A stretch of DNA of 64,000 bases, from positions 62,001 through 126,000 of the forward strand of contig NZ_PPXD01000008.1 of NCBI RefSeq assembly GCF_002909375.1, given 5' to 3'. The stretch comes from Cryobacterium zongtaii. GTDB taxonomy: Bacteria; Actinomycetota; Actinomycetes; Actinomycetales; Microbacteriaceae. Position 1 is the stretch's first letter; each line of letters starts with the position of its first letter. This document shows positions 1 to 64,000 of the stretch, in pieces. The translations under genes were made by a program, and so were the position numbers. Below the pieces are notes generated by a model, which was not told the origin of the DNA, searched no databases, and saw only the letters and a program-made list of their open reading frames with translations.

Positions 1-1
1 C

Positions 2-445
2 GTACGACAGCCGCTCGTTGCCAATCAGCTGCAGCTCTCGATCACCCACGCTCCGATCGTCGCGCAGGGCGTGGCGGCGAACATGGCCGGAGAGCGGCAG
101 TCGCTCACCCTCGACGGCGGCGGAATCCTGGACTACTGCCGGCTGAACGACATCACGGTTCAGGCCTGGTCGCCGTTCCAGGCCGGCTTCTTCACCGGGG
201 TCTTCCTCGGCTCAGCGGAGTACCCCGAGCTGAACGCGGTCATCGACCGTCTCGCCGCTGCCTACGACGTTCCCGCGATCGCCATCGCCACGGCCTGGAT
301 CACCCGCCACCCCGCACAGATGCAGGTGGTGCTCGGCACCACCAGCCCTGAGCGGGTGGCCGCGGCCGCGCTCGGCTCGGAGATCCCGCTCACCCGCTCA
401 GAGTGGTACGAGCTGTTCCGCGCCGCGGGCTACCGGGTGCCGTAA
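2..445 (+). CDS. aldo/keto reductase, C-terminal part (5' end outside window)
   Basis: The reading frame is open from the left edge, so only the last 147 residues are present. The segment LVANQLQLSITHAPIVAQG, the later WSPFQAGFF stretch and the closing PLTRSEWYELFRAAGYRVP are typical of the second half of the (beta/alpha)8 barrel of NADPH-dependent aldo/keto reductases of the YdhF type, which reduce aldehydes or ketones in the cytosol. The catalytic Tyr/Asp/Lys region lies upstream and cannot be checked. The gene ends with TAA six bases before the stop of the convergent lipoprotein gene, with no terminator between them. The family call is good; the substrate is unknown. Confidence 0.8.
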   Translation, partial: VRQPLVANQLQLSITHAPIVAQGVAANMAGERQSLTLDGGGILDYCRLNDITVQAWSPFQAGFFTGVFLGSAEYPELNAVIDRLAAAYDVPAIAIATAWITRHPAQMQVVLGTTSPERVAAAALGSEIPLTRSEWYELFRAAGYRVP

Positions 446-451
446 CCCTGG

Positions 452-1939
452 CTAGTCCTCGACGGTGAAGCCGAGGAGGGCGCCGGGGGAGGCGACGATC
501 AGTCGCCCGGCTCCGGCGTCGACCCCGACCATCCGCACCGACCCGATCGAGAACGTGTCACTGAGCTCTCCGGTCGCTTCGCAGGCTTGGTGGTCGTCGC
601 CGCCACCGAACGACGTGCTCTCTCCGGTTCCGGGGTACATCGCGATCAGCGGCTCGCGCTGGATGGAGCAGGCGTAGACGGCCTCCTCCGAGGCGTCGGA
701 GTGCTCCCCGGTGATGAGGTTCACGATCGTCGATTTGCCGTCGATGAGCCTGACGCTGTCGGCAGAGAATGAGGCGAAGGTCGATTCCTTCTCGTCGCCG
801 GTGCCGTTGTAGTCGTCGCCGCCCAGCGGGAGGGTCCAGTCGATCTCCCCTGTTGCCACGTCGACCCCGACGAGATCGACGTCGAAGTCGGTGCGGGTGA
901 CGTCGAAGCCCGACCCGTCTGCTTTCTTGACGACCGATGTTGTACCGGAGTTGATGACGCAGAAGGTGCGCTTGCCGTCGGCGCGCGCCTCTTCACGCAC
1001 GTAATAGTCACAGAACTCGGCTCCGTCGAGGCTCCAGACGCTCTCACCGGACTCCGGATCCAGCGCCACGACGCGCTGCTGCGTTGCGTCGTCGGTGTAT
1101 TCGGTGGCGTCCGCACGGGACGCGTCGAACAGGCCCCCGGCGCCGATCAACAGGCCGGTGGTTTTCTCCTTGGTCCAGAACCAACCGCCGTCGGACGAGG
1201 TGCCCTCGCCGAAGACCTCCTGATAGGGGCGCTCCCAGAGAAACTCGCCGTCGGCGCTGCTGCCGAGCATCTCGGTGCCTTCCGGGGGTCGGCTATTGGT
1301 GGAATAGACGCGGTTGCCGATCAGGCGGGCCGAGTCCGGCAGCACGACGTCGGTATCCGGGGTGATCTCGCCTCCGGCGGTGGTGAAGCGGTAGCTCAGG
1401 CTGCCGGCGTCGTAGTCGGTCTGCTTCCAGCCCGTGAAACAGATATCGGTGCCGTCGGCGCAGGATGACGGTCGGCTGGTCGCCCAGACCCGGTTGTCGG
1501 TCAGCGGGACAGGCGTTCCCGTGCCGAGGTCCGCCAGCACCAGGTCCTGCCAGTCTTTGTCGTCGCCCGGGCGAAGGTAGGCGGCGTAGTGCTGGTCGCC
1601 ATCGCTGATGATGGTGGCCGACGCCTGCACACCGACCGTTGCCGCCCCGGTCACTGCGCTGTCGGCCCAGAGCTGTTCACCGGTCGTGGCGTCCCAGGCC
1701 ACGACCTGCAGGGAACCTGAGGACGCCTTCGCGTAGGCGAGAACCACGCCGTCTGCCGCGGCGGGATCGCCGACCAGGGACGCGTCGACGGACCAGTCCG
1801 GCGTGGCCACCTCGTCGAGCTCCCGAGCCGCGATATCGGCGGCGCTTTCCGGGATCAAGCTGGTCCCCGGTGTGCAGCCGGTGAGAGCAACAAGCAGCAC
1901 CAGAGCCGCGATCGGCAGCGTGGACGTGGCTCTGAACAT
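452..1939 (-). CDS. PQQ-like beta-propeller lipoprotein
   Basis: The 495-residue product begins with a lipoprotein signal peptide ending in the lipobox LTGC, so it should be anchored outside the cytoplasmic membrane. The rest has at least three PQQ-type propeller blades, recognised by VVAWDATTGEQLW, VVALDPESGESVW and VGVDVATGEIDW. Such proteins bind ligands or act as scaffolds; without catalytic residues no reaction can be assigned. The ATG at 1939 follows a G-rich ribosome site (GGGGGAAAC) and gives the signal peptide directly. The frame stays open upstream to 2635 but that part is arginine-rich and antisense to the next gene, so it was left out. Both neighbours' identities give no further clue. 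Confidence 0.75.
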   Translation of the reverse strand: MFRATSTLPIAALVLLVALTGCTPGTSLIPESAADIAARELDEVATPDWSVDASLVGDPAAADGVVLAYAKASSGSLQVVAWDATTGEQLWADSAVTGAATVGVQASATIISDGDQHYAAYLRPGDDKDWQDLVLADLGTGTPVPLTDNRVWATSRPSSCADGTDICFTGWKQTDYDAGSLSYRFTTAGGEITPDTDVVLPDSARLIGNRVYSTNSRPPEGTEMLGSSADGEFLWERPYQEVFGEGTSSDGGWFWTKEKTTGLLIGAGGLFDASRADATEYTDDATQQRVVALDPESGESVWSLDGAEFCDYYVREEARADGKRTFCVINSGTTSVVKKADGSGFDVTRTDFDVDLVGVDVATGEIDWTLPLGGDDYNGTGDEKESTFASFSADSVRLIDGKSTIVNLITGEHSDASEEAVYACSIQREPLIAMYPGTGESTSFGGGDDHQACEATGELSDTFSIGSVRMVGVDAGAGRLIVASPGALLGFTVED

Positions 1940-2010
1940 GGTTTCCCCCGAATCCCCCCTGGCGCGCTCGCCAAGACTGCAAGTATGGCGCATCCGCCCC
2001 GCTCGGGTGA

Positions 2011-3423
2011 CTATCGAGAACGAACGCAGGGCGCGGTGGCGTTGATCGAGATGCCCGCGGCGGTGCCGCGGATCGACAGGGTCTCCAGGCTGCCGTCCGG
2101 CACGGAGTAGAAGTCTGTTCCCATGGCACGGTCGGATCGGCTGAAGCCGCTGATCTCCCAGGCCGTTGTGATCGCGTCGAAGGCCTCGTCGGCGCTGTCG
2201 GCGATCTCGAAGATCGGGATCACGACAGAGCCCGTCACCTGCTCGTCGGAGCCGCCGGTGCACGTCGTGGTGGTGACAGAGGCCGGCCCGCGAATGCCCG
2301 CTTCGTCGCCGGCGGCATCCAGCAGCGCCGTCACCAGGGCGAGGTCGCCGGCAATCCGGGTGGTGGCATCCGCCGGATCGACGACGGCCGGGGGAGTGGC
2401 GCCGGGCAGCCCGGCCAACCTGTCGTCGGGCTCGGCCGAGCCGAGCGGGAGCCCCAGGTAGCCCGTCAAGGTCTCTGGTGAGTCGGTGGCGGTGGCTGGT
2501 GCCAGGGATACGTCGAAAGATGCCAGAGGCAGGCCGTCGACCTGGGTCTGGGAGTCGTCGAGCTCGGTCAGCAGGCCGGCCACGTCCTCGACGTCTCCGA
2601 GAGCCGCGACCCGCACCCTCAGGTTCGGACGCCACGCTGCGGAGTCCTTGCGGTTGTCGACACCGTCGAAGTACACGGAAGTGACCGCCAAGTCGGTGCT
2701 GAGCTCGGCGAGAAACCGTACCAGGCCGGTTCCGGGCGAAGTGGGGTCGATTGTCAGGGAGGAGCCCTCGCTCGAGCCGTCCGCCGGCGAGGTGAGAGTG
2801 ATCGCCGGCAGGGCTCCGCTGCCGAAATCGGGCAGTGCCCGGACTGTTGTTGTCAGGTCGGCCCAGACCGAGGCGGACTCGACCTCGATGCCGACAGGCT
2901 CACCGTGCTGGAACACCGACACCGACAGGGTTCCAGGCAGGTCGCGCAGGGCGACGGCCGCGTCGGCCATCTGCTCAGGATCGAGGCTGGTGATGACGCC
3001 GATGCCGGGCGGCGAGAAGCTCAGCGACACGTCGGCGCCCCCCTTCTCGCCCGGGATCCGCACGACGGAACTCATCGAGACCGTGCCGTTCTGGGCAGCC
3101 GAGTCGACCGACACCGCCAGAGCCGGCACGTCCACGTTCGAGTCGTCGGCCTGCACCGTGAAGTGGGCGTCCCACAGGTCCGGTGCGGTGGGCGACTTGT
3201 CGGACTGGGCGAAGCCGTCGCTGACCCGGATGTCCGCGGTCACACTGGCCACCCCGGGGGTGGCCCGGATCTCGGTCAGGGCCTCGTCGACCACCGTAGT
3301 GACCTCTGTCGGTGGCCCGTCGGCGGGCCCTGCCCAGGCCGCGCACCCCGTCAGCGTAAGCGCCAGCGCCAGCGCCCCGACCCCCGCGCCGGCCGTCATC
3401 CGTAAGAACCCCCGTGCTGTCAT
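2011..3423 (-). CDS. hypothetical secreted lipoprotein
   Basis: The 470-residue product has a positively charged start, a hydrophobic stretch and the lipobox LTGC near residue 27, so it is a predicted lipoprotein. The mature part is acidic, Ser/Thr/Asp-rich and largely beta in character; its first part resembles repeated 'ATPGVASVTADIRV' type sensory folds seen in uncharacterised actinobacterial lipoproteins. I recognise no catalytic motif. The start at 3423 is chosen because the box GATACT lies six bases upstream, as in the leaderless genes of this window. An ATG-like start at 3441 is possible. It is followed 71 bp later by another lipoprotein gene on the same strand. Confidence 0.65.
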   Translation of the reverse strand: MTARGFLRMTAGAGVGALALALTLTGCAAWAGPADGPPTEVTTVVDEALTEIRATPGVASVTADIRVSDGFAQSDKSPTAPDLWDAHFTVQADDSNVDVPALAVSVDSAAQNGTVSMSSVVRIPGEKGGADVSLSFSPPGIGVITSLDPEQMADAAVALRDLPGTLSVSVFQHGEPVGIEVESASVWADLTTTVRALPDFGSGALPAITLTSPADGSSEGSSLTIDPTSPGTGLVRFLAELSTDLAVTSVYFDGVDNRKDSAAWRPNLRVRVAALGDVEDVAGLLTELDDSQTQVDGLPLASFDVSLAPATATDSPETLTGYLGLPLGSAEPDDRLAGLPGATPPAVVDPADATTRIAGDLALVTALLDAAGDEAGIRGPASVTTTTCTGGSDEQVTGSVVIPIFEIADSADEAFDAITTAWEISGFSRSDRAMGTDFYSVPDGSLETLSIRGTAAGISINATAPCVRSR

Positions 3424-3569
3424 CGAGCCAGTATCCCGCACCGACCTGGACGGTGTGCCACGCGGAGCCAGGCGCCCGGCTGAACACTCACGGCCGACTC
3501 AAGGCCTGCCTGTTACTGTCGGTTGGTCACCTCGAACCGAGCTGACACCACAGTCGTCAGGGAGATCCC

Positions 3570-4037
3570 GTGAATCAGCCGCGCATGAACGTCGAGTCGT
3601 TCAACCTCGACCACCGCACCGTCGTTGCGCCGTACGTGCGCCTGGCCGACACCAAGGTGCTGCCGCTGGGCGATGTCATCGTGAAATATGACGTGCGCTT
3701 CACTCAGCCCAACGTCGCCCACCTGGAGATGCCGGCGGTGCACTCGATCGAGCACCTCTTCGCCGAGCACTCCCGCAACCACTCGGACCGGGTCATCGAT
3801 TTCTCGCCGATGGGCTGCCAGACCGGTTTTTACCTGATCCTGCAGGGACGACCGGAGTTCACCGAGGTGCTCGAGCTGATCGAGGCCACCATGACCGACA
3901 TCCTCGGCGCCTCCGATGTGCCGGCGGCCAACGAGGTGCAGTGCGGCTGGGGCGCGAACCACTCGCTGAGCACCGCCCAGGAGGCCGTGACGGTGTTCTT
4001 GGCCGGCCGCGACGGCTGGGCCAACGTCACCGCATGA
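3570..4037 (+). CDS. luxS: S-ribosylhomocysteine lyase LuxS
   Basis: LuxS splits S-ribosylhomocysteine into homocysteine and DPD, the precursor of autoinducer-2, in the cytosol. The 155-residue length is normal. The metal-binding His-Ser-Ile-Glu-His stretch ([11 protein letters not shown]), the [10 protein letters not shown] active-site cysteine loop and the later Cys in EVQCGWG are all present, so the enzyme should be active. The start is GTG with GGGAG eight bases upstream. Its stop overlaps the start of the nucleosidase gene (ATGA), so the two successive enzymes of S-adenosylhomocysteine detoxification are made together. Confidence 0.96.
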
Positions 4038-4792
4038 GCAGCGTAGACACCCTCGGCGCGAGCACCCTCATCCCTGACAGCCCCGACGCGATCGTCCTGG
4101 TCGCCATGGCGGAGGAGGCCGCGCCGTTCCTGGCGGCGGCCACCGTCGCCGCCGAACCGGTCACCGTGGGCAAGGCCCTGCAGTACCGGCTGACGCTGGC
4201 CGGGCGCGATGTGCTGCTCGTGCAGGGCGGTATCGGGCTGGTCAATGCGGCCGGTGCAACGACATCCGCGATTCTCGCCGCCCGGGCGGGTGACCCTGTG
4301 GCCGCGCCGCTGGTGATCAGCGCCGGCTCGGCCGGCGGCGTGGGCGTAGAGGTGCGGGTCGGTGAGGTCGTGATCGGCAGCGACTGCCTGAACAGCGACG
4401 CGGATGCGCGCCCCTTCGGCTACGCCCTCGGCCAGGTGCCCGGTATGCCCGCCCGGTATGCCGGCGCGGCCGCTGCCCTCGACGCCGCCGATACGCCCAC
4501 CCGGATGCCCGACGGGTCGGCCCTGGTCGTGCAACGCGGGCTGATGGTCTCCAACGACAAGTTCGTGGGCGCCGAGCTCGCCGAGACCCTGCGCGAGCTG
4601 TTCCCAGGGGTGCTCTGCACCGACATGGAAACCGTGGGAATCGCGCAGACCTGCTTCGCCTACGGGGTGCCCTTTGTGGCCATCCGCGGCATCTCGGATC
4701 TGTGCGGACCCGTGGGCGATCACCTCACCCACGTTGACGATGCGGCCGAACGTTCGGCCGTGGTGGTGCTGGAAACCCTCCGCCGGCTCTAG
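4034..4792 (+). CDS. mtnN: 5'-methylthioadenosine/S-adenosylhomocysteine nucleosidase
   Basis: This enzyme (Pfs/MtnN) removes adenine from S-adenosylhomocysteine and methylthioadenosine, producing the substrate of LuxS. The 252-residue protein shows the phosphorylase-superfamily layout: [13 protein letters not shown] at the start, [30 protein letters not shown], the [14 protein letters not shown] segment with the substrate-contacting Met-Glu, and the IRGISDLCG stretch with the catalytic Asp. The ATG overlaps the luxS stop codon. A longer frame from 3941 exists but lies inside luxS. Function is inferred from family and from the operon with luxS. Confidence 0.92.
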
Positions 4793-4832
4793 AGCTCGTC
4801 CATCGCGGGCGGGGGAGACCGGACCGATCAGG

Positions 4833-4994
4833 GTGCTGCTGGTCGTGCCGGCGTTGCGCGCATCCGCCGAGGAGGTGATGGCCAACCCCGCCGGTACCGC
4901 CAGGGTGGCCGGTTACCCGCGTATCGCCGCCGGATCCGGCATCGTCACCCTGTTGCTGGTCGGCGTGACCGTGGTGATGGTCTGGAAGCCGTAA
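4833..4994 (+). pseudogene. short open frame with one membrane segment, possible gene remnant
   Basis: A 53-codon frame starts at GTG 4833, with GGGGGAG about 15 bases upstream. It encodes RVLLVVPALRAS-like sequence, a short linker and a single hydrophobic helix (SGIVTLLLVGVTVVMVW), then stops. The first part resembles the Nramp/MntH motif that precedes a membrane span, and the end resembles the last helix of such transporters, as if the middle had been deleted. That reading is speculative. It could also be a genuine small membrane protein or chance coding. Confidence 0.25.
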
Positions 4995-5004
4995 CCGGGG
5001 CGGG

Positions 5005-5559
5005 TCAGGCAGCCTCGTAGGCGCGCCGCAGCCAATCGAGCACCTCGGCGGTGAGATCGTCGGGCTCGGCCAGGCGCAGCCGGTGGGTGACCATGCTGTT
5101 CCAGCTGCCGGATGCCTCCAGCGCGTCGGCGCCATCGACGCCGGGCAGCTTGAGACCCAGGTCGAGCCGGCCGGCGGTGACCTGCACGATGGCGAACTTC
5201 TTCGTCCCCTTGAGCAGACTGATGTAGCTGTTCGTGGGAGCGAGGTTCACCTCGCCGCTCTCACGGGCGTGGCTGACCAGGGCGTCGTAGGTACCCCGCC
5301 AGTGCGCCTTGCCGCCGCCGAACTGGGCGTTGATCTTCTCGTCGACCGGCAGGCGCTGCCCGGAAACCTGCCCCAGGGCCGAGACGAGGGCCATCGCATG
5401 GCCGGTGCCGAGGCCATAGTCGTCCTTCAGCCAGGCCACGATGCGGGCGGTCTTCACGTCGGGCCCGAGCAGGCCCTTGGCGGCCGCGGCGGCACGGAAG
5501 TCGTCCGGGTCGAGGCCGGTTTTGGCCTTGATGGTGTCGAAATACGCCTGGATCGTCAT
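5005..5559 (-). CDS. DUF4287 / DUF5655 domain protein
   Basis: The 184-residue product starts with the DUF4287 signature (TIQAYFDTIKAKTGL, then KTARIVAWLKDDYGLGTGHAMALV), a small helical domain, and continues with a DUF5655-like segment (WRGTYDALVSHARE, TNSYISLLKGTKKFAIV, RLDLGLKLPG). Proteins with this pair of domains are widespread in actinobacteria and have no established biochemical role; the second domain is thought to bind DNA or another protein. The ATG at 5559 follows GAGGACC. An extension to 5637 has no ribosome site and enters the upstream region. It stands alone between divergent and convergent neighbours. Confidence 0.8.
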   Translation of the reverse strand: MTIQAYFDTIKAKTGLDPDDFRAAAAAKGLLGPDVKTARIVAWLKDDYGLGTGHAMALVSALGQVSGQRLPVDEKINAQFGGGKAHWRGTYDALVSHARESGEVNLAPTNSYISLLKGTKKFAIVQVTAGRLDLGLKLPGVDGADALEASGSWNSMVTHRLRLAEPDDLTAEVLDWLRRAYEAA

Positions 5560-5648
5560 GGAGGTCCTCGCTGCGAGCCGGATCAGTGACGTTAACGTAG
5601 CAGGGCCGCGCATCCGGGTGGATGCGCGGCCCTGCAATGGTGCGAACG

Positions 5649-8165
5649 CTAGTCGAGCGTGGGCATCTGCTCGGTGATGTGCGCGATCGTGGGGATCGAC
5701 GAGGTGATCACGGTGCCGTCGGCGCGACGGGTGTCCTCGATGAGCGCCGCCGTGGGAGCGCCGGGGTCGCGGGCGCCCTGGTGCGACAACGGAACGGTCT
5801 CCGGCTGGCCGGCAGTCACGATGACCTGCAGACCGCGCACGGTGAGCCGCGCCTCGGTGCCCTCCTCGATGCTGAGGTGCACGCTGGTCTGCGTGACGGC
5901 CACGCGCAGGCGAGAGCCCTTCAGCGTGACCCTGAAGATCAGCTCATCCCAGTCCTCCGGCAGGCGCGGGTCGAGCGTGATGCGCCCGCTGTGGTCGCGC
6001 AGGCCACCGAACCCGTAGACCAGCGCGCTCCACACGCCACCGGCGGAGGCGACGTGCACGCCGTCCTGCGCGTTGTGGTGCAGGTCGGCGAGGTCCACGA
6101 ACAGCCCGGAGGTGAAGTAGTTCAGCGCGAGCTCGTGGTAGCCCACCTCGGCGGCGATGATCGACTGCACGACATCCGACAGCGTGGAGTCGCCCGTGGT
6201 CAGCGGGTCGTAGTAGTCGAAGTCGGCACGTTTCTCTTCCGGCGTGAACTGGTCGCCCTGCAACAAGAGCGCCAGCACCACGTCGGCCTGCTTGAGCACC
6301 TGGAAACGGTAGATCACCAGCGGGTGGTAATGCAGCAGCAGCGGCCGGTTCTCCGGCGGCGTCGCGGTGAGGTCCCAGCGTTCCTTCTCGAGGAACTGGG
6401 CGTCCTGCGGGTGGATGCCGAGGTTGCGGTCGAAGGGGATGTGCATCGCCTCGGCGGCGAAGGACCACTCCATCACCTCGGCCTCATCGAGCTTCAACCG
6501 TGCGGACATGGAGTCGAACGAGGCCCGGTCGACCGAGTACAGCCGGCGCACGCTCTTCACCGCGGCACGCAGGTTGGAGCGGGCCATGATGTTCGTGTAC
6601 AGGTTGTCGTTGACGACGGTGGTGTACTCGTCCGGGCCGGTGACGCCGTGGATGTGGAAGACGTCGTTGCCGTTGCCGCGCCAGAAGCCCAGGTCGGCCC
6701 ACATCCTGGCGGTCTCCACCAGGATGTCGATGGCTTCGCGGGCGAGGAAGTCCTCGTCGCCGGTGGCCGCGACGTACTGGCTGAGCGCATAGGAGATGTC
6801 GGCGTCGATGTGGTACTGCGCCGTGCCGGCCGCGTAATACGCGCTGGACTCGAGCCCGTTGATGGTGCGCCACGGGAACAGGGCGCCGAGCTGGTTCAGC
6901 TCGGTGGCGCGGGCGCGGGCGTGGTCGAGCATGCCGTGCCTGAAGCGCAGGGCGTTCCTGGCCGCGTTCGGCGACGTGTAGGTGAGGAACGGCAGCACGT
7001 AGACCTCGGTGTCCCAGAAGTAGTGCCCGCCGTAACCGGACCCGGACACCCCCTTGGCCGAGACGCCCTGGCCGTCGGCGCGCATGGACGCCTGGGCGAG
7101 CTGGAAGAAGTTCCACCGGGTGGCCTGCTGCAGGGCCGGCTGGCCGGGCAGCTCGACATCCGTGCGGGCCCAGAAGGCGTCGAGCCAGTCGCGCTGCTCC
7201 TGGATGATCGCGGCGACGCCGGCTTCCTTGGCACGGTCGAGGGTGCGGTCGCACCGGTCGGCGAGCTCGTGCGTGGGCACCCCGGCCGAGGTGTGGTAGC
7301 TGAGCAGCTTGGTGATGCGGATGGGGTTGCCCATCTTGGCCTTCACCTTGTACACGTGCTTGGCCAGATCGTCGCCCAGCTGCGACGACTCGTCGAAGTC
7401 GTTGATCGTGTCGATCGAGTGGTCGGACGCCGTGGCGATGGTCATGCCGGAGTTGGTGCACCGGAAGCCCAGGATGTAGCGGCCGTTGTTGGCCCGCTTC
7501 AACCGCGGCTGCAGCACCCGGTCGGTGAACGTCTCGGCGCGGCGGGGATCCCAGTCGTTCGCCGAACCGGACTTGGGCCGGTCGTACTCGCCGATGCCGT
7601 CCTGCCGGTTGAGGGTCTGGCTGGAGATGACGACCGACGCGTCGGCATCGAGCATGGTGACCTCGTACTCGATCACAGCGAGGTGGCGTTCGGTGAACGA
7701 CACCAGGCGGCGCGAGCGGATCAGCACCTGCTTGCCCGACGGGGTGCGCCAGACCAGCGACCGCGACAGGATGCCGTCGGCGAAGTCGAGCCGGCGCTCG
7801 TAGCTGAGCAGCTCGGCGAGGGTGAGAACCAGGGGCTCGTCATCGACGTAGATGCGGATGATCTTCGCATCCGGTGCGTTGACGATGGTCTGGCCGACCC
7901 TGGCGAAACCGAAGGCCTCTTCGGCGTGCCGGATGGGCCATGTCTCGTGGAACCCGTTGATGAAGGTGCCGTGCACGTGGCCGTCGCGGCCCTCGTCGAC
8001 GTTGCCGCGGAGCCCCAGGTAACCGTTGCCGACGGCGAACAGGGTCTCGGTGCGGCCCATGTCCTCGCCGGAGAAGTCGGTCTCCACCAGCGCCCACTCA
8101 TCGAGCGGGAACCGGCTGCGGTCCAGTGGGTCGGAGAGGTTCTGGATGGTCGCGTCAAGAGTCAT
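5649..8165 (-). CDS. glycoside hydrolase family 65 disaccharide phosphorylase
   Basis: GH65 enzymes phosphorolyse alpha-glucosides such as maltose, trehalose or kojibiose to beta-glucose 1-phosphate. The 838-residue protein has the usual length: an N-terminal beta-sandwich (FAVGNGYLGLRGN), a central (alpha/alpha)6 barrel and a C-terminal beta domain. The general acid Glu513 lies in GPDEYTTVVNDN, and the VSAKGVSGSGYGGHYFWDTEVY segment is the classic sugar-binding region. The gene overlaps the phosphoglucomutase stop by four bases (ATGA), fixing the start. The partner converts its product to glucose 6-phosphate. Which disaccharide is used cannot be read from the sequence; kojibiose or trehalose are most likely for actinobacteria. 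Confidence 0.88.
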   Translation of the reverse strand: MTLDATIQNLSDPLDRSRFPLDEWALVETDFSGEDMGRTETLFAVGNGYLGLRGNVDEGRDGHVHGTFINGFHETWPIRHAEEAFGFARVGQTIVNAPDAKIIRIYVDDEPLVLTLAELLSYERRLDFADGILSRSLVWRTPSGKQVLIRSRRLVSFTERHLAVIEYEVTMLDADASVVISSQTLNRQDGIGEYDRPKSGSANDWDPRRAETFTDRVLQPRLKRANNGRYILGFRCTNSGMTIATASDHSIDTINDFDESSQLGDDLAKHVYKVKAKMGNPIRITKLLSYHTSAGVPTHELADRCDRTLDRAKEAGVAAIIQEQRDWLDAFWARTDVELPGQPALQQATRWNFFQLAQASMRADGQGVSAKGVSGSGYGGHYFWDTEVYVLPFLTYTSPNAARNALRFRHGMLDHARARATELNQLGALFPWRTINGLESSAYYAAGTAQYHIDADISYALSQYVAATGDEDFLAREAIDILVETARMWADLGFWRGNGNDVFHIHGVTGPDEYTTVVNDNLYTNIMARSNLRAAVKSVRRLYSVDRASFDSMSARLKLDEAEVMEWSFAAEAMHIPFDRNLGIHPQDAQFLEKERWDLTATPPENRPLLLHYHPLVIYRFQVLKQADVVLALLLQGDQFTPEEKRADFDYYDPLTTGDSTLSDVVQSIIAAEVGYHELALNYFTSGLFVDLADLHHNAQDGVHVASAGGVWSALVYGFGGLRDHSGRITLDPRLPEDWDELIFRVTLKGSRLRVAVTQTSVHLSIEEGTEARLTVRGLQVIVTAGQPETVPLSHQGARDPGAPTAALIEDTRRADGTVITSSIPTIAHITEQMPTLD

Positions 8166-8956
8166 GCGCGCACTCCACTCGGGGTCAGGACGGTGCTGCC
8201 GATCAGCGGCAGGAGTTCGTCGAGGTCGGTGACGACGGTGTCGGCCCCCGCCTCGAAGAGCACGTGGGCGCCGACGCCGCGGTCGACACCGAGCACCAGG
8301 CCGAAGTCGCCGGCGCGGCCGGACTGGATGCCGGACTCGGCGTCTTCGACGACGACACACTGGGCGGCGGTGAGGCCGAGCAGCTCGGCGGCGAACGCGT
8401 AGGTATCGGGGGCGGGCTTGCCGGCGAGCTTCTCGGCGCGGGCGCGCACACCGTCGACGACGATCTCGAACCTGTTACGCAGGCCCGCGGCGGTGAGCAC
8501 CATCTCACCGTTGAGGGAGCTGGTGACCACGGCGACCTGGATGCCGGCCGCGACGACCGCGTCGAGGAACCGTAGCGAACCGGGGTACGGGCTCACGCCG
8601 TCCTCGGCGAGGGTCTCGTTGAATGCCTTGTTCTTGCGGTTGCCGAGTCCGCAGACGGTCTCGAGCTCCGGCGCATCCGTGGGCTCGCCGTCGGGCAGGG
8701 ACAGGCCGCGGGAGGCCAGCAGTGACCGCACGCCGTCGTACCGGGGCTTGCCGTCGATGAAGCCGAAATAGTCGGCGTCGGTGTACGGTTTGACGCCCTT
8801 CGACTCGAGGAACGGGGTGAACAGTCGCGACCAAGCGCTCATGTGCACCTCGGCGGTGGGGGTGAGCACACCGTCAAGGTCGAAGAGCACGCCGCGCGCG
8901 CCAAGTACCCGGTCTCGGGTCTCAGCTGGCGTAAGGGGGGAGTGGGGGGAAGTCAA
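8162..8956 (-). CDS. pgmB: beta-phosphoglucomutase (HAD superfamily)
   Basis: This HAD-family enzyme would turn beta-glucose 1-phosphate from the adjacent GH65 phosphorylase into glucose 6-phosphate. It shows the four HAD motifs: FDLDGVLTP with the nucleophilic Asp, VVTSS, the Lys in KLAGKPAPDTY, and VVEDAESGIQSG. The cap domain lies between the first two. The start is uncertain. I prefer TTG at 8956, eight bases after AGCAGGG, giving 264 residues; the frame continues to a GTG at 9037, adding 27 basic residues not expected in the family and with a poor ribosome site. The operon order pgmB-GH65 is common in Gram-positive bacteria. Confidence 0.83.
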   Translation of the reverse strand: MTSPHSPLTPAETRDRVLGARGVLFDLDGVLTPTAEVHMSAWSRLFTPFLESKGVKPYTDADYFGFIDGKPRYDGVRSLLASRGLSLPDGEPTDAPELETVCGLGNRKNKAFNETLAEDGVSPYPGSLRFLDAVVAAGIQVAVVTSSLNGEMVLTAAGLRNRFEIVVDGVRARAEKLAGKPAPDTYAFAAELLGLTAAQCVVVEDAESGIQSGRAGDFGLVLGVDRGVGAHVLFEAGADTVVTDLDELLPLIGSTVLTPSGVRA

Positions 8957-9190
8957 TATGGAGCCCTGCTTGGTAGGTGCGTGACGAACAGATGGCGGAA
9001 ACGGGTAGTCGAGCTTGTCACCTGCTCTGCGGATCACGAAATTCCGAAGGCTAACGCCCCAGGGTCCGGGAGGCCGAGCACGTGCAAGTCGATCCTAGGT
9101 CGCGGACCGGTCCAGCATGGTGCCGGAGTGTTAACATTCTGTTGCCATTCGGGCGGACTCGGCGCGCTGTGATGCCGCCTCGGTGAACGC

Positions 9191-10681
9191 TCAGTGCGCC
9201 ATCATCGGCGCGTCGTGGGTGTCGGTGACCGACGGGGCCGGCTTGCGGATGAAGAACGCCAGCGGGATCGCGAAGAGCGAGATGATCGCGCCGTAGAGGA
9301 AGGCGCTCTGGGTGCCCGCCGCCGTCGCGGCGACCTCGCCGGCACCGTTGGCCATCTGCGTCGCCGCGGTCGAGGACATCACCGTGACGAACAGGGCCGT
9401 GCCCGCGGCTCCGGCCAACTGCTGGGCGGTGCCGACGACGGCGCTACCGTGCGAGTACAGCTTGGGCTTGAGGGAGGCGAGCGCCGAGGTGAACAGCGGA
9501 GTGAACAGGAACGCCAAGCCGAAGCTCAGTGTCACGTGGGCCACGAGCACCCACCAGACCGGCGTCGTGGCGGTGAGCATGGTGAGGAACCAGAACGCGG
9601 CGCTGACGATGATCGACCCCGGCACGAGCAGGACGGTGGGGCCGAACCTGTCGTAGAACCGGCCGACGAACGGGGCGAGCAGGCCCATCGTGAGACCGCC
9701 GGGCAGCAGCAACAGACCGGTGGTCAGCGCATCCAGGCCCAGCACGGTCTGCATGTAGATCGGCAGCAGGATCAGGGTGCCGAACAGGGCCATCATGCTC
9801 ACGGCGAGCATCACGATGGCGAAGCTGAACGTGCGCGAGACGAAGGTACGCAGGTCGAGCAGGGCCCGGTCGGTGCGCTGCAGCGTGAGCTGGCGCCAGA
9901 CGAACAGGGCGATCGCCAGCACGCCGATGGCCAGTGGCACCAGGCCGGCGGCGGCGTTGCCTGTGGCGGATTCGCCGAGGTTGCTCAGCCCGTAAACCAG
10001 GCCGCCGAAGCCGAAAGCCGAGAGGATCACCGAGACGACGTCGAGGGGCACCGCGGTGGGAGTGGTCACGTTCTTGATGCGTGCGGCGCCGAGCGCCAGG
10101 GAGCCGAGGGCGATCGGCAACACGAGGATGAACATCCAGCGCCAGTCGAGCACGCTCAGGATGAGGCCGGAGATCGTGGGGCCGATCGCCGGGGCGACCG
10201 AGATGACAATGGAGATGTTGCCCATGGTCTTGCCGCGGGCGGCCGGTGCCACCAGGGTCATCACGGTGGTCATCAGCAGCGGCATCATGATGGCGGTGCC
10301 CATGGCCTGCACCACCCGGCCCACGATGAGCACCTCGAAGCCCGGTGCGATGGCGGCGATGAGGGTGCCCGTGCTGAACAGGGTCATCGCGGCGAGGAAG
10401 ACCGGGCGGGTGTTGAACCGCTGCAGCAGGAAACCGGTGATCGGGATCACCACGGCCATGGTGAGCATGAACGCGGTCGTCAGCCACTGGGCGGCGCCGG
10501 CCGTGATGTTCAGGTCCTTCATCAGGTGCGGCAGCGCCACACCCATGATGGTCTCGTTGAGGATGACCACGAACGCGGACACCAGCAGCAGCGAGATGAC
10601 GAGCTTGGTGCCGGCGGCATCCGGGGCATTGCCGGTCGGCGCGGCGGGCGCGGGGGCAGTGGTGACGGCGGAGTCGGTCAT
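9191..10681 (-). CDS. DHA2-family MFS multidrug exporter
   Basis: The 496-residue membrane protein has about 14 hydrophobic segments, the DHA2 (EmrB/QacA) arrangement of proton-driven drug exporters. The motif NETIMGVALPHLMKDL in the first helix and the segment QWLTTAFMLTMAVVIPITGFL are characteristic; the loop FLLQRFNTRPVFL follows, and motif C-like GPTISGLIL is in helix 5. It would extrude cationic or lipophilic drugs. The start is the ATG at 10681 after AGGACCCC. No regulator is adjacent; the divergent gene is the vitamin transporter pnuC. Confidence 0.88.
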   Translation of the reverse strand: MTDSAVTTAPAPAAPTGNAPDAAGTKLVISLLLVSAFVVILNETIMGVALPHLMKDLNITAGAAQWLTTAFMLTMAVVIPITGFLLQRFNTRPVFLAAMTLFSTGTLIAAIAPGFEVLIVGRVVQAMGTAIMMPLLMTTVMTLVAPAARGKTMGNISIVISVAPAIGPTISGLILSVLDWRWMFILVLPIALGSLALGAARIKNVTTPTAVPLDVVSVILSAFGFGGLVYGLSNLGESATGNAAAGLVPLAIGVLAIALFVWRQLTLQRTDRALLDLRTFVSRTFSFAIVMLAVSMMALFGTLILLPIYMQTVLGLDALTTGLLLLPGGLTMGLLAPFVGRFYDRFGPTVLLVPGSIIVSAAFWFLTMLTATTPVWWVLVAHVTLSFGLAFLFTPLFTSALASLKPKLYSHGSAVVGTAQQLAGAAGTALFVTVMSSTAATQMANGAGEVAATAAGTQSAFLYGAIISLFAIPLAFFIRKPAPSVTDTHDAPMMAH

Positions 10682-10751
10682 CGGGGTCCTAACGGAACGG
10701 GCTCAGGTGCGACCCCGGTATGAGGTACCCATGGTTCAACCAGAATGCGCC

Positions 10752-10824
10752 GGTTATGTTCCCGAATCGGACAATTCCGTCCGGCGCACCGGCACCATTT
10801 GTCCGCACGGGCAACAGTTGCCGG
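10752..10824. repeat. intergenic palindrome, family B copy 1
   Basis: This stretch holds two inverted half-units. The left includes GTTCCCGAATCGGACAATT, the right ATTTGTCCGCACGGGCAAC, and the centre has CCGG-CGCA-CCGG. Read from the other strand the right half is CAACTGTTGCCCGTGCGGAC, nearly the same as copies at 32097, 39611 and 57863. It fills most of the gap between the divergent drug exporter and pnuC. No open frame crosses it. Confidence 0.7.
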
Positions 10825-10829
10825 TCTTT

Positions 10830-10835
10830 TAGACT
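10830..10835 (+). promoter_or_regulatory. -10 box of pnuC, probably leaderless
   Basis: TAGACT ends seven bases before the ATG of pnuC, so transcription should start at or within a base or two of the start codon. The same spacing is seen before many genes in this window. GGGGAG lies between the box and the ATG but would be at the very 5' end of the transcript. Confidence 0.55.
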
Positions 10836-10842
10836 GGGGAGC

Positions 10843-11502
10843 ATGGGGGAATGGCTGATCGACAACTGGACCGAGGTTTTGGGATTCGGAACGGGGGCCG
10901 CGTGCGTGTGGTTGGCCGCGCGCCGCAACATCTGGACCTTCCCGCTCGGCATCGCGAACAACCTGGTCTTCATCGTGCTGTTCTTCGGCGCCGCGCTCTA
11001 CGCCGACCTCGGCCTGCAGATCGTCTACCTGGTGCTCGGGGTGATGGGCTGGCTTGGCTGGTCCCGGCACCGGGCCGCCGACGACCGCGCGCTGATCGGC
11101 CGGATGCCCAGGCAAGCCATCCTGCCGCTGGTCGCCGCCGCGCTGGCCGGCACCGCGATCATCGCCTACGCCCTGCACTCCTACACCGACTCCACCACCG
11201 AGATCGCGGATGCCGCCACCACCTCGGTGAGCCTGGTCGCGCAGTACATGCTCAACCGGCGCTGGCTGGAGAACTGGTTCGTCTGGATCGCCGTCGACGT
11301 GGCCTATGTGGGCCTGTTCCTCTATAAGGGGCTGAACATCACCGCCGCGCTCTACCTGCTCTTCATCGGCCTGTGCGTCTGGGGCCTTCGCGGCTGGATG
11401 CGGGCCCGCACAGATCAGACGGCGAGCGACTCCGGGGCGGCCGGCGCCTCGCCCCACCAACCGGTGCCAGCCGGCACGACGGGTGCCCGAGCCGGTGCCT
11501 GA
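10843..11502 (+). CDS. pnuC: nicotinamide riboside transporter PnuC
   Basis: PnuC imports nicotinamide riboside by facilitated diffusion. The 219-residue protein has seven or so membrane helices and the family motifs WxFPLGIANN (here IWTFPLGIANNLVF) and YGWxxW-like VMGWLGWSRH, plus the C-terminal WVAVDVxYxGLFxYKGL pattern (WIAVDVAYVGLFLYKGL). The ATG at 10843 is preceded by a -10 box and GGGGAG; an upstream frame to 10720 is inside the repeat and was rejected. The gene overlaps nadR by 20 bases, and the kinase it encodes traps the imported vitamin. Confidence 0.93.
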   Translation: MGEWLIDNWTEVLGFGTGAACVWLAARRNIWTFPLGIANNLVFIVLFFGAALYADLGLQIVYLVLGVMGWLGWSRHRAADDRALIGRMPRQAILPLVAAALAGTAIIAYALHSYTDSTTEIADAATTSVSLVAQYMLNRRWLENWFVWIAVDVAYVGLFLYKGLNITAALYLLFIGLCVWGLRGWMRARTDQTASDSGAAGASPHQPVPAGTTGARAGA

Positions 11503-12598
11503 CCCGCTGCCGGCGGCTGACCCGGTGCCGGTGGCGGCGACCCGATTCGGGCACGGCCTGGTGCTCGGCAAGTTCTACCCTCTGCACGCCGGGCACTCGG
11601 CCCTGATCCGCACGGCCCTCAGTCGCTGTGACAGGGTCACCGTGCAACTGTTCGGGGCCAGCGTGGAATCCATCCCGCTGAGCGTGCGCGAGGAGTGGCT
11701 GCGCGAAGAGCACCCCACCGCGCACGTCGTGAGCGCCATCGACGACGCTCCGGTGGACTTCGACTCCGCCGACGCCTGGGACGAGCACATGGTGTTGATC
11801 CGGGCGCTGCTGGACGCACCGGTCGACGCCGTGTTCTCCAGTGACCCGTACGGCGCCGAACTAGCCGCCCGCCTGGGCGCCGCGTGGGTGCAGGTCGACC
11901 CCGGCCGGCGGCACACCCCGGTCTCCGGCACCGCGATCCGAGCGGATGTGCCGGGACACTGGTGGGCGCTGGCCCCCGCCGTGCGCGCCTGGCTGACCCC
12001 GCGCGTGGTGGTGCTCGGTGCCGAATCCACCGGCTCCACCACCCTCGCCGAAGCCCTCGCCGACCACTACGACACCGCGTGGGTGCCGGAGTACGGCCGC
12101 GAGCACAGCGAAACCCGGGTGGGCGGCCTGGACACCCCGTGGCGTAGTGACGAGTTCGACGTCATCGTGGACCGTCAGATCGGCTGGGAGAACCAGGCCC
12201 TGCGCCGGGTGCCGCGGCCGCTGCTCATCTGCGACACCGACGTGCTGGCCACCACCCTCTGGCACGAACGCTACGTGGGACCGACCCCGGCGGGGCTCGT
12301 GGCGCGCGCCGCCGCGCATCCGCCCGCGCTGTACCTGCTCACCGGGGACGAGATCCCGTTCGTGCAGGACGGCCTGCGCGACGGCGAGCACATCCGGCAC
12401 GCCATGCAGCACCGGTTTCGCCAGACGCTGGCCGGGCAGGACGTGCCGTGGCTGGAGGTGACCGGGTCGGTGCCGGAGCGCCTGGCGCAGGCGGCCGTTG
12501 CCATCGACCGGATGCTCGCCGGAGTCTTCGACTTCGCGCTGCCCCTGGAACAGCAGGCCGCGCTCGAGGCCGCCGTCGCCGCCGGGCCCGCCCGATAG
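11483..12598 (+). CDS. nadR: NadR-like NMN adenylyltransferase / ribosylnicotinamide kinase
   Basis: The 371-residue protein joins two catalytic domains. Residues 26-170 form the nicotinamide mononucleotide adenylyltransferase with the GKFYPLHAGH nucleotide-binding motif (HAGH at 35-38) and VSGTAIR at 147-153. Residues 174-355 resemble the ribosylnicotinamide kinase that phosphorylates the vitamin delivered by PnuC. The kinase P-loop reads GAESTGSTT (179-187): the usual lysine of GxxxxGK[ST] is replaced by Ser185. An E. coli-like HTH domain is absent, so it is an enzyme rather than a repressor. Start GTG 11483 lies inside pnuC; GTG 11495 is an alternative. Confidence 0.88.
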   Translation: MPEPVPDPLPAADPVPVAATRFGHGLVLGKFYPLHAGHSALIRTALSRCDRVTVQLFGASVESIPLSVREEWLREEHPTAHVVSAIDDAPVDFDSADAWDEHMVLIRALLDAPVDAVFSSDPYGAELAARLGAAWVQVDPGRRHTPVSGTAIRADVPGHWWALAPAVRAWLTPRVVVLGAESTGSTTLAEALADHYDTAWVPEYGREHSETRVGGLDTPWRSDEFDVIVDRQIGWENQALRRVPRPLLICDTDVLATTLWHERYVGPTPAGLVARAAAHPPALYLLTGDEIPFVQDGLRDGEHIRHAMQHRFRQTLAGQDVPWLEVTGSVPERLAQAAVAIDRMLAGVFDFALPLEQQAALEAAVAAGPAR

Positions 12599-12601
12599 GC
12601 T
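12596..12601 (+). promoter_or_regulatory. -10 box of the MoxR/vWA operon, leaderless
   Basis: TAGGCT overlaps the end of nadR and is seven bases before the ATG at 12609. This gives the five-gene operon its own promoter even though it is only 10 bp from nadR. There is no ribosome site before the ATG (GAAAACC), which fits leaderless translation. Confidence 0.6.
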
Positions 12602-12608
12602 GAAAACC

Positions 12609-14186
12609 ATGGCGCTGGGGAATCGTTGGAACAAGGTATCCGAATCACCGACGCGCGCTAACGCCGCCACACTGGCCGAGGAGCTGACCGCGGAGGACCT
12701 CTTCACCGAGGCGCCGGCGGTGGTGGACACGGCGCTGGACGAGAAGCTGCGCCAGGCCTACTTCTGGTTGGTGAACCGGGCCGTGATCTCGCCGTTCTAC
12801 GACGTCGAATTCTCCACCGGCTCCCCGGTCACCTTCGAACTCGGCGACGCCGGCGCCGAACTGCACCTGCCCACCGACCAGTCCTACTCCTCGAACGTGC
12901 TGCTGCCGCTGCTCACCTTCGCGGTGGGCGGCAAGTGCCTGCTCGTGGGCGGTCCCGGGCGTGGCAAGACCACCCTGGCCATCCTGATGGGTGTGCTCGC
13001 CGGGTCGAGCGCCCGGGAGGTGCGCCGCAACGTGCAACAGGGCCAGCCTCAGGTCACGGTGAGCGACCTGGTCGGGATGCCGCTGCCGCGCGACCTCGTC
13101 ACCGCCGGGAGCCTGGCCGAGATCGAGATCGCCTGGCGCGGCTGGCTCAGCCAGCCGGTGAAGATCATCGACGAGTACAACCGCATCCCCACCAAGACCC
13201 AGTCGGCGCTGCTCACGATGGTGGCCGAGGGCTACGTGGAAAGCCACGACCAGATGCACTCCACCGCGCCGGAATCCGGGGTGGAGAGCTGGTTCTTCAC
13301 CGCCAACGACGACGCCGGCGGCGGCACCTTCCCGGTGATCCAGGCGCTCCGCGACCGGATGGACGTGACCGTCGCCGCGCAGGGTTTCAACAACCGGTTC
13401 TTCGACGAACTCGTCGCCCGCGTCGAGGCCGGCGAACGGCCGGAGGACCACCTGCCGCCCGAGCTCATCTTCGACGCAGAAGAACAGCGCCTGCTCGAGG
13501 CGGCCATCCGGGCCGTGCCACTGCCCGGTGCGGTGCGTCGCCAGCTGGAGTTTTTCGCCAGCCACTTCGAATTCGTGCAGCAGGGCGGGCGCCGCTTCGA
13601 ATACCGCACCAAGGACACCGTGCGCACCGGCGGCGGCGAGGTGGCCGAGGTGATCGAGGCCAACTCCGGCGCCGACCTGCAGGTGGACCTCGGCTCGCAG
13701 ACCAGCAACAGCCTCTCGGTGCGGTCGCTGCAGACCCTCATCCGCTACGCCAAGGCGATGGCCTACTTTCGCGGCCGGCCCGTGGTGGGCCTGGACGACC
13801 TAGCCGCCGTGCTGCCCTTCGCCCTGCGCGGCAAACTACTGCCCAACGAACTGCACCCCCGCTTCGACGTGGGTGCCGACCGGGAGCTGGCCACCGACTC
13901 GATCAGCTGGCTCGCCGACCTCTTCACCGAGTCCCGCCGGCAGTTCACCGCCCTCGGCCTCGGCGGCAACGACCCGATCAGCGACGCCCTCGACCTGTTC
14001 AACCAGGGCCTGGATGCAGTCAGCTCCGCCGAGGCCGCGCAGCGCCTCACCGGCATTGAATCCCTGATCAGCGGCATCGCCAAGCAGGGCAAGCTCTACG
14101 GTCGGCACTTCGACGACCTGCTCGCCCTCAAATACCTGCACCAGCGCTACACGAACTACGTCAGCTGGTTGGGGTTCAGCGGGTGA
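12609..14186 (+). CDS. MoxR-family AAA+ ATPase
   Basis: MoxR ATPases remodel or activate partner proteins, usually together with a von Willebrand A (vWA) protein. This 525-residue member has Walker A GGPGRGKT (114-121), Walker B KIIDEYNR (185-192), a sensor-1 region WFFTANDD and the arginine-containing ALRDRMD segment. A long C-terminal part (from about residue 290) includes an insertion with LQVDLGSQTSNSLSVRSLQTLIRYAKA, the usual lid region. It is first in a five-gene operon whose genes overlap by 4-8 bases. It is longer than typical MoxR (about 320-350 residues) and closer to the large MoxR groups associated with metallopeptidase/vWA proteins. The specific subfamily is not certain. Confidence 0.88.
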   Translation: MALGNRWNKVSESPTRANAATLAEELTAEDLFTEAPAVVDTALDEKLRQAYFWLVNRAVISPFYDVEFSTGSPVTFELGDAGAELHLPTDQSYSSNVLLPLLTFAVGGKCLLVGGPGRGKTTLAILMGVLAGSSAREVRRNVQQGQPQVTVSDLVGMPLPRDLVTAGSLAEIEIAWRGWLSQPVKIIDEYNRIPTKTQSALLTMVAEGYVESHDQMHSTAPESGVESWFFTANDDAGGGTFPVIQALRDRMDVTVAAQGFNNRFFDELVARVEAGERPEDHLPPELIFDAEEQRLLEAAIRAVPLPGAVRRQLEFFASHFEFVQQGGRRFEYRTKDTVRTGGGEVAEVIEANSGADLQVDLGSQTSNSLSVRSLQTLIRYAKAMAYFRGRPVVGLDDLAAVLPFALRGKLLPNELHPRFDVGADRELATDSISWLADLFTESRRQFTALGLGGNDPISDALDLFNQGLDAVSSAEAAQRLTGIESLISGIAKQGKLYGRHFDDLLALKYLHQRYTNYVSWLGFSG

Positions 14187-14923
14187 CCCAGCGCCCCCGG
14201 CACCTCGTGAACGATTCGCTGGAGCTCACCGACGAGGCCCTGCCGGAGACCACGGTCGACCTCGAGCTCTCGGCGACCCGCATTCAGGAGCGGCACGGCG
14301 AGGCGGCCGGCGCCCGCTACCGCCACTTCATCGGCCGGGCCGTGGCGGCAGCGCCCGACGCCGACCGGGACGACCTGCTCACCCTCGCCGCCCTCGCTGC
14401 CTGGCGCTCGGGTGCGCCGGCGTTCCGAACGGATGCGCTGCGTCGCCTCGACCTGGCCCTCGCCGCCGGCCGCACCGGCCTGCCCGCCCTCGCCGCGGCG
14501 CTGGGCCTGGGTGAGGGCGGGGTGGCCCCGTTCGCGGCGTTGCAACTGAATTCCCGGTTCGGTTGGCCCGGCCTGCACGCTCCCGGAGAACTCCTCGCCG
14601 TGATCGGCGGTTTCCGCGGCCTCTACGGCCCGTGGCTGGCGCCCCCGGTGGCGGCGCTGCCCGGCGACCGGCCGGGCAGCTTCCTGATCCGCACGGGCAG
14701 TGCTGCCACGGCCGAGGACTGGCTGCTCACCGTGGATGTCTTCGGGCACACCCTCGTGCGGCTCGCGACCGACGAGCAGGGGAATGTCGACGCTGCGGCC
14801 GACGCACGGTGGTCTGCAGCGGGCGATACCGCGCAGGGGCTCGCCGAGACTGGAGCGGCCGGCGCCGTGCTGACCGTGCGCGCCTACACCGCACAGCTGT
14901 GGACCCCGGAGAAGAGCCCGTGA
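14183..14923 (+). CDS. unknown protein of the MoxR/vWA operon
   Basis: The 246-residue product is not recognised. It starts at GTG 14183, overlapping the MoxR stop (GTGA), and ends overlapping the next gene. The first 130 residues are mainly helical, with two hydrophobic Ala/Leu-rich helices (LLTLAALAAWRSGAPAF, ALAAAGRTGLPALAAALG) and no signal peptide. The last 100 residues appear as a beta-rich domain (SFLIRTGSAA, WLLTVDVFGHTLVRLAT, AVLTVRAYTAQLW). The position between the ATPase and the vWA protein suggests an adaptor or substrate-recognition subunit. It has no cysteine, metal or nucleotide motif. Confidence 0.75.
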   Translation: MTQRPRHLVNDSLELTDEALPETTVDLELSATRIQERHGEAAGARYRHFIGRAVAAAPDADRDDLLTLAALAAWRSGAPAFRTDALRRLDLALAAGRTGLPALAAALGLGEGGVAPFAALQLNSRFGWPGLHAPGELLAVIGGFRGLYGPWLAPPVAALPGDRPGSFLIRTGSAATAEDWLLTVDVFGHTLVRLATDEQGNVDAAADARWSAAGDTAQGLAETGAAGAVLTVRAYTAQLWTPEKSP

Positions 14924-16905
14924 CGGCTGCGCCGCTCACCCCCGAGCAGCGCAGCGCCTGGCAGAGCGCCCAGGCGCTCTGGGGCGTCGAACTCCACGAC
15001 CCCGAGCTCGCGCCGGACGCGAAGGAGGCGTCCTTCGCCTGGTTCAGCTTCCCGCCCCAGGTGGCCTTCGACCTTCCGCAGGCCGAGCGGCTGGGCGTCG
15101 GGGCGTTTCTGGAGAGCATCTTCGCGCACGAGATCGGCCACCACGCCCTTTCTCCCTCGACCCGGCTGACGAGCCTGAAAATCCGGCACCAGATCGCGCG
15201 GGCGCTCGCGGCCACCGATGCCGCGCGCATCCCGGATGTCGCCGACCAGGTTCACAAACTCTCGAACCTGTGGTCGGACATGCTCATCAACGTGCGGGTG
15301 GCCGAGCTGCAACGGCGGCGGGACGGCGAAGCCACGCCGCCGGAGATGGTGCGGATGTGGGCGGTGCTGGGCGGGAACGACAGCGCCGATCGGCTCTGGT
15401 GGGTGCTCCTGCGGGCCTACGAGATTCTGTGGGTGCTCGCGGCCGGGGCACTCTGCTCGGCCGAGCCACCGGCCGTCCCGATAGACCCTGACGAGGTGGT
15501 GCGGCAGCGGATATCGAAGATCACCGACGCGTGGCAGAAGAAGAACCGGCTCAATGAGGTCTTGGCCACCAAAGACCCGAAAAAGCTCGCCGAGTTGCAG
15601 CTGTCGGAGCGGACCCAGGAGCTGGCCGCCGAAGTGCAGCGCGAGTTCGACGCCCTGGCGCTCACCGACCCGCGGCTCGACGCGGTGCTGCTGGCCGAGA
15701 CCGTGCGCACATTCGGTGACGATCCGGTGAGCGGGGCGCTGCGCTTCGGGATGCTGCTGGCACCGTACCTGGTGGCCCAGGGGCCCACCAGGCACCGCCC
15801 CGGGTTGGTGGTTCACGGGGGAGGCTGCGACGGCGAGTCCGGAGCAACCCCGGCGACCGCGGGTGAGCTGGTCGCGGTGCTGGGGGATGCGCGCCTACGG
15901 GAAGACCCGGCGCATCCGGCGGTGGCCAAGGCACGCGGCCTCACGACGGCCAGCCCCGGCGCCGGCACGGTGCCGGGCGCCCCGGACTCCCCGGGTGACG
16001 GCCCGCCCACCGCGCCCACCGGCCAGGGCTACGGCCTGGCCCGGACGCTGGAGCTCTACCGCGACAGCGGCGCCAACGCTGTCATCGCCGCCTGGTATCA
16101 GACCCGGGCGCGCAGCTACGTTAAGCCGCTGCTGCAGCGCACTCCGGATGCGCCCCCGGCCGACGCCGAGATCCCGGGTCCCCTGGCAGCGTGGGAGCTC
16201 GGCGACGACCTCGCCGACATCGACTGGGCCGCATCCATGGCGAGAAGCCCCACGGTCGTGCCCGGGGTGACCACCCGGCAGCGGGAATACCTGCCCGACG
16301 CGCCGCCCGTGGCCACCGCGAGCCTCGATCTGGACCTGTACATCGACTCCTCGGGGTCGATGGTGAGTCCCGCCAACGAGTCGCCGGCCGTCCTGGCCGG
16401 CAGCATCCTCATCCTCTCGGTGCTGCGCGGCGGCGGCCGGGTGCGGGTGACCTCATTCTCGGCGGCCGGACAGGTCGCCGGTGGCGAGAGATTCACCCGT
16501 GACCGCCTCGAGGCGCTGCGTGACCTCACCACCTACTTCGGCTGGGGCACGGTCTTCCCGCTCGACCTGTACGGGAGCCGGTATCGCGGCCTGGGCCGCA
16601 CCAGCGCGAGTGTGCGCCGGCACGTGGTGGTGCTTTCCGACGAGGGACTGCTCTCGATGTTCGGCGCAGGGCAGCCAGAGTACGCCGACGTCGCCGCCCG
16701 GGTGCGCCGCGGGCTCGACACGGCCACCCTGATCCTGCAGGATCCCCGCCGCTCCGTCGCCGAACCTGCCGCTCTGGCCGGCTATGACGTCGAGTACATC
16801 CAGCGGATGGACGATGCACCGGCCGCCTGCGCCCGGCTCGCCCGGCGACTGACGGAGAGCGATCCGCGCCGTGCCGCCCGAACACCAGGAGGATTCCGTG
16901 GCTGA
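14920..16905 (+). CDS. zinc-metallopeptidase-like / vWA-domain protein
   Basis: The 661-residue protein combines two modules. Near residues 66-80 is FAHEIGHHALS with a complete HExxH zinc motif (His70, Glu71, His74), so the N-terminal part looks like a metallopeptidase. The C-terminal third is a von Willebrand A domain whose MIDAS motif DSSGS (Asp476, Ser478, Ser480) begins the strand LDLDLYIDSSGSM; a second acidic site occurs in VVVLSDEG. A Gly/Pro-rich linker (about residues 340-370) separates them. This layout resembles DUF2201-type proteins that pair with MoxR ATPases. The GTG start overlaps the previous stop. No signal peptide, so it acts in the cytosol. Substrate unknown. Confidence 0.85.
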   Translation: MTAAPLTPEQRSAWQSAQALWGVELHDPELAPDAKEASFAWFSFPPQVAFDLPQAERLGVGAFLESIFAHEIGHHALSPSTRLTSLKIRHQIARALAATDAARIPDVADQVHKLSNLWSDMLINVRVAELQRRRDGEATPPEMVRMWAVLGGNDSADRLWWVLLRAYEILWVLAAGALCSAEPPAVPIDPDEVVRQRISKITDAWQKKNRLNEVLATKDPKKLAELQLSERTQELAAEVQREFDALALTDPRLDAVLLAETVRTFGDDPVSGALRFGMLLAPYLVAQGPTRHRPGLVVHGGGCDGESGATPATAGELVAVLGDARLREDPAHPAVAKARGLTTASPGAGTVPGAPDSPGDGPPTAPTGQGYGLARTLELYRDSGANAVIAAWYQTRARSYVKPLLQRTPDAPPADAEIPGPLAAWELGDDLADIDWAASMARSPTVVPGVTTRQREYLPDAPPVATASLDLDLYIDSSGSMVSPANESPAVLAGSILILSVLRGGGRVRVTSFSAAGQVAGGERFTRDRLEALRDLTTYFGWGTVFPLDLYGSRYRGLGRTSASVRRHVVVLSDEGLLSMFGAGQPEYADVAARVRRGLDTATLILQDPRRSVAEPAALAGYDVEYIQRMDDAPAACARLARRLTESDPRRAARTPGGFRG

Positions 16906-17728
16906 GAGACCCGCGCCGTTCTGGCGACGGCTGACCAACTCCGCCGGGCTCAGGGAGCCCGACCGGGGGGAGCTGGCGACGAACGCCATCCCGTTCTCTC
17001 CTCCCACCGCGCGGGTGCCGCGCCCGGCGGCCGACGCGGAGCCAGCCGGCGCCACGCCGGATGCAGTTGACTCGGAGGTGCTTCTCGCGGTGTGGTTCGC
17101 GCGTGAGCAGGACGACATGCTCGTCTGGCGCACCTGCCTGCCCGGGGCGAGTACCGCCGAGATCGCCACCCGCCTGTCCTTGGTTCCGGCGTCCTTCCTC
17201 GCCGATGACGTGGCTATCCTCCCGCTCGCCGAGAATATTCTTGAAATGGAATACGGCGCCGTCGGATCAACGCCGCCGGACCGGAGGGGGCAGGAGGTCC
17301 TCCGGATTGTGGACCAGGTGCGTGCCACCGGGTCGGCCGCCGCCCGCCGGGGCGCGGCCCTGGTGCTGTGGCTCTGGGCCAGCGAGGACCTGAACGGTCC
17401 GTTGTCGGTGCCCTTGAGCCCGGTTTGGTACGGCCGCGCCATGGCCGCGCTCTCGTTTCGGTTGGCGGCGGTGGTCGACCCGGCCGAGTGGGTGCGCACG
17501 GCCGACCGGCGCGACGAAGCAGCCCGCACCTTCCTGCTCTGGTCCGGCCATCTGCCGGCCGGCGAGGACGAGGCCACCGCCAGGTCGATCCTCGCCATGC
17601 GCGACTCCCTGCAGCAGAACGCGGCGCTGGCCCAGACCATGGCCGAACACGAACACCGGCTCCAGGTGACCAAACAGCTGCAGGAGGCCAGGGCCCGCGA
17701 GGCCGCCGCCCGGTACTCGAATGAGTAA
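16898..17728 (+). CDS. unknown protein of the MoxR/vWA operon
   Basis: The 276-residue product is not recognised. The start GTG 16898 is set by a strong AGGAGG five bases upstream; it lies 8 bases inside the vWA gene, and GTG 16871 is less likely. The first 60 residues are Pro/Ala-rich and probably disordered. A helical core follows (SEVLLAVWFAREQDDMLVWRTCLP, AAARRGAALVLWLWASEDL). The last 40 residues (QNAALAQTMAEHEHRLQ...) form a predicted coiled coil, which could mediate assembly with the other operon products. It overlaps the ligase gene by eight bases. Confidence 0.75.
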   Translation: MAERPAPFWRRLTNSAGLREPDRGELATNAIPFSPPTARVPRPAADAEPAGATPDAVDSEVLLAVWFAREQDDMLVWRTCLPGASTAEIATRLSLVPASFLADDVAILPLAENILEMEYGAVGSTPPDRRGQEVLRIVDQVRATGSAAARRGAALVLWLWASEDLNGPLSVPLSPVWYGRAMAALSFRLAAVVDPAEWVRTADRRDEAARTFLLWSGHLPAGEDEATARSILAMRDSLQQNAALAQTMAEHEHRLQVTKQLQEARAREAAARYSNE

Positions 17729-19106
17729 CCCGCCGGGGCCGGCCATGGCAGTGCCCGACCCGGACGACCCGCTGGCGCTGGCCGAATACGCCCCGGGCGG
17801 CACCGTCGCGCTCACCGACGCCGAACGGTGGCCCACCCTCGATGTGGCCGGCGCGGCGCGTCTGGATGCCGTGCAGCGGCATCCGCTCGCCCCGGCCTGG
17901 GTACACCGGACCGGTGACAGGCTCACCGCCGACGGAGTCGCCAGGGCCCAGGCGGCGCTGCCCGTCACCGGTTGGCTGGCCGAGCACCTCGCCATCGCTC
18001 GCCGGCTGCCCGCCTACCGCAGGGTCGCCGACACCCTCGGTGAGCTGCGCACCTGGCCCACCGTGACCCGCGACGACCTGCTCGAGAACGTGTCGGCGTT
18101 CGTGCCGCTGGATGCCGACCTCGATCGGATGATCGAGGGCTCCAGTTCCGGCACCACCGGGCGCGCGCTACAGATCCCCGACGACATCGAGGAGGTCGCT
18201 CGCAGCTTCCACCTGCTGGTGACCCTGGTGGCCGAGCAGGGTATCGACTGGCGGCCCGACCCGGCACGGATGGCCCTGGCCTACCTGGTGCACCAGCGCC
18301 AGGCGTTCACGTACACGTCCTCGATCAGCAGTTTCGGTCAGTCCACCATGGCCAGGCTCAACCTGCATCCTTCGCAGTGGCCGGCGCCCGGGCAGCGCAC
18401 CGGGTTCCTGCTTGACCAGCAGCCGCAGGTGATCACCGGCAACCCCACCAGCCTGGCGGAGCTGCTGCACCCCGACCTTGTGGCGGGCCTGCGGCCGCTC
18501 GCGCTGTTCAGCGGCGCGATGGCGCTCAGTCTCGCCCTCCGCCGCGACCTGGAGGCGGCATACGGCTGCCCGGTGATTGACGTCTACGGGTTGCACGAGA
18601 CCCGGCCGATCGCCGCCAGCACTGACGGGGGACCCTTCGTGATCCTCGATCGGCGGGTGCACGTGGAGGTGCTCGACGGTTCCGGCCATCCGGTGGCACC
18701 CGGGGAGCGCGGCGAGATCGTGGTGACCGCGGGGGAGAACCCGCTGTTGCCGCTGGTGCGGTACCGTACCGGGGACTTCGGCCGGCTGGTCGACGTGGCC
18801 GGCCGGCCCGCACTGGCCGACCTGGAGGGCCGGGAGGCCACCCGGTTTCTGGCGTTGGACGGTTCCCTGGTGCCCTGCGTCGACCTCACCCAGCAGTTGC
18901 AGGCCGGCGGGGCGCGCGGCTGGGCTGTGCGGCAGGGCGTCGACGGCAGCGTGACCGCCACTGTGGTGGGCGGTGCAACCGGGCAGATCGGTACGGCGCT
19001 CCGACGGCTGCTGGCACAGCCGGTGACCGTGACCGCGGTGCCGACCCTGCTCGACCTCGGCGAGGGCAAACCGCGCCGCTACGAGTCGGAGGCGCCGGGC
19101 ACCTAG
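17721..19106 (+). CDS. PaaK-like adenylate-forming enzyme (ANL superfamily)
   Basis: The 461-residue protein has the core motifs of acyl-adenylate ligases related to phenylacetate-CoA ligase and coenzyme F390 synthetase. These are the phosphate-binding loop SSSGTTGRA (141-149), the YGLHET aromatic/adenine motif (from about 289), the ribose-binding RYRTGDFG, and a C-terminal LGEGKPRRY with Lys450 in the place of the A10 catalytic lysine. It would activate a carboxylic acid with ATP and pass it to CoA, an amine or a protein. The N-terminal 110 residues are not typical of PaaK. Being last in an operon with MoxR and vWA genes, with no phenylacetate pathway nearby, argues against simple phenylacetate catabolism. 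Confidence 0.8.
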   Translation: MSNPPGPAMAVPDPDDPLALAEYAPGGTVALTDAERWPTLDVAGAARLDAVQRHPLAPAWVHRTGDRLTADGVARAQAALPVTGWLAEHLAIARRLPAYRRVADTLGELRTWPTVTRDDLLENVSAFVPLDADLDRMIEGSSSGTTGRALQIPDDIEEVARSFHLLVTLVAEQGIDWRPDPARMALAYLVHQRQAFTYTSSISSFGQSTMARLNLHPSQWPAPGQRTGFLLDQQPQVITGNPTSLAELLHPDLVAGLRPLALFSGAMALSLALRRDLEAAYGCPVIDVYGLHETRPIAASTDGGPFVILDRRVHVEVLDGSGHPVAPGERGEIVVTAGENPLLPLVRYRTGDFGRLVDVAGRPALADLEGREATRFLALDGSLVPCVDLTQQLQAGGARGWAVRQGVDGSVTATVVGGATGQIGTALRRLLAQPVTVTAVPTLLDLGEGKPRRYESEAPGT

Positions 19107-19119
19107 CTCACCGTTGCCG

Positions 19120-19171
19120 CAGGGATGCGATTGGCAGTGTCTGCACCATTTGTGGCAGTCAGTTCCCGCAG
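19120..19171. repeat. intergenic repeat, family C copy
   Basis: The gap after the adenylate-forming enzyme contains GCACCATTTGTGGCAGTCAG, close to GGGACCATTTGCGGCAAGTC at 56942. The left part repeats GGCAGT and TTGCCGCAGGGAT. It is the only other copy I see of the family at 56942-57037, so the relationship is tentative. Confidence 0.35.
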
Positions 19172-19201
19172 CCGGCCGGCCGGTTTCCCTAGGCTGTGAA
19201 G

Positions 19202-19720
19202 ATGCCGATCACCACCGACACCAAAGACTGGACCTGGGTGCTCGAGCGCCCCTGCCTCGAGTGCGGATTCTCCGCCGCCGAGCTTCGTTACGACGACGTA
19301 CCCGATCTTGTGCGCCAGAACGCGGCCGCCTGGGCACCCGTGCTCGACCGACCGGATGTTGCGGCGCGGCCCGACGACACCACCTGGTCGGCGCTGGAAT
19401 ACGCGGCCCACGTGCGTGACGTGTTCCGCATCTTCGACCTGCGGCTGGGCCTGATCCGCGCCGAGGACGACCCGCTCTTCGCGAACTGGGACCAGGACGC
19501 CACCGCGGCGGCCGAGCGCTACAACGAGCAGGATCCACGGGTCGTGGCGGCGGAACTGGCCGCGGCCGCGGCATCCGTTGCCGACGCCTTCGCGGCCGTG
19601 CCGCCCGCCGACCGGCAGCGCACCGGCCGCCGCAGCGACGGCGCCCGCTTCACAGTGACCACGCTGGCCCAGTACTTCATCCACGACCCGACGCACCACC
19701 TGCATGACGTATCCCGCTGA
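19202..19720 (+). CDS. DinB-like / mycothiol-dependent isomerase-fold protein
   Basis: The 172-residue protein is a four-helix DinB-type bundle. Metal-ligand histidines are visible at LEYAAHVRDV and in the C-terminal FIHDPTHHLHDV, the usual positions for the family. DinB-like proteins in actinobacteria include mycothiol S-transferases, but the substrate here is unknown. ATG 19202 is six bases after the -10 box TAGGCT (leaderless); a GTG six bases upstream is an alternative. It stands alone between the adenylating enzyme and the antiterminator gene. Confidence 0.8.
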   Translation: MPITTDTKDWTWVLERPCLECGFSAAELRYDDVPDLVRQNAAAWAPVLDRPDVAARPDDTTWSALEYAAHVRDVFRIFDLRLGLIRAEDDPLFANWDQDATAAAERYNEQDPRVVAAELAAAAASVADAFAAVPPADRQRTGRRSDGARFTVTTLAQYFIHDPTHHLHDVSR

Positions 19721-19772
19721 CCGGACGTCAGCGATCCGGTCACTCGAACGGCCGACGCTGTAAACTTCGGCC

Positions 19773-20660
19773 ATGACGACGGACCGCAGCGTGGCGCGCA
19801 GCCCGGCCGTTGTGGCGCACAAGGTGCTCAACAACAACGTCGTCATCTCGGTCGACAGCGCCGGCCAGGAACGGGTACTGATGGGACGGGGGCTGGGATT
19901 CCAGTTGCAGCCCACCGACACCATCGACCCGGCGAAGGTCGAGAAGACCTTCATCCTCGAGCAGGGCAGCGGAGCCGATCACGCCCGGCAGCTGCTCGCC
20001 TCGGTGCCGTATCCGGTCATCGAGGCCGTCACGGCCGCCGTCGATGAGGCCGAGCGGATCCTGGGGCGCAGCCTCGGTCGGCGGCTGCCGATGGCCATCA
20101 TCGACCACGTGCAATACGTGCTCGAGCGTATGCAGAAAGGCATTCGGATCCCGAGCACGGCGATGCCCGAATTGCGCGTGCTGCACCCGCAGGAATTCGA
20201 CGCGGCGCTGGCGATGGCACGATCCGTCAGTGCCAGTCTGCAGACCGACCTCCCGGCGGAGGAGGCCGTATTCCTCACGATGCATATTCTCAACGCGACC
20301 CGAGACGAGCCCAACGGCACCGCGGCGTTGCTCTTCCGTCGGGTACAGCACGTGGTCACCACGGTTGAGGGCGGCCTCGGCGTGCAGCTGGACGTGGCGA
20401 GCCCGGACTACGCGCGGTTCATCCTGCACATCCAATTCCTCCTGCAGCGACTCGTGGCCCAGACGATGCTGCGAGGCTCCGACACGTCGTTCTTCGAGTT
20501 CGCTAAACACAGTTATCCGCGCTCGTACGCGATCGCCGCCGACGTCAAGCTGTACGTCAGTGAAGCCACCGGCTCCGATCTCACCGATGAAGAACTCCTC
20601 TACGTGATCGTGCACGTGGAGCGCCTGGCCAACCAGGTTGTGGATGGCGCGGCGCCCTGA
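19773..20660 (+). CDS. licT: LicT/BglG-family transcription antiterminator
   Basis: The 295-residue protein has the BglG layout: an N-terminal RNA-binding CAT domain (about residues 13-68, with HKVLNNNVVIS and RVLMGRGLGFQ) and two PTS regulation domains. Conserved phosphorylatable histidines are seen in IIDHVQYVLER and FLTMHILNATR (PRD1), and FILHIQFLLQRL and YVIVHVERL (PRD2). It should bind the RAT site at 20713 and prevent termination before the beta-glucoside PTS gene when substrate is present. The start is six bases after the box TAAACT. Confidence 0.93.
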   Translation: MTTDRSVARSPAVVAHKVLNNNVVISVDSAGQERVLMGRGLGFQLQPTDTIDPAKVEKTFILEQGSGADHARQLLASVPYPVIEAVTAAVDEAERILGRSLGRRLPMAIIDHVQYVLERMQKGIRIPSTAMPELRVLHPQEFDAALAMARSVSASLQTDLPAEEAVFLTMHILNATRDEPNGTAALLFRRVQHVVTTVEGGLGVQLDVASPDYARFILHIQFLLQRLVAQTMLRGSDTSFFEFAKHSYPRSYAIAADVKLYVSEATGSDLTDEELLYVIVHVERLANQVVDGAAP

Positions 20661-20712
20661 CGGTGTGCTAGCGTGAGCGTCGCAGGGCGAAGACGACCTG
20701 TGGAAGCTCTTC

Positions 20713-20742
20713 GGATTGTTACTGCGCAAGCAGGCAAAACCT
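20713..20742 (+). promoter_or_regulatory. RAT (ribonucleic antiterminator) site for LicT
   Basis: GGATTGTTACTGCGCAAGC followed by AGGCAAAACCT matches the LicT/BglG RAT hairpin, with a short stem and the conserved GGATTG and AGGCAAAACC sides. Its 3' side includes the first bases of the terminator stem at 20739, so the two structures exclude each other. It controls the PTS permease that starts at 20850. Confidence 0.92.
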
Positions 20743-20788
20743 GGACTCTCATCGCATAGCGCGATGTCTGAGTTCAGGTCTTTTTTTT
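20739..20788 (+). terminator. intrinsic terminator overlapping the RAT site
   Basis: Arms ACCTGGACTC and GAGTTCAGGT pair around an inner ATCGC/GCGAT stem and are followed by eight T residues. This is the classical terminator that LicT overrides. It is the only clear T-tract terminator in the window. Confidence 0.92.
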
Positions 20789-20849
20789 GCCCAAAACACC
20801 GTGAGCCGCTTCTCAGAGACAGAAGTCGCGATGCCGCGGCGGAAGGCGA

Positions 20850-22712
20850 ATGACACAGATGGATTATTCCAAGACCGCTGCTGCGGTCCTCAAGGGCGTT
20901 GGCGGCGAACAAAATGTATCGTCGCTCGTGCACTGCGCGACGCGCCTGAGGTTTGTCATCAAGGACGACTCGAAGATCGACAAGGCCGCCGTTAAGGCCT
21001 CGCCCGGCGTCATCGCCACGGCAGAAGCCGGCGGCCAGTACCAGGTCGTCATTGGCAATGAGGTGCCAGAGGTGTTCGCCGAGATCGCGAAGATCTCCAA
21101 GCTCGCCGGTCTGTCAGCGAACGAGACGTCCGCCTCGCACGGACCCAAGAGAAACCTTCTCAACCGTTTCATTGCGATGATCTCGGCGATTTTCACCCCG
21201 CTGGTATGGGCTCTGGCCGGAACGGGCCTGCTCAAGGCGTTCCTCGCCGCGGCGGTCACCTTCGGCTGGCTCGACAACACGACCACGACCTACGTGATCC
21301 TCAATGCGCTGTCGGATGCGTTCATCAATTTCCTGCCGCTCGCACTGGCGATCACGGCGGCGAAGTACTTCAAGGCCGAGCAGTTCACCTCACTCGCGAT
21401 CGCCGGCGCCTTCGTCTATCCGTCGATCGTCGCCCTCAACGGGGTGCCCGACATCACCTTCTTCGGCATCCCCGTCACAATGGTCAGCTACGTGTCGAGT
21501 GTTATCCCGATCATCGTCATCGTCTGGCTGCAGAGCCACGCCGAGCGCTTTCTCTACACCAAGCTTCCCGCCGCGATCCGCCGGTTCGTCACCCCGATGC
21601 TCCTGGTTGCCATTCTTGTTCCGTTGACCTTCCTCGCCATCGGCCCGCTCTCCAACCTGATCAGCGGCGGCCTCGCCGGTGGCATCGGCTGGATTTTCAC
21701 CGTTCTGCCGTGGCTCGGTGGCGCCATTATGGGTGGCCTCTGGCAGGTCTTCGTGATCTTCGGCTTGCACTGGGGATTTGTTCCCCTGATGACGGCCGAG
21801 TTGCAGAGCACAGGTTTGACCTACCTCCTGGCGCCACTCTTCGCTGCAGTTCTGGCGCAGGCCGCGGCCGTCACCGGTGTCTGGGTTCGCACCAAAGACG
21901 CGAACCTGAGGTCCCTCGCGGCCCCCGCGGCGCTGTCTGGCTTCCTGGCCGGTGTCACCGAGCCAGCAATCTACGGCGTGAATCTGCCGCTCAAGCGCCC
22001 GTTCCTGTATGGAATCATCGGCGGTGTCATCGGCGGCGGGATGATTTCGGCGGGCGGTGTGGCCGGCAACGCCTTCGTGCTCCCATCGGCACTGGGCCTG
22101 CCCGCGCTATTCAGCGAGGGAAGCGTCGTGATGCTGGTCCTCGGCCTTGCCGTCGCCGTCCTGGTGCCGTTCCTCCTCACCGTCATCGTCGGTTTCACGG
22201 ACCCGGTCGCCGAGACCGCCGCTCCGGTGGATGGCACCGACCTTGTCGTCCTCAGCCCGCTGGACGGCACCGCCGTGCCGCTCACCGAGGTTCCCGACGC
22301 CGTCTTCGCCGGTGGCGCACTCGGCAAGGGTGTCGCGATCATCCCCCGCGTCGGCGCTCTGTACGCCCCGTTCGACGCTCTCGTGGTCGCCGCGTTCCCG
22401 ACCGGTCACGCGATCGGCCTGCAGCACGCCGATGGCGCCGAAGCGCTGATCCACATCGGACTCGACACCGTCAAGCTCGGCGGAAAGCACTTCTCCCTCA
22501 AGGTCGAAAAGGGCCAGCAGGTCAGGGCCGGCGACCTCCTGGTGGAGTTCGACATAGCCGCGATCACCGCGGCCGGCTACGACGTGACCACGCCGGTCAT
22601 CATCACCAACCCGAAGAAGTACCCGACTATCGGCTCGCCCGCATCGGGACCGGTGGCCCACGGTGACGCCCTTTTCCTCGCCATCGCCGAAGCAGAACTA
22701 GCCATCGCCTAA
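20850..22712 (+). CDS. bglF: beta-glucoside-specific PTS enzyme IIBCA
   Basis: This permease imports and phosphorylates beta-glucosides such as cellobiose, arbutin or salicin. The 620-residue protein has three domains in B-C-A order. The EIIB domain contains the phosphorylated Cys29 (VHCATRLRF). The EIIC domain has about 10 membrane segments, with the sugar-binding FLAGVTEPAIYGVNLPLKRPF. The C-terminal EIIA has the active His535 in ALIHIGLDTVKL, preceded by FPTGHAIGLQH. ATG 20850 follows GGAAGG. Expression is controlled by LicT through the upstream RAT/terminator. It is followed by the phospho-glucosidase gene. Confidence 0.95.
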   Translation: MTQMDYSKTAAAVLKGVGGEQNVSSLVHCATRLRFVIKDDSKIDKAAVKASPGVIATAEAGGQYQVVIGNEVPEVFAEIAKISKLAGLSANETSASHGPKRNLLNRFIAMISAIFTPLVWALAGTGLLKAFLAAAVTFGWLDNTTTTYVILNALSDAFINFLPLALAITAAKYFKAEQFTSLAIAGAFVYPSIVALNGVPDITFFGIPVTMVSYVSSVIPIIVIVWLQSHAERFLYTKLPAAIRRFVTPMLLVAILVPLTFLAIGPLSNLISGGLAGGIGWIFTVLPWLGGAIMGGLWQVFVIFGLHWGFVPLMTAELQSTGLTYLLAPLFAAVLAQAAAVTGVWVRTKDANLRSLAAPAALSGFLAGVTEPAIYGVNLPLKRPFLYGIIGGVIGGGMISAGGVAGNAFVLPSALGLPALFSEGSVVMLVLGLAVAVLVPFLLTVIVGFTDPVAETAAPVDGTDLVVLSPLDGTAVPLTEVPDAVFAGGALGKGVAIIPRVGALYAPFDALVVAAFPTGHAIGLQHADGAEALIHIGLDTVKLGGKHFSLKVEKGQQVRAGDLLVEFDIAAITAAGYDVTTPVIITNPKKYPTIGSPASGPVAHGDALFLAIAEAELAIA

Positions 22713-24233
<1,521 letters not shown>

Positions 24234-24259
24234 CGTCGATTTATACGTACTAACCCTTA

Positions 24260-24297
24260 GGTGGTCTCCCGGGCCCGGTTCGGCTCCGGAGACCGCC
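24260..24297 (+). terminator. hairpin after the beta-glucoside operon
   Basis: GGTGGTCTCC and GGAGACCGCC form a ten-base stem (one G-T pair) with an 18-base GC-rich loop, then TCGTTT. The T tract is short, so it may be a weak terminator. The following gene starts only 17 bases later. Confidence 0.5.
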
Positions 24298-24313
24298 TCG
24301 TTTGGAGCTCCAC

Positions 24314-25171
24314 ATGATTTCCCCGCGCATCGCTTTTCTCGACGTGGACGGCACCCTCATCGACTCGGGCGAAGTGATCGCCCCGTCCACCATCGAGGCG
24401 GTGCGGACCGCCAGGGCGAACGGGCACCTGGTCTACCTGAGCACCGGGCGGGCTTCGGTGGAAATCTACGCGGCGATCCGCGACATCGGCTTCGACGGTG
24501 CCATCACCGCCGGTGGCGGTTTCGCCGAGATCGGCGACGAACTCGTGATCTCCCGCACGATGCCCGAGGATGCGGTCGCCCGAATGGTCGGCTTCTATGA
24601 GGAGTCGGGGTACGACTTCTACCTGCAGTCCTACGACGAGCTCTTCCCGAGCCCCGGGGTTCGGGGGCGGTTCGCGGCGTACCTCGACGACGACAGCGAA
24701 CGGAAGGGTGAAACCCGCACCGACCTGGCCTCCGTGACCGACGCCGACGAGCACCCCGCGCTGAAGGCATTCGCCGACGTACGACCGCTTCGTTACAGCG
24801 GCATCGCGAAGTCCGTGTTCCTCGCCGCCGACCTCACGGCCTTCGACAGGGTGTCGGAAGCGCTCAGCGGCGACTTCCACGTGATCACCGGCACCATCCC
24901 GCACATGGGTAAGGGCAGCGGCGAGGTCACCCTTGACGGGGTGAACAAGGGCACGACCCTCCTGCAGCTGCTCGACAAGCTCGGCATCGACGCGGCATCC
25001 GCCATCGGCATCGGCGACAGCACCAACGACATCGAGATGCTGCAGGTCTGCGGCGTCGGCATCGCCATGGGCAACGCCACCGACACGGTCAAGGCGCACG
25101 CCGACGAGGTCACCACCTCGGTCCTGGACGACGGCGTCTGGAACGCGTTCCGCCGCCACGGCCTGATCTGA
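24314..25171 (+). CDS. HAD-superfamily Cof-type phosphatase
   Basis: The 285-residue protein is a Cof/type IIB HAD hydrolase. Motif I is FLDVDGTLIDSG (nucleophilic Asp), motif II is VYLSTGR, the Lys motif is in DGVNKGTTLLQLL and motif IV is IGIGDSTNDIEML. Such enzymes dephosphorylate sugar phosphates or nucleotides, or flavin intermediates. Its place just after the PTS and phospho-glucosidase genes suggests removal of accumulating sugar phosphate, but this is only positional. ATG 24314 has GGAG six bases upstream; TTG 24302 is less likely. Confidence 0.88.
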   Translation: MISPRIAFLDVDGTLIDSGEVIAPSTIEAVRTARANGHLVYLSTGRASVEIYAAIRDIGFDGAITAGGGFAEIGDELVISRTMPEDAVARMVGFYEESGYDFYLQSYDELFPSPGVRGRFAAYLDDDSERKGETRTDLASVTDADEHPALKAFADVRPLRYSGIAKSVFLAADLTAFDRVSEALSGDFHVITGTIPHMGKGSGEVTLDGVNKGTTLLQLLDKLGIDAASAIGIGDSTNDIEMLQVCGVGIAMGNATDTVKAHADEVTTSVLDDGVWNAFRRHGLI

Positions 25172-25209
25172 GGGCTGCTCGCCCCGGGTTGCGCGGGTAG
25201 CCTGAGCGG

Positions 25210-26067
25210 ATGAACGAGTCCTCGGCCGAGATGCGCACGCGGCTGACCGCGTGGGGTGTGACGCCCGTGGGGACGGGGTTCTCGACACCGTCGAGCGAGC
25301 TCATGCCCGGTACCCGCGGGGGTGAAGCCGTGATGCTCAAGATCGCGCTGGTGGAGGAGGAAGCTCGGGGTGCCACCCTCCTCGAGTGGTGGGGCGGGCA
25401 CGGAGCCGCGCGGGTGTTGGCGCGGACCGACCGGGCGACGCTGATGGTGCGAGCGACCGGTTCTCGCGATCTGACGGTCATGGCGGCGGCGGGTCAGGAT
25501 GCGGCAGCGACAGCCGTCCTCGTGCAGAGCGCGCTGACCTTGCACGAGCGCACACCGCCCTCATCCGGCGAGGTGCCTCTCGTCGCCCTCCGCGACTGGT
25601 TCCAGGTCCTGCTCACCACCCGGTCCGACGACCCGGTGCTGCGGCGGGCGGCCGAACGGGCCGAACGGCTGCTGGCCACGACGCCGCCGGCGGATGTTGC
25701 GGTGCTGCACGGCGACATCCACCATGGCAACGTGCTCGACTTCGGCGACCGCTGGGCGGTGATCGATCCGAAGGGCCTGATCGGGCATCGCGCCTTCGAC
25801 TTCGCCAACATCCTCTGCAACCCGACAGAGACGGCCGCGCTCGACAATCTCGCGGCGCGGCTGAACACCATCAGCCGCCAGGCGAGCATCGACCCGGTGA
25901 CGCTAGCGGAGTGGACCATCGCCTGGTGCGGTCTGTCCCTGGCCTGGGCGCGGGGCGACGCCATTCCCACCTGGCACGCCCGAACCGCCCGCGCCGTGGC
26001 GGAACTCCTGTTGGAAAGCCTGAACGACGGGTCTAAGTCGAGTGGAACTTTCAGCATCGGAGCGTAG
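25210..26067 (+). CDS. aminoglycoside phosphotransferase-family kinase
   Basis: The 285-residue protein has the APH catalytic core: VAVLHGDIHHGNVLDFG with Asp of the Brenner HxDxxxxN motif, then AVIDPKG, the Mg-binding Asp. The later GHRAFDFANILCNP is characteristic of the APH(6)/hydroxyurea-kinase subgroup, which phosphorylate streptomycin or related alcohols. Without chemical evidence, a role in resistance is only possible. The ATG is six bases after the -10 box TAGCCT, so translation is probably leaderless. It is a single gene, independent of the ABC operon after it. Confidence 0.85.
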   Translation: MNESSAEMRTRLTAWGVTPVGTGFSTPSSELMPGTRGGEAVMLKIALVEEEARGATLLEWWGGHGAARVLARTDRATLMVRATGSRDLTVMAAAGQDAAATAVLVQSALTLHERTPPSSGEVPLVALRDWFQVLLTTRSDDPVLRRAAERAERLLATTPPADVAVLHGDIHHGNVLDFGDRWAVIDPKGLIGHRAFDFANILCNPTETAALDNLAARLNTISRQASIDPVTLAEWTIAWCGLSLAWARGDAIPTWHARTARAVAELLLESLNDGSKSSGTFSIGA

Positions 26068-26121
26068 TGTCGGGGATACGCATTGCGCAGTTCTATGTGG
26101 TGACACTGGAGGTCTTCTGTC

Positions 26122-27174
26122 ATGTCCCGAACCTGGTTGAAGTGGATGCCCGCCGTCGCGGTTCCCGCCGTGATCGTCGCGGGGGTCCTCGCGGTTCCGT
26201 TGCAGGCCGGCGCGGCCGTTGACCTGCCGGACAAGACCCCGCAGGACGTGCTCGAACTGGCGGCCGGCAGCACCGTCGACACCTTCTCCGGCACCATCGA
26301 GCAGACCTCGGAACTCGGACTGCCCGAGATCCCCAGCACCGGGGACGCCGCCACCGCCGAGTTCGCCGACGCCCTCGACCTGCTCACCGGCAGTCACACC
26401 GTACGGGTCTACCAGAACGGCCCCGACCAGAGCCGGGTACAGGTGCAGGACACCATGACCGAGCGCAACCTGATTCAGAACGGCGCCGACCTCTGGCTCT
26501 ACGACTCCGCCGACAACACCGCCGCGCACACGACCCTGCCGGCCGACACGGGTGACCGGTCGGCGCCGGGTTACACGCCGAGCGAGATGGCCGACACGTT
26601 CCTCGCCGAGGTGGCGCCAAGCACCGAGGTGACCCTGGGTGAGAACACCGAGGTGGCCGGTCGCACCGCGTACGAGCTGGTGCTCACCCCGAACACCGAC
26701 GACACCCTGGTGGGATCCGTCTCGATCGCGGTCGACTCCGAGACCGGGCTGCCGCTGCGCGTGCAGGTCGAGGCGCTGGAGGCCGCGGAGCCCGCGATCA
26801 GCGTGGCCTTCACCTCGCTCAGCTTCGACGCCCCGCCCGCCGACCTGTTCGTCTTCACCGCGCCGGCCGGAGCCACGGTCACCGAGGAGTCCCTGCCCAC
26901 CAAGGACGCGGCCGGCCACCCCGAGGGCGAGACCAGCGGCGTGACCGTCACGGGCTCCGGCTGGGACGCCGTCGTGTCTGTGCCGGCCGGCGCGGATGCC
27001 GCGGCCATGGCCGAACTCACCGCCTCACCCCTGTACAGCCAGCTCACCGACGCCGTTGACGGCGGCCGGGCCCTGAGCGCCACCCTCATGAGCGTGCTGA
27101 TCACGGACGACGGCCGGGTCTTCGCCGGTTCCGTCCCTGTGGAGCGGCTGCAGGCCGCCGCAGCCCAGGAGTGA
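26122..27174 (+). CDS. LolA-like / DUF2092-type secreted protein
   Basis: The 350-residue protein starts with a signal peptide (hydrophobic residues 9-30, ending AGAAVD) and no lipobox cysteine. The rest resembles LolA/MucB-type folds: TFSGTIEQTSELGLP, SRVQVQDTMTERNLIQNGADLWLYDSADNT, and GRTAYELVLTPNT. In actinobacteria these are thought to carry lipids or to sense signals; the exact role is unknown. It is in an operon with an ABC exporter, with a GTGA overlap to the ATPase gene, so it may supply the exporter with a substrate. Confidence 0.7.
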   Translation: MSRTWLKWMPAVAVPAVIVAGVLAVPLQAGAAVDLPDKTPQDVLELAAGSTVDTFSGTIEQTSELGLPEIPSTGDAATAEFADALDLLTGSHTVRVYQNGPDQSRVQVQDTMTERNLIQNGADLWLYDSADNTAAHTTLPADTGDRSAPGYTPSEMADTFLAEVAPSTEVTLGENTEVAGRTAYELVLTPNTDDTLVGSVSIAVDSETGLPLRVQVEALEAAEPAISVAFTSLSFDAPPADLFVFTAPAGATVTEESLPTKDAAGHPEGETSGVTVTGSGWDAVVSVPAGADAAAMAELTASPLYSQLTDAVDGGRALSATLMSVLITDDGRVFAGSVPVERLQAAAAQE

Positions 27175-28196
27175 CCATCGCCGCCCGGGCCGGCGACCTG
27201 GCCATCGAGACCCGGGCTCTTACCAAGCGGTTCGGCCGCCAGATCGCCGTGGACGCCATCGACCTTGCCGTGCCGATGGGCTCGGTGTTCGGCTTCCTCG
27301 GCCCGAACGGGTCGGGCAAGACCACCAGCATCCGGGTGATGCTCGGCCTCGCCGCGGCCACCAGCGGCGAGGTTAGCCTGCTCGGTGAGTCGATGCCGGG
27401 CCGCCTGGCCAGGGTGCTGCCGCAGGTGGGCGCCCTGGTGGAGGGCCCCGCGTTCTACCCGTTCCTCTCCGGCGCCGCCAACCTGCGCCGGCTCGACTCC
27501 GCCGATCGCGCCGCGCCCGGCCGCAGCCGCCGGGCCCGGGTGGACCGCGCGCTGGACCGGGTGGGCCTGTCGAACGCTGCGGGCAAGAAGGTGTCGGCGT
27601 ACTCGCTGGGTATGAAGCAGCGCCTGGGCATCGCGAACGCCCTGCTGATGCCGCGCCGACTGCTCGTGCTGGACGAACCGACCAACGGGCTCGACCCGCA
27701 GGGCACCCGCGAGGTGCGCGCCCTGGTGCGATCCTTGGCCGGCGAGGGCACCACGGTCTTCGTGTCCAGCCATCTGCTCGCCGAGGTGGAGCACATGTGC
27801 ACGCACGCGGCCATCATGAGCGCCGGACGCCTGGTGTCCCAGGGCACCCTCGACGAGCTGCGCGCCGGTGAAGCCAGGGTGCGGGTGCGAACCCCGGATG
27901 CCGCGGCGGCGATCCGGGTGCTGGCCGCCGCCGGACTGGTGGCCGAGCTGGAGTCCGCGCCGGACGAGCGCGGCGCCGAGAGTTTCTCCGCCGCCGGCGG
28001 TTCCTCGAACCGGCCCGCCGACCACTGGGTGAGCGCCCCCCTCGAGGTGCCCGCAGGCGGACACCTCGCAGAGGAAGACCTCGTCGCGGCGCTCGTCGCC
28101 GCCGGGGTGCGGGTGCGTGGCTTCCACCTGCAGGACACCAGCCTCGAGGACCGCTTCGTGGCTCTCACCGGAGAGGGGTTCGACGTTGTCCGATAA
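27171..28196 (+). CDS. ABC exporter ATP-binding protein
   Basis: The 341-residue ATPase has Walker A GPNGSGKTTS, the signature YSLGMKQRL, Walker B LLVLDEPTNGLDPQG and the switch His in VFVSSHLLAEVEH. It belongs to the drug/bacteriocin ABC-2 exporter group. The gene starts with GTG 27171 overlapping the LolA-like stop. Compared with most members it has a long C-terminal extension containing an Ala/Ser-rich insertion (about residues 262-300). It should drive the permease encoded next. Confidence 0.92.
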   Translation: MTIAARAGDLAIETRALTKRFGRQIAVDAIDLAVPMGSVFGFLGPNGSGKTTSIRVMLGLAAATSGEVSLLGESMPGRLARVLPQVGALVEGPAFYPFLSGAANLRRLDSADRAAPGRSRRARVDRALDRVGLSNAAGKKVSAYSLGMKQRLGIANALLMPRRLLVLDEPTNGLDPQGTREVRALVRSLAGEGTTVFVSSHLLAEVEHMCTHAAIMSAGRLVSQGTLDELRAGEARVRVRTPDAAAAIRVLAAAGLVAELESAPDERGAESFSAAGGSSNRPADHWVSAPLEVPAGGHLAEEDLVAALVAAGVRVRGFHLQDTSLEDRFVALTGEGFDVVR

Positions 28197-29109
28197 GACG
28201 GTGTCCGATAGGTCGGTGTCCGACAGAGCGGCGCCCGAGAGTGGGCCTGCGGCATCCTCGGCGACGGCGCCGACCGGCTCGCCCCGACCCGGCGGCGCCT
28301 GGGCGCTGCTGGTCTCCGAACTGACGGTGCTCTTCCGCCGCCGCCGCACCTGGGCGCTGCTGCTCGCGTTGGCCGCGGTGCCGGTGCTCATCGCCGTCGC
28401 CGTGCGGCTCTCCTCGCAGGAGCCGACCCCCGGCCGCGGTCCGCCGTTCCTCGACCAGGTCACCCAGAACGGCCTGTTCGTCGCCGTGACCGGACTGATC
28501 GTGTCGATCCCGCTGTTCCTGCCGCTCACCGTGGGCGTCGTCGCGGGGGACACCATCGCGGGCGAGGCCGGCCTGGGCACCCTGCGCTACCTGCTCGCGG
28601 CCCCGGCCGGGCGGGTCTGGTTGCTCGTGGTGAAGTACATCGGCGCCGCGGTGTTCTGCCTCGCGGCCACGCTCACCGTCGTCACCGCCGGGGTGCTCGC
28701 CGGGCTGGCACTGTTCCCGGTCGGCCCGCTGACCCTGCTCTCCGGAGACACCATCAGCCTGGCCGAGTCATTCCTGCGGGCCCTGCTCATCGCCGGCTAC
28801 GTCACGGTCTCACTGCTCGGCCTCTCGGCCATCGGGCTGTTCTTCTCCACCCTCACCGTGGTGTCCGTCGGGGCGATGGCCGCCACCATCGTGCTCTCGG
28901 TCGTGGCGCAGGTGCTCGACTCGCTGCCGCAACTGGACTGGCTGCATCCGTGGCTGTTCAGCCACTACTGGCTCGACTTCGCCGACCTGCTGCGCCAACC
29001 GATCGATTTCACCTCGTTCGGCGCCAATGCGTTGCTGCAGGGCGGCTATCTGCTGGTCTTCGGGGCGCTCGCCTACGGCCGATTCGCCACCAAGGACATC
29101 CTGAGCTGA
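28186..29109 (+). CDS. ABC-2 type exporter permease
   Basis: The permease, about 307 residues, has six predicted membrane helices and the ABC-2 pattern PLTVGVVAGDTIAGEAGLGTLRYLLAAP before the second pair of helices. Its partner is the ATPase encoded just upstream. The start is set as TTG 28186, eight bases after GAGGGG and overlapping the ATPase stop by 11; GTG 28201 is possible. The first 40 residues are polar, Ser/Ala-rich and contain a repeated TVSDRSVSDRA-like motif, which is unusual. Substrate unknown. Confidence 0.87.
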   Translation: MSDKTVSDRSVSDRAAPESGPAASSATAPTGSPRPGGAWALLVSELTVLFRRRRTWALLLALAAVPVLIAVAVRLSSQEPTPGRGPPFLDQVTQNGLFVAVTGLIVSIPLFLPLTVGVVAGDTIAGEAGLGTLRYLLAAPAGRVWLLVVKYIGAAVFCLAATLTVVTAGVLAGLALFPVGPLTLLSGDTISLAESFLRALLIAGYVTVSLLGLSAIGLFFSTLTVVSVGAMAATIVLSVVAQVLDSLPQLDWLHPWLFSHYWLDFADLLRQPIDFTSFGANALLQGGYLLVFGALAYGRFATKDILS

Positions 29110-29200
29110 GGTCGCCGGGCAACCCGAGACGGGCCCGCGCTGCGCCGCTTTCTATGCAATTGACATGAGTGTGCCAGAACGGGCCGCTATCGCAGGTCCC

Positions 29201-29230
29201 TTGCAGAACGGGAGCCTACGGTAATATTCT
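29201..29230 (+). promoter_or_regulatory. promoter of the MurE-like ligase gene
   Basis: TTGCAG (29201) and TATTCT (29225) are separated by 18 bases, a good -35/-10 pair. The transcript would start near 29236, giving a leader of about 30 bases before the TTG start, with GGAGG at 29254. Confidence 0.55.
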
Positions 29231-29266
29231 GCCCTCATTCGGGGGGTGAATCCGGAGGCATCTGTT

Positions 29267-30814
29267 TTGGCAATCGAAAGTACCCCACCCGTCGTTAGAC
29301 CGAGCAGCCCGCCGCGGGTTCGCTTGGCGGATGTCGCCGTTCGGGCCGACACCTCGTGCGCCCCGGCCGACGCGGGCACAATCGTGACGGGCATCGCCCT
29401 CTCCACCCAGTCGGTGCAGCCGGGCGACCTTTTTGTGGCCCTGCCCGGCAAGAACGGCCACGGCGCCGCGTACACCGACGGCGCGGTGCAGGCCGGCGCG
29501 GTGGCCGTGCTCACCGATGCAGACGGCGAGGCCGAGGCGCGTGCCGCCGGCGTGCCCGTTCTCGTGAGCGACAACCTGCGCGGCCGACTGGGCGAACTCA
29601 GCGCCTTCATCTACGGCACCGCCGACAGCGCCCCCACGATCTTCGGCATCACCGGAACCAACGGCAAGACCACCACCGCCTACGTGCTCGAGGCCGTGCT
29701 GCGCCAGATGGGCCTGGTCACCGGCCTGTCCACCACGGCCGAACGCCACATCGCGGGCGAGGTCTTCGTCTCCAGGCTCACCACCCCCGAGGCCACCGAC
29801 GTGCACGCTCTCCTCGCCCGCATGAAGGAAAAGCAGGTGGAGGCCGTGGTGCTCGAAGTCAGCGCCCAGGGCCTGACCCACGGCAGGGTCGACGGCATCG
29901 TCTTCGACGTCGCCGGCTTCACCAACCTCTCGATCGACCACCTCGACGACTACGGCACCATGGAGAACTACTTCGACGCCAAGGAGCTTCTGTTCCGGCC
30001 GGACCGCGCCCGCAGAGGCGTCGTGAGCATGGAGACCCCCTGGGGCCTCAAGCTGCTGTCCGAGCCGAAGATCCCGGTGACCTCGATCTCGGCGGATGCC
30101 AAGACCGACCCGGATTGGCGCCTGGACATCCTCGAGGCCCTGCCGGAGGCCACCCGGTTCCGGGTGCAGAACCGGGCCGGCGAGTTCGTCGAAACGACGG
30201 TCGCGCTGCTGGGCGACCACCTCGTCGCGGACGCCGGGCTGGCCGTGGCGATGATCGTCGAGGCCGGCTACGACGCCGCCCGGGTGCAGGCGGCGCTGCA
30301 GGACGGCATCGAGGTGTACATCCCCGGCCGCACCGAGAGCGTGTCCGGTCCGACCGGCCCGCGCGTCTACGTGGACTTCGGCCACAGCTCCGACGCGTTC
30401 GAAAAGACCCTGCGTGCGGTCAAGGCCGTCACCACGGGCCGGGTCATCATGCTCTTCGGCGCCGACGGCGACCGGGACCCGGTCAAGCGCCCCGAAATGG
30501 CGCGCGTCGCGGCGGCCGGCTCCGACATCGTGGTCATCACCGACCACCACCCCCGCTTCGAAGACCCGGCCAGCATCCGACGGATGCTCGTGGACGCCGC
30601 CAGGGAAGCCTTCCCCACCAAGCAGATCGTGGAGGTCTCCCCGCCGGAGGCCGCGATCGACTACGCGGTCGACCTGGCCAGGGACGGCGACGCCATCCTC
30701 TGGGCCGGACCCGGCCACCAGGACTACCGCGACATTCGAGGCGTGCGCACACCGTACTCGGCGCGCGCTTTGGCCCGGGAGGCCCTCGCCCGGCACGGCT
30801 GGCCGGTCTCCTAA
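29267..30814 (+). CDS. MurE-like Mur ligase (UDP-MurNAc peptide synthetase), divergent
   Basis: The 515-residue protein has the Mur ligase layout: N-terminal domain, ATP-binding GITGTNGKTTTAYVLE, TTPEATDVHALL, the carbamoyl-lysine motif YFDAKELLF and a C-terminal domain. Several MurE positions differ. EVSSHAL becomes EVSAQGL, the AHTPD loop becomes GHSSD, and the amino-acid-selecting DNPR becomes DHHPR in VITDHHPRFEDP. It is not next to other peptidoglycan genes. It may add an unusual third residue or act on another substrate. I choose TTG 29267 because GGAGG lies eight bases upstream; GTG 29246 is without such a site. Confidence 0.85.
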   Translation: MAIESTPPVVRPSSPPRVRLADVAVRADTSCAPADAGTIVTGIALSTQSVQPGDLFVALPGKNGHGAAYTDGAVQAGAVAVLTDADGEAEARAAGVPVLVSDNLRGRLGELSAFIYGTADSAPTIFGITGTNGKTTTAYVLEAVLRQMGLVTGLSTTAERHIAGEVFVSRLTTPEATDVHALLARMKEKQVEAVVLEVSAQGLTHGRVDGIVFDVAGFTNLSIDHLDDYGTMENYFDAKELLFRPDRARRGVVSMETPWGLKLLSEPKIPVTSISADAKTDPDWRLDILEALPEATRFRVQNRAGEFVETTVALLGDHLVADAGLAVAMIVEAGYDAARVQAALQDGIEVYIPGRTESVSGPTGPRVYVDFGHSSDAFEKTLRAVKAVTTGRVIMLFGADGDRDPVKRPEMARVAAAGSDIVVITDHHPRFEDPASIRRMLVDAAREAFPTKQIVEVSPPEAAIDYAVDLARDGDAILWAGPGHQDYRDIRGVRTPYSARALAREALARHGWPVS

Positions 30815-30816
30815 CT

Positions 30817-30876
30817 CGCGAACTGTGACCTAATCACCAAAACTCCCGGTTTCAGGTGCTTAAGTCACGGCTTGCG
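30817..30876. repeat. intergenic palindrome, family A copy 1
   Basis: Ends CGCGAACTGTGAC and GTCACGGCTTGCG pair with few mismatches around a 34-base centre that holds CACC/GGTG. The same ends occur at 44001 and 60637. It lies between the convergent MurE-like and hutI genes and includes the last codons of hutI. It might act as a bidirectional terminator. Confidence 0.75.
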
Positions 30877-32060
30877 TGGGGGTCGGCGCGCACACCCTCG
30901 GTCCAGGTGGCGACGCAGAGCGGCACCCCCGGCCGGTAGGCCAGATGTGCCACCGACGGGGCATCGAGCACCTGCAGATCGGCGCGGCCGCCGATGCGGA
31001 GCGAGCCCACGGCATCGGGCCCGTGCTCACGGCCGACCGCCCGCGCCGCGCCGCGGGTGGCCGCCCAGACCGCCTCGCGCACGGTCAGGCCCATCTGCAG
31101 CACCGCCGTGGCCACGCAGAACGGCATCGACGTGGTGTACGAGGTGCCCGGGTTGCAGTTGCTGGCCAGCGCGATGTGTGCGCCCGCATCGAGCAGCCGA
31201 CGGGCGGGCGGGAACGGCTGCCGGGTGGACAGGTCGCAGGCCGGAAGCAGGGTGGCCACGGTGTCGGAGCCGGCCAGGGCGTCGACGTCGGCGTCGTCGA
31301 GGTGGTTGCAGTGGTCCACGCTGGCGCAGCCGAGCTCCACGGCGAGCCGCACGCCACCGCCGGCGCCGAGCTGGTTGCCGTGCAGGCGGAGGCCCAACCC
31401 GGCGGCCCGGCCGGCGAGCAGCACCTCGCGGCACTCGTCGACGTCGAACGCTCCGGTGTCGCAGAACGCGTCGATGAAGTCGACGTGCGGGGCCACCGCC
31501 TGAAGCATCGGACCTGTCACCAGGTCGAGGTAGTCGCGCCGGTCGATGCCCGGCGGCACCAGGTGGGCGCCGAGGAAGGTGACGACATCGGCGACCTCGG
31601 CCGCCGCCCTGGCACCGCGGAGTTCGGTGGCCAGGTCGAGGCCGTAGCCGGTCTTGGTCTCCAGGAAGGTGGTGCCCGAGGCAGCGGCCTCCCGGCGGAG
31701 GCGGCGGGCATTGGCGACCAGATCGGCCTCGCTCGCTGCCCGGGTGGCGGCCACCGTGGTGGCTATGCCGCCGGCGGCATATCTCTGCCCGGCCATGCGG
31801 GCCTCGAACTCGGCAGCCCGGTCACCGGCGAAAACCAGGTGGGTGTGGGTGTCGACCCAACCGGGGAGCACCGCCCGGCCGTGCACATTCACCTCGCTGT
31901 CGGCGGCGGGCGCGTCCGCGGCCGGCCCGATCCAGGCGATGCGGCCGTTCTCGATCACGAGCGCGGCATCCGCCAGCCTGTTGTCGTCATGACTGTCATG
32001 GCTGGACTCGGCGGCTTGGGTGGTGAGCTCTGCGATCCCGGTGATCAGTTCGGCGGTCAT
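30852..32060 (-). CDS. hutI: imidazolonepropionase
   Basis: HutI opens the imidazolone ring to give N-formimidoyl-glutamate, the third step of histidine breakdown. The 402-residue amidohydrolase has the metal site DTHTHLVFAG, the LETKTGYGL and VDFIDAFCDTGAF segments, LRLHGNQLG, and the late ALASNCNPGTS motif of the family. The start is the ATG at 32060; the upstream frame enters the family B repeat. The last eight residues and stop fall inside the family A repeat, so the C-terminus may differ from that of relatives. It is last in a minus-strand hut operon, 120 bp after hutF. Confidence 0.93.
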   Translation of the reverse strand: MTAELITGIAELTTQAAESSHDSHDDNRLADAALVIENGRIAWIGPAADAPAADSEVNVHGRAVLPGWVDTHTHLVFAGDRAAEFEARMAGQRYAAGGIATTVAATRAASEADLVANARRLRREAAASGTTFLETKTGYGLDLATELRGARAAAEVADVVTFLGAHLVPPGIDRRDYLDLVTGPMLQAVAPHVDFIDAFCDTGAFDVDECREVLLAGRAAGLGLRLHGNQLGAGGGVRLAVELGCASVDHCNHLDDADVDALAGSDTVATLLPACDLSTRQPFPPARRLLDAGAHIALASNCNPGTSYTTSMPFCVATAVLQMGLTVREAVWAATRGAARAVGREHGPDAVGSLRIGGRADLQVLDAPSVAHLAYRPGVPLCVATWTEGVRADPHASRDLST

Positions 32061-32096
32061 CGTGGGGCCTTCCGGTCGGGGTGAAGAACGGTGATG

Positions 32097-32160
32097 CAAC
32101 TGTTCCTGTTCCGGACAATTGTGGCCGGTGCGCCGGTAACAGTTGTCCGCATGGGGCACA
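32097..32160. repeat. intergenic palindrome, family B copy 2
   Basis: CAACTGTTCCTGTTCCGGAC, AATTGTGGCCGG, the loop TGCG and CCGGTAACAGTTGTCCG form a nested palindrome, ending ATGGGGCACA. It fills the 120-base gap between hutF and hutI and may weaken read-through or stabilise the mRNA. Compare copies at 10752, 39611 and 57863. Confidence 0.75.
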
Positions 32161-32180
32161 GAAGAGCCGGGCGCGGGTGG

Positions 32181-33644
32181 TCATGCGGGGCTCGGGGCGG
32201 CGGGGAAGCTGCCTGTGTCGGGGGAGCTGAGGGCGTCGAAGGGATCGAGGGCGTCGAGCGCATCGCCGAGGAGCGCCGCGGGCGACCCGTCGAGGGCGAG
32301 GGCGGCCGCGGCGGTGCCCACCAAGCGGCCGCTGTCGGCGACGATGCGGCCGGCCACGATCACCCGCCGCACGTCGGTCGCCGTGGCGGCGAGCACTAGC
32401 TGGTCGAGCCGGGCCCCGATGGTGCGGATGCTGCGCGCATCGACCTCGACCAGGTCGGCCGGGTCACCCGGGACCAGGCGCGCCCGACCGAGGCCGAGGG
32501 CGGCGTAACCGTCGGTGCCGGCGGCCTGCAGCAGCTCCGCCGGGGTGAACCGGCCGCGACAACCGGAGGCCAGGCGTTCGCCCATCTCCAGGCCGCGCAG
32601 CTCCAGGAACGGGTCGATCACGGCGTTCTGGTCGGAGCCCAGGGCGACCGGTGAGCCCGCGTCGGCCAGGGCCCGGGCCGGACCGATGCCGTCGCCGAGG
32701 TCGGCCTCGGTGCTCGGGCACATCGATACGGTGACACCGTTGGTGCCGAGTAGGCGCACGTCGTCGTCGCTGAGGTGGGTGGCGTGCACCACGCTCAACC
32801 GTGGTGTGAGGGCGCCGAGGCCGTCGAGCACTCCGGTCGGCGTGACCCCGTATGCGGCCAGGCAGTCAGCGTTCTCTTGCACCTGTTCGGAGAGGTGGAT
32901 GTGCAGCGGAACGTCGGCCGGCAACCCGGCGAGGATCTCGCGCATGGCCTCCGTCGGGACTGCCCGCACGGAGTGCAGCGCGGCACCGAGGCTGACCAGG
33001 GCCGGTTCGGCCGGCCGGGCGGCGGCATCCGCGTCGAGAGTCTCGCGCAGACGCGCCCAGCGGGCCAGCCAGCCGGCGGCGGAACCGTCGCTGAAGGCGC
33101 GTTGCTCGGGCCGCAACGGGGTATGGATACCGCCGGCCAGGTAGCTGGTGTCCAGCAGCACCAAGCGGATGCCCACCTCGCGGGCCGCGGTCGCCAGCGC
33201 GAGCTCCATGGCGTGGGCCTGCGGGTATGGCGCGCCGCCCGACTGGTGGTGCAGGTAGTGGAATTCGCCGACGGCGGTGTAGCCGCTGACCAGCATCTCG
33301 GCGAAAACGGCCCGCGCCAGCCGCAGATAGCGCTCGGGGGTGAGCGCCTGCGCCACGGCGTACATGGACTCACGCCAGTGCCAGAAATCGCCGCCCTGGT
33401 CGTGGGTGCGGCCGCGGAGTGCCCGGTGGAAGGCGTGCGAGTGCGCGTTGGCCAGCCCGGGCAGAACAGTGCCGAGGCGGATGTCGCCGGGCTCGACCGG
33501 AACACCATCGGTGCGGTCGGTCAGGCGGCCGTCGATGCCGGCGGACAGGCGCACGCCGGCGACCGCGACGCCGTCGACCAGCAGCGCCTCGCACCAGTAG
33601 GTGGCGCCTGTCGGCAGCGGGCTGCTCGCCGGGGGCGAGGTCAC
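32181..33644 (-). CDS. hutF: formimidoylglutamate deiminase
   Basis: HutF removes ammonia from N-formimidoyl-L-glutamate to give N-formylglutamate. The 487-residue amidohydrolase has the metal motif GLANAHSHAFHRAL, the FHYLHHQSGG segment, LHIHLSEQ, VVHATHLSDDD, and the acidic ALGSDQNAVID typical of the HutF subgroup. GTG 33644 overlaps the stop of the M20 amidohydrolase gene, so translation is coupled. The presence of HutF shows that this organism uses the five-step hut branch, not the direct HutG (formiminoglutamase) route. Confidence 0.9.
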   Translation of the reverse strand: MTSPPASSPLPTGATYWCEALLVDGVAVAGVRLSAGIDGRLTDRTDGVPVEPGDIRLGTVLPGLANAHSHAFHRALRGRTHDQGGDFWHWRESMYAVAQALTPERYLRLARAVFAEMLVSGYTAVGEFHYLHHQSGGAPYPQAHAMELALATAAREVGIRLVLLDTSYLAGGIHTPLRPEQRAFSDGSAAGWLARWARLRETLDADAAARPAEPALVSLGAALHSVRAVPTEAMREILAGLPADVPLHIHLSEQVQENADCLAAYGVTPTGVLDGLGALTPRLSVVHATHLSDDDVRLLGTNGVTVSMCPSTEADLGDGIGPARALADAGSPVALGSDQNAVIDPFLELRGLEMGERLASGCRGRFTPAELLQAAGTDGYAALGLGRARLVPGDPADLVEVDARSIRTIGARLDQLVLAATATDVRRVIVAGRIVADSGRLVGTAAAALALDGSPAALLGDALDALDPFDALSSPDTGSFPAAPSPA

Positions 33645-34849
33645 AGCAGCTCCCGCAGCAGGGTGTCGAGGGCGTCGACGCCGGCGAGGCAATCCGCCAG
33701 GGTGGCGAATTCCTCGGGGGAGTGCGAAATGCCGGTGGGGTTGCGCACGAACAGCATCGCGGTGGGCAGCCGGGCGGCGAGCACTCCGGCGTCGTGGCCG
33801 GCTCCCGTGGCCAGCGCGGGCACGCCGCCGAGCGCGAGGGCCAGGCGGGCGGCCAGCTCCGGGTCGAAGGTGACGGTGCCGGTCCAGGACTCCTCGACCA
33901 CGGTCGCGGCGCAGCCGGAGTGCGGGGCCTGCAGCCGGGCGGTGATGTCGCCGACCACGGCGCGGGCCTGGTCGTCGGTGTCCGCGCGGGCGTCCAGCCA
34001 GGCGGTGACGGCCGAGGGGATCACGTTGGTGCCGCCGGGTATCGCCTCGATGCGGCCGACGGTGGCACGGGCCCCCGGGTTGGCCAGGGCGGCCTGCTGC
34101 ACCGCGACGATGGCATGTGCCGCGGCCACCATGGGGTCGCGGCGGCCGGACATCGGGGTGGCGCCGGCATGGTTGCCCTGGCCGGTGAAACTCAGCCGCC
34201 AGCGCCCGTGGGCGAGGATGGAGGAGGCCACCGCGACGGGTTCACCGAGGTCGATCAGGCGGCGGCCCTGCTCCACATGCAGTTCCAGGAATATGCCGAT
34301 GCGGTCGAGGGCGGCCTGGTCTCGGCCCAGGTGTGCAGGGTTGAGCCCGGCCGTTTTCGCCGCCTCGGCGAGGGTGATTCCCGCCCGGTCCGTCAGGGCA
34401 CGGGCCGTATCGGCGTCGATCGCGCCGGAGAGCAGCCGGGAACCGAGGCAGGCCACCCCGAATCTCGAGCCCTCCTCCTCGGCGAACACCAGCACGGCGC
34501 AGGGCCGGCTCGGCACGAAACCGGCGGCCTGCAGTCGGGCGACGGCGTCGAGGGCGGAGACCACGCCGAGCGGGCCGTCGTAGGCGCCGCCGCCGGGCAC
34601 CGAGTCGAGGTGGCTGCCGACCACCACGGCATCCGCGCCAGGTTCGCCCCACCAAGCCCAGGTGTTGCCGTTGCGGTCTGTCTCCACAGCCAGCCCGAGC
34701 CGCTCGGCACGTTCGGTGAACCAGGCCCGCAGCTCGTGTTCGGCCGGCTCCCAGAGGTGCCGGGAGTAGCCGGCGGCACGCCGGTCCCTGCCGGTGTCGG
34801 CGATCTCGTCGAGGCCGGCCAGCAGGCCGTGCGCGATGAGGTCAGGCAT
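33641..34849 (-). CDS. M20-family amidohydrolase, likely N-formylglutamate-processing
   Basis: The 402-residue protein is annotated by similarity as allantoate amidohydrolase/N-carbamoyl-amino-acid hydrolase. Zinc ligands and substrate residues are visible in [47 protein letters not shown] and the late GAGHDAG and GISHSPEE segments. The only gene missing from the hutF branch is the N-formylglutamate deformylase (HutG), and this enzyme lies exactly there between hutU and hutF. The inference is that it hydrolyses N-formylglutamate. Start ATG 34849 overlaps hutU by eight bases. Confidence 0.8.
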
Positions 34850-36593
34850 GCGGCGCATCCGCGACCGAGCCGGCGGGCGCATCCGTCTCCCACATCGGCA
34901 CCCGCAGGCCGCGTTCGCGGGCCACCTCTTCGGCGCGTTCGTAGCCGGCGTCGACGTGGCGCATGACGCCGGTGCCCGGGTCGTTGGTGAGCACCCGTTC
35001 GATCTTCTCGGCGGCCAGCGGGGTGCCGTCGGCCACGATCACCTGGCCGGCGTGGATGCTGCGGCCGATGCCGACCCCGCCGCCGTGGTGGATCGAGACC
35101 CAGGTGGCGCCGGACGCGGTGTTCAGCAGGGCGTTCAGCAGCGGCCAGTCGGCGATGGCGTCTGACCCGTCTTTCATGGCCTCGGTCTCCCGGTAGGGCG
35201 AGGCGACCGAGCCGGAATCGAGGTGATCACGGCCGATCACGATCGGGGCGGACAGTTCGCCGGAGGCGACCATCTGATTGAACTTGAGGCCGGCCAGGTG
35301 GCGTTCCTGGTAGCCGAGCCAACAGATGCGGGCGGGCAAGCCCTCGAAGCGCACCTTCTCGCCGGCGGCGGTGATCCAGCGACGCAGGTGCTCGTCATGA
35401 GGAAACAGGTCCACGATGGCCTTGTCGGTGGCCGCGATGTCGGCCGGGTCGCCGGAGAGCGCCGCCCAGCGGAACGGGCCCTTGCCCTCGGCGAAGAGCG
35501 GCCGGATGTAGGCGGGCACGAAGCCGGGGAACTCGAACGCCCGCTCGCAGCCGCCGAGCAGCGCCTCGGCGCGAATGGAGTTGCCGTAGTCGAAGACCTC
35601 GGCTCCGGCATCCTGAAAATCGACCATCGCCTGCACCTGCTTGGCCATCGCGGCGCGGGCCCGGTCGGTGAACTCTTCGGGTTTGTCGGCCGCGTAGGCG
35701 TGCCAGTCGGCGACGCTGACGCCCTCGGGCAGGTACGCGAGCGGGTCGTGTGCGCTGGTCTGGTCGGTGACGATATCGATGGGTACCTCGCGGGCGCGGA
35801 GCTCGGCGAACACCGTGGCGGCGTTGCCGACCAGGCCCACCGACAGTGGCCGGCGATCGGCCTTCGCCGCCAGCACCCGGGCGATGGCGTCGTCGATGTC
35901 GTCGGTCATCTCGTCGAGGTAGCCGCGCTCGACCCGGCGCTCGAGCCGGGACGGGTCGACGTCGACGATGAGCACGACGCCCTCGTTGAGGGTGACCGCC
36001 ATCGGCTGGGCGCCGCCCATGCCGCCGGCGCCGCCGGTGAGGGTGAGGGTGCCGGCCAGGGTGCCGTTGAACCTCTTGGCGGCCACGGCGGCGAAGGTCT
36101 CGTAGGTGCCCTGCAGGATGCCCTGGGTGCCGATGTAGATCCAGGATCCGGCGGTCATCTGGCCGTACATGGTGAGGCCCAGGGCCTCGAGCCTGCGGAA
36201 CTCCGGCCAGGTGGCCCAGTCGCCGACGAGGTTGGAGTTGGCGATCAGCACCCGGGGCGCCCACTCGTGGGTACGGAACACGCCCACCGGCTTGCCGGAC
36301 TGCACAAGCAGGGTCTCATCCTTCTCCAGCGTGGTGAGGGTGCGCACGATGACGTCATACGCCGCCCAGTTGCGGGCAGCCTTGCCGGTGCCGCCGTAGA
36401 CCACCAGCTTCTCCGGGTGCTCGGCGACCTCGGGGTCGAGGTTGTTCATCAGCATCCGCAGCGGGCCCTCGGTCTGCCAGCTCTTGGCGGTGAGGGTGTT
36501 GCCGCGGGCGGCGCGCACGACGCGCGGGGCGTGCGGGTCGGTGGCCGGCACATCCGCGGCTGCTGGCGCCGTGCTGTCGGTCAGGTCGGTCAT
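34842..36593 (-). CDS. hutU: urocanate hydratase
   Basis: HutU hydrates urocanate to 4-imidazolone-5-propanoate with a tightly bound NAD. The 583-residue protein has the family length and the clear motifs: [33 protein letters not shown] for NAD binding, [23 protein letters not shown] and the active-site Cys segment [11 protein letters not shown]. It belongs to the hut operon (hutH upstream, M20 gene downstream) with a translational overlap. The start is ATG 36593. Confidence 0.96.
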
Positions 36594-36634
36594 GAGCGGG
36601 TCTGCTTTCTCGAGAGCTGAGCGTGCGGATGCGG

Positions 36635-38215
36635 TTAGTACAGCGAGCCGGTCATGGTCTGGGCGGCGTCGAGTAAGGCGCCGCTGCGTGCGGATGCGGC
36701 GACCGACTCGATTTCGGGGGAGAGGAACCGGTCGGGGCCGGGGCCGGCAACGCCCCGGCGCACCTCGGCCAGCACGGCACCGGTCGCGGGCCCGGGCTTC
36801 AGCGGCGCGCGCAGGTCGAGGGCGCGGCTCGCGGTCATGATCTCGATGCCGAGCACCCGGGCGAGGCCGTCGATGCCGGTGCGGAGCTTGCGGGCGGCGT
36901 GCCAGCCCATGGATACGTGGTCCTCCTGCATGGCCGAGGAGGGGATCGAGTCGACCGAGGCCGGCACGGCGAGGCGCTTGAGCTCGGAGACGATGCCGGC
37001 GGCGGTGTACTGGGCGATCATCAGGCCGGAGTCGACCCCCACGTCGTGGGCGAGGAAGGCCGGCAGACCGTTGTTGCGGGCCGGATCGAGCATCCGGTCG
37101 GTGCGGCGCTCGGACATGCTCGCCACGTCCGCGACGGCGATGGCGAGGAAGTCGAGCACGTAGGCGACCGGGGCGCCGTGGAAGTTGCCGTTGGACTCGA
37201 CCCGGCCGTCGAGAGTGACGACGGGGTTGTCGATCGCTGAGGCCAGTTCGCGGTCGGCGATGCGGCCCGCGTGCTCAACGGTGTCCCGGGCGGCGCCGTG
37301 CACCTGCGGGGCGCAGCGCAGCGAGTACGCGTCCTGCACCCGGGTGCACTCCGGGGTCTGGTGGCTGGCCACGATCGGCGAGCCGGCGAGCAGGTGGCGG
37401 AGGTTCTCGGCGGAGGCCTGCTGACCCAGCTGCGGGCGGAGGCCGGCGAGGTCGGCGGCGAAGACGGCGTCGGAGCCGAGCAGGGCCTCGATGCTCATCG
37501 CGGCGGCCACGTCGGCGGTGGAGAACAGGGTCTGCAGGTCGTGCAGGGCCAGGCTGAGCTGGCCGAGCATGCCATCCGTGCCGTTGATCAGGGCCAGGCC
37601 CTCCTTCTCGGCCAGGAGCACCGGCTCGAGGCCGGCGGCGGCCAGGGCGTCGGCGGCGGGCAGCTCAGTACCGGCGCGGTCGCGCACGGTGCCCTCGCCC
37701 ATCAGCGCCAGGGCGCAGTGCGCCAGCGGGGCCAGGTCGCCCGAGCAGCCGAGCGAGCCGTATTCGCGCACGATCGGGGTGATGCCGGCGTTGAGCAGGC
37801 CGGCATACGCCTCCGCGGTCGACAGACGGATGCCGGTGCGCCCGGTGAGCAGGGTGGACAGGCGCAACAACATCAGGGCGCGCACGGTCTCCCGTTCCAC
37901 CTCGGGGCCGGAGCCGGCCGCGTGTGAGCGCACCAGGCTCTGCTGCAGCCGGGTGCGATCGGCGGCGTCGATGAAGGTGGTGGCCAGGGCGCCGAAGCCC
38001 GTGGAGATGCCGTAGTGCGGCGCCGTGTCGGTGGCGAGCACCTCGATGGTGGCCCGGCTGGCGGCCACGGCGGCGCGGGCGTCATCGCCGAGCAGCACCG
38101 GGGCGTCGTGGCGGGCGACGGCCACGACATCCGCCACGGAGACCGGGCCGGTGCCCACTGTGACGGGGGACGGGGTGATGTTGGTGGCGGGCAGGACGGT
38201 GTCGACGGTGTGCAT
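36635..38215 (-). CDS. hutH: histidine ammonia-lyase
   Basis: HutH removes ammonia from histidine to make urocanate, using the MIO cofactor formed from an Xxx-Ser-Gly triad. Here the triad is Cys157-Ser158-Gly159 within [17 protein letters not shown]; Cys in the first position is known in actinobacterial enzymes. Catalytic [10 protein letters not shown] and [12 protein letters not shown] are conserved. The protein has 526 residues, the usual length. The ATG at 38215 follows AGGAGT; upstream residues to 38302 were discarded. It is the first gene of the hut operon. Confidence 0.96.
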
Positions 38216-38267
38216 GTGTCCATCTGACTCCTGCCCGGTCCTCGGCGCACGGGGCTCAGCCGACTTG

Positions 38268-38287
38268 GTGTCTCGGATACGAGACAC
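38268..38287. promoter_or_regulatory. perfect inverted repeat upstream of hutH, likely operator
   Basis: GTGTCTCG-GATA-CGAGACAC is a 20-base perfect inverted repeat 53 bases before hutH and 83 bases before the divergent DinB-like gene. Its symmetry suggests a dimeric repressor of the GntR, IclR or TetR type. No such regulator gene lies in the hut cluster. Which protein binds it is unknown. Confidence 0.6.
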
Positions 38288-38369
38288 TTGCCGGATCCCC
38301 ACAGCGGGTTAGGGTGGCGCGTGAACGGGTCCTCGGGTGGGCCGGTCGTCGACCCACAGGAGGTACCGG

Positions 38370-38885
38370 ATGCTGTCGACCGACCTGATCACGGATGCGT
38401 TCGGCCGTGTGCAGGGGGCTGTGCACGCCGCCCTCGTCGGAGCCGGCCCCGAGCTGCTGGGGTACCGGGCCGACCACGAGGCGAACACCATCGCGTGGCT
38501 GGTCTGGCACCTCACCCGGGTGCAAGACAACCACGTGGCCGATCTCATGGGCGAGCCCCAACTGTGGACGTCGGCGGGCTGGCAGAAACGGTTCAACCTC
38601 CCCTTCGCGCCGACGGCGACCGGCTACGGCCAGGGTTCCACCGAGGTGGCCGCGGTGCGGGCCGGTGCTGACCTGCTGCAGGGTTACTTCGACGCGGTGC
38701 ACGAACGCACCCTCGGCTACCTGGCCACCCTGCACGAGGACGATTTCAGTCGCATCGTCGACACCCGCTGGACCCCGCCGGTGACCCTGGCGGTGCGGCT
38801 GGTCAGCGTGATCGCCGACGATCTGCAGCACGCCGGCCAGGCCGCGTACGTGCGCGGGTTGGCGCAGCGGGCCGGCCTGCTCTGA
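38370..38885 (+). CDS. DinB-like (DUF664) protein
   Basis: The 171-residue protein is a four-helix DinB-type bundle; conserved histidines appear in VWHLTRVQDNHVADL and DDLQHAGQAAYVRGL, the metal-binding pattern of mycothiol-dependent transferases. The ATG at 38370 is preceded by a very strong CAGGAGGT, which decides the start over the GTG at 38337. It is transcribed divergently from the hut operon, with the 20-base inverted repeat between them, but its relation to histidine use is unknown. Confidence 0.82.
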   Translation: MLSTDLITDAFGRVQGAVHAALVGAGPELLGYRADHEANTIAWLVWHLTRVQDNHVADLMGEPQLWTSAGWQKRFNLPFAPTATGYGQGSTEVAAVRAGADLLQGYFDAVHERTLGYLATLHEDDFSRIVDTRWTPPVTLAVRLVSVIADDLQHAGQAAYVRGLAQRAGLL

Positions 38886-38940
38886 GCCGGGCCGATCGCC
38901 CGGCTAGGCTCGGTGTCAGCACCTCGACACTGGAGAGCCC

Positions 38941-39570
38941 GTGGCCCACTCGTATCCGCTGTATGTGAACGTGCTGGCGCAGTGCTTCTGCTGCCAGTCG
39001 CTGCAGCCGTTCCACTTCACCTCGGCGACCGACCAGGTCGTGTGCGGCCACTGCCTGCGCCACCTCGGGCCCGAAAAGGCCGAGCAGCGCGACGCCGACC
39101 ACATCAAATTGTGGCTGGGGCAGTTCGCCGCGCAGCAAGAGACCCTTCAGGAGCTGGACGCGACGACCACCGCGACGATCGCCGAGCGGGACGCCGAGAT
39201 TGCGGCGTTGGCCGCCCAGGTCGCCGACCTCACCGGCATCGTGGCCGGCCGCTTCGACCGCGGGCCCGACGCGGGCCTGCGCGGCCTGCTCGAGACCGAG
39301 GTGCTCAAGCGGGCCGAGCGCAAGGCCGAGCTCGGCCAGCGCCGAACGGATGCGGCCATGGCCGTGCTCTGGGAGATCGACAGCCTGCACCGGGTGACGC
39401 CCGCCGACCCGCAGCACTGCGGATGCGGCAAGTCGGCCGCTGCCTGCCCCGAAACACGTGCACTCAACCCGATGCGCCAGGCGCTGGGCGACTGGGAGAG
39501 CAAGAACCAGAAGCTGCACGCCGCCGGCCAGCGGCACGCCCTGCCCGCCGGGCATCCCGACCTCACCTGA
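38941..39570 (+). CDS. zinc-ribbon/coiled-coil protein of unknown function
   Basis: The 209-residue protein starts with a two-Cys-pair knuckle, CFCCQSLQPFHFTSATDQVVCGHC, a likely zinc ribbon. A helical region follows (LDATTTATIAERDAEIAALAAQVADL, heptad-like, coiled coil) and a second Cys cluster (HCGCGKSAAAC) near residue 160. There is no signal peptide or enzyme motif. The GTG start follows GGAGAG, and TAGGCT at 38901 is the likely -10 box. Its 3' side abuts a family B palindrome. Function unknown. Confidence 0.7.
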   Translation: MAHSYPLYVNVLAQCFCCQSLQPFHFTSATDQVVCGHCLRHLGPEKAEQRDADHIKLWLGQFAAQQETLQELDATTTATIAERDAEIAALAAQVADLTGIVAGRFDRGPDAGLRGLLETEVLKRAERKAELGQRRTDAAMAVLWEIDSLHRVTPADPQHCGCGKSAAACPETRALNPMRQALGDWESKNQKLHAAGQRHALPAGHPDLT

Positions 39571-39610
39571 CGCGCTGCGCATCCACCCTGACCGCACCCG
39601 TACCAGCAGA

Positions 39611-39678
39611 CAACTGTTCCCGGTGCGGACAATTGCGCCCGGTGTGCCGGGCGCAGATGTCCGAATCGGGCACAGATG
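39611..39678. repeat. intergenic palindrome, family B copy 3
   Basis: CAACTGTTCCCGGTGCGGAC, AATTGCGCCCGG, TGTG and CCGGGCGCAGATGTCCG form the same nested structure as copies 1 and 2, ending GGGCACAGATG. It lies between the convergent zinc-ribbon protein gene and gntK, about 10 bases before the gntK stop. Confidence 0.75.
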
Positions 39679-39688
39679 TGGCGCTGGG

Positions 39689-40258
39689 CTAGCGGGCGAC
39701 CGAGGACTGGCCGGGATCGCGCGCGCCGAGGCTCGACGAACCGGGGCTCGGCGTGAGGCCGAGGCGGCGCACGATCTCGGCGGCCTCCTCGGCGGGCTTC
39801 CGGCCGGCGTCGATGGTGATCGCGTTCTCGTCGGGCTCCGGCGGCTCGAGCGCGTCCACCTGCGAGTCGAGCAGCGAGGTGGGCATGTAGTGGTCGTGCC
39901 GGGTGGCCAGGCGGCGCCCGATCAGGTCTTTCGACCCGGTCAGGTGCACAAAGATCACGTTGTGCTCGCGCAGCACGTCGCGGTAGCGGCGCTTGAGCGC
40001 CGAACAGGTGATGATGCCGGGCACGCCCGCCATGGAGTGCTCGATGATCCACGAGGAGATCGTGTCGAGCCACGGCGCGCGGTCTTCATCGTTGAGAGGC
40101 TCGCCAGAGGACATCTTGTCGATGTTCTCCTGCGGGTGCAGGTCGTCGCCCTCTTCGAGGTCCCAGCCGAGCTGGCCGGCGAGGATTCCCGCCACGGTGG
40201 ACTTGCCGGATCCGGAGATTCCCATGATCACGAGCACGGGTTGCTGATTCTCGAACAC
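39689..40258 (-). CDS. gntK: gluconokinase
   Basis: GntK phosphorylates gluconate to 6-phosphogluconate for the pentose phosphate pathway. The 189-residue protein has the P-loop MGISGSGKST, LEEGDDLHPQENIDKMSSG, and CSALKRRYRDVLR, all conserved in gluconokinases. Start GTG 40258 lies 2 bases after the gntT stop, indicating co-transcription. A short unusual tail (PSPGSSSLGARDPGQSSVAR) follows the last helix. Confidence 0.93.
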   Translation of the reverse strand: MFENQQPVLVIMGISGSGKSTVAGILAGQLGWDLEEGDDLHPQENIDKMSSGEPLNDEDRAPWLDTISSWIIEHSMAGVPGIITCSALKRRYRDVLREHNVIFVHLTGSKDLIGRRLATRHDHYMPTSLLDSQVDALEPPEPDENAITIDAGRKPAEEAAEIVRRLGLTPSPGSSSLGARDPGQSSVAR

Positions 40259-40260
40259 GG

Positions 40261-41655
40261 CTAGATCACGATGTTCAGGAGGAGGACGCCGGCCAGGCCG
40301 GTGACGGAGATGAGGCACTCCATGACCGTCCAGGTCTTCAGGGTCTGCGGAACGCTGGTGCCGAGGTACTCCTTGACCAGCCAGAAGCCCGCGTCGTTGA
40401 CGTGCGAGAGGAACAGCGAACCGGCGCCGATGGCGAGCACCATGAGCGACACATCCGTGGAACTCAGGCTCGCGGCGACCGGGGCGAGGATGCCGGCGGC
40501 CGTGACCGTGGCGACGGTGGCCGAGCCGGTGGCGACGCGAACCAGCGCGGCGACGACCCACGCCAGCAGCAGCACCGAGACGCTCGAGCCGTTGACCGCG
40601 TCGGCGATGACGGTGCCGATGCCGGTGTCGATGAGCACCTGCTTGAAGCCACCGCCGGCGCCGACGATGAGCAGGATGCCGGCGATCGGGGGAAGCGAGT
40701 CAGCGAGCGACTTCGAGACCGCAGCGCGGTCCATGCCGCCGCCGCGACCGAACACGATCATGGCGTAGATCACGGCGATGCCGAGCGCGATCATCGGGGT
40801 GCCGAGGAAGTCTAGTGTGGCGTTGAGCGGGTCGGTCGAGCCGGGGTTGATCGCGTCGGCGATCGACCTGGCGAGCATCAGCACGACCGGCAGCAGGATT
40901 CCTGAGACCGTGGCGATGAAGCTCGGGCGCTTGATGTTCTCTTCGAGACCCTGGTCGGCGGCGGTGATGAACATCTCGGGAACGGGCACCTTGACCCAGC
41001 GGGCAGCGAACTTGCTGAACAGTGGGCCGGAAATGATCACCGTGGGGATGGCGATGAGCACGCCGATGGCCAGGGTGAGGCCGAGGTTGGCGTTCAGGGT
41101 GGTGACGGCCACGAGCGGGCCGGGGTGCGGCGGCACCAGGCCGTGCATGACCGACAGGCCGGCGAGGGCCGGGATGGCGATACGGATGAGCGACTGCCCG
41201 CTGCGACGGGCGACCAGGATGATGACGGGGATGAGCAGGACCAGGCCGACCTCGAAGAACATCGGCAGGCCGATGAGGCCACCGATCAGGGCCATGGTCC
41301 ACGGCAGGGTGCGCACGCTCGAACGGCTCACCAGTGCGTCGACGATGCGGTCGGCTCCGCCGGAGTCGGCCAGCAGCTTGCCGAACATGGCGCCGAAGCC
41401 CACGAGCACACCCACGCCGGCCATGGTGGAGCCGAAGCCCGCACCGAAGCTGGTGACCGCGGCGTTGGGGGCCATGCCGGCGCCCACACCCACGCCGACG
41501 GCGCCGATGGACAGGGCCAGGAAAGGATGCACCTTGAGCCACGTGATCAGCACGATGATCACGGCGACACCGATGGTCGCCGCGAGAATGAGTTGCAGGG
41601 TGCTGCCGGCGGGAACCACTGGTTCCACCGCCTGAATCGCGCGGGTCACATTCAT
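40261..41655 (-). CDS. gntT: gluconate:proton symporter
   Basis: This 464-residue integral membrane protein belongs to the GntP family. It has 12 or so hydrophobic segments and the motifs FGAGFGSTMAGVGVLVGFGAMFG, MHGLVPPHPGPL and FLSHVNDAGFW. It imports gluconate, which gntK then phosphorylates. The start is ATG 41655. The gene is divergent from gntR, with repeated TAATC/GATTA sequences in the 235-base gap that probably bind the regulator. Confidence 0.92.
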   Translation of the reverse strand: MNVTRAIQAVEPVVPAGSTLQLILAATIGVAVIIVLITWLKVHPFLALSIGAVGVGVGAGMAPNAAVTSFGAGFGSTMAGVGVLVGFGAMFGKLLADSGGADRIVDALVSRSSVRTLPWTMALIGGLIGLPMFFEVGLVLLIPVIILVARRSGQSLIRIAIPALAGLSVMHGLVPPHPGPLVAVTTLNANLGLTLAIGVLIAIPTVIISGPLFSKFAARWVKVPVPEMFITAADQGLEENIKRPSFIATVSGILLPVVLMLARSIADAINPGSTDPLNATLDFLGTPMIALGIAVIYAMIVFGRGGGMDRAAVSKSLADSLPPIAGILLIVGAGGGFKQVLIDTGIGTVIADAVNGSSVSVLLLAWVVAALVRVATGSATVATVTAAGILAPVAASLSSTDVSLMVLAIGAGSLFLSHVNDAGFWLVKEYLGTSVPQTLKTWTVMECLISVTGLAGVLLLNIVI

Positions 41656-41762
41656 CTCGAGAATCCGTTCCGAGGCCGCGTCCCTGCGACCCCTTCGTCA
41701 TGTGGTGAACACGTAAGTCGCCCTCTCGCCGCGGGATGCGGCATAGTGAAGGAGGAAGTACG

Positions 41763-41792
41763 TAATCTGATTAATCTGATTAATCGGATTTA
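41763..41792. promoter_or_regulatory. GATTAATC repeats, likely GntR operator
   Basis: TAATCTGATTAATCTGATTA with following ATCGGATTTA contains overlapping GATTAATC palindromes at ten-base steps (one helix turn). This is typical of FCD-type GntR operators. It lies in the gntT-gntR divergent gap, closer to gntR, and can control both transcripts. There is also a -10-like TATGAAG downstream. Confidence 0.65.
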
Positions 41793-41890
41793 TGAAGTCT
41801 TACACAACGACGGCGATGCAGGCAACATCACCGAAGTGCAGAGTGCGATGACGCAGGCTGGGACGGATCGGTGCGACGGGGTCGCACCGG

Positions 41891-42649
41891 GTGAGTGAGG
41901 GTGTGACAGTGACTGCAGTGGGCGACGAAACCTGGCGGGACCGGGGATTGCACGCGCGAGTGGTGAATGCGCTCGGCCAGGAGATCGTCGACGGAACCTA
42001 CGCGCCCGGCGACATCCTCAATCTGGACAGACTGAGCGAACGGTTTACCGTGTCGCGCTCGGTGCTGCGCGAGGCACTCCGGGTGCTGCAGTCTCTGGGC
42101 ATGGTCGAACCCCGGCAGCGCGTGGGCACGCAGGTGCTGCCCCGGCAGTTGTGGGACCTCTTCAGCCCGCAGATCATCCAGTGGCGCGGCCAGGGAGACT
42201 ACTTCGCCCAGATGCGCGAAATGCTCGAGCTGCGCCTGGGCATCGAACCCGTGGCCGCGCGGCTGAGCGCCCGCCTGATGACGACAGAGGAGCGGGAGGC
42301 CGTCGCCCGGGCCGCCGCCGTCATGGTCCAGTCCGACCAGGCACAGGACGGCCGGCGGTACCTCGAGGCCGACGTCGACTTCCACACCCTGATCCTGCAG
42401 GGCTCGGGCAACGCGGTGATGGGCCACTTCGCGAGCACCGTGGCGGCGTTGCTGCGCACCCGGGAGCAGGAGAAGCGCTTCACGATCACCGAGTACACGC
42501 CGCCGTCCGCCCATCGGCACAACGACCTGGCCGAGGCCATTGTCGCGGGCGACGAGGATGCCGCCTACTCCTGCGCGTATGCCACCCTCGAGGCCACCCT
42601 CACCGAGTTCGTGCAGGAGTCGGCCGACGCGAACTCCACCGCGGGCTAG
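41891..42649 (+). CDS. gntR: GntR/FCD-family transcriptional regulator of gluconate genes
   Basis: The 252-residue regulator has an N-terminal winged helix (LNLDRLSERFTVSRSVLREALRVLQSLGMVEPRQRVGTQV) and a C-terminal FCD domain with metal/ligand residues (EADVDFHTLILQGSGN, SAHRHNDLAEAI). It is predicted to repress gntT-gntK and itself until gluconate or its phosphate binds. The start is GTG 41891; GTG 41903 is possible and has no better ribosome site. It converges on the GNAT-AAA gene, with 21 bases between. Confidence 0.88.
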   Translation: MSEGVTVTAVGDETWRDRGLHARVVNALGQEIVDGTYAPGDILNLDRLSERFTVSRSVLREALRVLQSLGMVEPRQRVGTQVLPRQLWDLFSPQIIQWRGQGDYFAQMREMLELRLGIEPVAARLSARLMTTEEREAVARAAAVMVQSDQAQDGRRYLEADVDFHTLILQGSGNAVMGHFASTVAALLRTREQEKRFTITEYTPPSAHRHNDLAEAIVAGDEDAAYSCAYATLEATLTEFVQESADANSTAG

Positions 42650-42670
42650 TTCTCCGTAGCCGGGGCCGGC

Positions 42671-43957
42671 TCAGAGCCGCGCGAGCCGGTCGATGTCCTC
42701 GAGGAACTCGGCGGCCACCTGCGCCGACACCGTCGTGCGGGTGCCGCGGATGCCGGCCAGATAGTCCTGGGTGCCCGGCCCGCCGGGCACGGACTCGTCG
42801 GCGCCCGCGGAGAGGGCATCCTCCAAGGCCTGCTGGGAAGCCCGACGGGCGGCGTATTCGATGTCGGCTGGGGAGAAGCCGTCGCTGGCCGCGACGAGGG
42901 CCGCGAGGTCGACGGTGCCGGCCACCGCCGGGGGAATGTAGCGCTCCCAGATGGCCTGCCGGGCGGCGGCATCCGGCAACCCGATCGGCACCACGTAGTC
43001 GAATCGGCCGTGCCGCAGGAACGCCGAGTCGAGGGTGCGGATGAAGTTGGTGGCGCAGACGAGCAGCCGCCCGGGCCGCTCGCGGAACGCCGGGATGAGC
43101 TTGAGCAGCTCGTTGGTCACGCCCTGCAGGGGCGAGGGCGGTTCGCCACCGCGCTGGGCGGCGATCTCCTCGACCTCGTCGATGAAGACCACCACGTTGT
43201 CGAGGTCGTCGATCTTGTGGAACGTCTCCCGCAGCGCCCCGGCCAGTCCTTGCGGGTCGCTGGCCAGCCGGGACGGGAACACCTCCACGAACGGCCAGTC
43301 CAGCCTGGACGCGATGGCCTTGGCGAAGGTGGTCTTGCCGGTCCCGGGCGGGCCGAAGAGCACCACGGCCTTGGGCGGCACAACGCCGTATTGTTCGGCC
43401 ATCTCCGGCCGGGCCAGGGGCATCACCAGGCGCCGCTCGAGCAGTTCCTTCTCGCGCACCATGCCACCCACGCTCGCCCACAGGTCCCGCGGCAGGATGC
43501 GCCCGCCGAGGTCGGCCAGGGCCCTGATCGACTGGCCCTGCACCGGGATGCGGCGCTCGAAGTAGCTGAGGTGGTTCTTGATTTCGAACCCGCGGTTGAG
43601 GAACGCGTCGACCCTGGTGGCGGTCTCCGGCATCAGCGCCGAGAGCTTGGTCAGGCCGTGCGGTGCCATCCGTCGTTCGAGGGCGGCGAGCAGGGCCGAA
43701 CCGATGCCGTGGCTCTGCCACGGTTTGGTGGTGGCGAGGAACACGATCCAGCCCTGCGCGTGGGCGGCCCGGCCGACCGCGGCGCCGACCACCTCGTCGC
43801 CGTGCACGGCCACGACGGCATCGTCCTTCTGGCAGGAGGCGAGCACCTCAGACAGGGCGTAGACAGGGTCGGTGCTGGAGGCGGTGATCTCCTCCCACAG
43901 GCGCAGGATGCCGTCGAGATCGTCGGTATGAAAGTCGCGGATACGCCACTCGGTCAT
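42671..43957 (-). CDS. GNAT acetyltransferase-AAA+ ATPase fusion
   Basis: The 428-residue protein joins two modules seldom seen together. Residues 1-135 show a GNAT fold, including the acetyl-CoA loop QSHGIGSALLAALE (81-94) and NRGFEIKNHLSYFERR. Residues 160-428 form a classic AAA+ ATPase (FtsH/Cdc48-like) with Walker A GPPGTGKT (202-209), Walker B VVFIDE (256-261), sensor-1 CATNFIR and arginine-finger-like LRHGRFD. It may couple acetylation to unfolding. There is no signal or membrane segment, and no protease domain. Substrate unknown. Confidence 0.87.
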   Translation of the reverse strand: MTEWRIRDFHTDDLDGILRLWEEITASSTDPVYALSEVLASCQKDDAVVAVHGDEVVGAAVGRAAHAQGWIVFLATTKPWQSHGIGSALLAALERRMAPHGLTKLSALMPETATRVDAFLNRGFEIKNHLSYFERRIPVQGQSIRALADLGGRILPRDLWASVGGMVREKELLERRLVMPLARPEMAEQYGVVPPKAVVLFGPPGTGKTTFAKAIASRLDWPFVEVFPSRLASDPQGLAGALRETFHKIDDLDNVVVFIDEVEEIAAQRGGEPPSPLQGVTNELLKLIPAFRERPGRLLVCATNFIRTLDSAFLRHGRFDYVVPIGLPDAAARQAIWERYIPPAVAGTVDLAALVAASDGFSPADIEYAARRASQQALEDALSAGADESVPGGPGTQDYLAGIRGTRTTVSAQVAAEFLEDIDRLARL

Positions 43958-44000
43958 CGGGCTCCCTCGGTGTGTGAGGTCACTATGCCACCCTCCCTAC

Positions 44001-44061
44001 CGCGACCCGTGACTCAATCCCCACAAGTTTGCGATTTTTGGGGCTTTCCTCACGGTTCGCG
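44001..44061. repeat. intergenic palindrome, family A copy 2
   Basis: Ends CGCGACCCGTGA and TCACGGTTCGCG pair, with an inner CCCCAcA...TTTTTGGGG. The same ends are found at 30817 and 60637. It lies between the GNAT-AAA gene start and the end of the thioredoxin-like gene, both minus-strand genes. Confidence 0.75.
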
Positions 44062-44076
44062 GATGGGCGGGCCCGG

Positions 44077-45135
44077 CTACTGCAGGCCGTCGACCGAGAC
44101 CAGGCCGTCGTGGCGGCGGCCGTCGAAGATGATCGTGGGGATCTTCACGGTGGCGATCTTCTCCTCCACGAGGGTCTTGTTGGCGGCGATGATGTCGGTA
44201 ACCGTGTCCGAAGCGGCCTCGGTCACGACCGCGTCGATCTGGTCGGCGGAGAGGCCGAACTCGCCGAGCCAGTCGACCAGGGTCGCGGTGGCCTCGTCGG
44301 AATCCATCGAGTTGATGGTTTCCTGCCACGGCAGGCCGGTTTCGGCCTTTTCGGTGAAGATGCGCTCGAGCACCTGCCAGTCGACGGGGGTCTCGGCGCC
44401 GTCCAGCGGGTGCAGCCGCAGGGCCTCGAGGTACTGGGTCACCAGCAGCGAATTGGGGAACTTGTAGCCCTCGGTGCCCGCGATCGGGTAGGCGATATAG
44501 GTGAGGTTGTAGGCCGATTCGAAGCCTGCCTCCTCGATGTTCTGGAACAGCGCCTTGCAGAAGGTGCAGCCGGGGTCGATGACCTCGACGGCGACGGGGT
44601 TGGCGGTGTCCTCGGTGAGGTAACTGGCATTGGCGGGCAGGTAGTCCTCGGCGGTCCAGGTCTGCAGGCGGGCCGGGATGGCCGCGAAGGTCTCGCCGAG
44701 GCTGCCGAATTCGTTGCCGAATGCGCCGAGCACGTCGAACTCACCCAGCGACTCCATGAAGCCCGGCGTCTCATCCGGGATCGAGCAGGCCTCGGCGCCC
44801 AGGGTGCAGGATGCCGAATCCTGCTTGTTGCAGGTGCCGTAGACGTAGAGGTTGACGGCGCTTTTGACCACGGTGTAACCCGACCAGATGGTGGTGACCA
44901 GAACGAGCACGGCAAGGATCTCGAGGCCGATGCTGGCCGGACGCACGAGCCCCGGCCGGCGCACGGCGATCGGCGCGAGCAGGTGGTCCTTGATGTCCTG
45001 CTTGAAGGTGGTGTCGCAGGGCCGGAAGGTGACCCGGCGCCAGGTGCAGTTCCAGGCCTTGCCGACGTAGCGGCGGTACTTGGCCGAGAAGGCGGCCATG
45101 ACGACCAGGACGATGAATGCGGCGATGCAGAACAC
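44077..45135 (-). CDS. membrane-anchored thioredoxin-like protein
   Basis: The 352-residue protein has an N-terminal helix (FIVLVVMAAFS), a Cys-containing loop (WNCTWRRVTFRPC), a second membrane helix (LEILAVLVLVTTIWSG), then a periplasm-side thioredoxin-like domain with CTFC in DPGCTFCKALFQN. Two further cysteine pairs occur in GTCNKQDSASC and ACSIP. It likely makes or breaks disulfides. GTG 45135 starts directly after the aminotransferase stop (TAAGTG). The linked genes suggest a sulphur or redox role. It is not a canonical DsbA. Confidence 0.75.
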   Translation of the reverse strand: MFCIAAFIVLVVMAAFSAKYRRYVGKAWNCTWRRVTFRPCDTTFKQDIKDHLLAPIAVRRPGLVRPASIGLEILAVLVLVTTIWSGYTVVKSAVNLYVYGTCNKQDSASCTLGAEACSIPDETPGFMESLGEFDVLGAFGNEFGSLGETFAAIPARLQTWTAEDYLPANASYLTEDTANPVAVEVIDPGCTFCKALFQNIEEAGFESAYNLTYIAYPIAGTEGYKFPNSLLVTQYLEALRLHPLDGAETPVDWQVLERIFTEKAETGLPWQETINSMDSDEATATLVDWLGEFGLSADQIDAVVTEAASDTVTDIIAANKTLVEEKIATVKIPTIIFDGRRHDGLVSVDGLQ

Positions 45136-46365
45136 TTAGGAGAGGCCTTTCATCAGCCGGGTGAGGGCCTGCGTGGCCGAGTCGATGTCCGACTCGGTCG
45201 AGTGCAGGCCGAGGGAGAGGCGCAGCAGCGGGGGTAGCCCGAGCTGTTCCTTCAGGTAGTGGTGGGCGCAGAAGTAGCCGCTGCGCACGGAGATCCGCGA
45301 GTGCGAGAGGAACACCGCGAGCCGGTGCGAGTCCTGCGCGGGCGCGTAGAGGCTGATCACCGGGCTGGGCTCGGTGTTCAGCAGTGTGAGTCCGGGGATC
45401 TCGGCGAGGCCGTCGTGGAGCCGCCTGGACAGGCCGGTGATGTGCTCGGCGGGGGTGAGCCCGCCGGGGCGGACGTCGCCGAGCCACTCGATCGCCCGGC
45501 CGAGCGCGATGATCTCGCCCCAGGCCTGCAGGCCCGGTTCGAGCAGCGCCGCCGGGTCACCCTGAACGAGGTCGAAGTCGTTCTCGCGCACGTCGGAGAC
45601 CATGCCGCCGCCCACGAAGCCGAGCTCGAGGGAGGTGAGCAGCTCGTGCCGCGCCACGACGACGCCGAGACTTGCGGCGTACATCTTGTGGCCGGAGAAG
45701 CAGACCGCATCCGCCTCGGTCTTCTGCAGCAGCGCCCGGCTGTGGCCCATGGCCTGGGCGGCGTCGACGATGACGATGCCGCCGCGGGCGTGAGTGTCCC
45801 GCACGAGGTCGGCGAGGTTGCTGAGCTGGCGGCCGTCGATGTTGGACGTGGCGTTGACGACGACGACGGCCTTCTCCAGCTGCGCGGGCTCGTAGAGCAG
45901 GGCGCCGTCGGCGGCGCGACCCAGCACCAGGCGGTCGACGCCCAGCCGGCGGGCGGCGGTGATGGTGGGCAGGAACACCGAGTTGTGTTCGACGTGGCTG
46001 GTGACGACCCTGGTGAAGCGGCCAAGCGGCAGCTGCTGCAGGAGCAGGTTGAGGCCGTAGGTGGTGTTGAGGGTGAACGACACGGCGTGGCTCTTATTCG
46101 AGAGCCCGAGCAGGCCGAGCACGGCCTTGCGGGTGTCGGCCACCGCGGCATCGACCTTCAGGCCCCAGGCGTATTTCACCCGTCCGCCGCAGGCGTTATA
46201 GGTCGTGTAGTAGTCGGTGAGGGCGTCGATCACGGGCTGCGGGCGCAGGCTCTGGCAGGCGGCGTCGAGGTAGACCTCACCGGATTGCAGGTAGCCGAAA
46301 TCGCCCGACCGGCCCGTGTCGAGTCGCTCGGCGGCGGGCCTGCGGAACAGCGTGCTGCGCTTCAT
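45136..46365 (-). CDS. class V aminotransferase, cysteine-desulfurase-like
   Basis: The 409-residue PLP enzyme has the Lys of FSGHKMY, VVVNATSNIDGRQL and VIVDAAQAMGHS for cofactor binding, and the active-site cysteine loop RSGYFCAHH. It may mobilise sulphur from cysteine or a similar compound. A DosR-like palindrome is 50 bases upstream, with TAAGCT (46386-46391, minus strand) as -10 box. The start is ATG 46365. It forms an operon with the thioredoxin-like protein; no iron-sulphur scaffold genes are near, so a housekeeping SufS role is unlikely. Confidence 0.84.
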   Translation of the reverse strand: MKRSTLFRRPAAERLDTGRSGDFGYLQSGEVYLDAACQSLRPQPVIDALTDYYTTYNACGGRVKYAWGLKVDAAVADTRKAVLGLLGLSNKSHAVSFTLNTTYGLNLLLQQLPLGRFTRVVTSHVEHNSVFLPTITAARRLGVDRLVLGRAADGALLYEPAQLEKAVVVVNATSNIDGRQLSNLADLVRDTHARGGIVIVDAAQAMGHSRALLQKTEADAVCFSGHKMYAASLGVVVARHELLTSLELGFVGGGMVSDVRENDFDLVQGDPAALLEPGLQAWGEIIALGRAIEWLGDVRPGGLTPAEHITGLSRRLHDGLAEIPGLTLLNTEPSPVISLYAPAQDSHRLAVFLSHSRISVRSGYFCAHHYLKEQLGLPPLLRLSLGLHSTESDIDSATQALTRLMKGLS

Positions 46366-46385
46366 AAGGTCTCAACTCCAGGCTC

Positions 46386-46391
46386 AGCTTA
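46386..46391 (-). promoter_or_regulatory. -10 box of the aminotransferase operon
   Basis: On the minus strand TAAGCT lies 20 bases before the ATG. A transcript would begin near 46379, giving a short leader. The palindrome at 46415 is centred about 42 bases upstream, the usual position of a class II activator. Confidence 0.5.
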
Positions 46392-46414
46392 GATTCGCGG
46401 CTGTTCCGGGAATG

Positions 46415-46428
46415 GGGACCAAAGTCCC
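46415..46428. promoter_or_regulatory. DosR/DevR-like palindrome, box 1
   Basis: GGGACCAAAGTCCC is a near-perfect palindrome, embedded in ATGGGGACCAAAGTCCCGTT. It matches the core of the mycobacterial DosR box (TTSGGGACTWWAGTCCCSAA). Two similar elements are at 52945 and 53331. The bound regulator is not identified. Confidence 0.65.
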
Positions 46429-46450
46429 GTTTGACCGGGTGTAGCACCGT

Positions 46451-49063
46451 TTACACAGCCAGCTCCAAGCGTTGGGCGAGGTAGGGCGCCGTGCGGCTGT
46501 GCGGATGCGCCGCGACAGTCGCCGGAGTGCCCTCCGCCACGATGCGGCCGCCCGCGCTGCCGCCGGCCGGGCCCAGGTCGATGACCCAGTCGGCCGCGGC
46601 CACGACGCCCATGTCGTGCTCCACCACGACAACGGTGTTGCCCGCGTCGACGAGCCGGCCCAGCTGCGTCATCAGCAGCTCCACATCGGCCGGGTGCAAC
46701 CCGGTGGTGGGCTCGTCGAGCAGATACAGGGTGTGGCCGCGGCGGGCGCGCTGCAGCTCGGTGGCCAGCTTGATGCGCTGCGCCTCACCGCCGGAGAGCT
46801 CGGTGGCCGGCTGGCCGAGCCGCAGGTAGCCCAGACCCACCTCGCGGAGGGTCGCCAGGCTGCGGGCGGCGCTGGGCACCTCGGCCAGGAAGTCGGCGGC
46901 CGCGTCGACGGTGAGTCCCAGCACGTCGGCGACGGACTTGCCGTTGTAGAGCACCGCGAGGGTCTCGGCGTTGTAGCGGGAGCCGTCGCAGGTCGGGCAG
47001 GGTGCGTAGCTGCCGGGCAGGAAGAGCAGCTCCACGGCCACGAAGCCCTCGCCCTGGCAGGTGTCGCAGCGGCCGCCGGCCACGTTGAAGGAGAACCGAC
47101 CGGCGCCGAAGCCGGCGGCCTTCGCCGCATCCGTCGCCGCGAAGGTGGACCGCACGGCGTCGAACAGGCCCGTGTAGGTGGCCAGGTTGGAGCGCGGGGT
47201 GCGGCCGATGGGCTTCTGGTCCACGCGCACCAGACGGTCGATGGCCCCGGCACCGGTCACCGTGTCGACGACGGTGCTGGCACGGTCCGCACCGGTCTCG
47301 TCGTCATCCGCGTCCTGGGCAGCCTGCTGGTCGGCCGCGCCGTCTCCGGCAGCGCTGGCGGCGGGCCCGGCGTCGACCGGGCCCTGGCGCAGTTCCCGGC
47401 CCACGGCATCCGCCAGCACCCGGCTGACCAGGGTGGACTTGCCCGACCCCGAGACACCGGTGACGGCGGTCAGCACGCCGAGCGGCACCTTCACGTCAAG
47501 GTCGACGAGGTTGTGCCGGGTGACGCCGGTCAGGCCCAGCCAGGCGGCCGGCTCACGGTGCGCCGGCGCCGCCGAGTCGCCCATCGAGGGGAACAGGTAA
47601 CCGCGGGTGACGGAGGTCTCGACCTCGGCCAGCCCCGGCACCGGGCCGCTGTAGAGCACCTCGCCGCCACCGTCGCCCGCGCGCGGGCCCACGTCGACGA
47701 GCCAGTCGGCGCGGCGCACGACGTCCATATTGTGTTCGACCACGAAGACCGAGTTGCCGGATGCCTTGAGCTGTTCGAGCACCACCAGCAGCGGTTCCGC
47801 GTCGGCCGGGTGCAGCCCCGCGGAGGGTTCGTCGAGCACGTAGATCACACCGAACAGGCCGCTGCGGAGCTGGGTGGCGATGCGCAGCCGCTGCATCTCG
47901 CCGGGCGAGAGGGTGGGGGTGGCCCGGTTCAGGCTGAGGTAGCCCAGGCCCAGGTCGATGAGCACCTCGAGGCGGCGCACCAGGTCGCCGGCCACGGTGA
48001 CGGCCACCTCGGTGACCTCGCCGGACTGCGCGGAGCGGTGCGACCCGGTGGCCCCGGTGAGCTCGGCGGTGGGCCGCAGCACCTCGGCGAGGTCGCTGAG
48101 GGTGAGGGCGTTGAGTTCATTGATCGGCCGGCCGGCAAAATGCACCGCGAGGGCCTCGGCGCGCAGGCCGCTGCCGCCGCAGAGCCGGCACGGGCCGGTC
48201 TCCACGAACGCGAGCACCCGCTGGCGCATCTGGGCGCTCTTCGAATCGGCCAGCGTGTGCATCACGTAGCTCTTCGCGCTCCAGAACCGGCCCTTGTACG
48301 GCTTGGCCACCCTGTCTCGCTGCGGGGTGACCTCCACGACGGGCTGCTCCTCGGTATAGAGGAGCCAATCGCGCGACTCGCGGCTGAGCTGTGACCACGG
48401 CACGTCGATGTCGTGGCCCAGCACCCCGGTGATGTCGCGCAGGTTCTTGCCCTGCCAGGCGCCGGGCCAGGCTGCGATGGCGCCGTCGCGGATGCTCAGG
48501 CTCGCGTCGGGCACCAGGAGGGGTTCGGTGACGGTGTGCGAGATGCCCAGGCCGTGGCACTCCGGGCAGGCGCCGGTGGCCGTGTTGGGCGAGAAGGCGT
48601 CGGAGTCCAAGCGCAGGTCCGACCCGGCGGGGTAGGTGCCGGCGCGGGAGTAGAGCATCCGCATCGAGTTGGACAGGGTGGTGACGGTGCCCACGCTGGA
48701 GCGGGAGCTGGGCGAGCCGCGGCGCTGCTGGAGGGCCACGGCCGGCGGCAGCCCGGTGATGAGGTCAACGTGCGGGGTGTGACCCTGCTGGATCAGGCGG
48801 CGTGCGTACGGCGCGACGGACTCGAAGAACCGGCGCTGGGCCTCGGCGAAGATGGTGCCGAAGGCCAGCGACGACTTGCCCGAGCCGGAGACTCCGGTGA
48901 AGGCGACGATGGCATCGCGGGGGATGTCGACGTTGACGTCTTGCAGGTTGTTCTCCCTGGCACCGCGCACACGCACGAAGCCGTCAGCGCCGGGGTGGGC
49001 GGCGAGGTCCGCCGGAAGGGCCGGAGAAATGGGTGCCGAAGAAGTCAAGGGAGAGTGAGGCAT
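46451..49063 (-). CDS. UvrA-like ABC ATPase (excinuclease subunit A paralogue)
   Basis: The 870-residue protein has two ABC cassettes with Walker A GVSGSGKSS and GVSGSGKST, signatures LSPGEMQR and LSGGEAQR, and UvrA-type zinc modules (CPECHGLG, CRLCGGSG, CDTCQGEG, CPTCDGSR). It is shorter than housekeeping UvrA and appears to lack most of the UvrB-binding region. An Ala/Asp-rich insert of about 40 residues lies after the second Walker A. Such paralogues are linked to drug or DNA-adduct resistance. ATG 49063 is chosen over the frame to 49159. Confidence 0.88.
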   Translation of the reverse strand: MPHSPLTSSAPISPALPADLAAHPGADGFVRVRGARENNLQDVNVDIPRDAIVAFTGVSGSGKSSLAFGTIFAEAQRRFFESVAPYARRLIQQGHTPHVDLITGLPPAVALQQRRGSPSSRSSVGTVTTLSNSMRMLYSRAGTYPAGSDLRLDSDAFSPNTATGACPECHGLGISHTVTEPLLVPDASLSIRDGAIAAWPGAWQGKNLRDITGVLGHDIDVPWSQLSRESRDWLLYTEEQPVVEVTPQRDRVAKPYKGRFWSAKSYVMHTLADSKSAQMRQRVLAFVETGPCRLCGGSGLRAEALAVHFAGRPINELNALTLSDLAEVLRPTAELTGATGSHRSAQSGEVTEVAVTVAGDLVRRLEVLIDLGLGYLSLNRATPTLSPGEMQRLRIATQLRSGLFGVIYVLDEPSAGLHPADAEPLLVVLEQLKASGNSVFVVEHNMDVVRRADWLVDVGPRAGDGGGEVLYSGPVPGLAEVETSVTRGYLFPSMGDSAAPAHREPAAWLGLTGVTRHNLVDLDVKVPLGVLTAVTGVSGSGKSTLVSRVLADAVGRELRQGPVDAGPAASAAGDGAADQQAAQDADDDETGADRASTVVDTVTGAGAIDRLVRVDQKPIGRTPRSNLATYTGLFDAVRSTFAATDAAKAAGFGAGRFSFNVAGGRCDTCQGEGFVAVELLFLPGSYAPCPTCDGSRYNAETLAVLYNGKSVADVLGLTVDAAADFLAEVPSAARSLATLREVGLGYLRLGQPATELSGGEAQRIKLATELQRARRGHTLYLLDEPTTGLHPADVELLMTQLGRLVDAGNTVVVVEHDMGVVAAADWVIDLGPAGGSAGGRIVAEGTPATVAAHPHSRTAPYLAQRLELAV

Positions 49064-49146
49064 TCGATCGACTCTAGTTCGGCCCCCTGACACTCGACCG
49101 TGCGCGGCACGCGTATCGTGGAGAAGTTGATCCTCGAAAGGCCCTG

Positions 49147-49560
49147 ATGCGCCGCACAATGTTCAAGTCCAAGATCCACCGCGCCACCGTGACGCACTCC
49201 GCCCTGCACTACGTGGGGTCGCTGACCGTCGACCTTGACCTGCTCGACGCGGCCGACCTGCTGCCCGGCGAGCTGGTGAGCATCGTGAACGTCAACAACG
49301 GCGCCCGCTTCGAGACCTACCTGATCGCCGGGGAGCGCGGCAGCGGTGTGATCGGCGTCAATGGCGCGGCAGCGCGGATGGCACACGAGGGCGACCTGGT
49401 CATCATCATCTCCTACGCCCAGATGGGCACGAAGAAGGCCAGGGTCTACCAGCCCACCGTCGTGCACGTGGATGCGCAGAACGCGATCATCTCGGTCGGC
49501 ACCGACCCGGCCGCTGCGGACGGCGATGACGACCTGGAGCGCCCGCCCCACGCTCTCTGA
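49147..49560 (+). CDS. panD: aspartate 1-decarboxylase proenzyme
   Basis: PanD makes beta-alanine for pantothenate and CoA from aspartate, using a pyruvoyl group formed by self-cleavage. The 137-residue protein shows the cleavage site Gly24-Ser25 in YVGSLTVD, the conserved HRATVT and the [22 protein letters not shown] segment. The start ATG follows AAAGG. It is longer than usual at its C-terminal end (a 15-residue acidic tail, [14 protein letters not shown]). No other pantothenate gene is nearby. Confidence 0.95.
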
Positions 49561-49677
49561 GCTTCGCTGCCTGTCGGGCGCCGAGGAGAATCATGGCACC
49601 CGGATCGGATGGCTGAGATCGTGTGAAAAAGTTCTCCACAGCCGTGGCTTCCACCACACAAACGTTCGATATTGAGC

Positions 49678-49683
49678 TATTCT
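49678..49683 (+). promoter_or_regulatory. -10 box of the DUF222/HNH gene, leaderless
   Basis: TATTCT ends six bases before ATG 49690, so the transcript should start at the start codon. The AT-rich stretch upstream (CACAAACGTTCGATATTGAG) stands out from the surrounding DNA. Confidence 0.55.
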
Positions 49684-49689
49684 CATCGC

Positions 49690-51342
49690 ATGGTCACCAT
49701 CGTAGCTGTCTCCGAACCCGGTTCCGCGCCGGATGGCACGGCGCCGACGGCTCCGCTGCCGGGGTCGTTGATCGCCGCGGTAGAAGCGGTGGAGCACCTC
49801 GGGGCGTGCAGCGCCGACTACGACGCGCTCTCCGACGCGGAGCTGATCGCCGGCCAGAGAGACCTGGCCAGGTTGCGTGGCTTGGTGGAGACCCGATCGG
49901 TATGGCTGGCGAAGACCCTCGCGCACCGTTCCCGCCGGGAGCTGGGCCAGCAGGGCCTGGCAGCACGGCAGGGGTTTCTGTCGCCGGCGGACCTGATCCA
50001 GACCCTCACCGGCTCTACCCGGGCCGACGCCCGCAAACTCGTTGACGTGGGCACGATGCTCAGCGAGACAGAGACGGCCCAGGCGGTGCGGGACGCCGAG
50101 GCCAACGACCGGGGGCAACAGGACGGCCGCGACGACGTCGACGGCGGTGATGTGGCCGCCGTTCCCGGCGCTGAGCCTGTCCCGCTGCCCTGGTACAGCG
50201 CCATTTCCGATGCCGTGGCTGCCGGAACCCTCTCGGTCGCCGCGGCGCACGCGATCCGCGCGGGCCTGGGCACGATCGACGTCGTCATCACCGCCGAAGT
50301 CCTCGGTGATGCGGTGCAGAAGCTCCTCACAGAAGCGAAGACAACCACCGTCGACGACCTCCTCAAACGCTCCCGCAGGATGCGGGACACCCTCGATGAG
50401 GCCGGCATCGCGAAACGCGAACAGAAGGCATGGGACGACCGGTACCTGCGGATCTGGACCGGTGACTCCGGCCAGGTCCACCTCAACGGCCAATTCCCGC
50501 CTGAGCAGGGCGCGTTCATTCTCTCCGTCTGCGACAGTGCCGCCGGTCCCCGCCGCGGCGGCGTGAGATTCGTCGACCCGGACCGGGCCGCCTGGGCCAA
50601 GGCGATACAGGATGACCCGCGCAGCACCGACCAGTTAACCGCCGACTCCTTCGTCGAGCTCCTCAGGGCCGGTAGCACCGTCAACCCGCACCGAATGCTC
50701 GGCGGTCGCAGCCCGGCGGTTCGGATCCTCACTCCCGCGCCCACCCCGGCGCCCACCCCGGTGCCAGCCGGGGACGGGGAGGCCGAAGCAGCGACTCCCT
50801 CACCCGCACCAGCAGGCGAACTCGCGCCGGCAGTCGACCCCGCCGAGGTTCTCGTTGCGATTCCCGACGGCAGCGGGCACGGCTTCATCGAGGGCAATCC
50901 CGCACCCGTGTGCCAGCAGAGCGTCGACAGGATCATCTGCACCAGCGGCACCGTCGAGATCACCTTCGACGACGACGGCCAACCCCTCAACCTCGGCCGC
51001 GAAGAACGCATCTTCACCGCAGCGCAACGCATCGCCCTGGCTGCCCGCGACGGCGGCTGCCGATGGGGCGACTGCGACAGGCCACCCTCCCGAACCGAGG
51101 CGCATCATCTCGAAGAATGGGTCCGCGATCACGGCGCCACCGACATCCGCGTCGGCATCCTGCTCTGCCCCCCACACCACCGGCTGCTCCACGCCCAGGG
51201 CTGGCAAATCTTCGAGAACCGGGGCGTCTATTGGCTGCGGCCCCCGGCCAGTGTTGATCCCGGGCAGTCGCTCATCAGGCTGAACCGTAAGAGCCCCATC
51301 GCTCCGGAAGGCCAACACCCCGACCGGGGCGACCGGCCCTGA
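49690..51342 (+). CDS. DUF222 / HNH endonuclease family protein (13E12-type)
   Basis: The 550-residue protein has an N-terminal DUF222 domain (about residues 30-310, with LARLRGLVETRSVWLAKTLA and LIQTLTGSTRADARKLVDVG) and a C-terminal HNH nuclease: TEAHHLEEWVRDHG, ILLCPPHHRLLHAQGW. A Pro/Ala repeat region (TPAPTPAPTPVPAG) links them. This family is very abundant and variable in actinobacteria and includes mobile REP13E12-type genes; no flanking repeats are visible here. TTG 49672 is another possible start. Function is inferred from the domain only. Confidence 0.85.
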   Translation: MVTIVAVSEPGSAPDGTAPTAPLPGSLIAAVEAVEHLGACSADYDALSDAELIAGQRDLARLRGLVETRSVWLAKTLAHRSRRELGQQGLAARQGFLSPADLIQTLTGSTRADARKLVDVGTMLSETETAQAVRDAEANDRGQQDGRDDVDGGDVAAVPGAEPVPLPWYSAISDAVAAGTLSVAAAHAIRAGLGTIDVVITAEVLGDAVQKLLTEAKTTTVDDLLKRSRRMRDTLDEAGIAKREQKAWDDRYLRIWTGDSGQVHLNGQFPPEQGAFILSVCDSAAGPRRGGVRFVDPDRAAWAKAIQDDPRSTDQLTADSFVELLRAGSTVNPHRMLGGRSPAVRILTPAPTPAPTPVPAGDGEAEAATPSPAPAGELAPAVDPAEVLVAIPDGSGHGFIEGNPAPVCQQSVDRIICTSGTVEITFDDDGQPLNLGREERIFTAAQRIALAARDGGCRWGDCDRPPSRTEAHHLEEWVRDHGATDIRVGILLCPPHHRLLHAQGWQIFENRGVYWLRPPASVDPGQSLIRLNRKSPIAPEGQHPDRGDRP

Positions 51343-51419
51343 TGTGGTAGCGACGATCACCGGTGGTGGCGGCAGCATCCGCCGATCGTGAGAGACATCG
51401 CGAGCCGGAGGCGGGAGGG

Positions 51420-51743
51420 CTAGTGGCCGCCGTCGACGAGCTTCAGGCCGATGACGCAGCCGACGAGGCCCAGGATGAGCAGGATTTTGATGAGCGACGC
51501 CGGTTCGCCGCCGAAGATCATCGCGTAGAGCACAGTCAGCGCCGCGCCGATCCCCACCCAGACGGCGTAAGCGGTGCCGATCGGGATGGTGCGCATCGCG
51601 AACGCGAGGCCGGCCATGCTCAAGACCAGACCGGCACCGAAGATCACGGTGGGCCAGAGCTTGGTGAAGCCGACGGATTTGCCGAGGGCCGTCGCCCAGA
51701 CGGCTTCGAGAACACCGGACACGATCAAAATGATCCACGACAT
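51420..51743 (-). CDS. gdx: SugE/Gdx-type small multidrug resistance protein, guanidinium exporter
   Basis: The 107-residue protein has four membrane helices and the essential glutamate in SGVLEAVWATALG, plus the SMR pattern TIPIGTAYAVWVGIGAALTV. It belongs to the Gdx group, which exports guanidinium with protons. ATG 51743 follows AGGAG six bases upstream, and the frame to 51869 was rejected. A guanidine-III riboswitch lies just upstream, which supports guanidinium as the substrate. Confidence 0.92.
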   Translation of the reverse strand: MSWIILIVSGVLEAVWATALGKSVGFTKLWPTVIFGAGLVLSMAGLAFAMRTIPIGTAYAVWVGIGAALTVLYAMIFGGEPASLIKILLILGLVGCVIGLKLVDGGH

Positions 51744-51755
51744 GAGAACTCCTAT

Positions 51756-51796
51756 GGCCAGTCTTGTCGCGTGCCGGGTACTGATCCGTCGTCCGG
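51756..51796 (-). ncRNA. guanidine-III (ykkC-III) riboswitch
   Basis: Read on the minus strand, the 41 bases begin CCGGACGA, continue with GUACCCGG and end with GACAAGACUGGCC, matching the conserved positions of guanidine-III riboswitches. CCGG pairs with CCGG, and GAUCAGU pairs with ACUGGCC (one mismatch), giving the pseudoknot. It ends two bases before AUAGGAG, the ribosome site of the Gdx gene, so guanidine binding would expose or hide that site. Confidence 0.85.
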
Positions 51797-51830
51797 AACC
51801 GCGGTGAGCGGTCTCCCAGAAGACTAGCCC

Positions 51831-51861
51831 GGCGGCCTGTGCAGACACTGGGCAGGCCGCC
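51831..51861. terminator. perfect hairpin after the FKBP gene
   Basis: GGCGGCCTG and CAGGCCGCC form a perfect nine-base stem around a 13-base loop, immediately after the FKBP stop and before the riboswitch on the same strand. The T tract is missing (GGGCTAGTCTTCTGG), so it may need Rho or act as a pause. It separates two transcription units. Confidence 0.5.
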
Positions 51862-51869
51862 GGGGACAC

Positions 51870-52841
51870 TTAGGCTGCGGCGATGATGTCCACGACGAAG
51901 ACGAGAGTGTCTGTTTCGCTGATGCCGGCCGTCTCGTTACCGCCCTCATAACCCAGCTCGCCCGGCGGGATGACAATGACCACCTGGGAGCCGACGGTCT
52001 GTCCGACCAGGCCCTGGGTGAAGCCGGTGATCAACCCGGAGACCGGGAACGACGTGGGGCCGACACCCCAGCTCTGGTCGAACACCTTGCCGGTGTCCCA
52101 GATGGCGCCGGTGTACTGCACGGTCACCGTGGAGGTCTCCGTGACGGCCGCGCCGTCACCCTTTTTGAGCACCTCGACCGCGAGGTCGGTGGGCGGGTCG
52201 CTCTTGGGCATGGTCACGGTGGGCGCGCCGTCATCGGCGAGCTTCACGGTGGGGAAGCCGTCCGTGGGCTCCTGGTCTTCCCCGGTGGCGCGGGTGGGCA
52301 GCTTTTCCTTGATGTCGATCACGAAGAGCAGCTGGTCGGTGGCGGCCACACCCAGGTCGGTGTTGCCGGTCTCGCCGAAGCCGTCGGCCGGCGGGAAGAC
52401 CACGGCCACCCTGTCGCCCACTTTGGAGCAGGCCACACCCTTGAGGATGCCCGGGATGACGCCCTGGCCGTTGACGACGTTCACGGTGAGGCCGGCGGCG
52501 TCGCCGAAGCCGCCGGCGGTGAGCTTGGCGCCGGTGGTGGCGTTGTACGCGGCGTAGGAGATCGCCACGGAATCACCCTCCTCGATGGCGTCTCCGGTGC
52601 CCTCCGTGATGACGGTGCGTTCGGTCGCTTTCGTGGCCAGAGGGGCCTCGAAGGTCACGGTCGGTTCGGCTGCGGCATCACCGGCGACGGTGACGGCATC
52701 CGAGGTCGCACCCGGATCGGTGCATGCGACCGGGGCCGTCGTGGCCGACCGTGTCGGCGACGACGCGGGTGACGCCGCGCAGCCGGTCAGGGCGACGGCG
52801 GCGACCGCCGTCAGGGTGAGGAAAGTGGGAAGTGTACGCAC
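51870..52841 (-). CDS. FKBP-type peptidyl-prolyl isomerase lipoprotein
   Basis: The 323-residue protein has a lipoprotein signal (ALTGC, residues 17-21) and two FKBP-like domains. The first (about 85-185) is divergent; the second (about 215-322) has VTVQYTGAIWDTGKVFDQSW, ITGFTQGLVGQTVGSQVVIVIPPGELGY and the closing TLVFVVDI. It likely helps fold proteins outside the membrane. Start GTG 52841 has GGAG ten bases upstream. A strong hairpin follows its stop. Confidence 0.85.
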   Translation of the reverse strand: MRTLPTFLTLTAVAAVALTGCAASPASSPTRSATTAPVACTDPGATSDAVTVAGDAAAEPTVTFEAPLATKATERTVITEGTGDAIEEGDSVAISYAAYNATTGAKLTAGGFGDAAGLTVNVVNGQGVIPGILKGVACSKVGDRVAVVFPPADGFGETGNTDLGVAATDQLLFVIDIKEKLPTRATGEDQEPTDGFPTVKLADDGAPTVTMPKSDPPTDLAVEVLKKGDGAAVTETSTVTVQYTGAIWDTGKVFDQSWGVGPTSFPVSGLITGFTQGLVGQTVGSQVVIVIPPGELGYEGGNETAGISETDTLVFVVDIIAAA

Positions 52842-52944
52842 GCAGGTGTCTCCAGTCAGATTCGGGCCTCGACCAGTCTGGTCCCCGCACCTATGTATGT
52901 GCTGAATCGGTGTGCTCCCAGCCGGCTCACAGACCCGCCGATTC

Positions 52945-52958
52945 GGGACCTTCGTCCC
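52945..52958. promoter_or_regulatory. DosR/DevR-like palindrome, box 2
   Basis: GGGACCTTCGTCCC within TTCGGGACCTTCGTCCCCTG is a near palindrome of the DosR type. It lies about 43 bases before the likely start of transcription at 52995, set by TAAACT at 52983. It is in the 311-base gap between the FKBP gene and the small protein gene; that gap shows no other clear element. Confidence 0.65.
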
Positions 52959-52982
52959 CTGACGGGGGGAAGTGCGGAGATC

Positions 52983-52988
52983 TAAACT
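52983..52988 (+). promoter_or_regulatory. -10 box for the small protein gene
   Basis: TAAACT would start transcription near 52995 and give a long leader of about 158 bases before GTG 53153. The leader includes a stretch that could encode a peptide in another frame but has no good ribosome site. Confidence 0.45.
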
Positions 52989-53152
52989 GATTATTCGGCC
53001 CCGGGAATTCGTCAGGCCGAGCAGGTCGATGGTGACCGAAACCCACCGACAGTGGCGCCACGCTCATCACGGCAACCTCCTGATTGACGCCCTGCCCCAC
53101 CCATCGAACGCCGCTCGATGTGGTGACAGCACGTCAAGAGAAAGAGCAATTC

Positions 53153-53296
53153 GTGTCCGACCAAAAGTCGACCTCAGTAAACGCCGTCAGCATGGACCGC
53201 TGGGAGAGCCTCAAGCGCGAGTACTTCTGGCGCACCCACCGCAACGTGCCCGCCGCCGCCCCGGCCGCCACGGTAGCCGACCCCAACGCGGAGTAG
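53153..53296 (+). CDS. small protein of unknown function (47 residues)
   Basis: A 47-residue frame begins with GTG 53153 and encodes VSDQKSTSVNAVSMDRW followed by ESLKREYFWRTHRN and an Ala/Pro-rich tail. It is charged and shows no membrane segment or cysteine. AGAAAGAG precedes the start. It lies behind a DosR-like box and a promoter, which suggests a real gene, but the size alone is not convincing. Other frames across this region (for example 52972-53370) lack support. Confidence 0.4.
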   Translation: MSDQKSTSVNAVSMDRWESLKREYFWRTHRNVPAAAPAATVADPNAE

Positions 53297-53330
53297 CCCG
53301 AAGCCCGGCCGTTTGCCGGCACCGGCGACG

Positions 53331-53344
53331 GGACCTTGGTCCGG
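53331..53344. promoter_or_regulatory. DosR/DevR-like palindrome, box 3
   Basis: GGACC-TT-GGTCC (53331-53342), read as GGGACCTTGGTCCG with the flanking G, resembles the elements at 46415 and 52945. Its centre is about 41 bases before the leaderless start at ATG 53378, the classical class II activator position. Confidence 0.6.
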
Positions 53345-53365
53345 GGTTATCCGCTGGTAGCGCGA

Positions 53366-53371
53366 TATGAT
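53366..53371 (+). promoter_or_regulatory. -10 box of arsR-sulP, leaderless
   Basis: TATGAT is a near-consensus -10 box six bases before ATG 53378; GAATTC lies between. No -35 box is obvious at 16-18 bases upstream, which fits activation by a regulator at the palindrome. Confidence 0.6.
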
Positions 53372-53377
53372 GAATTC

Positions 53378-53815
53378 ATGGAACCGCTGAATGACGACCC
53401 GACCGGCACCTTCACGGATGCGAACCGTCCGCTGTATGAGGTGAAGGCCAACCTGTTCAAGGGGTTGGCGCATCCGGTTCGGGTGCGGGTGCTCGAGGTG
53501 CTCGCCCACGCCGACACCGACCTGTCGGTCTCCGACCTGCTCGCCGACACCGGCCTGGAGGCCTCGCACCTCTCCCAGCACCTGTCGGTGCTGCGCCGGC
53601 ACAACCTGGTGGTGGCTGAGCGCCGCGGCAGCCTGGTCTTCTACGGCCTGGCCTACCCGCAGGTCGCCGATCTGCTCGCGGTGGCCCGGCAGCTGCTCGT
53701 CGAGATTCTCGAGACCACCCAGCAGCGCCTGATCAGCACGGTCGGCCGGCCCCGGCTCGGGTCGACGGATGCGGCGTCCAACGCTGCCGTGTCCAGTGAC
53801 GCGGTGTCCCGGTGA
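53378..53815 (+). CDS. ArsR-family transcriptional regulator
   Basis: The 145-residue protein is a winged helix of the ArsR/SmtB family: FKGLAHPVRVRVLEVL, DLLADTGLEASHLSQHLSVLRRHNLVVAERRGSLVFYGL. No cysteine metal sensor motif is visible, so the signal is unknown. It overlaps the sulP stop/start (GTGA), and the pair is a common arrangement in actinobacteria. Its start is leaderless, after TATGAT. It may autoregulate and control the transporter. Confidence 0.88.
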   Translation: MEPLNDDPTGTFTDANRPLYEVKANLFKGLAHPVRVRVLEVLAHADTDLSVSDLLADTGLEASHLSQHLSVLRRHNLVVAERRGSLVFYGLAYPQVADLLAVARQLLVEILETTQQRLISTVGRPRLGSTDAASNAAVSSDAVSR

Positions 53816-55530
53816 GTGTGATCACCGTCGCCGCCGGCAGGACCGGCCGTTACCTGCGCGCGCTGTTGCCCAGCTGGCAGGATTACCGCGATGTGAAGCG
53901 CACCTGGCGCGGCGACATCGTGGCCGGCCTCACCGTGGGCATCATTGCGCTGCCGCTGGCCCTGGCCTTCGGGGTCAGCTCCGGCGCCGGCGCCGAAAGC
54001 GGCCTGATCACCGCCATCGTGGCCGGTGTCATCGCCGCGGTGTTCGGCGGCTCCAACATCCAGGTCTCCGGCCCCACCGGCGCCATGGTCGTGGTGCTCG
54101 GTCCGGTCGTGGCCGCCCACGGCGTCGGCGTTGTCGCGGTGCTCAGCCTCATGGCGGGCCTCATCGTGATCATTGCCGGCGCCCTCAAACTCGGCCGAGC
54201 GGTCACCTTCATCCCCTGGCCGGTGATCGAGGGGTTCACCCTGGGCATCGCCGTCATCATCTTCCTGCAGCAGGTACCCGCCGCGATCGGTTCCAAGGCC
54301 GGGCCGAGCAGCAATGCCTTCGTGGCCGCCGTACAGTCCTTCCAGACCGTCGACTGGTCCACCGTGATCGTGCCTGTGGCCATGGTGCTCATGGTGGCCG
54401 CGATCATGCTGCTGGCCCCCCTGGTGCACAAGAAGCTGCCGGGGTCGATCGTGGCCATCATCGTCGTGACCGTGATCGCCAACCTCGCCAACCTGCCGCT
54501 GGCCCGCATCGGCGAGCTGCCCAGCTCGCTGCCGTCGCCCGCGCTGCCGCAGCTTGATGCCGGCCTGCTGAGCTCCCTGGTCGGCCCCGCCCTCACCATC
54601 GCGGCGCTCGCCGCGATCGAGTCCCTGCTCTCTGCGCGGGTGGCCGTCACGCTGTCCGACACCGGCCCGTACGACGCCGACCGCGAGCTCGTGGGCCAGG
54701 GCCTGGCCTCGATCGCCTCCGGCTTCTTCGGCGGCATGCCGGCCACCGGCGCGATCGCCCGCACGGCGGTCAACATCCGCTCTGGCGGCCGCACCCGGCT
54801 GGCGGCGATCGTGCACTCGATCGTGCTCGTCGGCGTGGTCTACCTCGCCACCGGGGTGGTTTCGCAGATCCCGCTCGCCGCGCTCTCCGGGGTGCTCATG
54901 GTGACCGCGGCCCGGATGATCTCGATCGCCACCGTGCGAAGCATCATCGGCTCCACGGGGTCGGATGCCACGGTGTTCGTCATCACCGCCCTGGTGACGG
55001 TCTCGGTCGACCTCATCGTGGCCGTGGGCATCGGCATCGCCGTCGCCGCTTTCTTCGCGCTGCGGGCGGTGTCGGCCTCCAGTGGCGTGCACCGGGAGGA
55101 ACTGCCCGGCACCCCGGTTCCCGGCGACGAGCGCATCGCGCTGTTCAGGCTCGACGGCGCCCTGTTCTTCGGTGCGGCCGAGCGGATGCTCGAACGGGTC
55201 AACCAGACCAGCCACATCACGGTGGTGATCATCCGGATGTCGCAGCTGCAGATCCTCGACGCCACCGGCGCCCGGGTGATCACCGAGATGATCCAGGCGC
55301 TCGAGCGGCGCGGCATCACGGTGCTCGTCAAGGGCATCCAGCCGCGGCACCTCAAACTCGTCACCCGGGTGGGCGTGATCACGTCGCTGCGGCACCGCAA
55401 CCACCTCTTCGTCGACCTTGACGCCGCGATCGAACACGCCCGCAGCCACGTCACCCGGGCCGCCACGGCCGGCGGCGCGGATGCCGGCGACTACGGCTGG
55501 ACCAGCGCGATCCGGTTGCCCAGGGACTAG
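53812..55530 (+). CDS. SulP-family anion transporter with STAS domain
   Basis: The 572-residue protein has a SulP membrane domain (10-14 helices; NIQVSGPTGAMVVVLGPVVAAHG, VAGLTVGIIALPLALAFGVSSGAG) and a C-terminal STAS domain (about residues 440-550; LFRLDGALFFGAAERML, MSQLQILDATGARVI). It transports sulphate, bicarbonate or a similar anion. Overlap with arsR suggests joint expression. Its stop overlaps that of the convergent LuxR-type regulator by three bases. Confidence 0.92.
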   Translation: MSVITVAAGRTGRYLRALLPSWQDYRDVKRTWRGDIVAGLTVGIIALPLALAFGVSSGAGAESGLITAIVAGVIAAVFGGSNIQVSGPTGAMVVVLGPVVAAHGVGVVAVLSLMAGLIVIIAGALKLGRAVTFIPWPVIEGFTLGIAVIIFLQQVPAAIGSKAGPSSNAFVAAVQSFQTVDWSTVIVPVAMVLMVAAIMLLAPLVHKKLPGSIVAIIVVTVIANLANLPLARIGELPSSLPSPALPQLDAGLLSSLVGPALTIAALAAIESLLSARVAVTLSDTGPYDADRELVGQGLASIASGFFGGMPATGAIARTAVNIRSGGRTRLAAIVHSIVLVGVVYLATGVVSQIPLAALSGVLMVTAARMISIATVRSIIGSTGSDATVFVITALVTVSVDLIVAVGIGIAVAAFFALRAVSASSGVHREELPGTPVPGDERIALFRLDGALFFGAAERMLERVNQTSHITVVIIRMSQLQILDATGARVITEMIQALERRGITVLVKGIQPRHLKLVTRVGVITSLRHRNHLFVDLDAAIEHARSHVTRAATAGGADAGDYGWTSAIRLPRD

Positions 55531-56810
55531 CGGGCCAGCGAAGCCAGCTCGGCGCGGGTGGAGGCGCCCACCTTGCGCAGCAGGTTGGCCACGTGGAACT
55601 TCACGGTGTTCTCGCTGATCAGCAGCTCGCCGGCGATGGCCTTGTTCCGCGCGCCGGAGGCGACCAGCGCCAGCACCCCCTGCTCCCGCGGGCTCAACCC
55701 CCACTCGGTGGCGGGGGCCAGCGGGGCCGACGGTGGGTCCAACGGCAGCGACACCGTGAGCTCGGAGCCCCAGCCGGCGGTGGCCTGCACGCCGAAGGTG
55801 CCGCCGAGCGCGGCGACCCTGGCCGTGAGAGGGACGACGCCGGGGGAGTCCGTGCTGAGAACGCCCGCGCCGTCGTCGCGGATCTGGATCAACAGGTTGC
55901 TGCCGTCGCAGTCCCACTGCACGCGTACCCGGCTCACCCCCGCCTGCTCCACCAGGGCCAGCACGGCGCCGCGCACGATGGCGCGGCCCGCGTGCGCGAC
56001 CTCACCGGGCAGGGCTGGGCCGTTCGCCGGCGGCTCGACGAACTGCACGTCGAGGTCACCGAACCGCACCAAGGGCCTCAGATCGTCCCGCAGCCTGGCA
56101 AAGGCCGCCGCCACCGGTTCCTGGGCGAGTGAGCGGTCCCGGTCCGACACCGCGCGCAGGTTCACCATGGCGCTCGCGGCGAGATCGGTGGCGGTCTGGC
56201 GGGCGGCCTCGGCGCTGACCGTGGGCGAGCGCAGCACCCCGAGCAGGGATTCGAGAGTGGTCGAATGGGCATCCGTGAGATCGGCGATGAGCTTGGCACG
56301 CTCGGCCAACGCGGGCCGCGAGTCGAGCAGGTGGGCGGGACTGGGCGCGGCCACCTGTTGGCGGATGCTCGTGGCCACGAGCTGCCACAACCGGCCGACG
56401 AGCGCGAGGGTCGCCTCGGGGTCGGCCGCGCCGGCCGGCGTGAGTTCGGGGTCGGCGAGCACCAGCAGGGCGCCGGTGGAAGCAGTCCAGGCCGTGATCG
56501 GGCGATCGGTGCCACCGAGCACGGCACGTCGGCCCCACGGGTCGGACGGTTCGCTGGTGAGCGAGCGGCGCACGGCGTCGAGCTCGACGAGGGTGACGTC
56601 GTCGATGATCGACGCCTCGCCGGCCGTCTTCCGCGGTCGGCCGGTGCAGTCGTCTGTGCAGTCGTCGGTGAGAATCAGCAGCGCGCTGTGCCCGATGAAC
56701 GGCTCGAGAAGGGCCGAGAAGCCGCCGGCGACGTCGGGCGGGGAGCTCTGCACGACGCCGTGCAGGGCGTCGAGCAGTTCCATTGAGCGGGGGTTGGCGA
56801 GCGACTTCAC
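55527..56810 (-). CDS. LuxR-type regulator with degenerate histidine-kinase module
   Basis: The 427-residue protein ends in a NarL/LuxR HTH (LSPREQGVLALVASGARNKAIA, ISENTVKFHVANLLRKV; 372-427). Before it lie a DHp-like helix pair (about 165-225) and an HATPase-like domain (about 265-357) with DDGAGV and GWGSELTVSLPL. The usual phosphoacceptor LHD motif reads LTD (178-180), and the N-box glutamate/asparagine are replaced by Gly/Ala in RGAVLALVEQAG. It is therefore probably not a working kinase. The start is GTG 56810, six bases after TAGGCT. It lacks a receiver domain. Confidence 0.85.
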   Translation of the reverse strand: MKSLANPRSMELLDALHGVVQSSPPDVAGGFSALLEPFIGHSALLILTDDCTDDCTGRPRKTAGEASIIDDVTLVELDAVRRSLTSEPSDPWGRRAVLGGTDRPITAWTASTGALLVLADPELTPAGAADPEATLALVGRLWQLVATSIRQQVAAPSPAHLLDSRPALAERAKLIADLTDAHSTTLESLLGVLRSPTVSAEAARQTATDLAASAMVNLRAVSDRDRSLAQEPVAAAFARLRDDLRPLVRFGDLDVQFVEPPANGPALPGEVAHAGRAIVRGAVLALVEQAGVSRVRVQWDCDGSNLLIQIRDDGAGVLSTDSPGVVPLTARVAALGGTFGVQATAGWGSELTVSLPLDPPSAPLAPATEWGLSPREQGVLALVASGARNKAIAGELLISENTVKFHVANLLRKVGASTRAELASLAR

Positions 56811-56941
56811 CGCGTCAGCCTACCCGGATCTGGCCGTCCGGCCTGACTGCCCCTACCCATCCGGGTGGGCTCGTCATCTCCGCCCGGCCACGGATGCCCC
56901 CGCCGCGACGTGCGCCGAATCGCCGCTTCGCCGCCCGCAGA

Positions 56942-57037
56942 GGGACCATTTGCGGCAAGTCAGCAACCCGCGCGGTCACGACGTGCCGAAAAGTGCCCCA
57001 TCACCATGCGTGAAGGGGCACTGTGCGGCAACTCGGC
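56942..57037. repeat. intergenic repeat, family C, three half-units
   Basis: Three related 22-26-base units occur in the gap: GGGACCATTTGCGGCAAGTC at 56942, an inverted one ending GTGCCGAAAAGTGCCCC at 56999, and GGGGCACTGTGCGGCAACTC at 57015. The first two form an imperfect hairpin. A similar unit is at 19142. The 246-base gap holds nothing else obvious. Confidence 0.55.
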
Positions 57038-57056
57038 GCCGCGGGAAGGCGACGGG

Positions 57057-57725
57057 TCAGCCGAGGAGGAGCTTGCCGAGCTGGTCGGTGGAGTGCACCA
57101 CGGCGGTGGCCAGGGCGGCCTCCGCGGGGGAGCCGTAGCCCCACTCGACGAGGATGGTGGGAACGCCGTTCGCGTTGGCGCCCTCGGCGTCATAGATGCG
57201 GTCGCCGACCATGACGACGGCGGAGGTGTCGACACCGACGGCGGCGAAGCGCACCAGGGCCTCTTCGACGATGTCGGCCTTGTTGCTGCGGGTCTCGTTC
57301 TCGGTGGCGCCCACCATGACGGTGAAGTACTGGGCCAGCTCGAAGTGCGTAAGGATCGCGATCGCGGTGTGCTCGGGCTTGCTGGTGGCCAAGCCGAGCG
57401 GGATACCGGACTCGTGGATGCGCTCGAGCAGGCCGGCGACGCCCGGGTACACGGCGGTGTCCAGCGACGCGGGGCCCTGGTAGTCGGCGCGGTACACCGC
57501 CAGGGCCTCCTGGGCCTCGTCGGGCGTCATGCCGGCGTACTCGCCGAACGCCGCCAGCAGCGGCGGGCCGACGTACTTCATCAGCTCGGTGTCGGAGGGA
57601 ACCGGGCGGCCGAGCAGAGCGAAGGTGCGCGCCAACGAGTTCGTGATTGCCGGGGCGGAATCCGTGATGGTTCCGTCGAGGTCGAAGAGGATGGCGCTCC
57701 AGGTGCGCGTCAGAGTGGGGTTCAC
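57057..57725 (-). CDS. HAD-family phosphoglycolate phosphatase-like hydrolase
   Basis: The 222-residue protein has HAD motifs FDLDGTITDSAP, LATSKPEH, Lys in RSNKADIVEEAL and MVGDRIYDAEGANANG, fitting the Gph/PgmB-like group with an N-terminal cap. It may remove phosphate from 2-phosphoglycolate or other small phosphates. The start GTG 57725 is seven bases after TAGGAT (minus strand), a leaderless arrangement. An upstream frame to 58103 is not supported. Confidence 0.85.
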   Translation of the reverse strand: MNPTLTRTWSAILFDLDGTITDSAPAITNSLARTFALLGRPVPSDTELMKYVGPPLLAAFGEYAGMTPDEAQEALAVYRADYQGPASLDTAVYPGVAGLLERIHESGIPLGLATSKPEHTAIAILTHFELAQYFTVMVGATENETRSNKADIVEEALVRFAAVGVDTSAVVMVGDRIYDAEGANANGVPTILVEWGYGSPAEAALATAVVHSTDQLGKLLLG

Positions 57726-57862
57726 TCGCAATATCCTAGGGCCGCAGGGGGCAAACCCTTGCATGCGAGGTGGATACAAGGTATGCGCGCGACCCCGCGG
57801 TCGGCCGCATCGCTGCCGGCGAACGGATGCCGCCGGGTCGTGCCTCTCTCCGAGAACCCGGC

Positions 57863-57889
57863 CAACTGTGTCCGCACGGGGAACAGTTG
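57863..57889. repeat. intergenic palindrome, family B half-copy
   Basis: CAACTGTGTCCGCACGGGG followed by AACAGTTG is a single half-unit; its reverse complement CAACTGTTCCCCGTGCGGAC is nearly identical to copies at 39611 and 10752. It lies between the convergent-minus phosphatase and kinase genes. Confidence 0.65.
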
Positions 57890-57904
57890 CGGCGGCGGGG
57901 CCGG

Positions 57905-58669
57905 TCAGGCCGAGGGGATGACCGTGGCGTCGAGGCCGGAGACCCGCAATGTGGCGCGCGGCGCTGACCGTTCGATGAGCACGGCGTTGGCTCCGTCGAC
58001 GTTCTCGGCCCAGTCCCGGGCGGCCCCGGGGCTGCGTCCGTGCCGCTGGTGCCGCGCCACCAGGCGCTGCAGACGCTCGGCGCCCGGGGTCTCGCAGAAC
58101 CACACCTCAGCGGCCAGACCGGGCACCAGGTTCCAGGGTTCCCGGTCCACGAGCAGGTAGTTACCCTCGACGATCACGATGCGGGTGCCCGGCTCCACAA
58201 CCAGGGCGCCCGCCACCCCCTCGTCGACCGCACGGTCGAAGCTCGGGGCGTAGACCGGGTGGTCGGTCTCGGCCCTGAGCCGTCGCAGCAGCGCCACGAA
58301 GCCCCAGCCGTCGAAGGTGTCGATGGCGCCCTTGCGGTCGTGCCGGCCGAGCCTGTCGAGGGTGGCATTGGCCAGGTGGAAGCCGTCCATCGGCAGGTGC
58401 ACGGCCCAGGGAACGGCGGCAGTCGCCCCGGTCGCCGGGCCGGCCGCCGCAGCCGACCCGGCCGCATCCGCATCCACCCCGGCAAGCTCGGTGAGGCGCC
58501 GCGCCAGCCGCTCGGCCAGGGTGGTCTTGCCCGCGCCGGGGCTGCCGGCGATGCCCACAACGATGCGGCCATCGATGGGCAGTAGGCCGAGCACCCGCCG
58601 GGCGAGCAGGTCGAGCGGCGCGGTGTCGCCGGCCGCCTCGGAGGACAAGGCAGCGGACCGGTCAGGCAC
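57905..58669 (-). CDS. P-loop nucleoside/fructose-type kinase
   Basis: The 254-residue protein has a Walker A GIAGSPGAGKTT and the PanK/uridine-kinase pattern VHLPMDGFHLANATLDRLGRHDRKGAIDTFDG. It matches the YggC/FrcK-like group whose members are annotated as fructose or nucleoside kinases; the substrate is not known. An Ala/Gly-rich insertion of about 20 residues lies after the P-loop. GTG 58669 starts six bases after the nucS stop, so they may be co-transcribed. Confidence 0.78.
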   Translation of the reverse strand: MPDRSAALSSEAAGDTAPLDLLARRVLGLLPIDGRIVVGIAGSPGAGKTTLAERLARRLTELAGVDADAAGSAAAAGPATGATAAVPWAVHLPMDGFHLANATLDRLGRHDRKGAIDTFDGWGFVALLRRLRAETDHPVYAPSFDRAVDEGVAGALVVEPGTRIVIVEGNYLLVDREPWNLVPGLAAEVWFCETPGAERLQRLVARHQRHGRSPGAARDWAENVDGANAVLIERSAPRATLRVSGLDATVIPSA

Positions 58670-58675
58670 GGGAGC

Positions 58676-59371
58676 CTAGAAGAGCTTGGACGCGGTGTCG
58701 TCGAGCCCGCGCATGGCGTCGTAGTCGAGCACTAGGCAGCGGATGCCGCGGTCCTCGGCCAGCGTGCGCGCCTGCGGCTTGATCTGCTGCGCGGCGAACA
58801 CGCCCACCACGGGCGCCAGGTGCGGGTCGCGGTTCATCAGCTCGAGGTAGCGGGTGAGCTGCTCGACGCCGTCGATGTCGCCGCGGCGCTTGAGTTCCAC
58901 GGCCACCGAGGCGCCCTGGGCGTCCCTGGCCAGGATGTCGACGGGGCCGATCGCCGTCATGTACTCGCGGCGCACGAGGGTGTGGCCGTCGCCGAGCAGG
59001 TGAATGTGCTCGGCGAGGAGCTTCTGCAGGTGCGCCTCGACGCCGTCCTTGATGAGGCCCGGGTCGATGCCGAGTTCGTGGGCGGAGTCGTGCTCAACGT
59101 CGTAGAGGCTCACGATGAGCTGGTCGGCGGTCTTGGCGTGCGTCACGGTCCACAGCTCGGTGATCCCGGCCTCGGCCTGCAGCTCGTCGGGCGCCGAGAC
59201 GGCCAGGCTGCACGGCGGGCTCATCCAGTTGAGCGGCTTGTACGAGCCGCCGTCCGAGTGCACGAGCAGGCTGCCGTCGGACTTGAGCATGAGCAGGCGG
59301 GTGGCCAGCGGCAAATGCGCGCTGAGCCGTCCGGCGTAGTCAACTGAACATCTTGCTATTACGAGGCGCAC
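58676..59371 (-). CDS. nucS: mismatch-specific endonuclease NucS
   Basis: NucS (EndoMS) cuts mismatched DNA and is the main mismatch repair nuclease in actinobacteria, which lack MutS/MutL. The 231-residue protein matches the family over its full length, with the catalytic PD-(D/E)XK region [34 protein letters not shown]. The C-terminal [10 protein letters not shown] fits the usual tail that binds the sliding clamp. GTG 59371 is the start. It is preceded by an MFS gene and followed by a kinase gene on the same strand. Confidence 0.95.
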
Positions 59372-59380
59372 TGAACGAGC

Positions 59381-60616
59381 TTAACCGGCGGCGGCGGTCT
59401 GCGCGCGCTCGCGGGCCGCCGGGGCGGCCAGCCCGGCGAGGGCCATGAGCACGACGATCACGAACAGGGCGTTCAGGATGCCCCACTGCTCGCCGATCAG
59501 GCCCAACACCGGTGGCCCGACCAGAAATGCGAAATAGCCGATCATGGCTACGGCGCTCACCCGGGCGGCCGCGTTTGCGGTGTCATCCGCGGCGGCCGAC
59601 ATGCCCACCGGGAAGCCGAGCGAGGCGCCGAGGCCCCACAGCACGGTGCCGACGATGAGCAGCCAGATGGCCGGCGCCAGGATCACCAGCAACAGGCCGG
59701 CCACGCCGAGAACCGAGCAGGCCCGCAGCACCGGAACCCGGCCGAACCTGTCCAGCACCGGGCCGCCGAGCACCCGGCCCACCGTCATCGCCGAGACGAA
59801 CACCCCGAAGACCAGCGCCCCGGTGGCGTCGCTCTGGCCGTGCCCGTCGACCACGGCCAGGGCCAGCCAGTCGCTGGCCGATCCCTCGGCGAAGGTCATG
59901 CCCAGCACGATCACCCCGATCAGCAGGATGCTCGGGTCGCGCCACACCGCGAGGCTGGTGCGCATCCGTTCGACCCAGTTCGGCCGCACGACGGTGTGCG
60001 CGGCGGACTGGTCTGCGGGGTCGCCGAGGGCCGGGCGGAGCGGCACGAACCGGACCGCGATCGCGGCGGCGGCCAGCGCGAGGGCGGCGACGAGGCTGAG
60101 GTGCCAGACCACCGACACGGCGAGGGCGGCGGCCCCGGCGCCGAGCAGCGCCCCGGCCACGGTGCCCAGGCTGAAGCAGGCGTGCAGCAACGGCATCAGG
60201 GTGATGCCGAGTTCGCGTTCGACCGCTGCCCCCTCGACGTTCATCATGACGTCGGTCGAACCCATGCCGAAGCCCACCAGGGCCAGGGCGGTGAACGCGA
60301 TCGGCGACGACCCCCACACCGTGGCCGCGGCGCCCACCAGGACCAGACCTGCCGAGGAGGTGGCGATGCTGATCACCAGGGCCCGGCGGGCGCCGAACGC
60401 CGACAGCAGCCAGACGGCCGCGACGAGTCCGAGAATGGATCCGGCGGAGAGCCCGAAGATCAGCAGGCCCACCTGGTCGGTGCGGAGCGCCAGGTCGTCG
60501 CGCACGGTGGGGATCCGGGACACCCACGACGCCAGCCCGAGCCCGCTCACAAAAAACAGCATGAAGATGGCGTTCCGCCAGCGGGTGAGTTCGCGCCGTC
60601 CGCGAGTCTTCGTCAT
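59381..60616 (-). CDS. MFS transporter
   Basis: The 411-residue protein has 12 hydrophobic helices, with FVSGLGLASWVSRIPTVRDDL and GFGMGSTDVMMNVEGAAVERELG near the middle; it resembles the Ydel/fucose-type MFS group that is poorly characterised. ATG 60616 is seven bases after TAGCGT on the minus strand; a GTG at 60625 is less likely. Substrate unknown. Confidence 0.85.
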   Translation of the reverse strand: MTKTRGRRELTRWRNAIFMLFFVSGLGLASWVSRIPTVRDDLALRTDQVGLLIFGLSAGSILGLVAAVWLLSAFGARRALVISIATSSAGLVLVGAAATVWGSSPIAFTALALVGFGMGSTDVMMNVEGAAVERELGITLMPLLHACFSLGTVAGALLGAGAAALAVSVVWHLSLVAALALAAAAIAVRFVPLRPALGDPADQSAAHTVVRPNWVERMRTSLAVWRDPSILLIGVIVLGMTFAEGSASDWLALAVVDGHGQSDATGALVFGVFVSAMTVGRVLGGPVLDRFGRVPVLRACSVLGVAGLLLVILAPAIWLLIVGTVLWGLGASLGFPVGMSAAADDTANAAARVSAVAMIGYFAFLVGPPVLGLIGEQWGILNALFVIVVLMALAGLAAPAARERAQTAAAG

Positions 60617-60636
60617 TCCACCCACGCTACCGCCCC

Positions 60637-60697
60637 CGCGAACTGTGAGCTGAGCCCCGGAAATCGAGAGATCCCGGGGCTTTTCTCACAGTTCGCG
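60637..60697. repeat. intergenic palindrome, family A copy 3
   Basis: CGCGAACTGTGAG and CTCACAGTTCGCG are perfect 13-base inverted ends, with an inner AGCCCCGG/CCGGGGCT stem. It is the best-preserved copy of family A (others at 30817 and 44001). It lies between the MFS start and the end of the MATE gene. Confidence 0.8.
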
Positions 60698-60703
60698 GAC
60701 CGG

Positions 60704-62032
60704 TCAGGCGCCCAGGCGCACCCAGTGGGTGCCTCGGGCGCGCACGGACAGGGTCACCGCTCTGGCGCCGAGGAAACCGAAGACGAACGCGGCCATCAGC
60801 CAAGCCAGCCCCGCGGCACCGGCGGGAGCGAAGAGCAGCACCAGGCCGGCCAGCGGGACGAAGGCGGCCAGGTTGACCAGGCCGGTGATCGCGAGATAGC
60901 GGGCGTCGCCGGCACCGATCAGCACCCCATCGAGCACAAAGACCAGGCCGCCCAGCGGCACGGACAGGCCGAGCACCACGAGGGTCGGCGGCAGCAGCGC
61001 GGTGACCTCAGCGGCGTTGGTGAATACCCCGCCGAGCACCCCGCTGGCGGCCACCACGACCAGGCCGAGCAGCACGCCGCCGCCGATGCCCCACTCCAGG
61101 CAGCGCCGCAGCACCTGGCGCACCTGCTGCAGGTCGCCGGCACCGAGACCCCGGCCCACCAGGGCCTGCGCGGCGATGGCGAGGGCGTCGAGGGCGAAGG
61201 CCAGCGTGGCGAACAGGGTCATCGCGATCTGGAATGCCGCGAGCTCGGGGGAGCCGAGGCTGGTGGCCACAAAAACCGCCAACAGCATGGCGGCGCGAAG
61301 GCTCGCGGTGCGCAGGAACAACCAGCCGCCGCTGGTGGCCCCGCGGAGCAGCCCCGCACGGTGCGGTCGGAGCGGCGCACGCTCGCGGCGGGCGTGCCGC
61401 ACGACGATGACCAGATACACGGCCACCATGCCCCACTGGGCGAGCACCGTGCCCAGCGCCGACCCGATCAGGCCCAAGCCCAGCCCGTAGATGAACCACA
61501 GATTGAGCAGGATGTTGGTCAGGAAGCCGAGCCCGGCGACCCAGAGCGGGGTGCGGGTGTCCTGCAGGCCGCGCAGCAGTCCGGTCGCGGCGAAGACCAG
61601 CAGCATCGCGGGCACACCCAGCATCGACAGGGCCAGATAGTCGGCGGCGGCGCGGGTCACCTCGGGGTCGGCACCGAACGCGGCCACCAGCGCGGGGGCC
61701 GCGAACCAGCCGGCCACGGCGAGCACGGCGCCGAGGCCGAGCGCAAGCCACAGGCCATCCACCCCCACCGACACCGCACGGCGCCGGTCGCCGACACCGA
61801 GCCAGCGGGCCACGGCGGGGGTGGTGCTGTACGCGAGGAACACCATCAGCCCGATGATGGTCTGCAGCACCGCGCTGGCCAGGCCGAGACCGGCCAGTGG
61901 CACCGCGCCGAGGTGGCCGACCATGGCCGAGTCGGACAGCAGGAACAGGGGCTCGGCGATGAGGGCGCCGAGGGCAGGCAGGGCCAGCCGGCGGATCTCA
62001 CGGTCGATGGGTTGCGGGCGTAGAAGTTCGAT
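60704..62032 (-). CDS. MATE-family efflux transporter (apparent ATC start)
   Basis: The 442-residue protein has 12 membrane helices and MATE motifs such as DSAMVGHLG, VPLAGLGLA and SLRAAMLLAVFVATSLG. It exports drugs with protons or sodium. In frame before GHLG the sequence reads ...RPQPIDREIRRLALPALGALIAEP, the usual MATE start, but no ATG, GTG or TTG precedes it before the stop at 62042. The codon in the expected place is ATC at 62032, six bases after TAGAGT. A start at ATG 61924 would remove the first helix. Both readings must be tested. Confidence 0.75.
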   Translation of the reverse strand: MELLRPQPIDREIRRLALPALGALIAEPLFLLSDSAMVGHLGAVPLAGLGLASAVLQTIIGLMVFLAYSTTPAVARWLGVGDRRRAVSVGVDGLWLALGLGAVLAVAGWFAAPALVAAFGADPEVTRAAADYLALSMLGVPAMLLVFAATGLLRGLQDTRTPLWVAGLGFLTNILLNLWFIYGLGLGLIGSALGTVLAQWGMVAVYLVIVVRHARRERAPLRPHRAGLLRGATSGGWLFLRTASLRAAMLLAVFVATSLGSPELAAFQIAMTLFATLAFALDALAIAAQALVGRGLGAGDLQQVRQVLRRCLEWGIGGGVLLGLVVVAASGVLGGVFTNAAEVTALLPPTLVVLGLSVPLGGLVFVLDGVLIGAGDARYLAITGLVNLAAFVPLAGLVLLFAPAGAAGLAWLMAAFVFGFLGARAVTLSVRARGTHWVRLGA

Positions 62033-62038
62033 GCTTCG

Positions 62039-62044
62039 ACTCTA
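62039..62044 (-). promoter_or_regulatory. -10 box of the MATE gene
   Basis: Minus-strand TAGAGT is six bases before ATC 62032, with the same spacing as in the leaderless genes of the window. This supports that codon as the transcript start and translation start. Confidence 0.5.
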
Positions 62045-62101
62045 GTTATCCGCACCGACGGGGGAGGACGCCGACCAAGGTTCGGGCGTAGTCTCACGGC
62101 T

Positions 62102-63094
62102 ATGAGCCCCGTTGTTCAGACGCGTGACCTCACCAAGCGGTTCGGCCGGGTGCAGGCCCTCGCCGGCCTCGACCTGTCGGTGGCCGAGGGGGAGGTGCAC
62201 GGTTTCGTCGGCCCGAACGGCGCGGGCAAATCCACCACCATCCGCATCCTGCTCGGCCTGATGCGCGCCGGCGGCGGCTCGGCCAGCGTGCTCGGCGGTG
62301 ATCCCTGGGCGGATGCCTCCGCGCTGCATCGCCGCATCGCCTACGTCCCCGGCGACGTGAGCCTGTGGCCCAACCTCTCCGGCGGCGAGGCCATCGACCT
62401 GCTCGCCCGGCTGCGCGGGGCCCGCACCGCCGATCCGGCCTACCAGGCGCGGCGCCGGCAGTTGCTGGAGCGCTTCCAGCTCGACCCGACCAAAAAGGGC
62501 CGCACCTACTCGACGGGCAACCGGCAGAAGGTGGCCCTCGTCGCGGCGCTCGCCGTGCCCGCCGACCTGCTCATCCTCGACGAACCCACCTCGGGCCTTG
62601 ACCCGCTGATGGATACCGTTTTCAGGGCCGAGATCGTCGCCGCGGCCGCCGACGGTGCCACGGTGTTGCTCTCCAGCCACATCCTCAGCGAGGTCGAGCG
62701 CCTCTGCGACCGGGTGAGCATCATCCGCTCCGGCCGGATCATCGAGACCGGTACCCTGGCCGAGCTGCGCCACCTCACCCGCACCGAGGTGGCCTTCGCC
62801 GCCGCCGGGCTCACGGATGCCCAACTGGCCGGCCTCGCCGCACGGCTGCCGGGCGCGCGTGACCTCTCGGTCGGTGACGACAGGGTGAGCTTCACAGTCG
62901 ACGCCCAGGCGCTGCCCGGGATGCTGCCGGTACTCGCCGAGCTGCGGGTGCAGGGGCTCACCGTTGCGCCGCCCACCCTGGAGAGCCTGTTCCTGCGCCA
63001 CTACGATGACGCGTCGGCGGCCCCGAACGGGCCGGAGAACGTCGATTCAGACCCGGCCGGCGCTCACTCTCCGCAGCACCGGCACCGGCGATGA
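62102..63094 (+). CDS. ABC exporter ATP-binding protein
   Basis: The 330-residue ATPase has Walker A GPNGAGKSTT, Walker B LLILDEPTSGLDPLM, the switch His in LLSSHILSEVER and a signature YSTGNRQKVAL (a variant of LSGGQ). It is similar to ATPases of the ABC-2 antibiotic exporters of the 'exporter of polyketide antibiotics' type. ATG 62102 is seven bases after TAGTCT. Its stop overlaps the permease start. Confidence 0.9.
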   Translation: MSPVVQTRDLTKRFGRVQALAGLDLSVAEGEVHGFVGPNGAGKSTTIRILLGLMRAGGGSASVLGGDPWADASALHRRIAYVPGDVSLWPNLSGGEAIDLLARLRGARTADPAYQARRRQLLERFQLDPTKKGRTYSTGNRQKVALVAALAVPADLLILDEPTSGLDPLMDTVFRAEIVAAAADGATVLLSSHILSEVERLCDRVSIIRSGRIIETGTLAELRHLTRTEVAFAAAGLTDAQLAGLAARLPGARDLSVGDDRVSFTVDAQALPGMLPVLAELRVQGLTVAPPTLESLFLRHYDDASAAPNGPENVDSDPAGAHSPQHRHRR

Positions 63095-64000
63095 CGGCCC
63101 CGGCAGCCCCGGCACGCCAGGCCGCCCCGACGTACGTGCGAGCAGCGGTGCCCACCCTGTGGCCGATGCTGCGGCTGCGGCTGCGACGGGACCGCGTGCA
63201 ACTGCCGATCTGGCTCCTCTCGCTTGCGGCTGTCGCGTTGCTCGCCGGTATCGCCGTGCCCGCCAGTTTCGGCACCCTCGCCGACCGGGAAGCTCTCGTG
63301 CAGATCGCCGTGGGCACGCCGAGCATCCTGATGCTCCGCGGCGAACCGAGGGGCCCCACCACCGACGCGTTGCTGTTCTTCAGCATGTTCGCCAACCTCG
63401 CCGCCGCCGTGGCGTTCATGAGCACGTTCCTCGCGGTGCGGCACAGCCGCGCGGAGGAGGAGGCCGGCCGCAGCGAGCTGATCGGCGCCACCGTCGCCGG
63501 ACGGGTGGTGCCGCTGTTGGCCACGGTGCTGTTCGGCGTCGTCGCGAGCCTGGCCGCGGGAGCCGCGGTGGCGCTGGCCCTGGTCATCGCCGGGCTCGAC
63601 CCGCTCGGCTCGCTCGTCACGGGAGCCGCTCTGGCCGCTACCGGCGTCGCGTTTCTCGGTGTGGGGGTGGTGGCCGCGCAACTGATGCGCACCTCCCGGG
63701 GTGCGAACGGACTGGCGGCCGCCGTGGTCGGTCTGGCCTATGTGCTGCGCGCCGCCGGCGACGCGGGCGGCACCCCGTCCGCCGACGGGCTGAGCCTGAC
63801 GAGCGCCTGGCCGAGCTGGCTGTCCCCGATCGGCTGGGGCCAGCGCGCTCGTGCGTTCACCGAGAACAACCCGGCACCGCTGCTGCTGTCGGTCGCCCTA
63901 GCCGGCCTGCTCGTGGCCGTTGCCGTACTGCTGCAGTCCCGCCGCGACACCGGCTCGAGCGTCTTCGCCGAGCGGGCCGGCCGACCGGCGGCCGGCTGGC
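63091..64000 (+). CDS. ABC exporter permease, N-terminal part (cut by the window end)
   Basis: The frame starts with ATG 63091, overlapping the ATPase stop (ATGA), and is open to the end of the window: 303 codons with about six membrane helices. The sequence LRLRLRRDRVQLPIWLLSLAAVALL and the RAEEEAGRSELIGATVAGRVV segment are typical of the large permeases of antibiotic ABC exporters (about 530 residues). The partner ATPase is adjacent; the substrate is unknown. Confidence 0.87.
   Translation, partial: MTAPAAPARQAAPTYVRAAVPTLWPMLRLRLRRDRVQLPIWLLSLAAVALLAGIAVPASFGTLADREALVQIAVGTPSILMLRGEPRGPTTDALLFFSMFANLAAAVAFMSTFLAVRHSRAEEEAGRSELIGATVAGRVVPLLATVLFGVVASLAAGAAVALALVIAGLDPLGSLVTGAALAATGVAFLGVGVVAAQLMRTSRGANGLAAAVVGLAYVLRAAGDAGGTPSADGLSLTSAWPSWLSPIGWGQRARAFTENNPAPLLLSVALAGLLVAVAVLLQSRRDTGSSVFAERAGRPAAGW

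Follow-up and report, generated by a model that had tools for sequence, protein, structure and literature searches.

A cassette of five overlapping genes, encoding a MoxR-type AAA+ ATPase (A), an orphan protein (B), a metallopeptidase-like/vWA protein (C), an orphan helical protein (D) and a PaaK-like adenylate-forming enzyme (E), co-occurs near-exclusively with genes for the uptake and recycling of nicotinamide riboside (NR), and it is therefore well supported that the cassette is tied to an NAD-linked pathway rather than to phenylacetate breakdown. PnuC imports NR and NadR converts the riboside to NMN and then to NAD, and the link to pnuC-nadR is the strongest functional clue available. De Souza and Aravind reportedly predicted in 2012, in work on NAD-utilising pathways, a compound derived from nicotinate whose synthesis uses an AMPylating ligase.

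The two salvage genes adjoin the cassette upstream of A in Actinomycetota and mostly downstream of it in Riflebacteria (order A-B-C-D-E-pnuC-nadR), in Desulfobacterales lie on a contig that carries the second part of E, and are represented by pnuC alone beside the cassette of one planctomycete. Adjoining or not, NadR was found in all 18 cassette genomes tested singly, and in neither of two same-genus genomes lacking C. Across three genome samples it was present in 17/18 cassette genomes versus 17/387 others (20 when fragments are included), in counts that, like the accompanying Fisher values, ignore kinship: 4/4 versus 1/116 in the family sample (6e-7 for full matches; 4/116 and 8.5e-6 with fragments), 7/7 versus 1/32 in the phylum of genome G869 (5e-7) and 6/7 versus 15/239 in Planctomycetota (1.2e-6), with values of 1.3e-4 to 2.5e-6 once the centre genomes are left out. 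One cassette genome (G1018) has no NadR match, and among the 15 planctomycetes carrying NadR without a strong C, two (G1023, G1098) have a divergent C'. No NadR match was found in G992 and G1003, the genomes of the divergent planctomycete loci L161 and L158. It is present in the genomes of L154 and L157 (as a partial match in G987), loci that hold A and C (L154 also B) with no D or E match nearby, so that it may be A-B-C, and not E, with which NadR is linked.

The gene run and its spread

In the window (the whole 64,000-nucleotide stretch analysed) the five genes proposed by the sequence-only reading at 12609-19106 are all present on the plus strand: A (525 aa) at 12609..14186, B (246 aa) at 14183..14923, C (661 aa) at 14920..16905, D (276 aa) at 16898..17728 and E (461 aa) at 17721..19106, with overlaps of 4, 4, 8 and 8 bases at A/B, B/C, C/D and D/E, within the 4-8 bases claimed. 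The start of the run at 12609 was wrong, since pnuC (10720..11502) and nadR (11483..12598), both on the plus strand and overlapping by 20 bases, precede A in the same run, nadR ending 10 bases before A begins; the true start of pnuC may lie near 10843. Nor was the supposed promoter common to the five genes recovered by a scan of 10500-19400 restricted to the sigma-70 consensus, which found 0 matches versus 0.2 expected.

As in PnuC-NadR salvage elsewhere, both genes are full length and adjoining; here, in contrast, they are bound to a five-gene machine. PnuC matches Pfam PF04973 (E 4.1e-53, 180.4 bits versus a cut-off of 27.3), and NadR, a predicted NMN adenylyltransferase and ribosylnicotinamide kinase, matches TIGR01526 over residues 24-328 and both domains (E 5e-52, its 177 bits lying under the curated cut-off of 341) and AAA_28 above cut-off (1.2e-28). 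A Pfam search detected no HTH domain in it, unlike enterobacterial NadR, which has one.

The cassette occurs in Actinomycetota, Planctomycetota, Desulfobacterales and Riflebacteria, and the expectation that relatives keep the genes as a set was borne out, with all five together in 31/36 loci of one genome scan. Four of the exceptions (L038, L040, L043, L047) sit on short or cut contigs, and in L046 E is located elsewhere in the genome. Its distribution is patchy, C being present in 4/120 family genomes and 3/394 class genomes, the source genome included. Sister A'-C' pairs were found in 16 actinobacterial genomes, and the seven such loci examined showed no B or D match and one weak E-profile match (24 bits); L161 and L158 were set apart as a divergent planctomycete form. 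Inserted genes include one with a nucleoside-deoxyribosyltransferase-like domain in the planctomycete loci L040 and L042, and SLFN_AlbA and ParA-like genes in L153, where no E match lies within the 19.5 kb stretch. A minus-strand cluster seen around the loci spans seven genera and is a single-linkage mixture. Of the matches to the MFS gene that adjoins the operon of the window, close ones beside the cassette are confined to Cryobacterium (L013-L015), and the others, at 25-27% identity, are separated from A by some 7 kb or more.

Sequence features of the five proteins

A counts as a MoxR AAA+ ATPase, with AAA_3 (PF07726, 30.7 bits versus 27) and AAA_lid_2 (PF17863, 28.3 versus 22.7) above cut-off, a Walker A motif GGPGRGKT in all tabulated copies and a Walker B motif DEYNR in all except L047. 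B, C and D have no family above cut-off in Pfam, NCBIfam, PADLOC or PHROGs. In B a helical N-terminal half is followed by a beta C-terminal half with a GGFRGxGG motif (AlphaFold2 pLDDT 90.6), and D ends in a helix of 38 residues compatible with a coiled coil (pLDDT 83.2), in agreement with the coiled-coil tail noted earlier for one protein. For neither of them did Foldseek find a matching PDB fold at E<=0.001.

C is assigned by motifs, HEIGHH, NLWSDMLIN and DSSGSM, the first and last of which had been correctly noticed in a single protein. The window copy has all MIDAS residues (DxSxS ... T ... D). Among relatives HExxH and D120 are conserved in 59/59, DxSxS in 61/61 and the last Asp in 59/59, the MIDAS Thr being kept in 53/61 and replaced by Tyr in the remaining eight (L041, L042 and its repeat L164, and L166-L170). 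The Pfam vWA model is not reached by the window copy and is above cut-off only for sister copy L075. The label "DUF2201-like" had to be dropped, as Pfam DUF2201 models gave no match at E<=1 to C or to the C of L166, and the likeness to DUF2201 metallopeptidase/vWA proteins is one we take to be of motif only. A PDB sequence search with C returned designed proteins and one weak match, a sporozoite surface protein.

E scores 34.7 bits against AMP-binding family PF00501 (cut-off 29.9) and contains SSSGTTG, YGLHE, YRTGD and K450, confirming the SSSGTTGRA motif and the late catalytic lysine (in LGEGKPRRY) that had been read from it. In a 12-row alignment E293 and YRTGD are invariant and K450 is present in at least 90% of rows, and the adenylation motifs expected of a ligase are thus conserved among relatives. 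By these motifs E belongs to the adenylate-forming (ANL) enzymes, and activation of a carboxylate is predicted. It shares the adenylation motifs with PaaK and DVU_1553-type ligases but lies far under their curated cut-offs (NF045666, 73 bits versus 300; the PaaK model TIGR02155, 42.1 versus 646.3).

The most conspicuous feature of D is its ending, RYSNE-stop in the window, the terminal glutamate being present in 48/50 complete copies and in both divergent analogues read (L161, L158). That the gene overlap alone forces this residue was rejected, because the overlap fixes a single base of the codon, its third in the 4-base case and its first in the 8-base case found in the window, and Glu, encoded by GAA or GAG before TGA, TAG or TAA, persists with TAG and TAA stops and in L046, L165 and L155, loci whose D has no overlap with the gene after it. 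A pairing of Glu-less D with a broken MIDAS also failed, since the two loci without the residue (L080, L153) keep the MIDAS residues of C intact. Conversely, where C has Tyr in place of the MIDAS Thr, D still ends in Glu, an observation that argues against a strict pairing of Glu with MIDAS and suggests that the tail of D may have another partner.

Proposed mechanism and rival readings

MoxR/vWA machines are known chiefly for activating metal or carbon enzymes. In the reading to which we give the highest probability, roughly one in three, such a machine would act with the adenylating enzyme in a pathway dependent on NR salvage. A would form an AAA+ ring, C its vWA partner with a metallopeptidase-like domain, B a scaffold, and D a rod-shaped adaptor whose C-terminal Glu would be the acidic ligand for the MIDAS metal of C. 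ATP hydrolysis by A would then act through C and D upon a client, most likely E, which would convert a carboxylate to an acyl-adenylate, with the NMN or NAD needed for the reaction, or for its product, supplied by PnuC and NadR. What is observed is the set of genes and their order, the conservation of active-site residues, the nearly constant tail of D and the co-occurrence of NadR; the physical complex, the Glu-MIDAS contact, E as client and the identity of the product are what we infer in this scheme.

Its nearest models are CbbQO and NorQD, in which (PMC4660213, PMC9976466, PMC13036017) a MoxR ATPase stands beside a MIDAS vWA protein near a possible client enzyme, and CbbO and NorD bind the client via the MIDAS and an acidic residue. 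The present cassette differs from them in the N-terminal HEIGHH domain of C, the additional orphans B and D, an adenylating enzyme as would-be client, the link to NR salvage, and the Tyr substitution in eight of the 61 C relatives.

A different view, which we regard as rather unlikely, is that of an NAD-linked conflict or abortive-infection system that would sense an invader or stress and answer with an NAD-consuming or modifying reaction, PnuC-NadR refilling the NAD pool. The patchy spread of C and the inserted genes of L040, L042 and L153 are in its favour, as is the work of Kaur et al. 2020 (PMC7159879), where MoxR-vWA pairs form, with further components, the core of predicted ternary conflict systems known from Actinobacteria and Planctomycetes. 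Compared with that description, the gene set here is fixed and no VMAP, iSTAND, FtsH or beta-propeller component is recognised: A-E have no inactive STAND, FtsH or beta-propeller family above cut-off, the VMAP motifs WxhapG and PsWRxa are absent from the first 100 residues of A (as read by eye, not by profile), and the main text of that paper contains neither 'PnuC' nor 'AMP ligase'. Against a conflict role, PADLOC matched, among six proteins, only the P-loop of A, and weakly (E 0.006 to 0.055, about 20 residues), clustering of frames around 39 loci gave no recurring variable effector, and the five window neighbours scanned are ordinary, with neither defence families nor paa genes. C has no match in 50,697 phage records and the plasmid matches of E are distant ligases (at most 27.7% identity among the 15 listed out of 30 records); a phage or plasmid origin was set aside on these grounds. 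The sequence-only reading stands as to the conserved set and, over the five window neighbours and the clusters recurring around relatives, as to the absence of phenylacetate genes; it is not borne out as to the conflict system or the DUF2201 label, and it missed the pnuC-nadR link.

Somewhat less probable is control of NR uptake or of NAD homeostasis by the machine itself, with PnuC or NadR as client and E making a regulatory acyl-adenylate. The salvage genes are indeed the closest neighbours and co-occur near-strictly, but NadR is found without a strong C in those 15/239 planctomycetes, PnuC-NadR function in other bacteria without such a machine, and a dedicated adenylating enzyme would be left unexplained.

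The near-invariant Glu makes protein modification more interesting, and from sequence such a role is possible. In a conjugation scheme E would adenylate D at its C-terminal carboxylate (or at the terminal Glu) for transfer of D to a target, C serving as the processing or removing peptidase. D and E usually adjoin, the Glu recurs in the L161 and L158 analogues, whose loci have E, it survives loss of the MIDAS Thr, and L153, with no E match in its stretch, has lost it; L080, however, lacks the Glu yet has E, D has no Pup- or ubiquitin-like family in the four collections searched, and small acids are the substrates of known ANL enzymes, leaving conjugation doubtful. Marginally more doubtful is a broader version, in which E would activate the Glu of D for conjugation or tail signalling, the MoxR/vWA/metallopeptidase complex would load, remodel or remove D, and a nucleotide that NadR makes from NR would be substrate, donor or attached group. 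Catabolism of phenylacetate or another aromatic acid is very improbable, for although the PDB sequences matched by the E profile are PaaK-type ligases (seven at E<=0.01), the PaaK model score is far too low and no paa cluster recurs around relatives.

The module that emerges, joining a MoxR/vWA machine, an adenylating enzyme and NR salvage across phyla, would add a new branch to NAD biology. Two of its conserved proteins have no known family or fold, and what the near-invariant terminal Glu of D does can be tested directly.

Layout and conservation of the five-gene set

The overlaps of 4–8 bases that the sequence-only reading placed at 12609–19106 are borne out by the coordinates of A (12609–14186), B (14183–14923), C (14920–16905), D (16898–17728) and E (17721–19106), which give 4, 4, 8 and 8 bases, all on the plus strand of a 4.05 Mb genome. 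Pfam likewise agrees with that reading in making A a MoxR-type AAA+ ATPase, and the HEIGHH and DSSGS motifs it had placed in one protein both occur in C (HEIGHH, NLWSDMLIN, DSSGSM). E is an AMP-binding enzyme by Pfam, and no curated family was reached for B, C or D in Pfam, NCBIfam, PADLOC or PHROGs. Upstream of A lies pnuC (10720–11502), followed after a 20-base overlap by nadR (11483–12598), which ends 10 bases before A; the other five window neighbours scanned encode an MFS transporter, a HAD hydrolase, a DinB-like protein, a PTS permease and a family 1 glycosidase.

The five genes form a genuine set (here, the cassette) that is conserved together. Scanning 84,980 species genomes with an alignment of A yielded 36 loci in Planctomycetota, Desulfobacterales, Riflebacteria and Actinomycetota (Cryobacterium, Glaciihabitans, Agreia, Frigoribacterium, Schumannella, Mycolicibacterium/Mycobacterium, Nocardioides, Propionicimonas, Microbacterium), the nearest being Cryobacterium, with A 98% identical to that of locus L013. 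Profile searches on the locus frames matched all five genes in 31 of the 36; these 31 include L041, its E truncated by a contig end, and L023, its order rearranged. The other five loci comprise three short contigs (L038, L040, L043), one in which the contig is cut and the A/B frame fused (L047), and one whose E lies elsewhere in the same genome (L046). Of 120 genomes of the family, four have C, the window's own among them; by BLAST the other three carry A-B-C-D-E in order, with a short B match in L012. Searching with the C alignment reached more genomes: 18/396 in Actinomycetota (the window's own, G657 and 16 whose C' is divergent), 23/246 in Planctomycetota (seven strong, the others weaker or generic vWA), 26/198 in the phylum of genome G868 (strong in the centre genome only) and 8/39 in that of G869 (seven strong).

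Several loci depart from the common layout. In Mycolicibacterium houstonense (L023:6728–15371) C precedes A, followed by a frame that joins D to the beginning of C, pieces of D and E, and a full E, an arrangement that may be an assembly error or real. Extra genes within cassettes encode an AraC-type regulator (L155, 10977–11846), a flavin-reductase-like protein (L165, 3341–3919) and SLFN_AlbA and ParA-like proteins (L153, 5741–8046). Two planctomycete loci (L042:11576–12598, L040:1723–2832) hold a gene between A and B whose N-terminal half is macro-domain-like by eye, and whose C-terminal half matches nucleoside 2-deoxyribosyltransferase PF05014, above cut-off in L042 and under it in L040. Divergent A'-C' pairs from two actinobacterial families (f62, f68; L074–L079, L082) are a sister subtype, and neither B nor D was matched at these seven loci. 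A divergent planctomycete subtype, A-C'-D'-E', is seen at L161:4536–12915 and L158, the former with a B12-binding radical SAM gene upstream of A.

Association with PnuC and NadR

Clustering of frames around 39 loci returned pnuC and nadR as common neighbours in seven genera, along with A–E themselves, antisense shadows and single-linkage mixtures of these. Of 35 distinct main-type loci in Actinomycetota with usable flanks, 14 carry the pair immediately upstream of A (window, L011, L013–L016, L021, L022, L037, L039, L044, L045, L080, L081); at the other 21 (Agreia, Schumannella and its relative L012, Mycolicibacterium, L073) neither gene was matched in the 6–10 kb flanking each side. At all seven strong loci in the phylum of G869, nadR adjoins the cassette: a tight run A-B-C-D-E-pnuC-nadR (L166, L168, L169), contig-cut versions of it (L167, L170), D-pnuC-nadR (L046), and, in L165, nadR and a single intervening gene ahead of E-A-B-C-D, with no pnuC in evidence. 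A separate contig from Desulfobacterales (L197) has the second part of E, then pnuC and nadR, and planctomycete L155 has E-pnuC. A 39-row tree of A needs seven changes of arrangement label (upstream, downstream, not linked), so that the linkage was broken or rebuilt several times with NadR retained.

NadR is kept even where it does not adjoin the cassette: all 18 cassette genomes tested by handle have it, against neither of two same-genus genomes lacking C. Co-occurrence was further counted in three samples sharing a few genomes with that test, by Fisher values that ignore kinship within each sample. NadR was present in 4/4 cassette genomes of the 120-genome family sample and, among the 116 others, in full in one and as fragments in three (6e-7; 8.5e-6 counting fragments); in 7/7 against 1/32 of the 39 genomes in the phylum of G869 (5e-7), the one exception having a contig that begins inside nadR; and in 6/7 strong-C genomes, a set fixed ahead of the NadR search, against 15/239 others of the 246 Planctomycetota (1.2e-6). 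The planctomycete six include G987 by partial match, NadR was not matched in cassette genome G1018, and the 15 include one weak match and two genomes with divergent C' (G1023, G1098). Summed, NadR occurs in 17/18 cassette genomes versus 17/387 others (20/387 with fragments). The three centre genomes had been picked for carrying the cassette; with them removed the family gives 1.5e-5 (1.3e-4 counting fragments), the phylum of G869 2.5e-6 and Planctomycetota 1.2e-5. NadR also exists without the cassette, so it is the cassette that depends on NadR. One cassette-negative family genome (L198, G097:C2) holds what seem to be decayed pieces of pnuC and nadR.

Conserved features and a tentative mechanism

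MoxR/vWA pairs often have their client encoded alongside. All tabulated copies of A have Walker A, and all except L047 Walker B; an N-terminal (K/R)(V/I/L)SxSPT-like motif, at 12609–12660 in the window, recurs in some actinobacterial, planctomycete, Desulfobacterales and Riflebacteria copies. Among 61 whole and partial copies of C, HExxH and D120 are present in 59/59 holding that region, and the metal site of the vWA domain (MIDAS) keeps DxSxS in 61/61 and its last Asp in 59/59; its Thr is kept in 53/61 and replaced by Tyr in eight (L041, L042 and its repeat L164, L166–L170), the remaining site being intact. A 12-row alignment of E keeps a P-loop-like stretch, E293, YRTGD and a late lysine, the last in 90% or more. 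AlphaFold2 confidently predicts B as half helical and half beta (pLDDT 90.6) and D as helical (83.2), its last helix spanning 237–274 with the tail at the tip; at E 0.001 no fold in the PDB matches either protein. D ends in Glu in 48 of 50 complete copies (46/48 with double-counted genomes L010/L048 and L042/L164 taken once), the exceptions being L080 (V) and L153 (K). This Glu is encoded by GAA or GAG before TGA, TAG or TAA stops and is retained without overlap of the next gene (L046, L165, L155); the final residues are WRE and TRE in the two divergent D analogues that were read.

According to PMC13036017, PMC9976466 and PMC4660213, the vWA partner of NorQD inserts a finger into the MoxR ring pore, which its authors take as general, and an acidic client residue is considered the ligand of the MIDAS metal in both CbbQO and NorQD. 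A machine of this type would be formed by A and C, the Glu tip of D would act as a MIDAS ligand supplied by the set itself or as a handle for the client, and B would be a scaffold and E the client enzyme, with PnuC importing nicotinamide riboside (NR) and NadR converting it to NMN and NAD. The dependence on NadR suggests an NR-derived nucleotide that the reaction requires or that is restored afterwards. Of all this, only the facts of the genes are demonstrated, and we infer the complex, the Glu–MIDAS contact, the client and the product. Loss of the MIDAS Thr in 8/61 copies of C while D keeps its Glu means that the Glu may contact E or a different partner instead, which lowers the probability of an NR-fed MoxR/vWA machine, with the D tail as ligand and E as client, to roughly one in three. 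The same persistence makes slightly likelier a protein conjugation, in which E would join D to a target through its C-terminal carboxylate, a reading we still consider improbable. The machine has a further weak point in L154 and L157, where D and E are not matched nearby, yet the genomes have NadR.

A full-text search outside whose reach most subscription journals lie found no paper joining MoxR and vWA with phenylacetate-CoA ligase, or MoxR with PnuC or with nicotinamide riboside and von Willebrand; looser combinations did bring up a few papers, among them PMC7159879, from whose main text the words PnuC and 'AMP ligase' are absent. On this evidence, we class the set with the MoxR/vWA systems, as one with novel components and a novel tie to metabolism.
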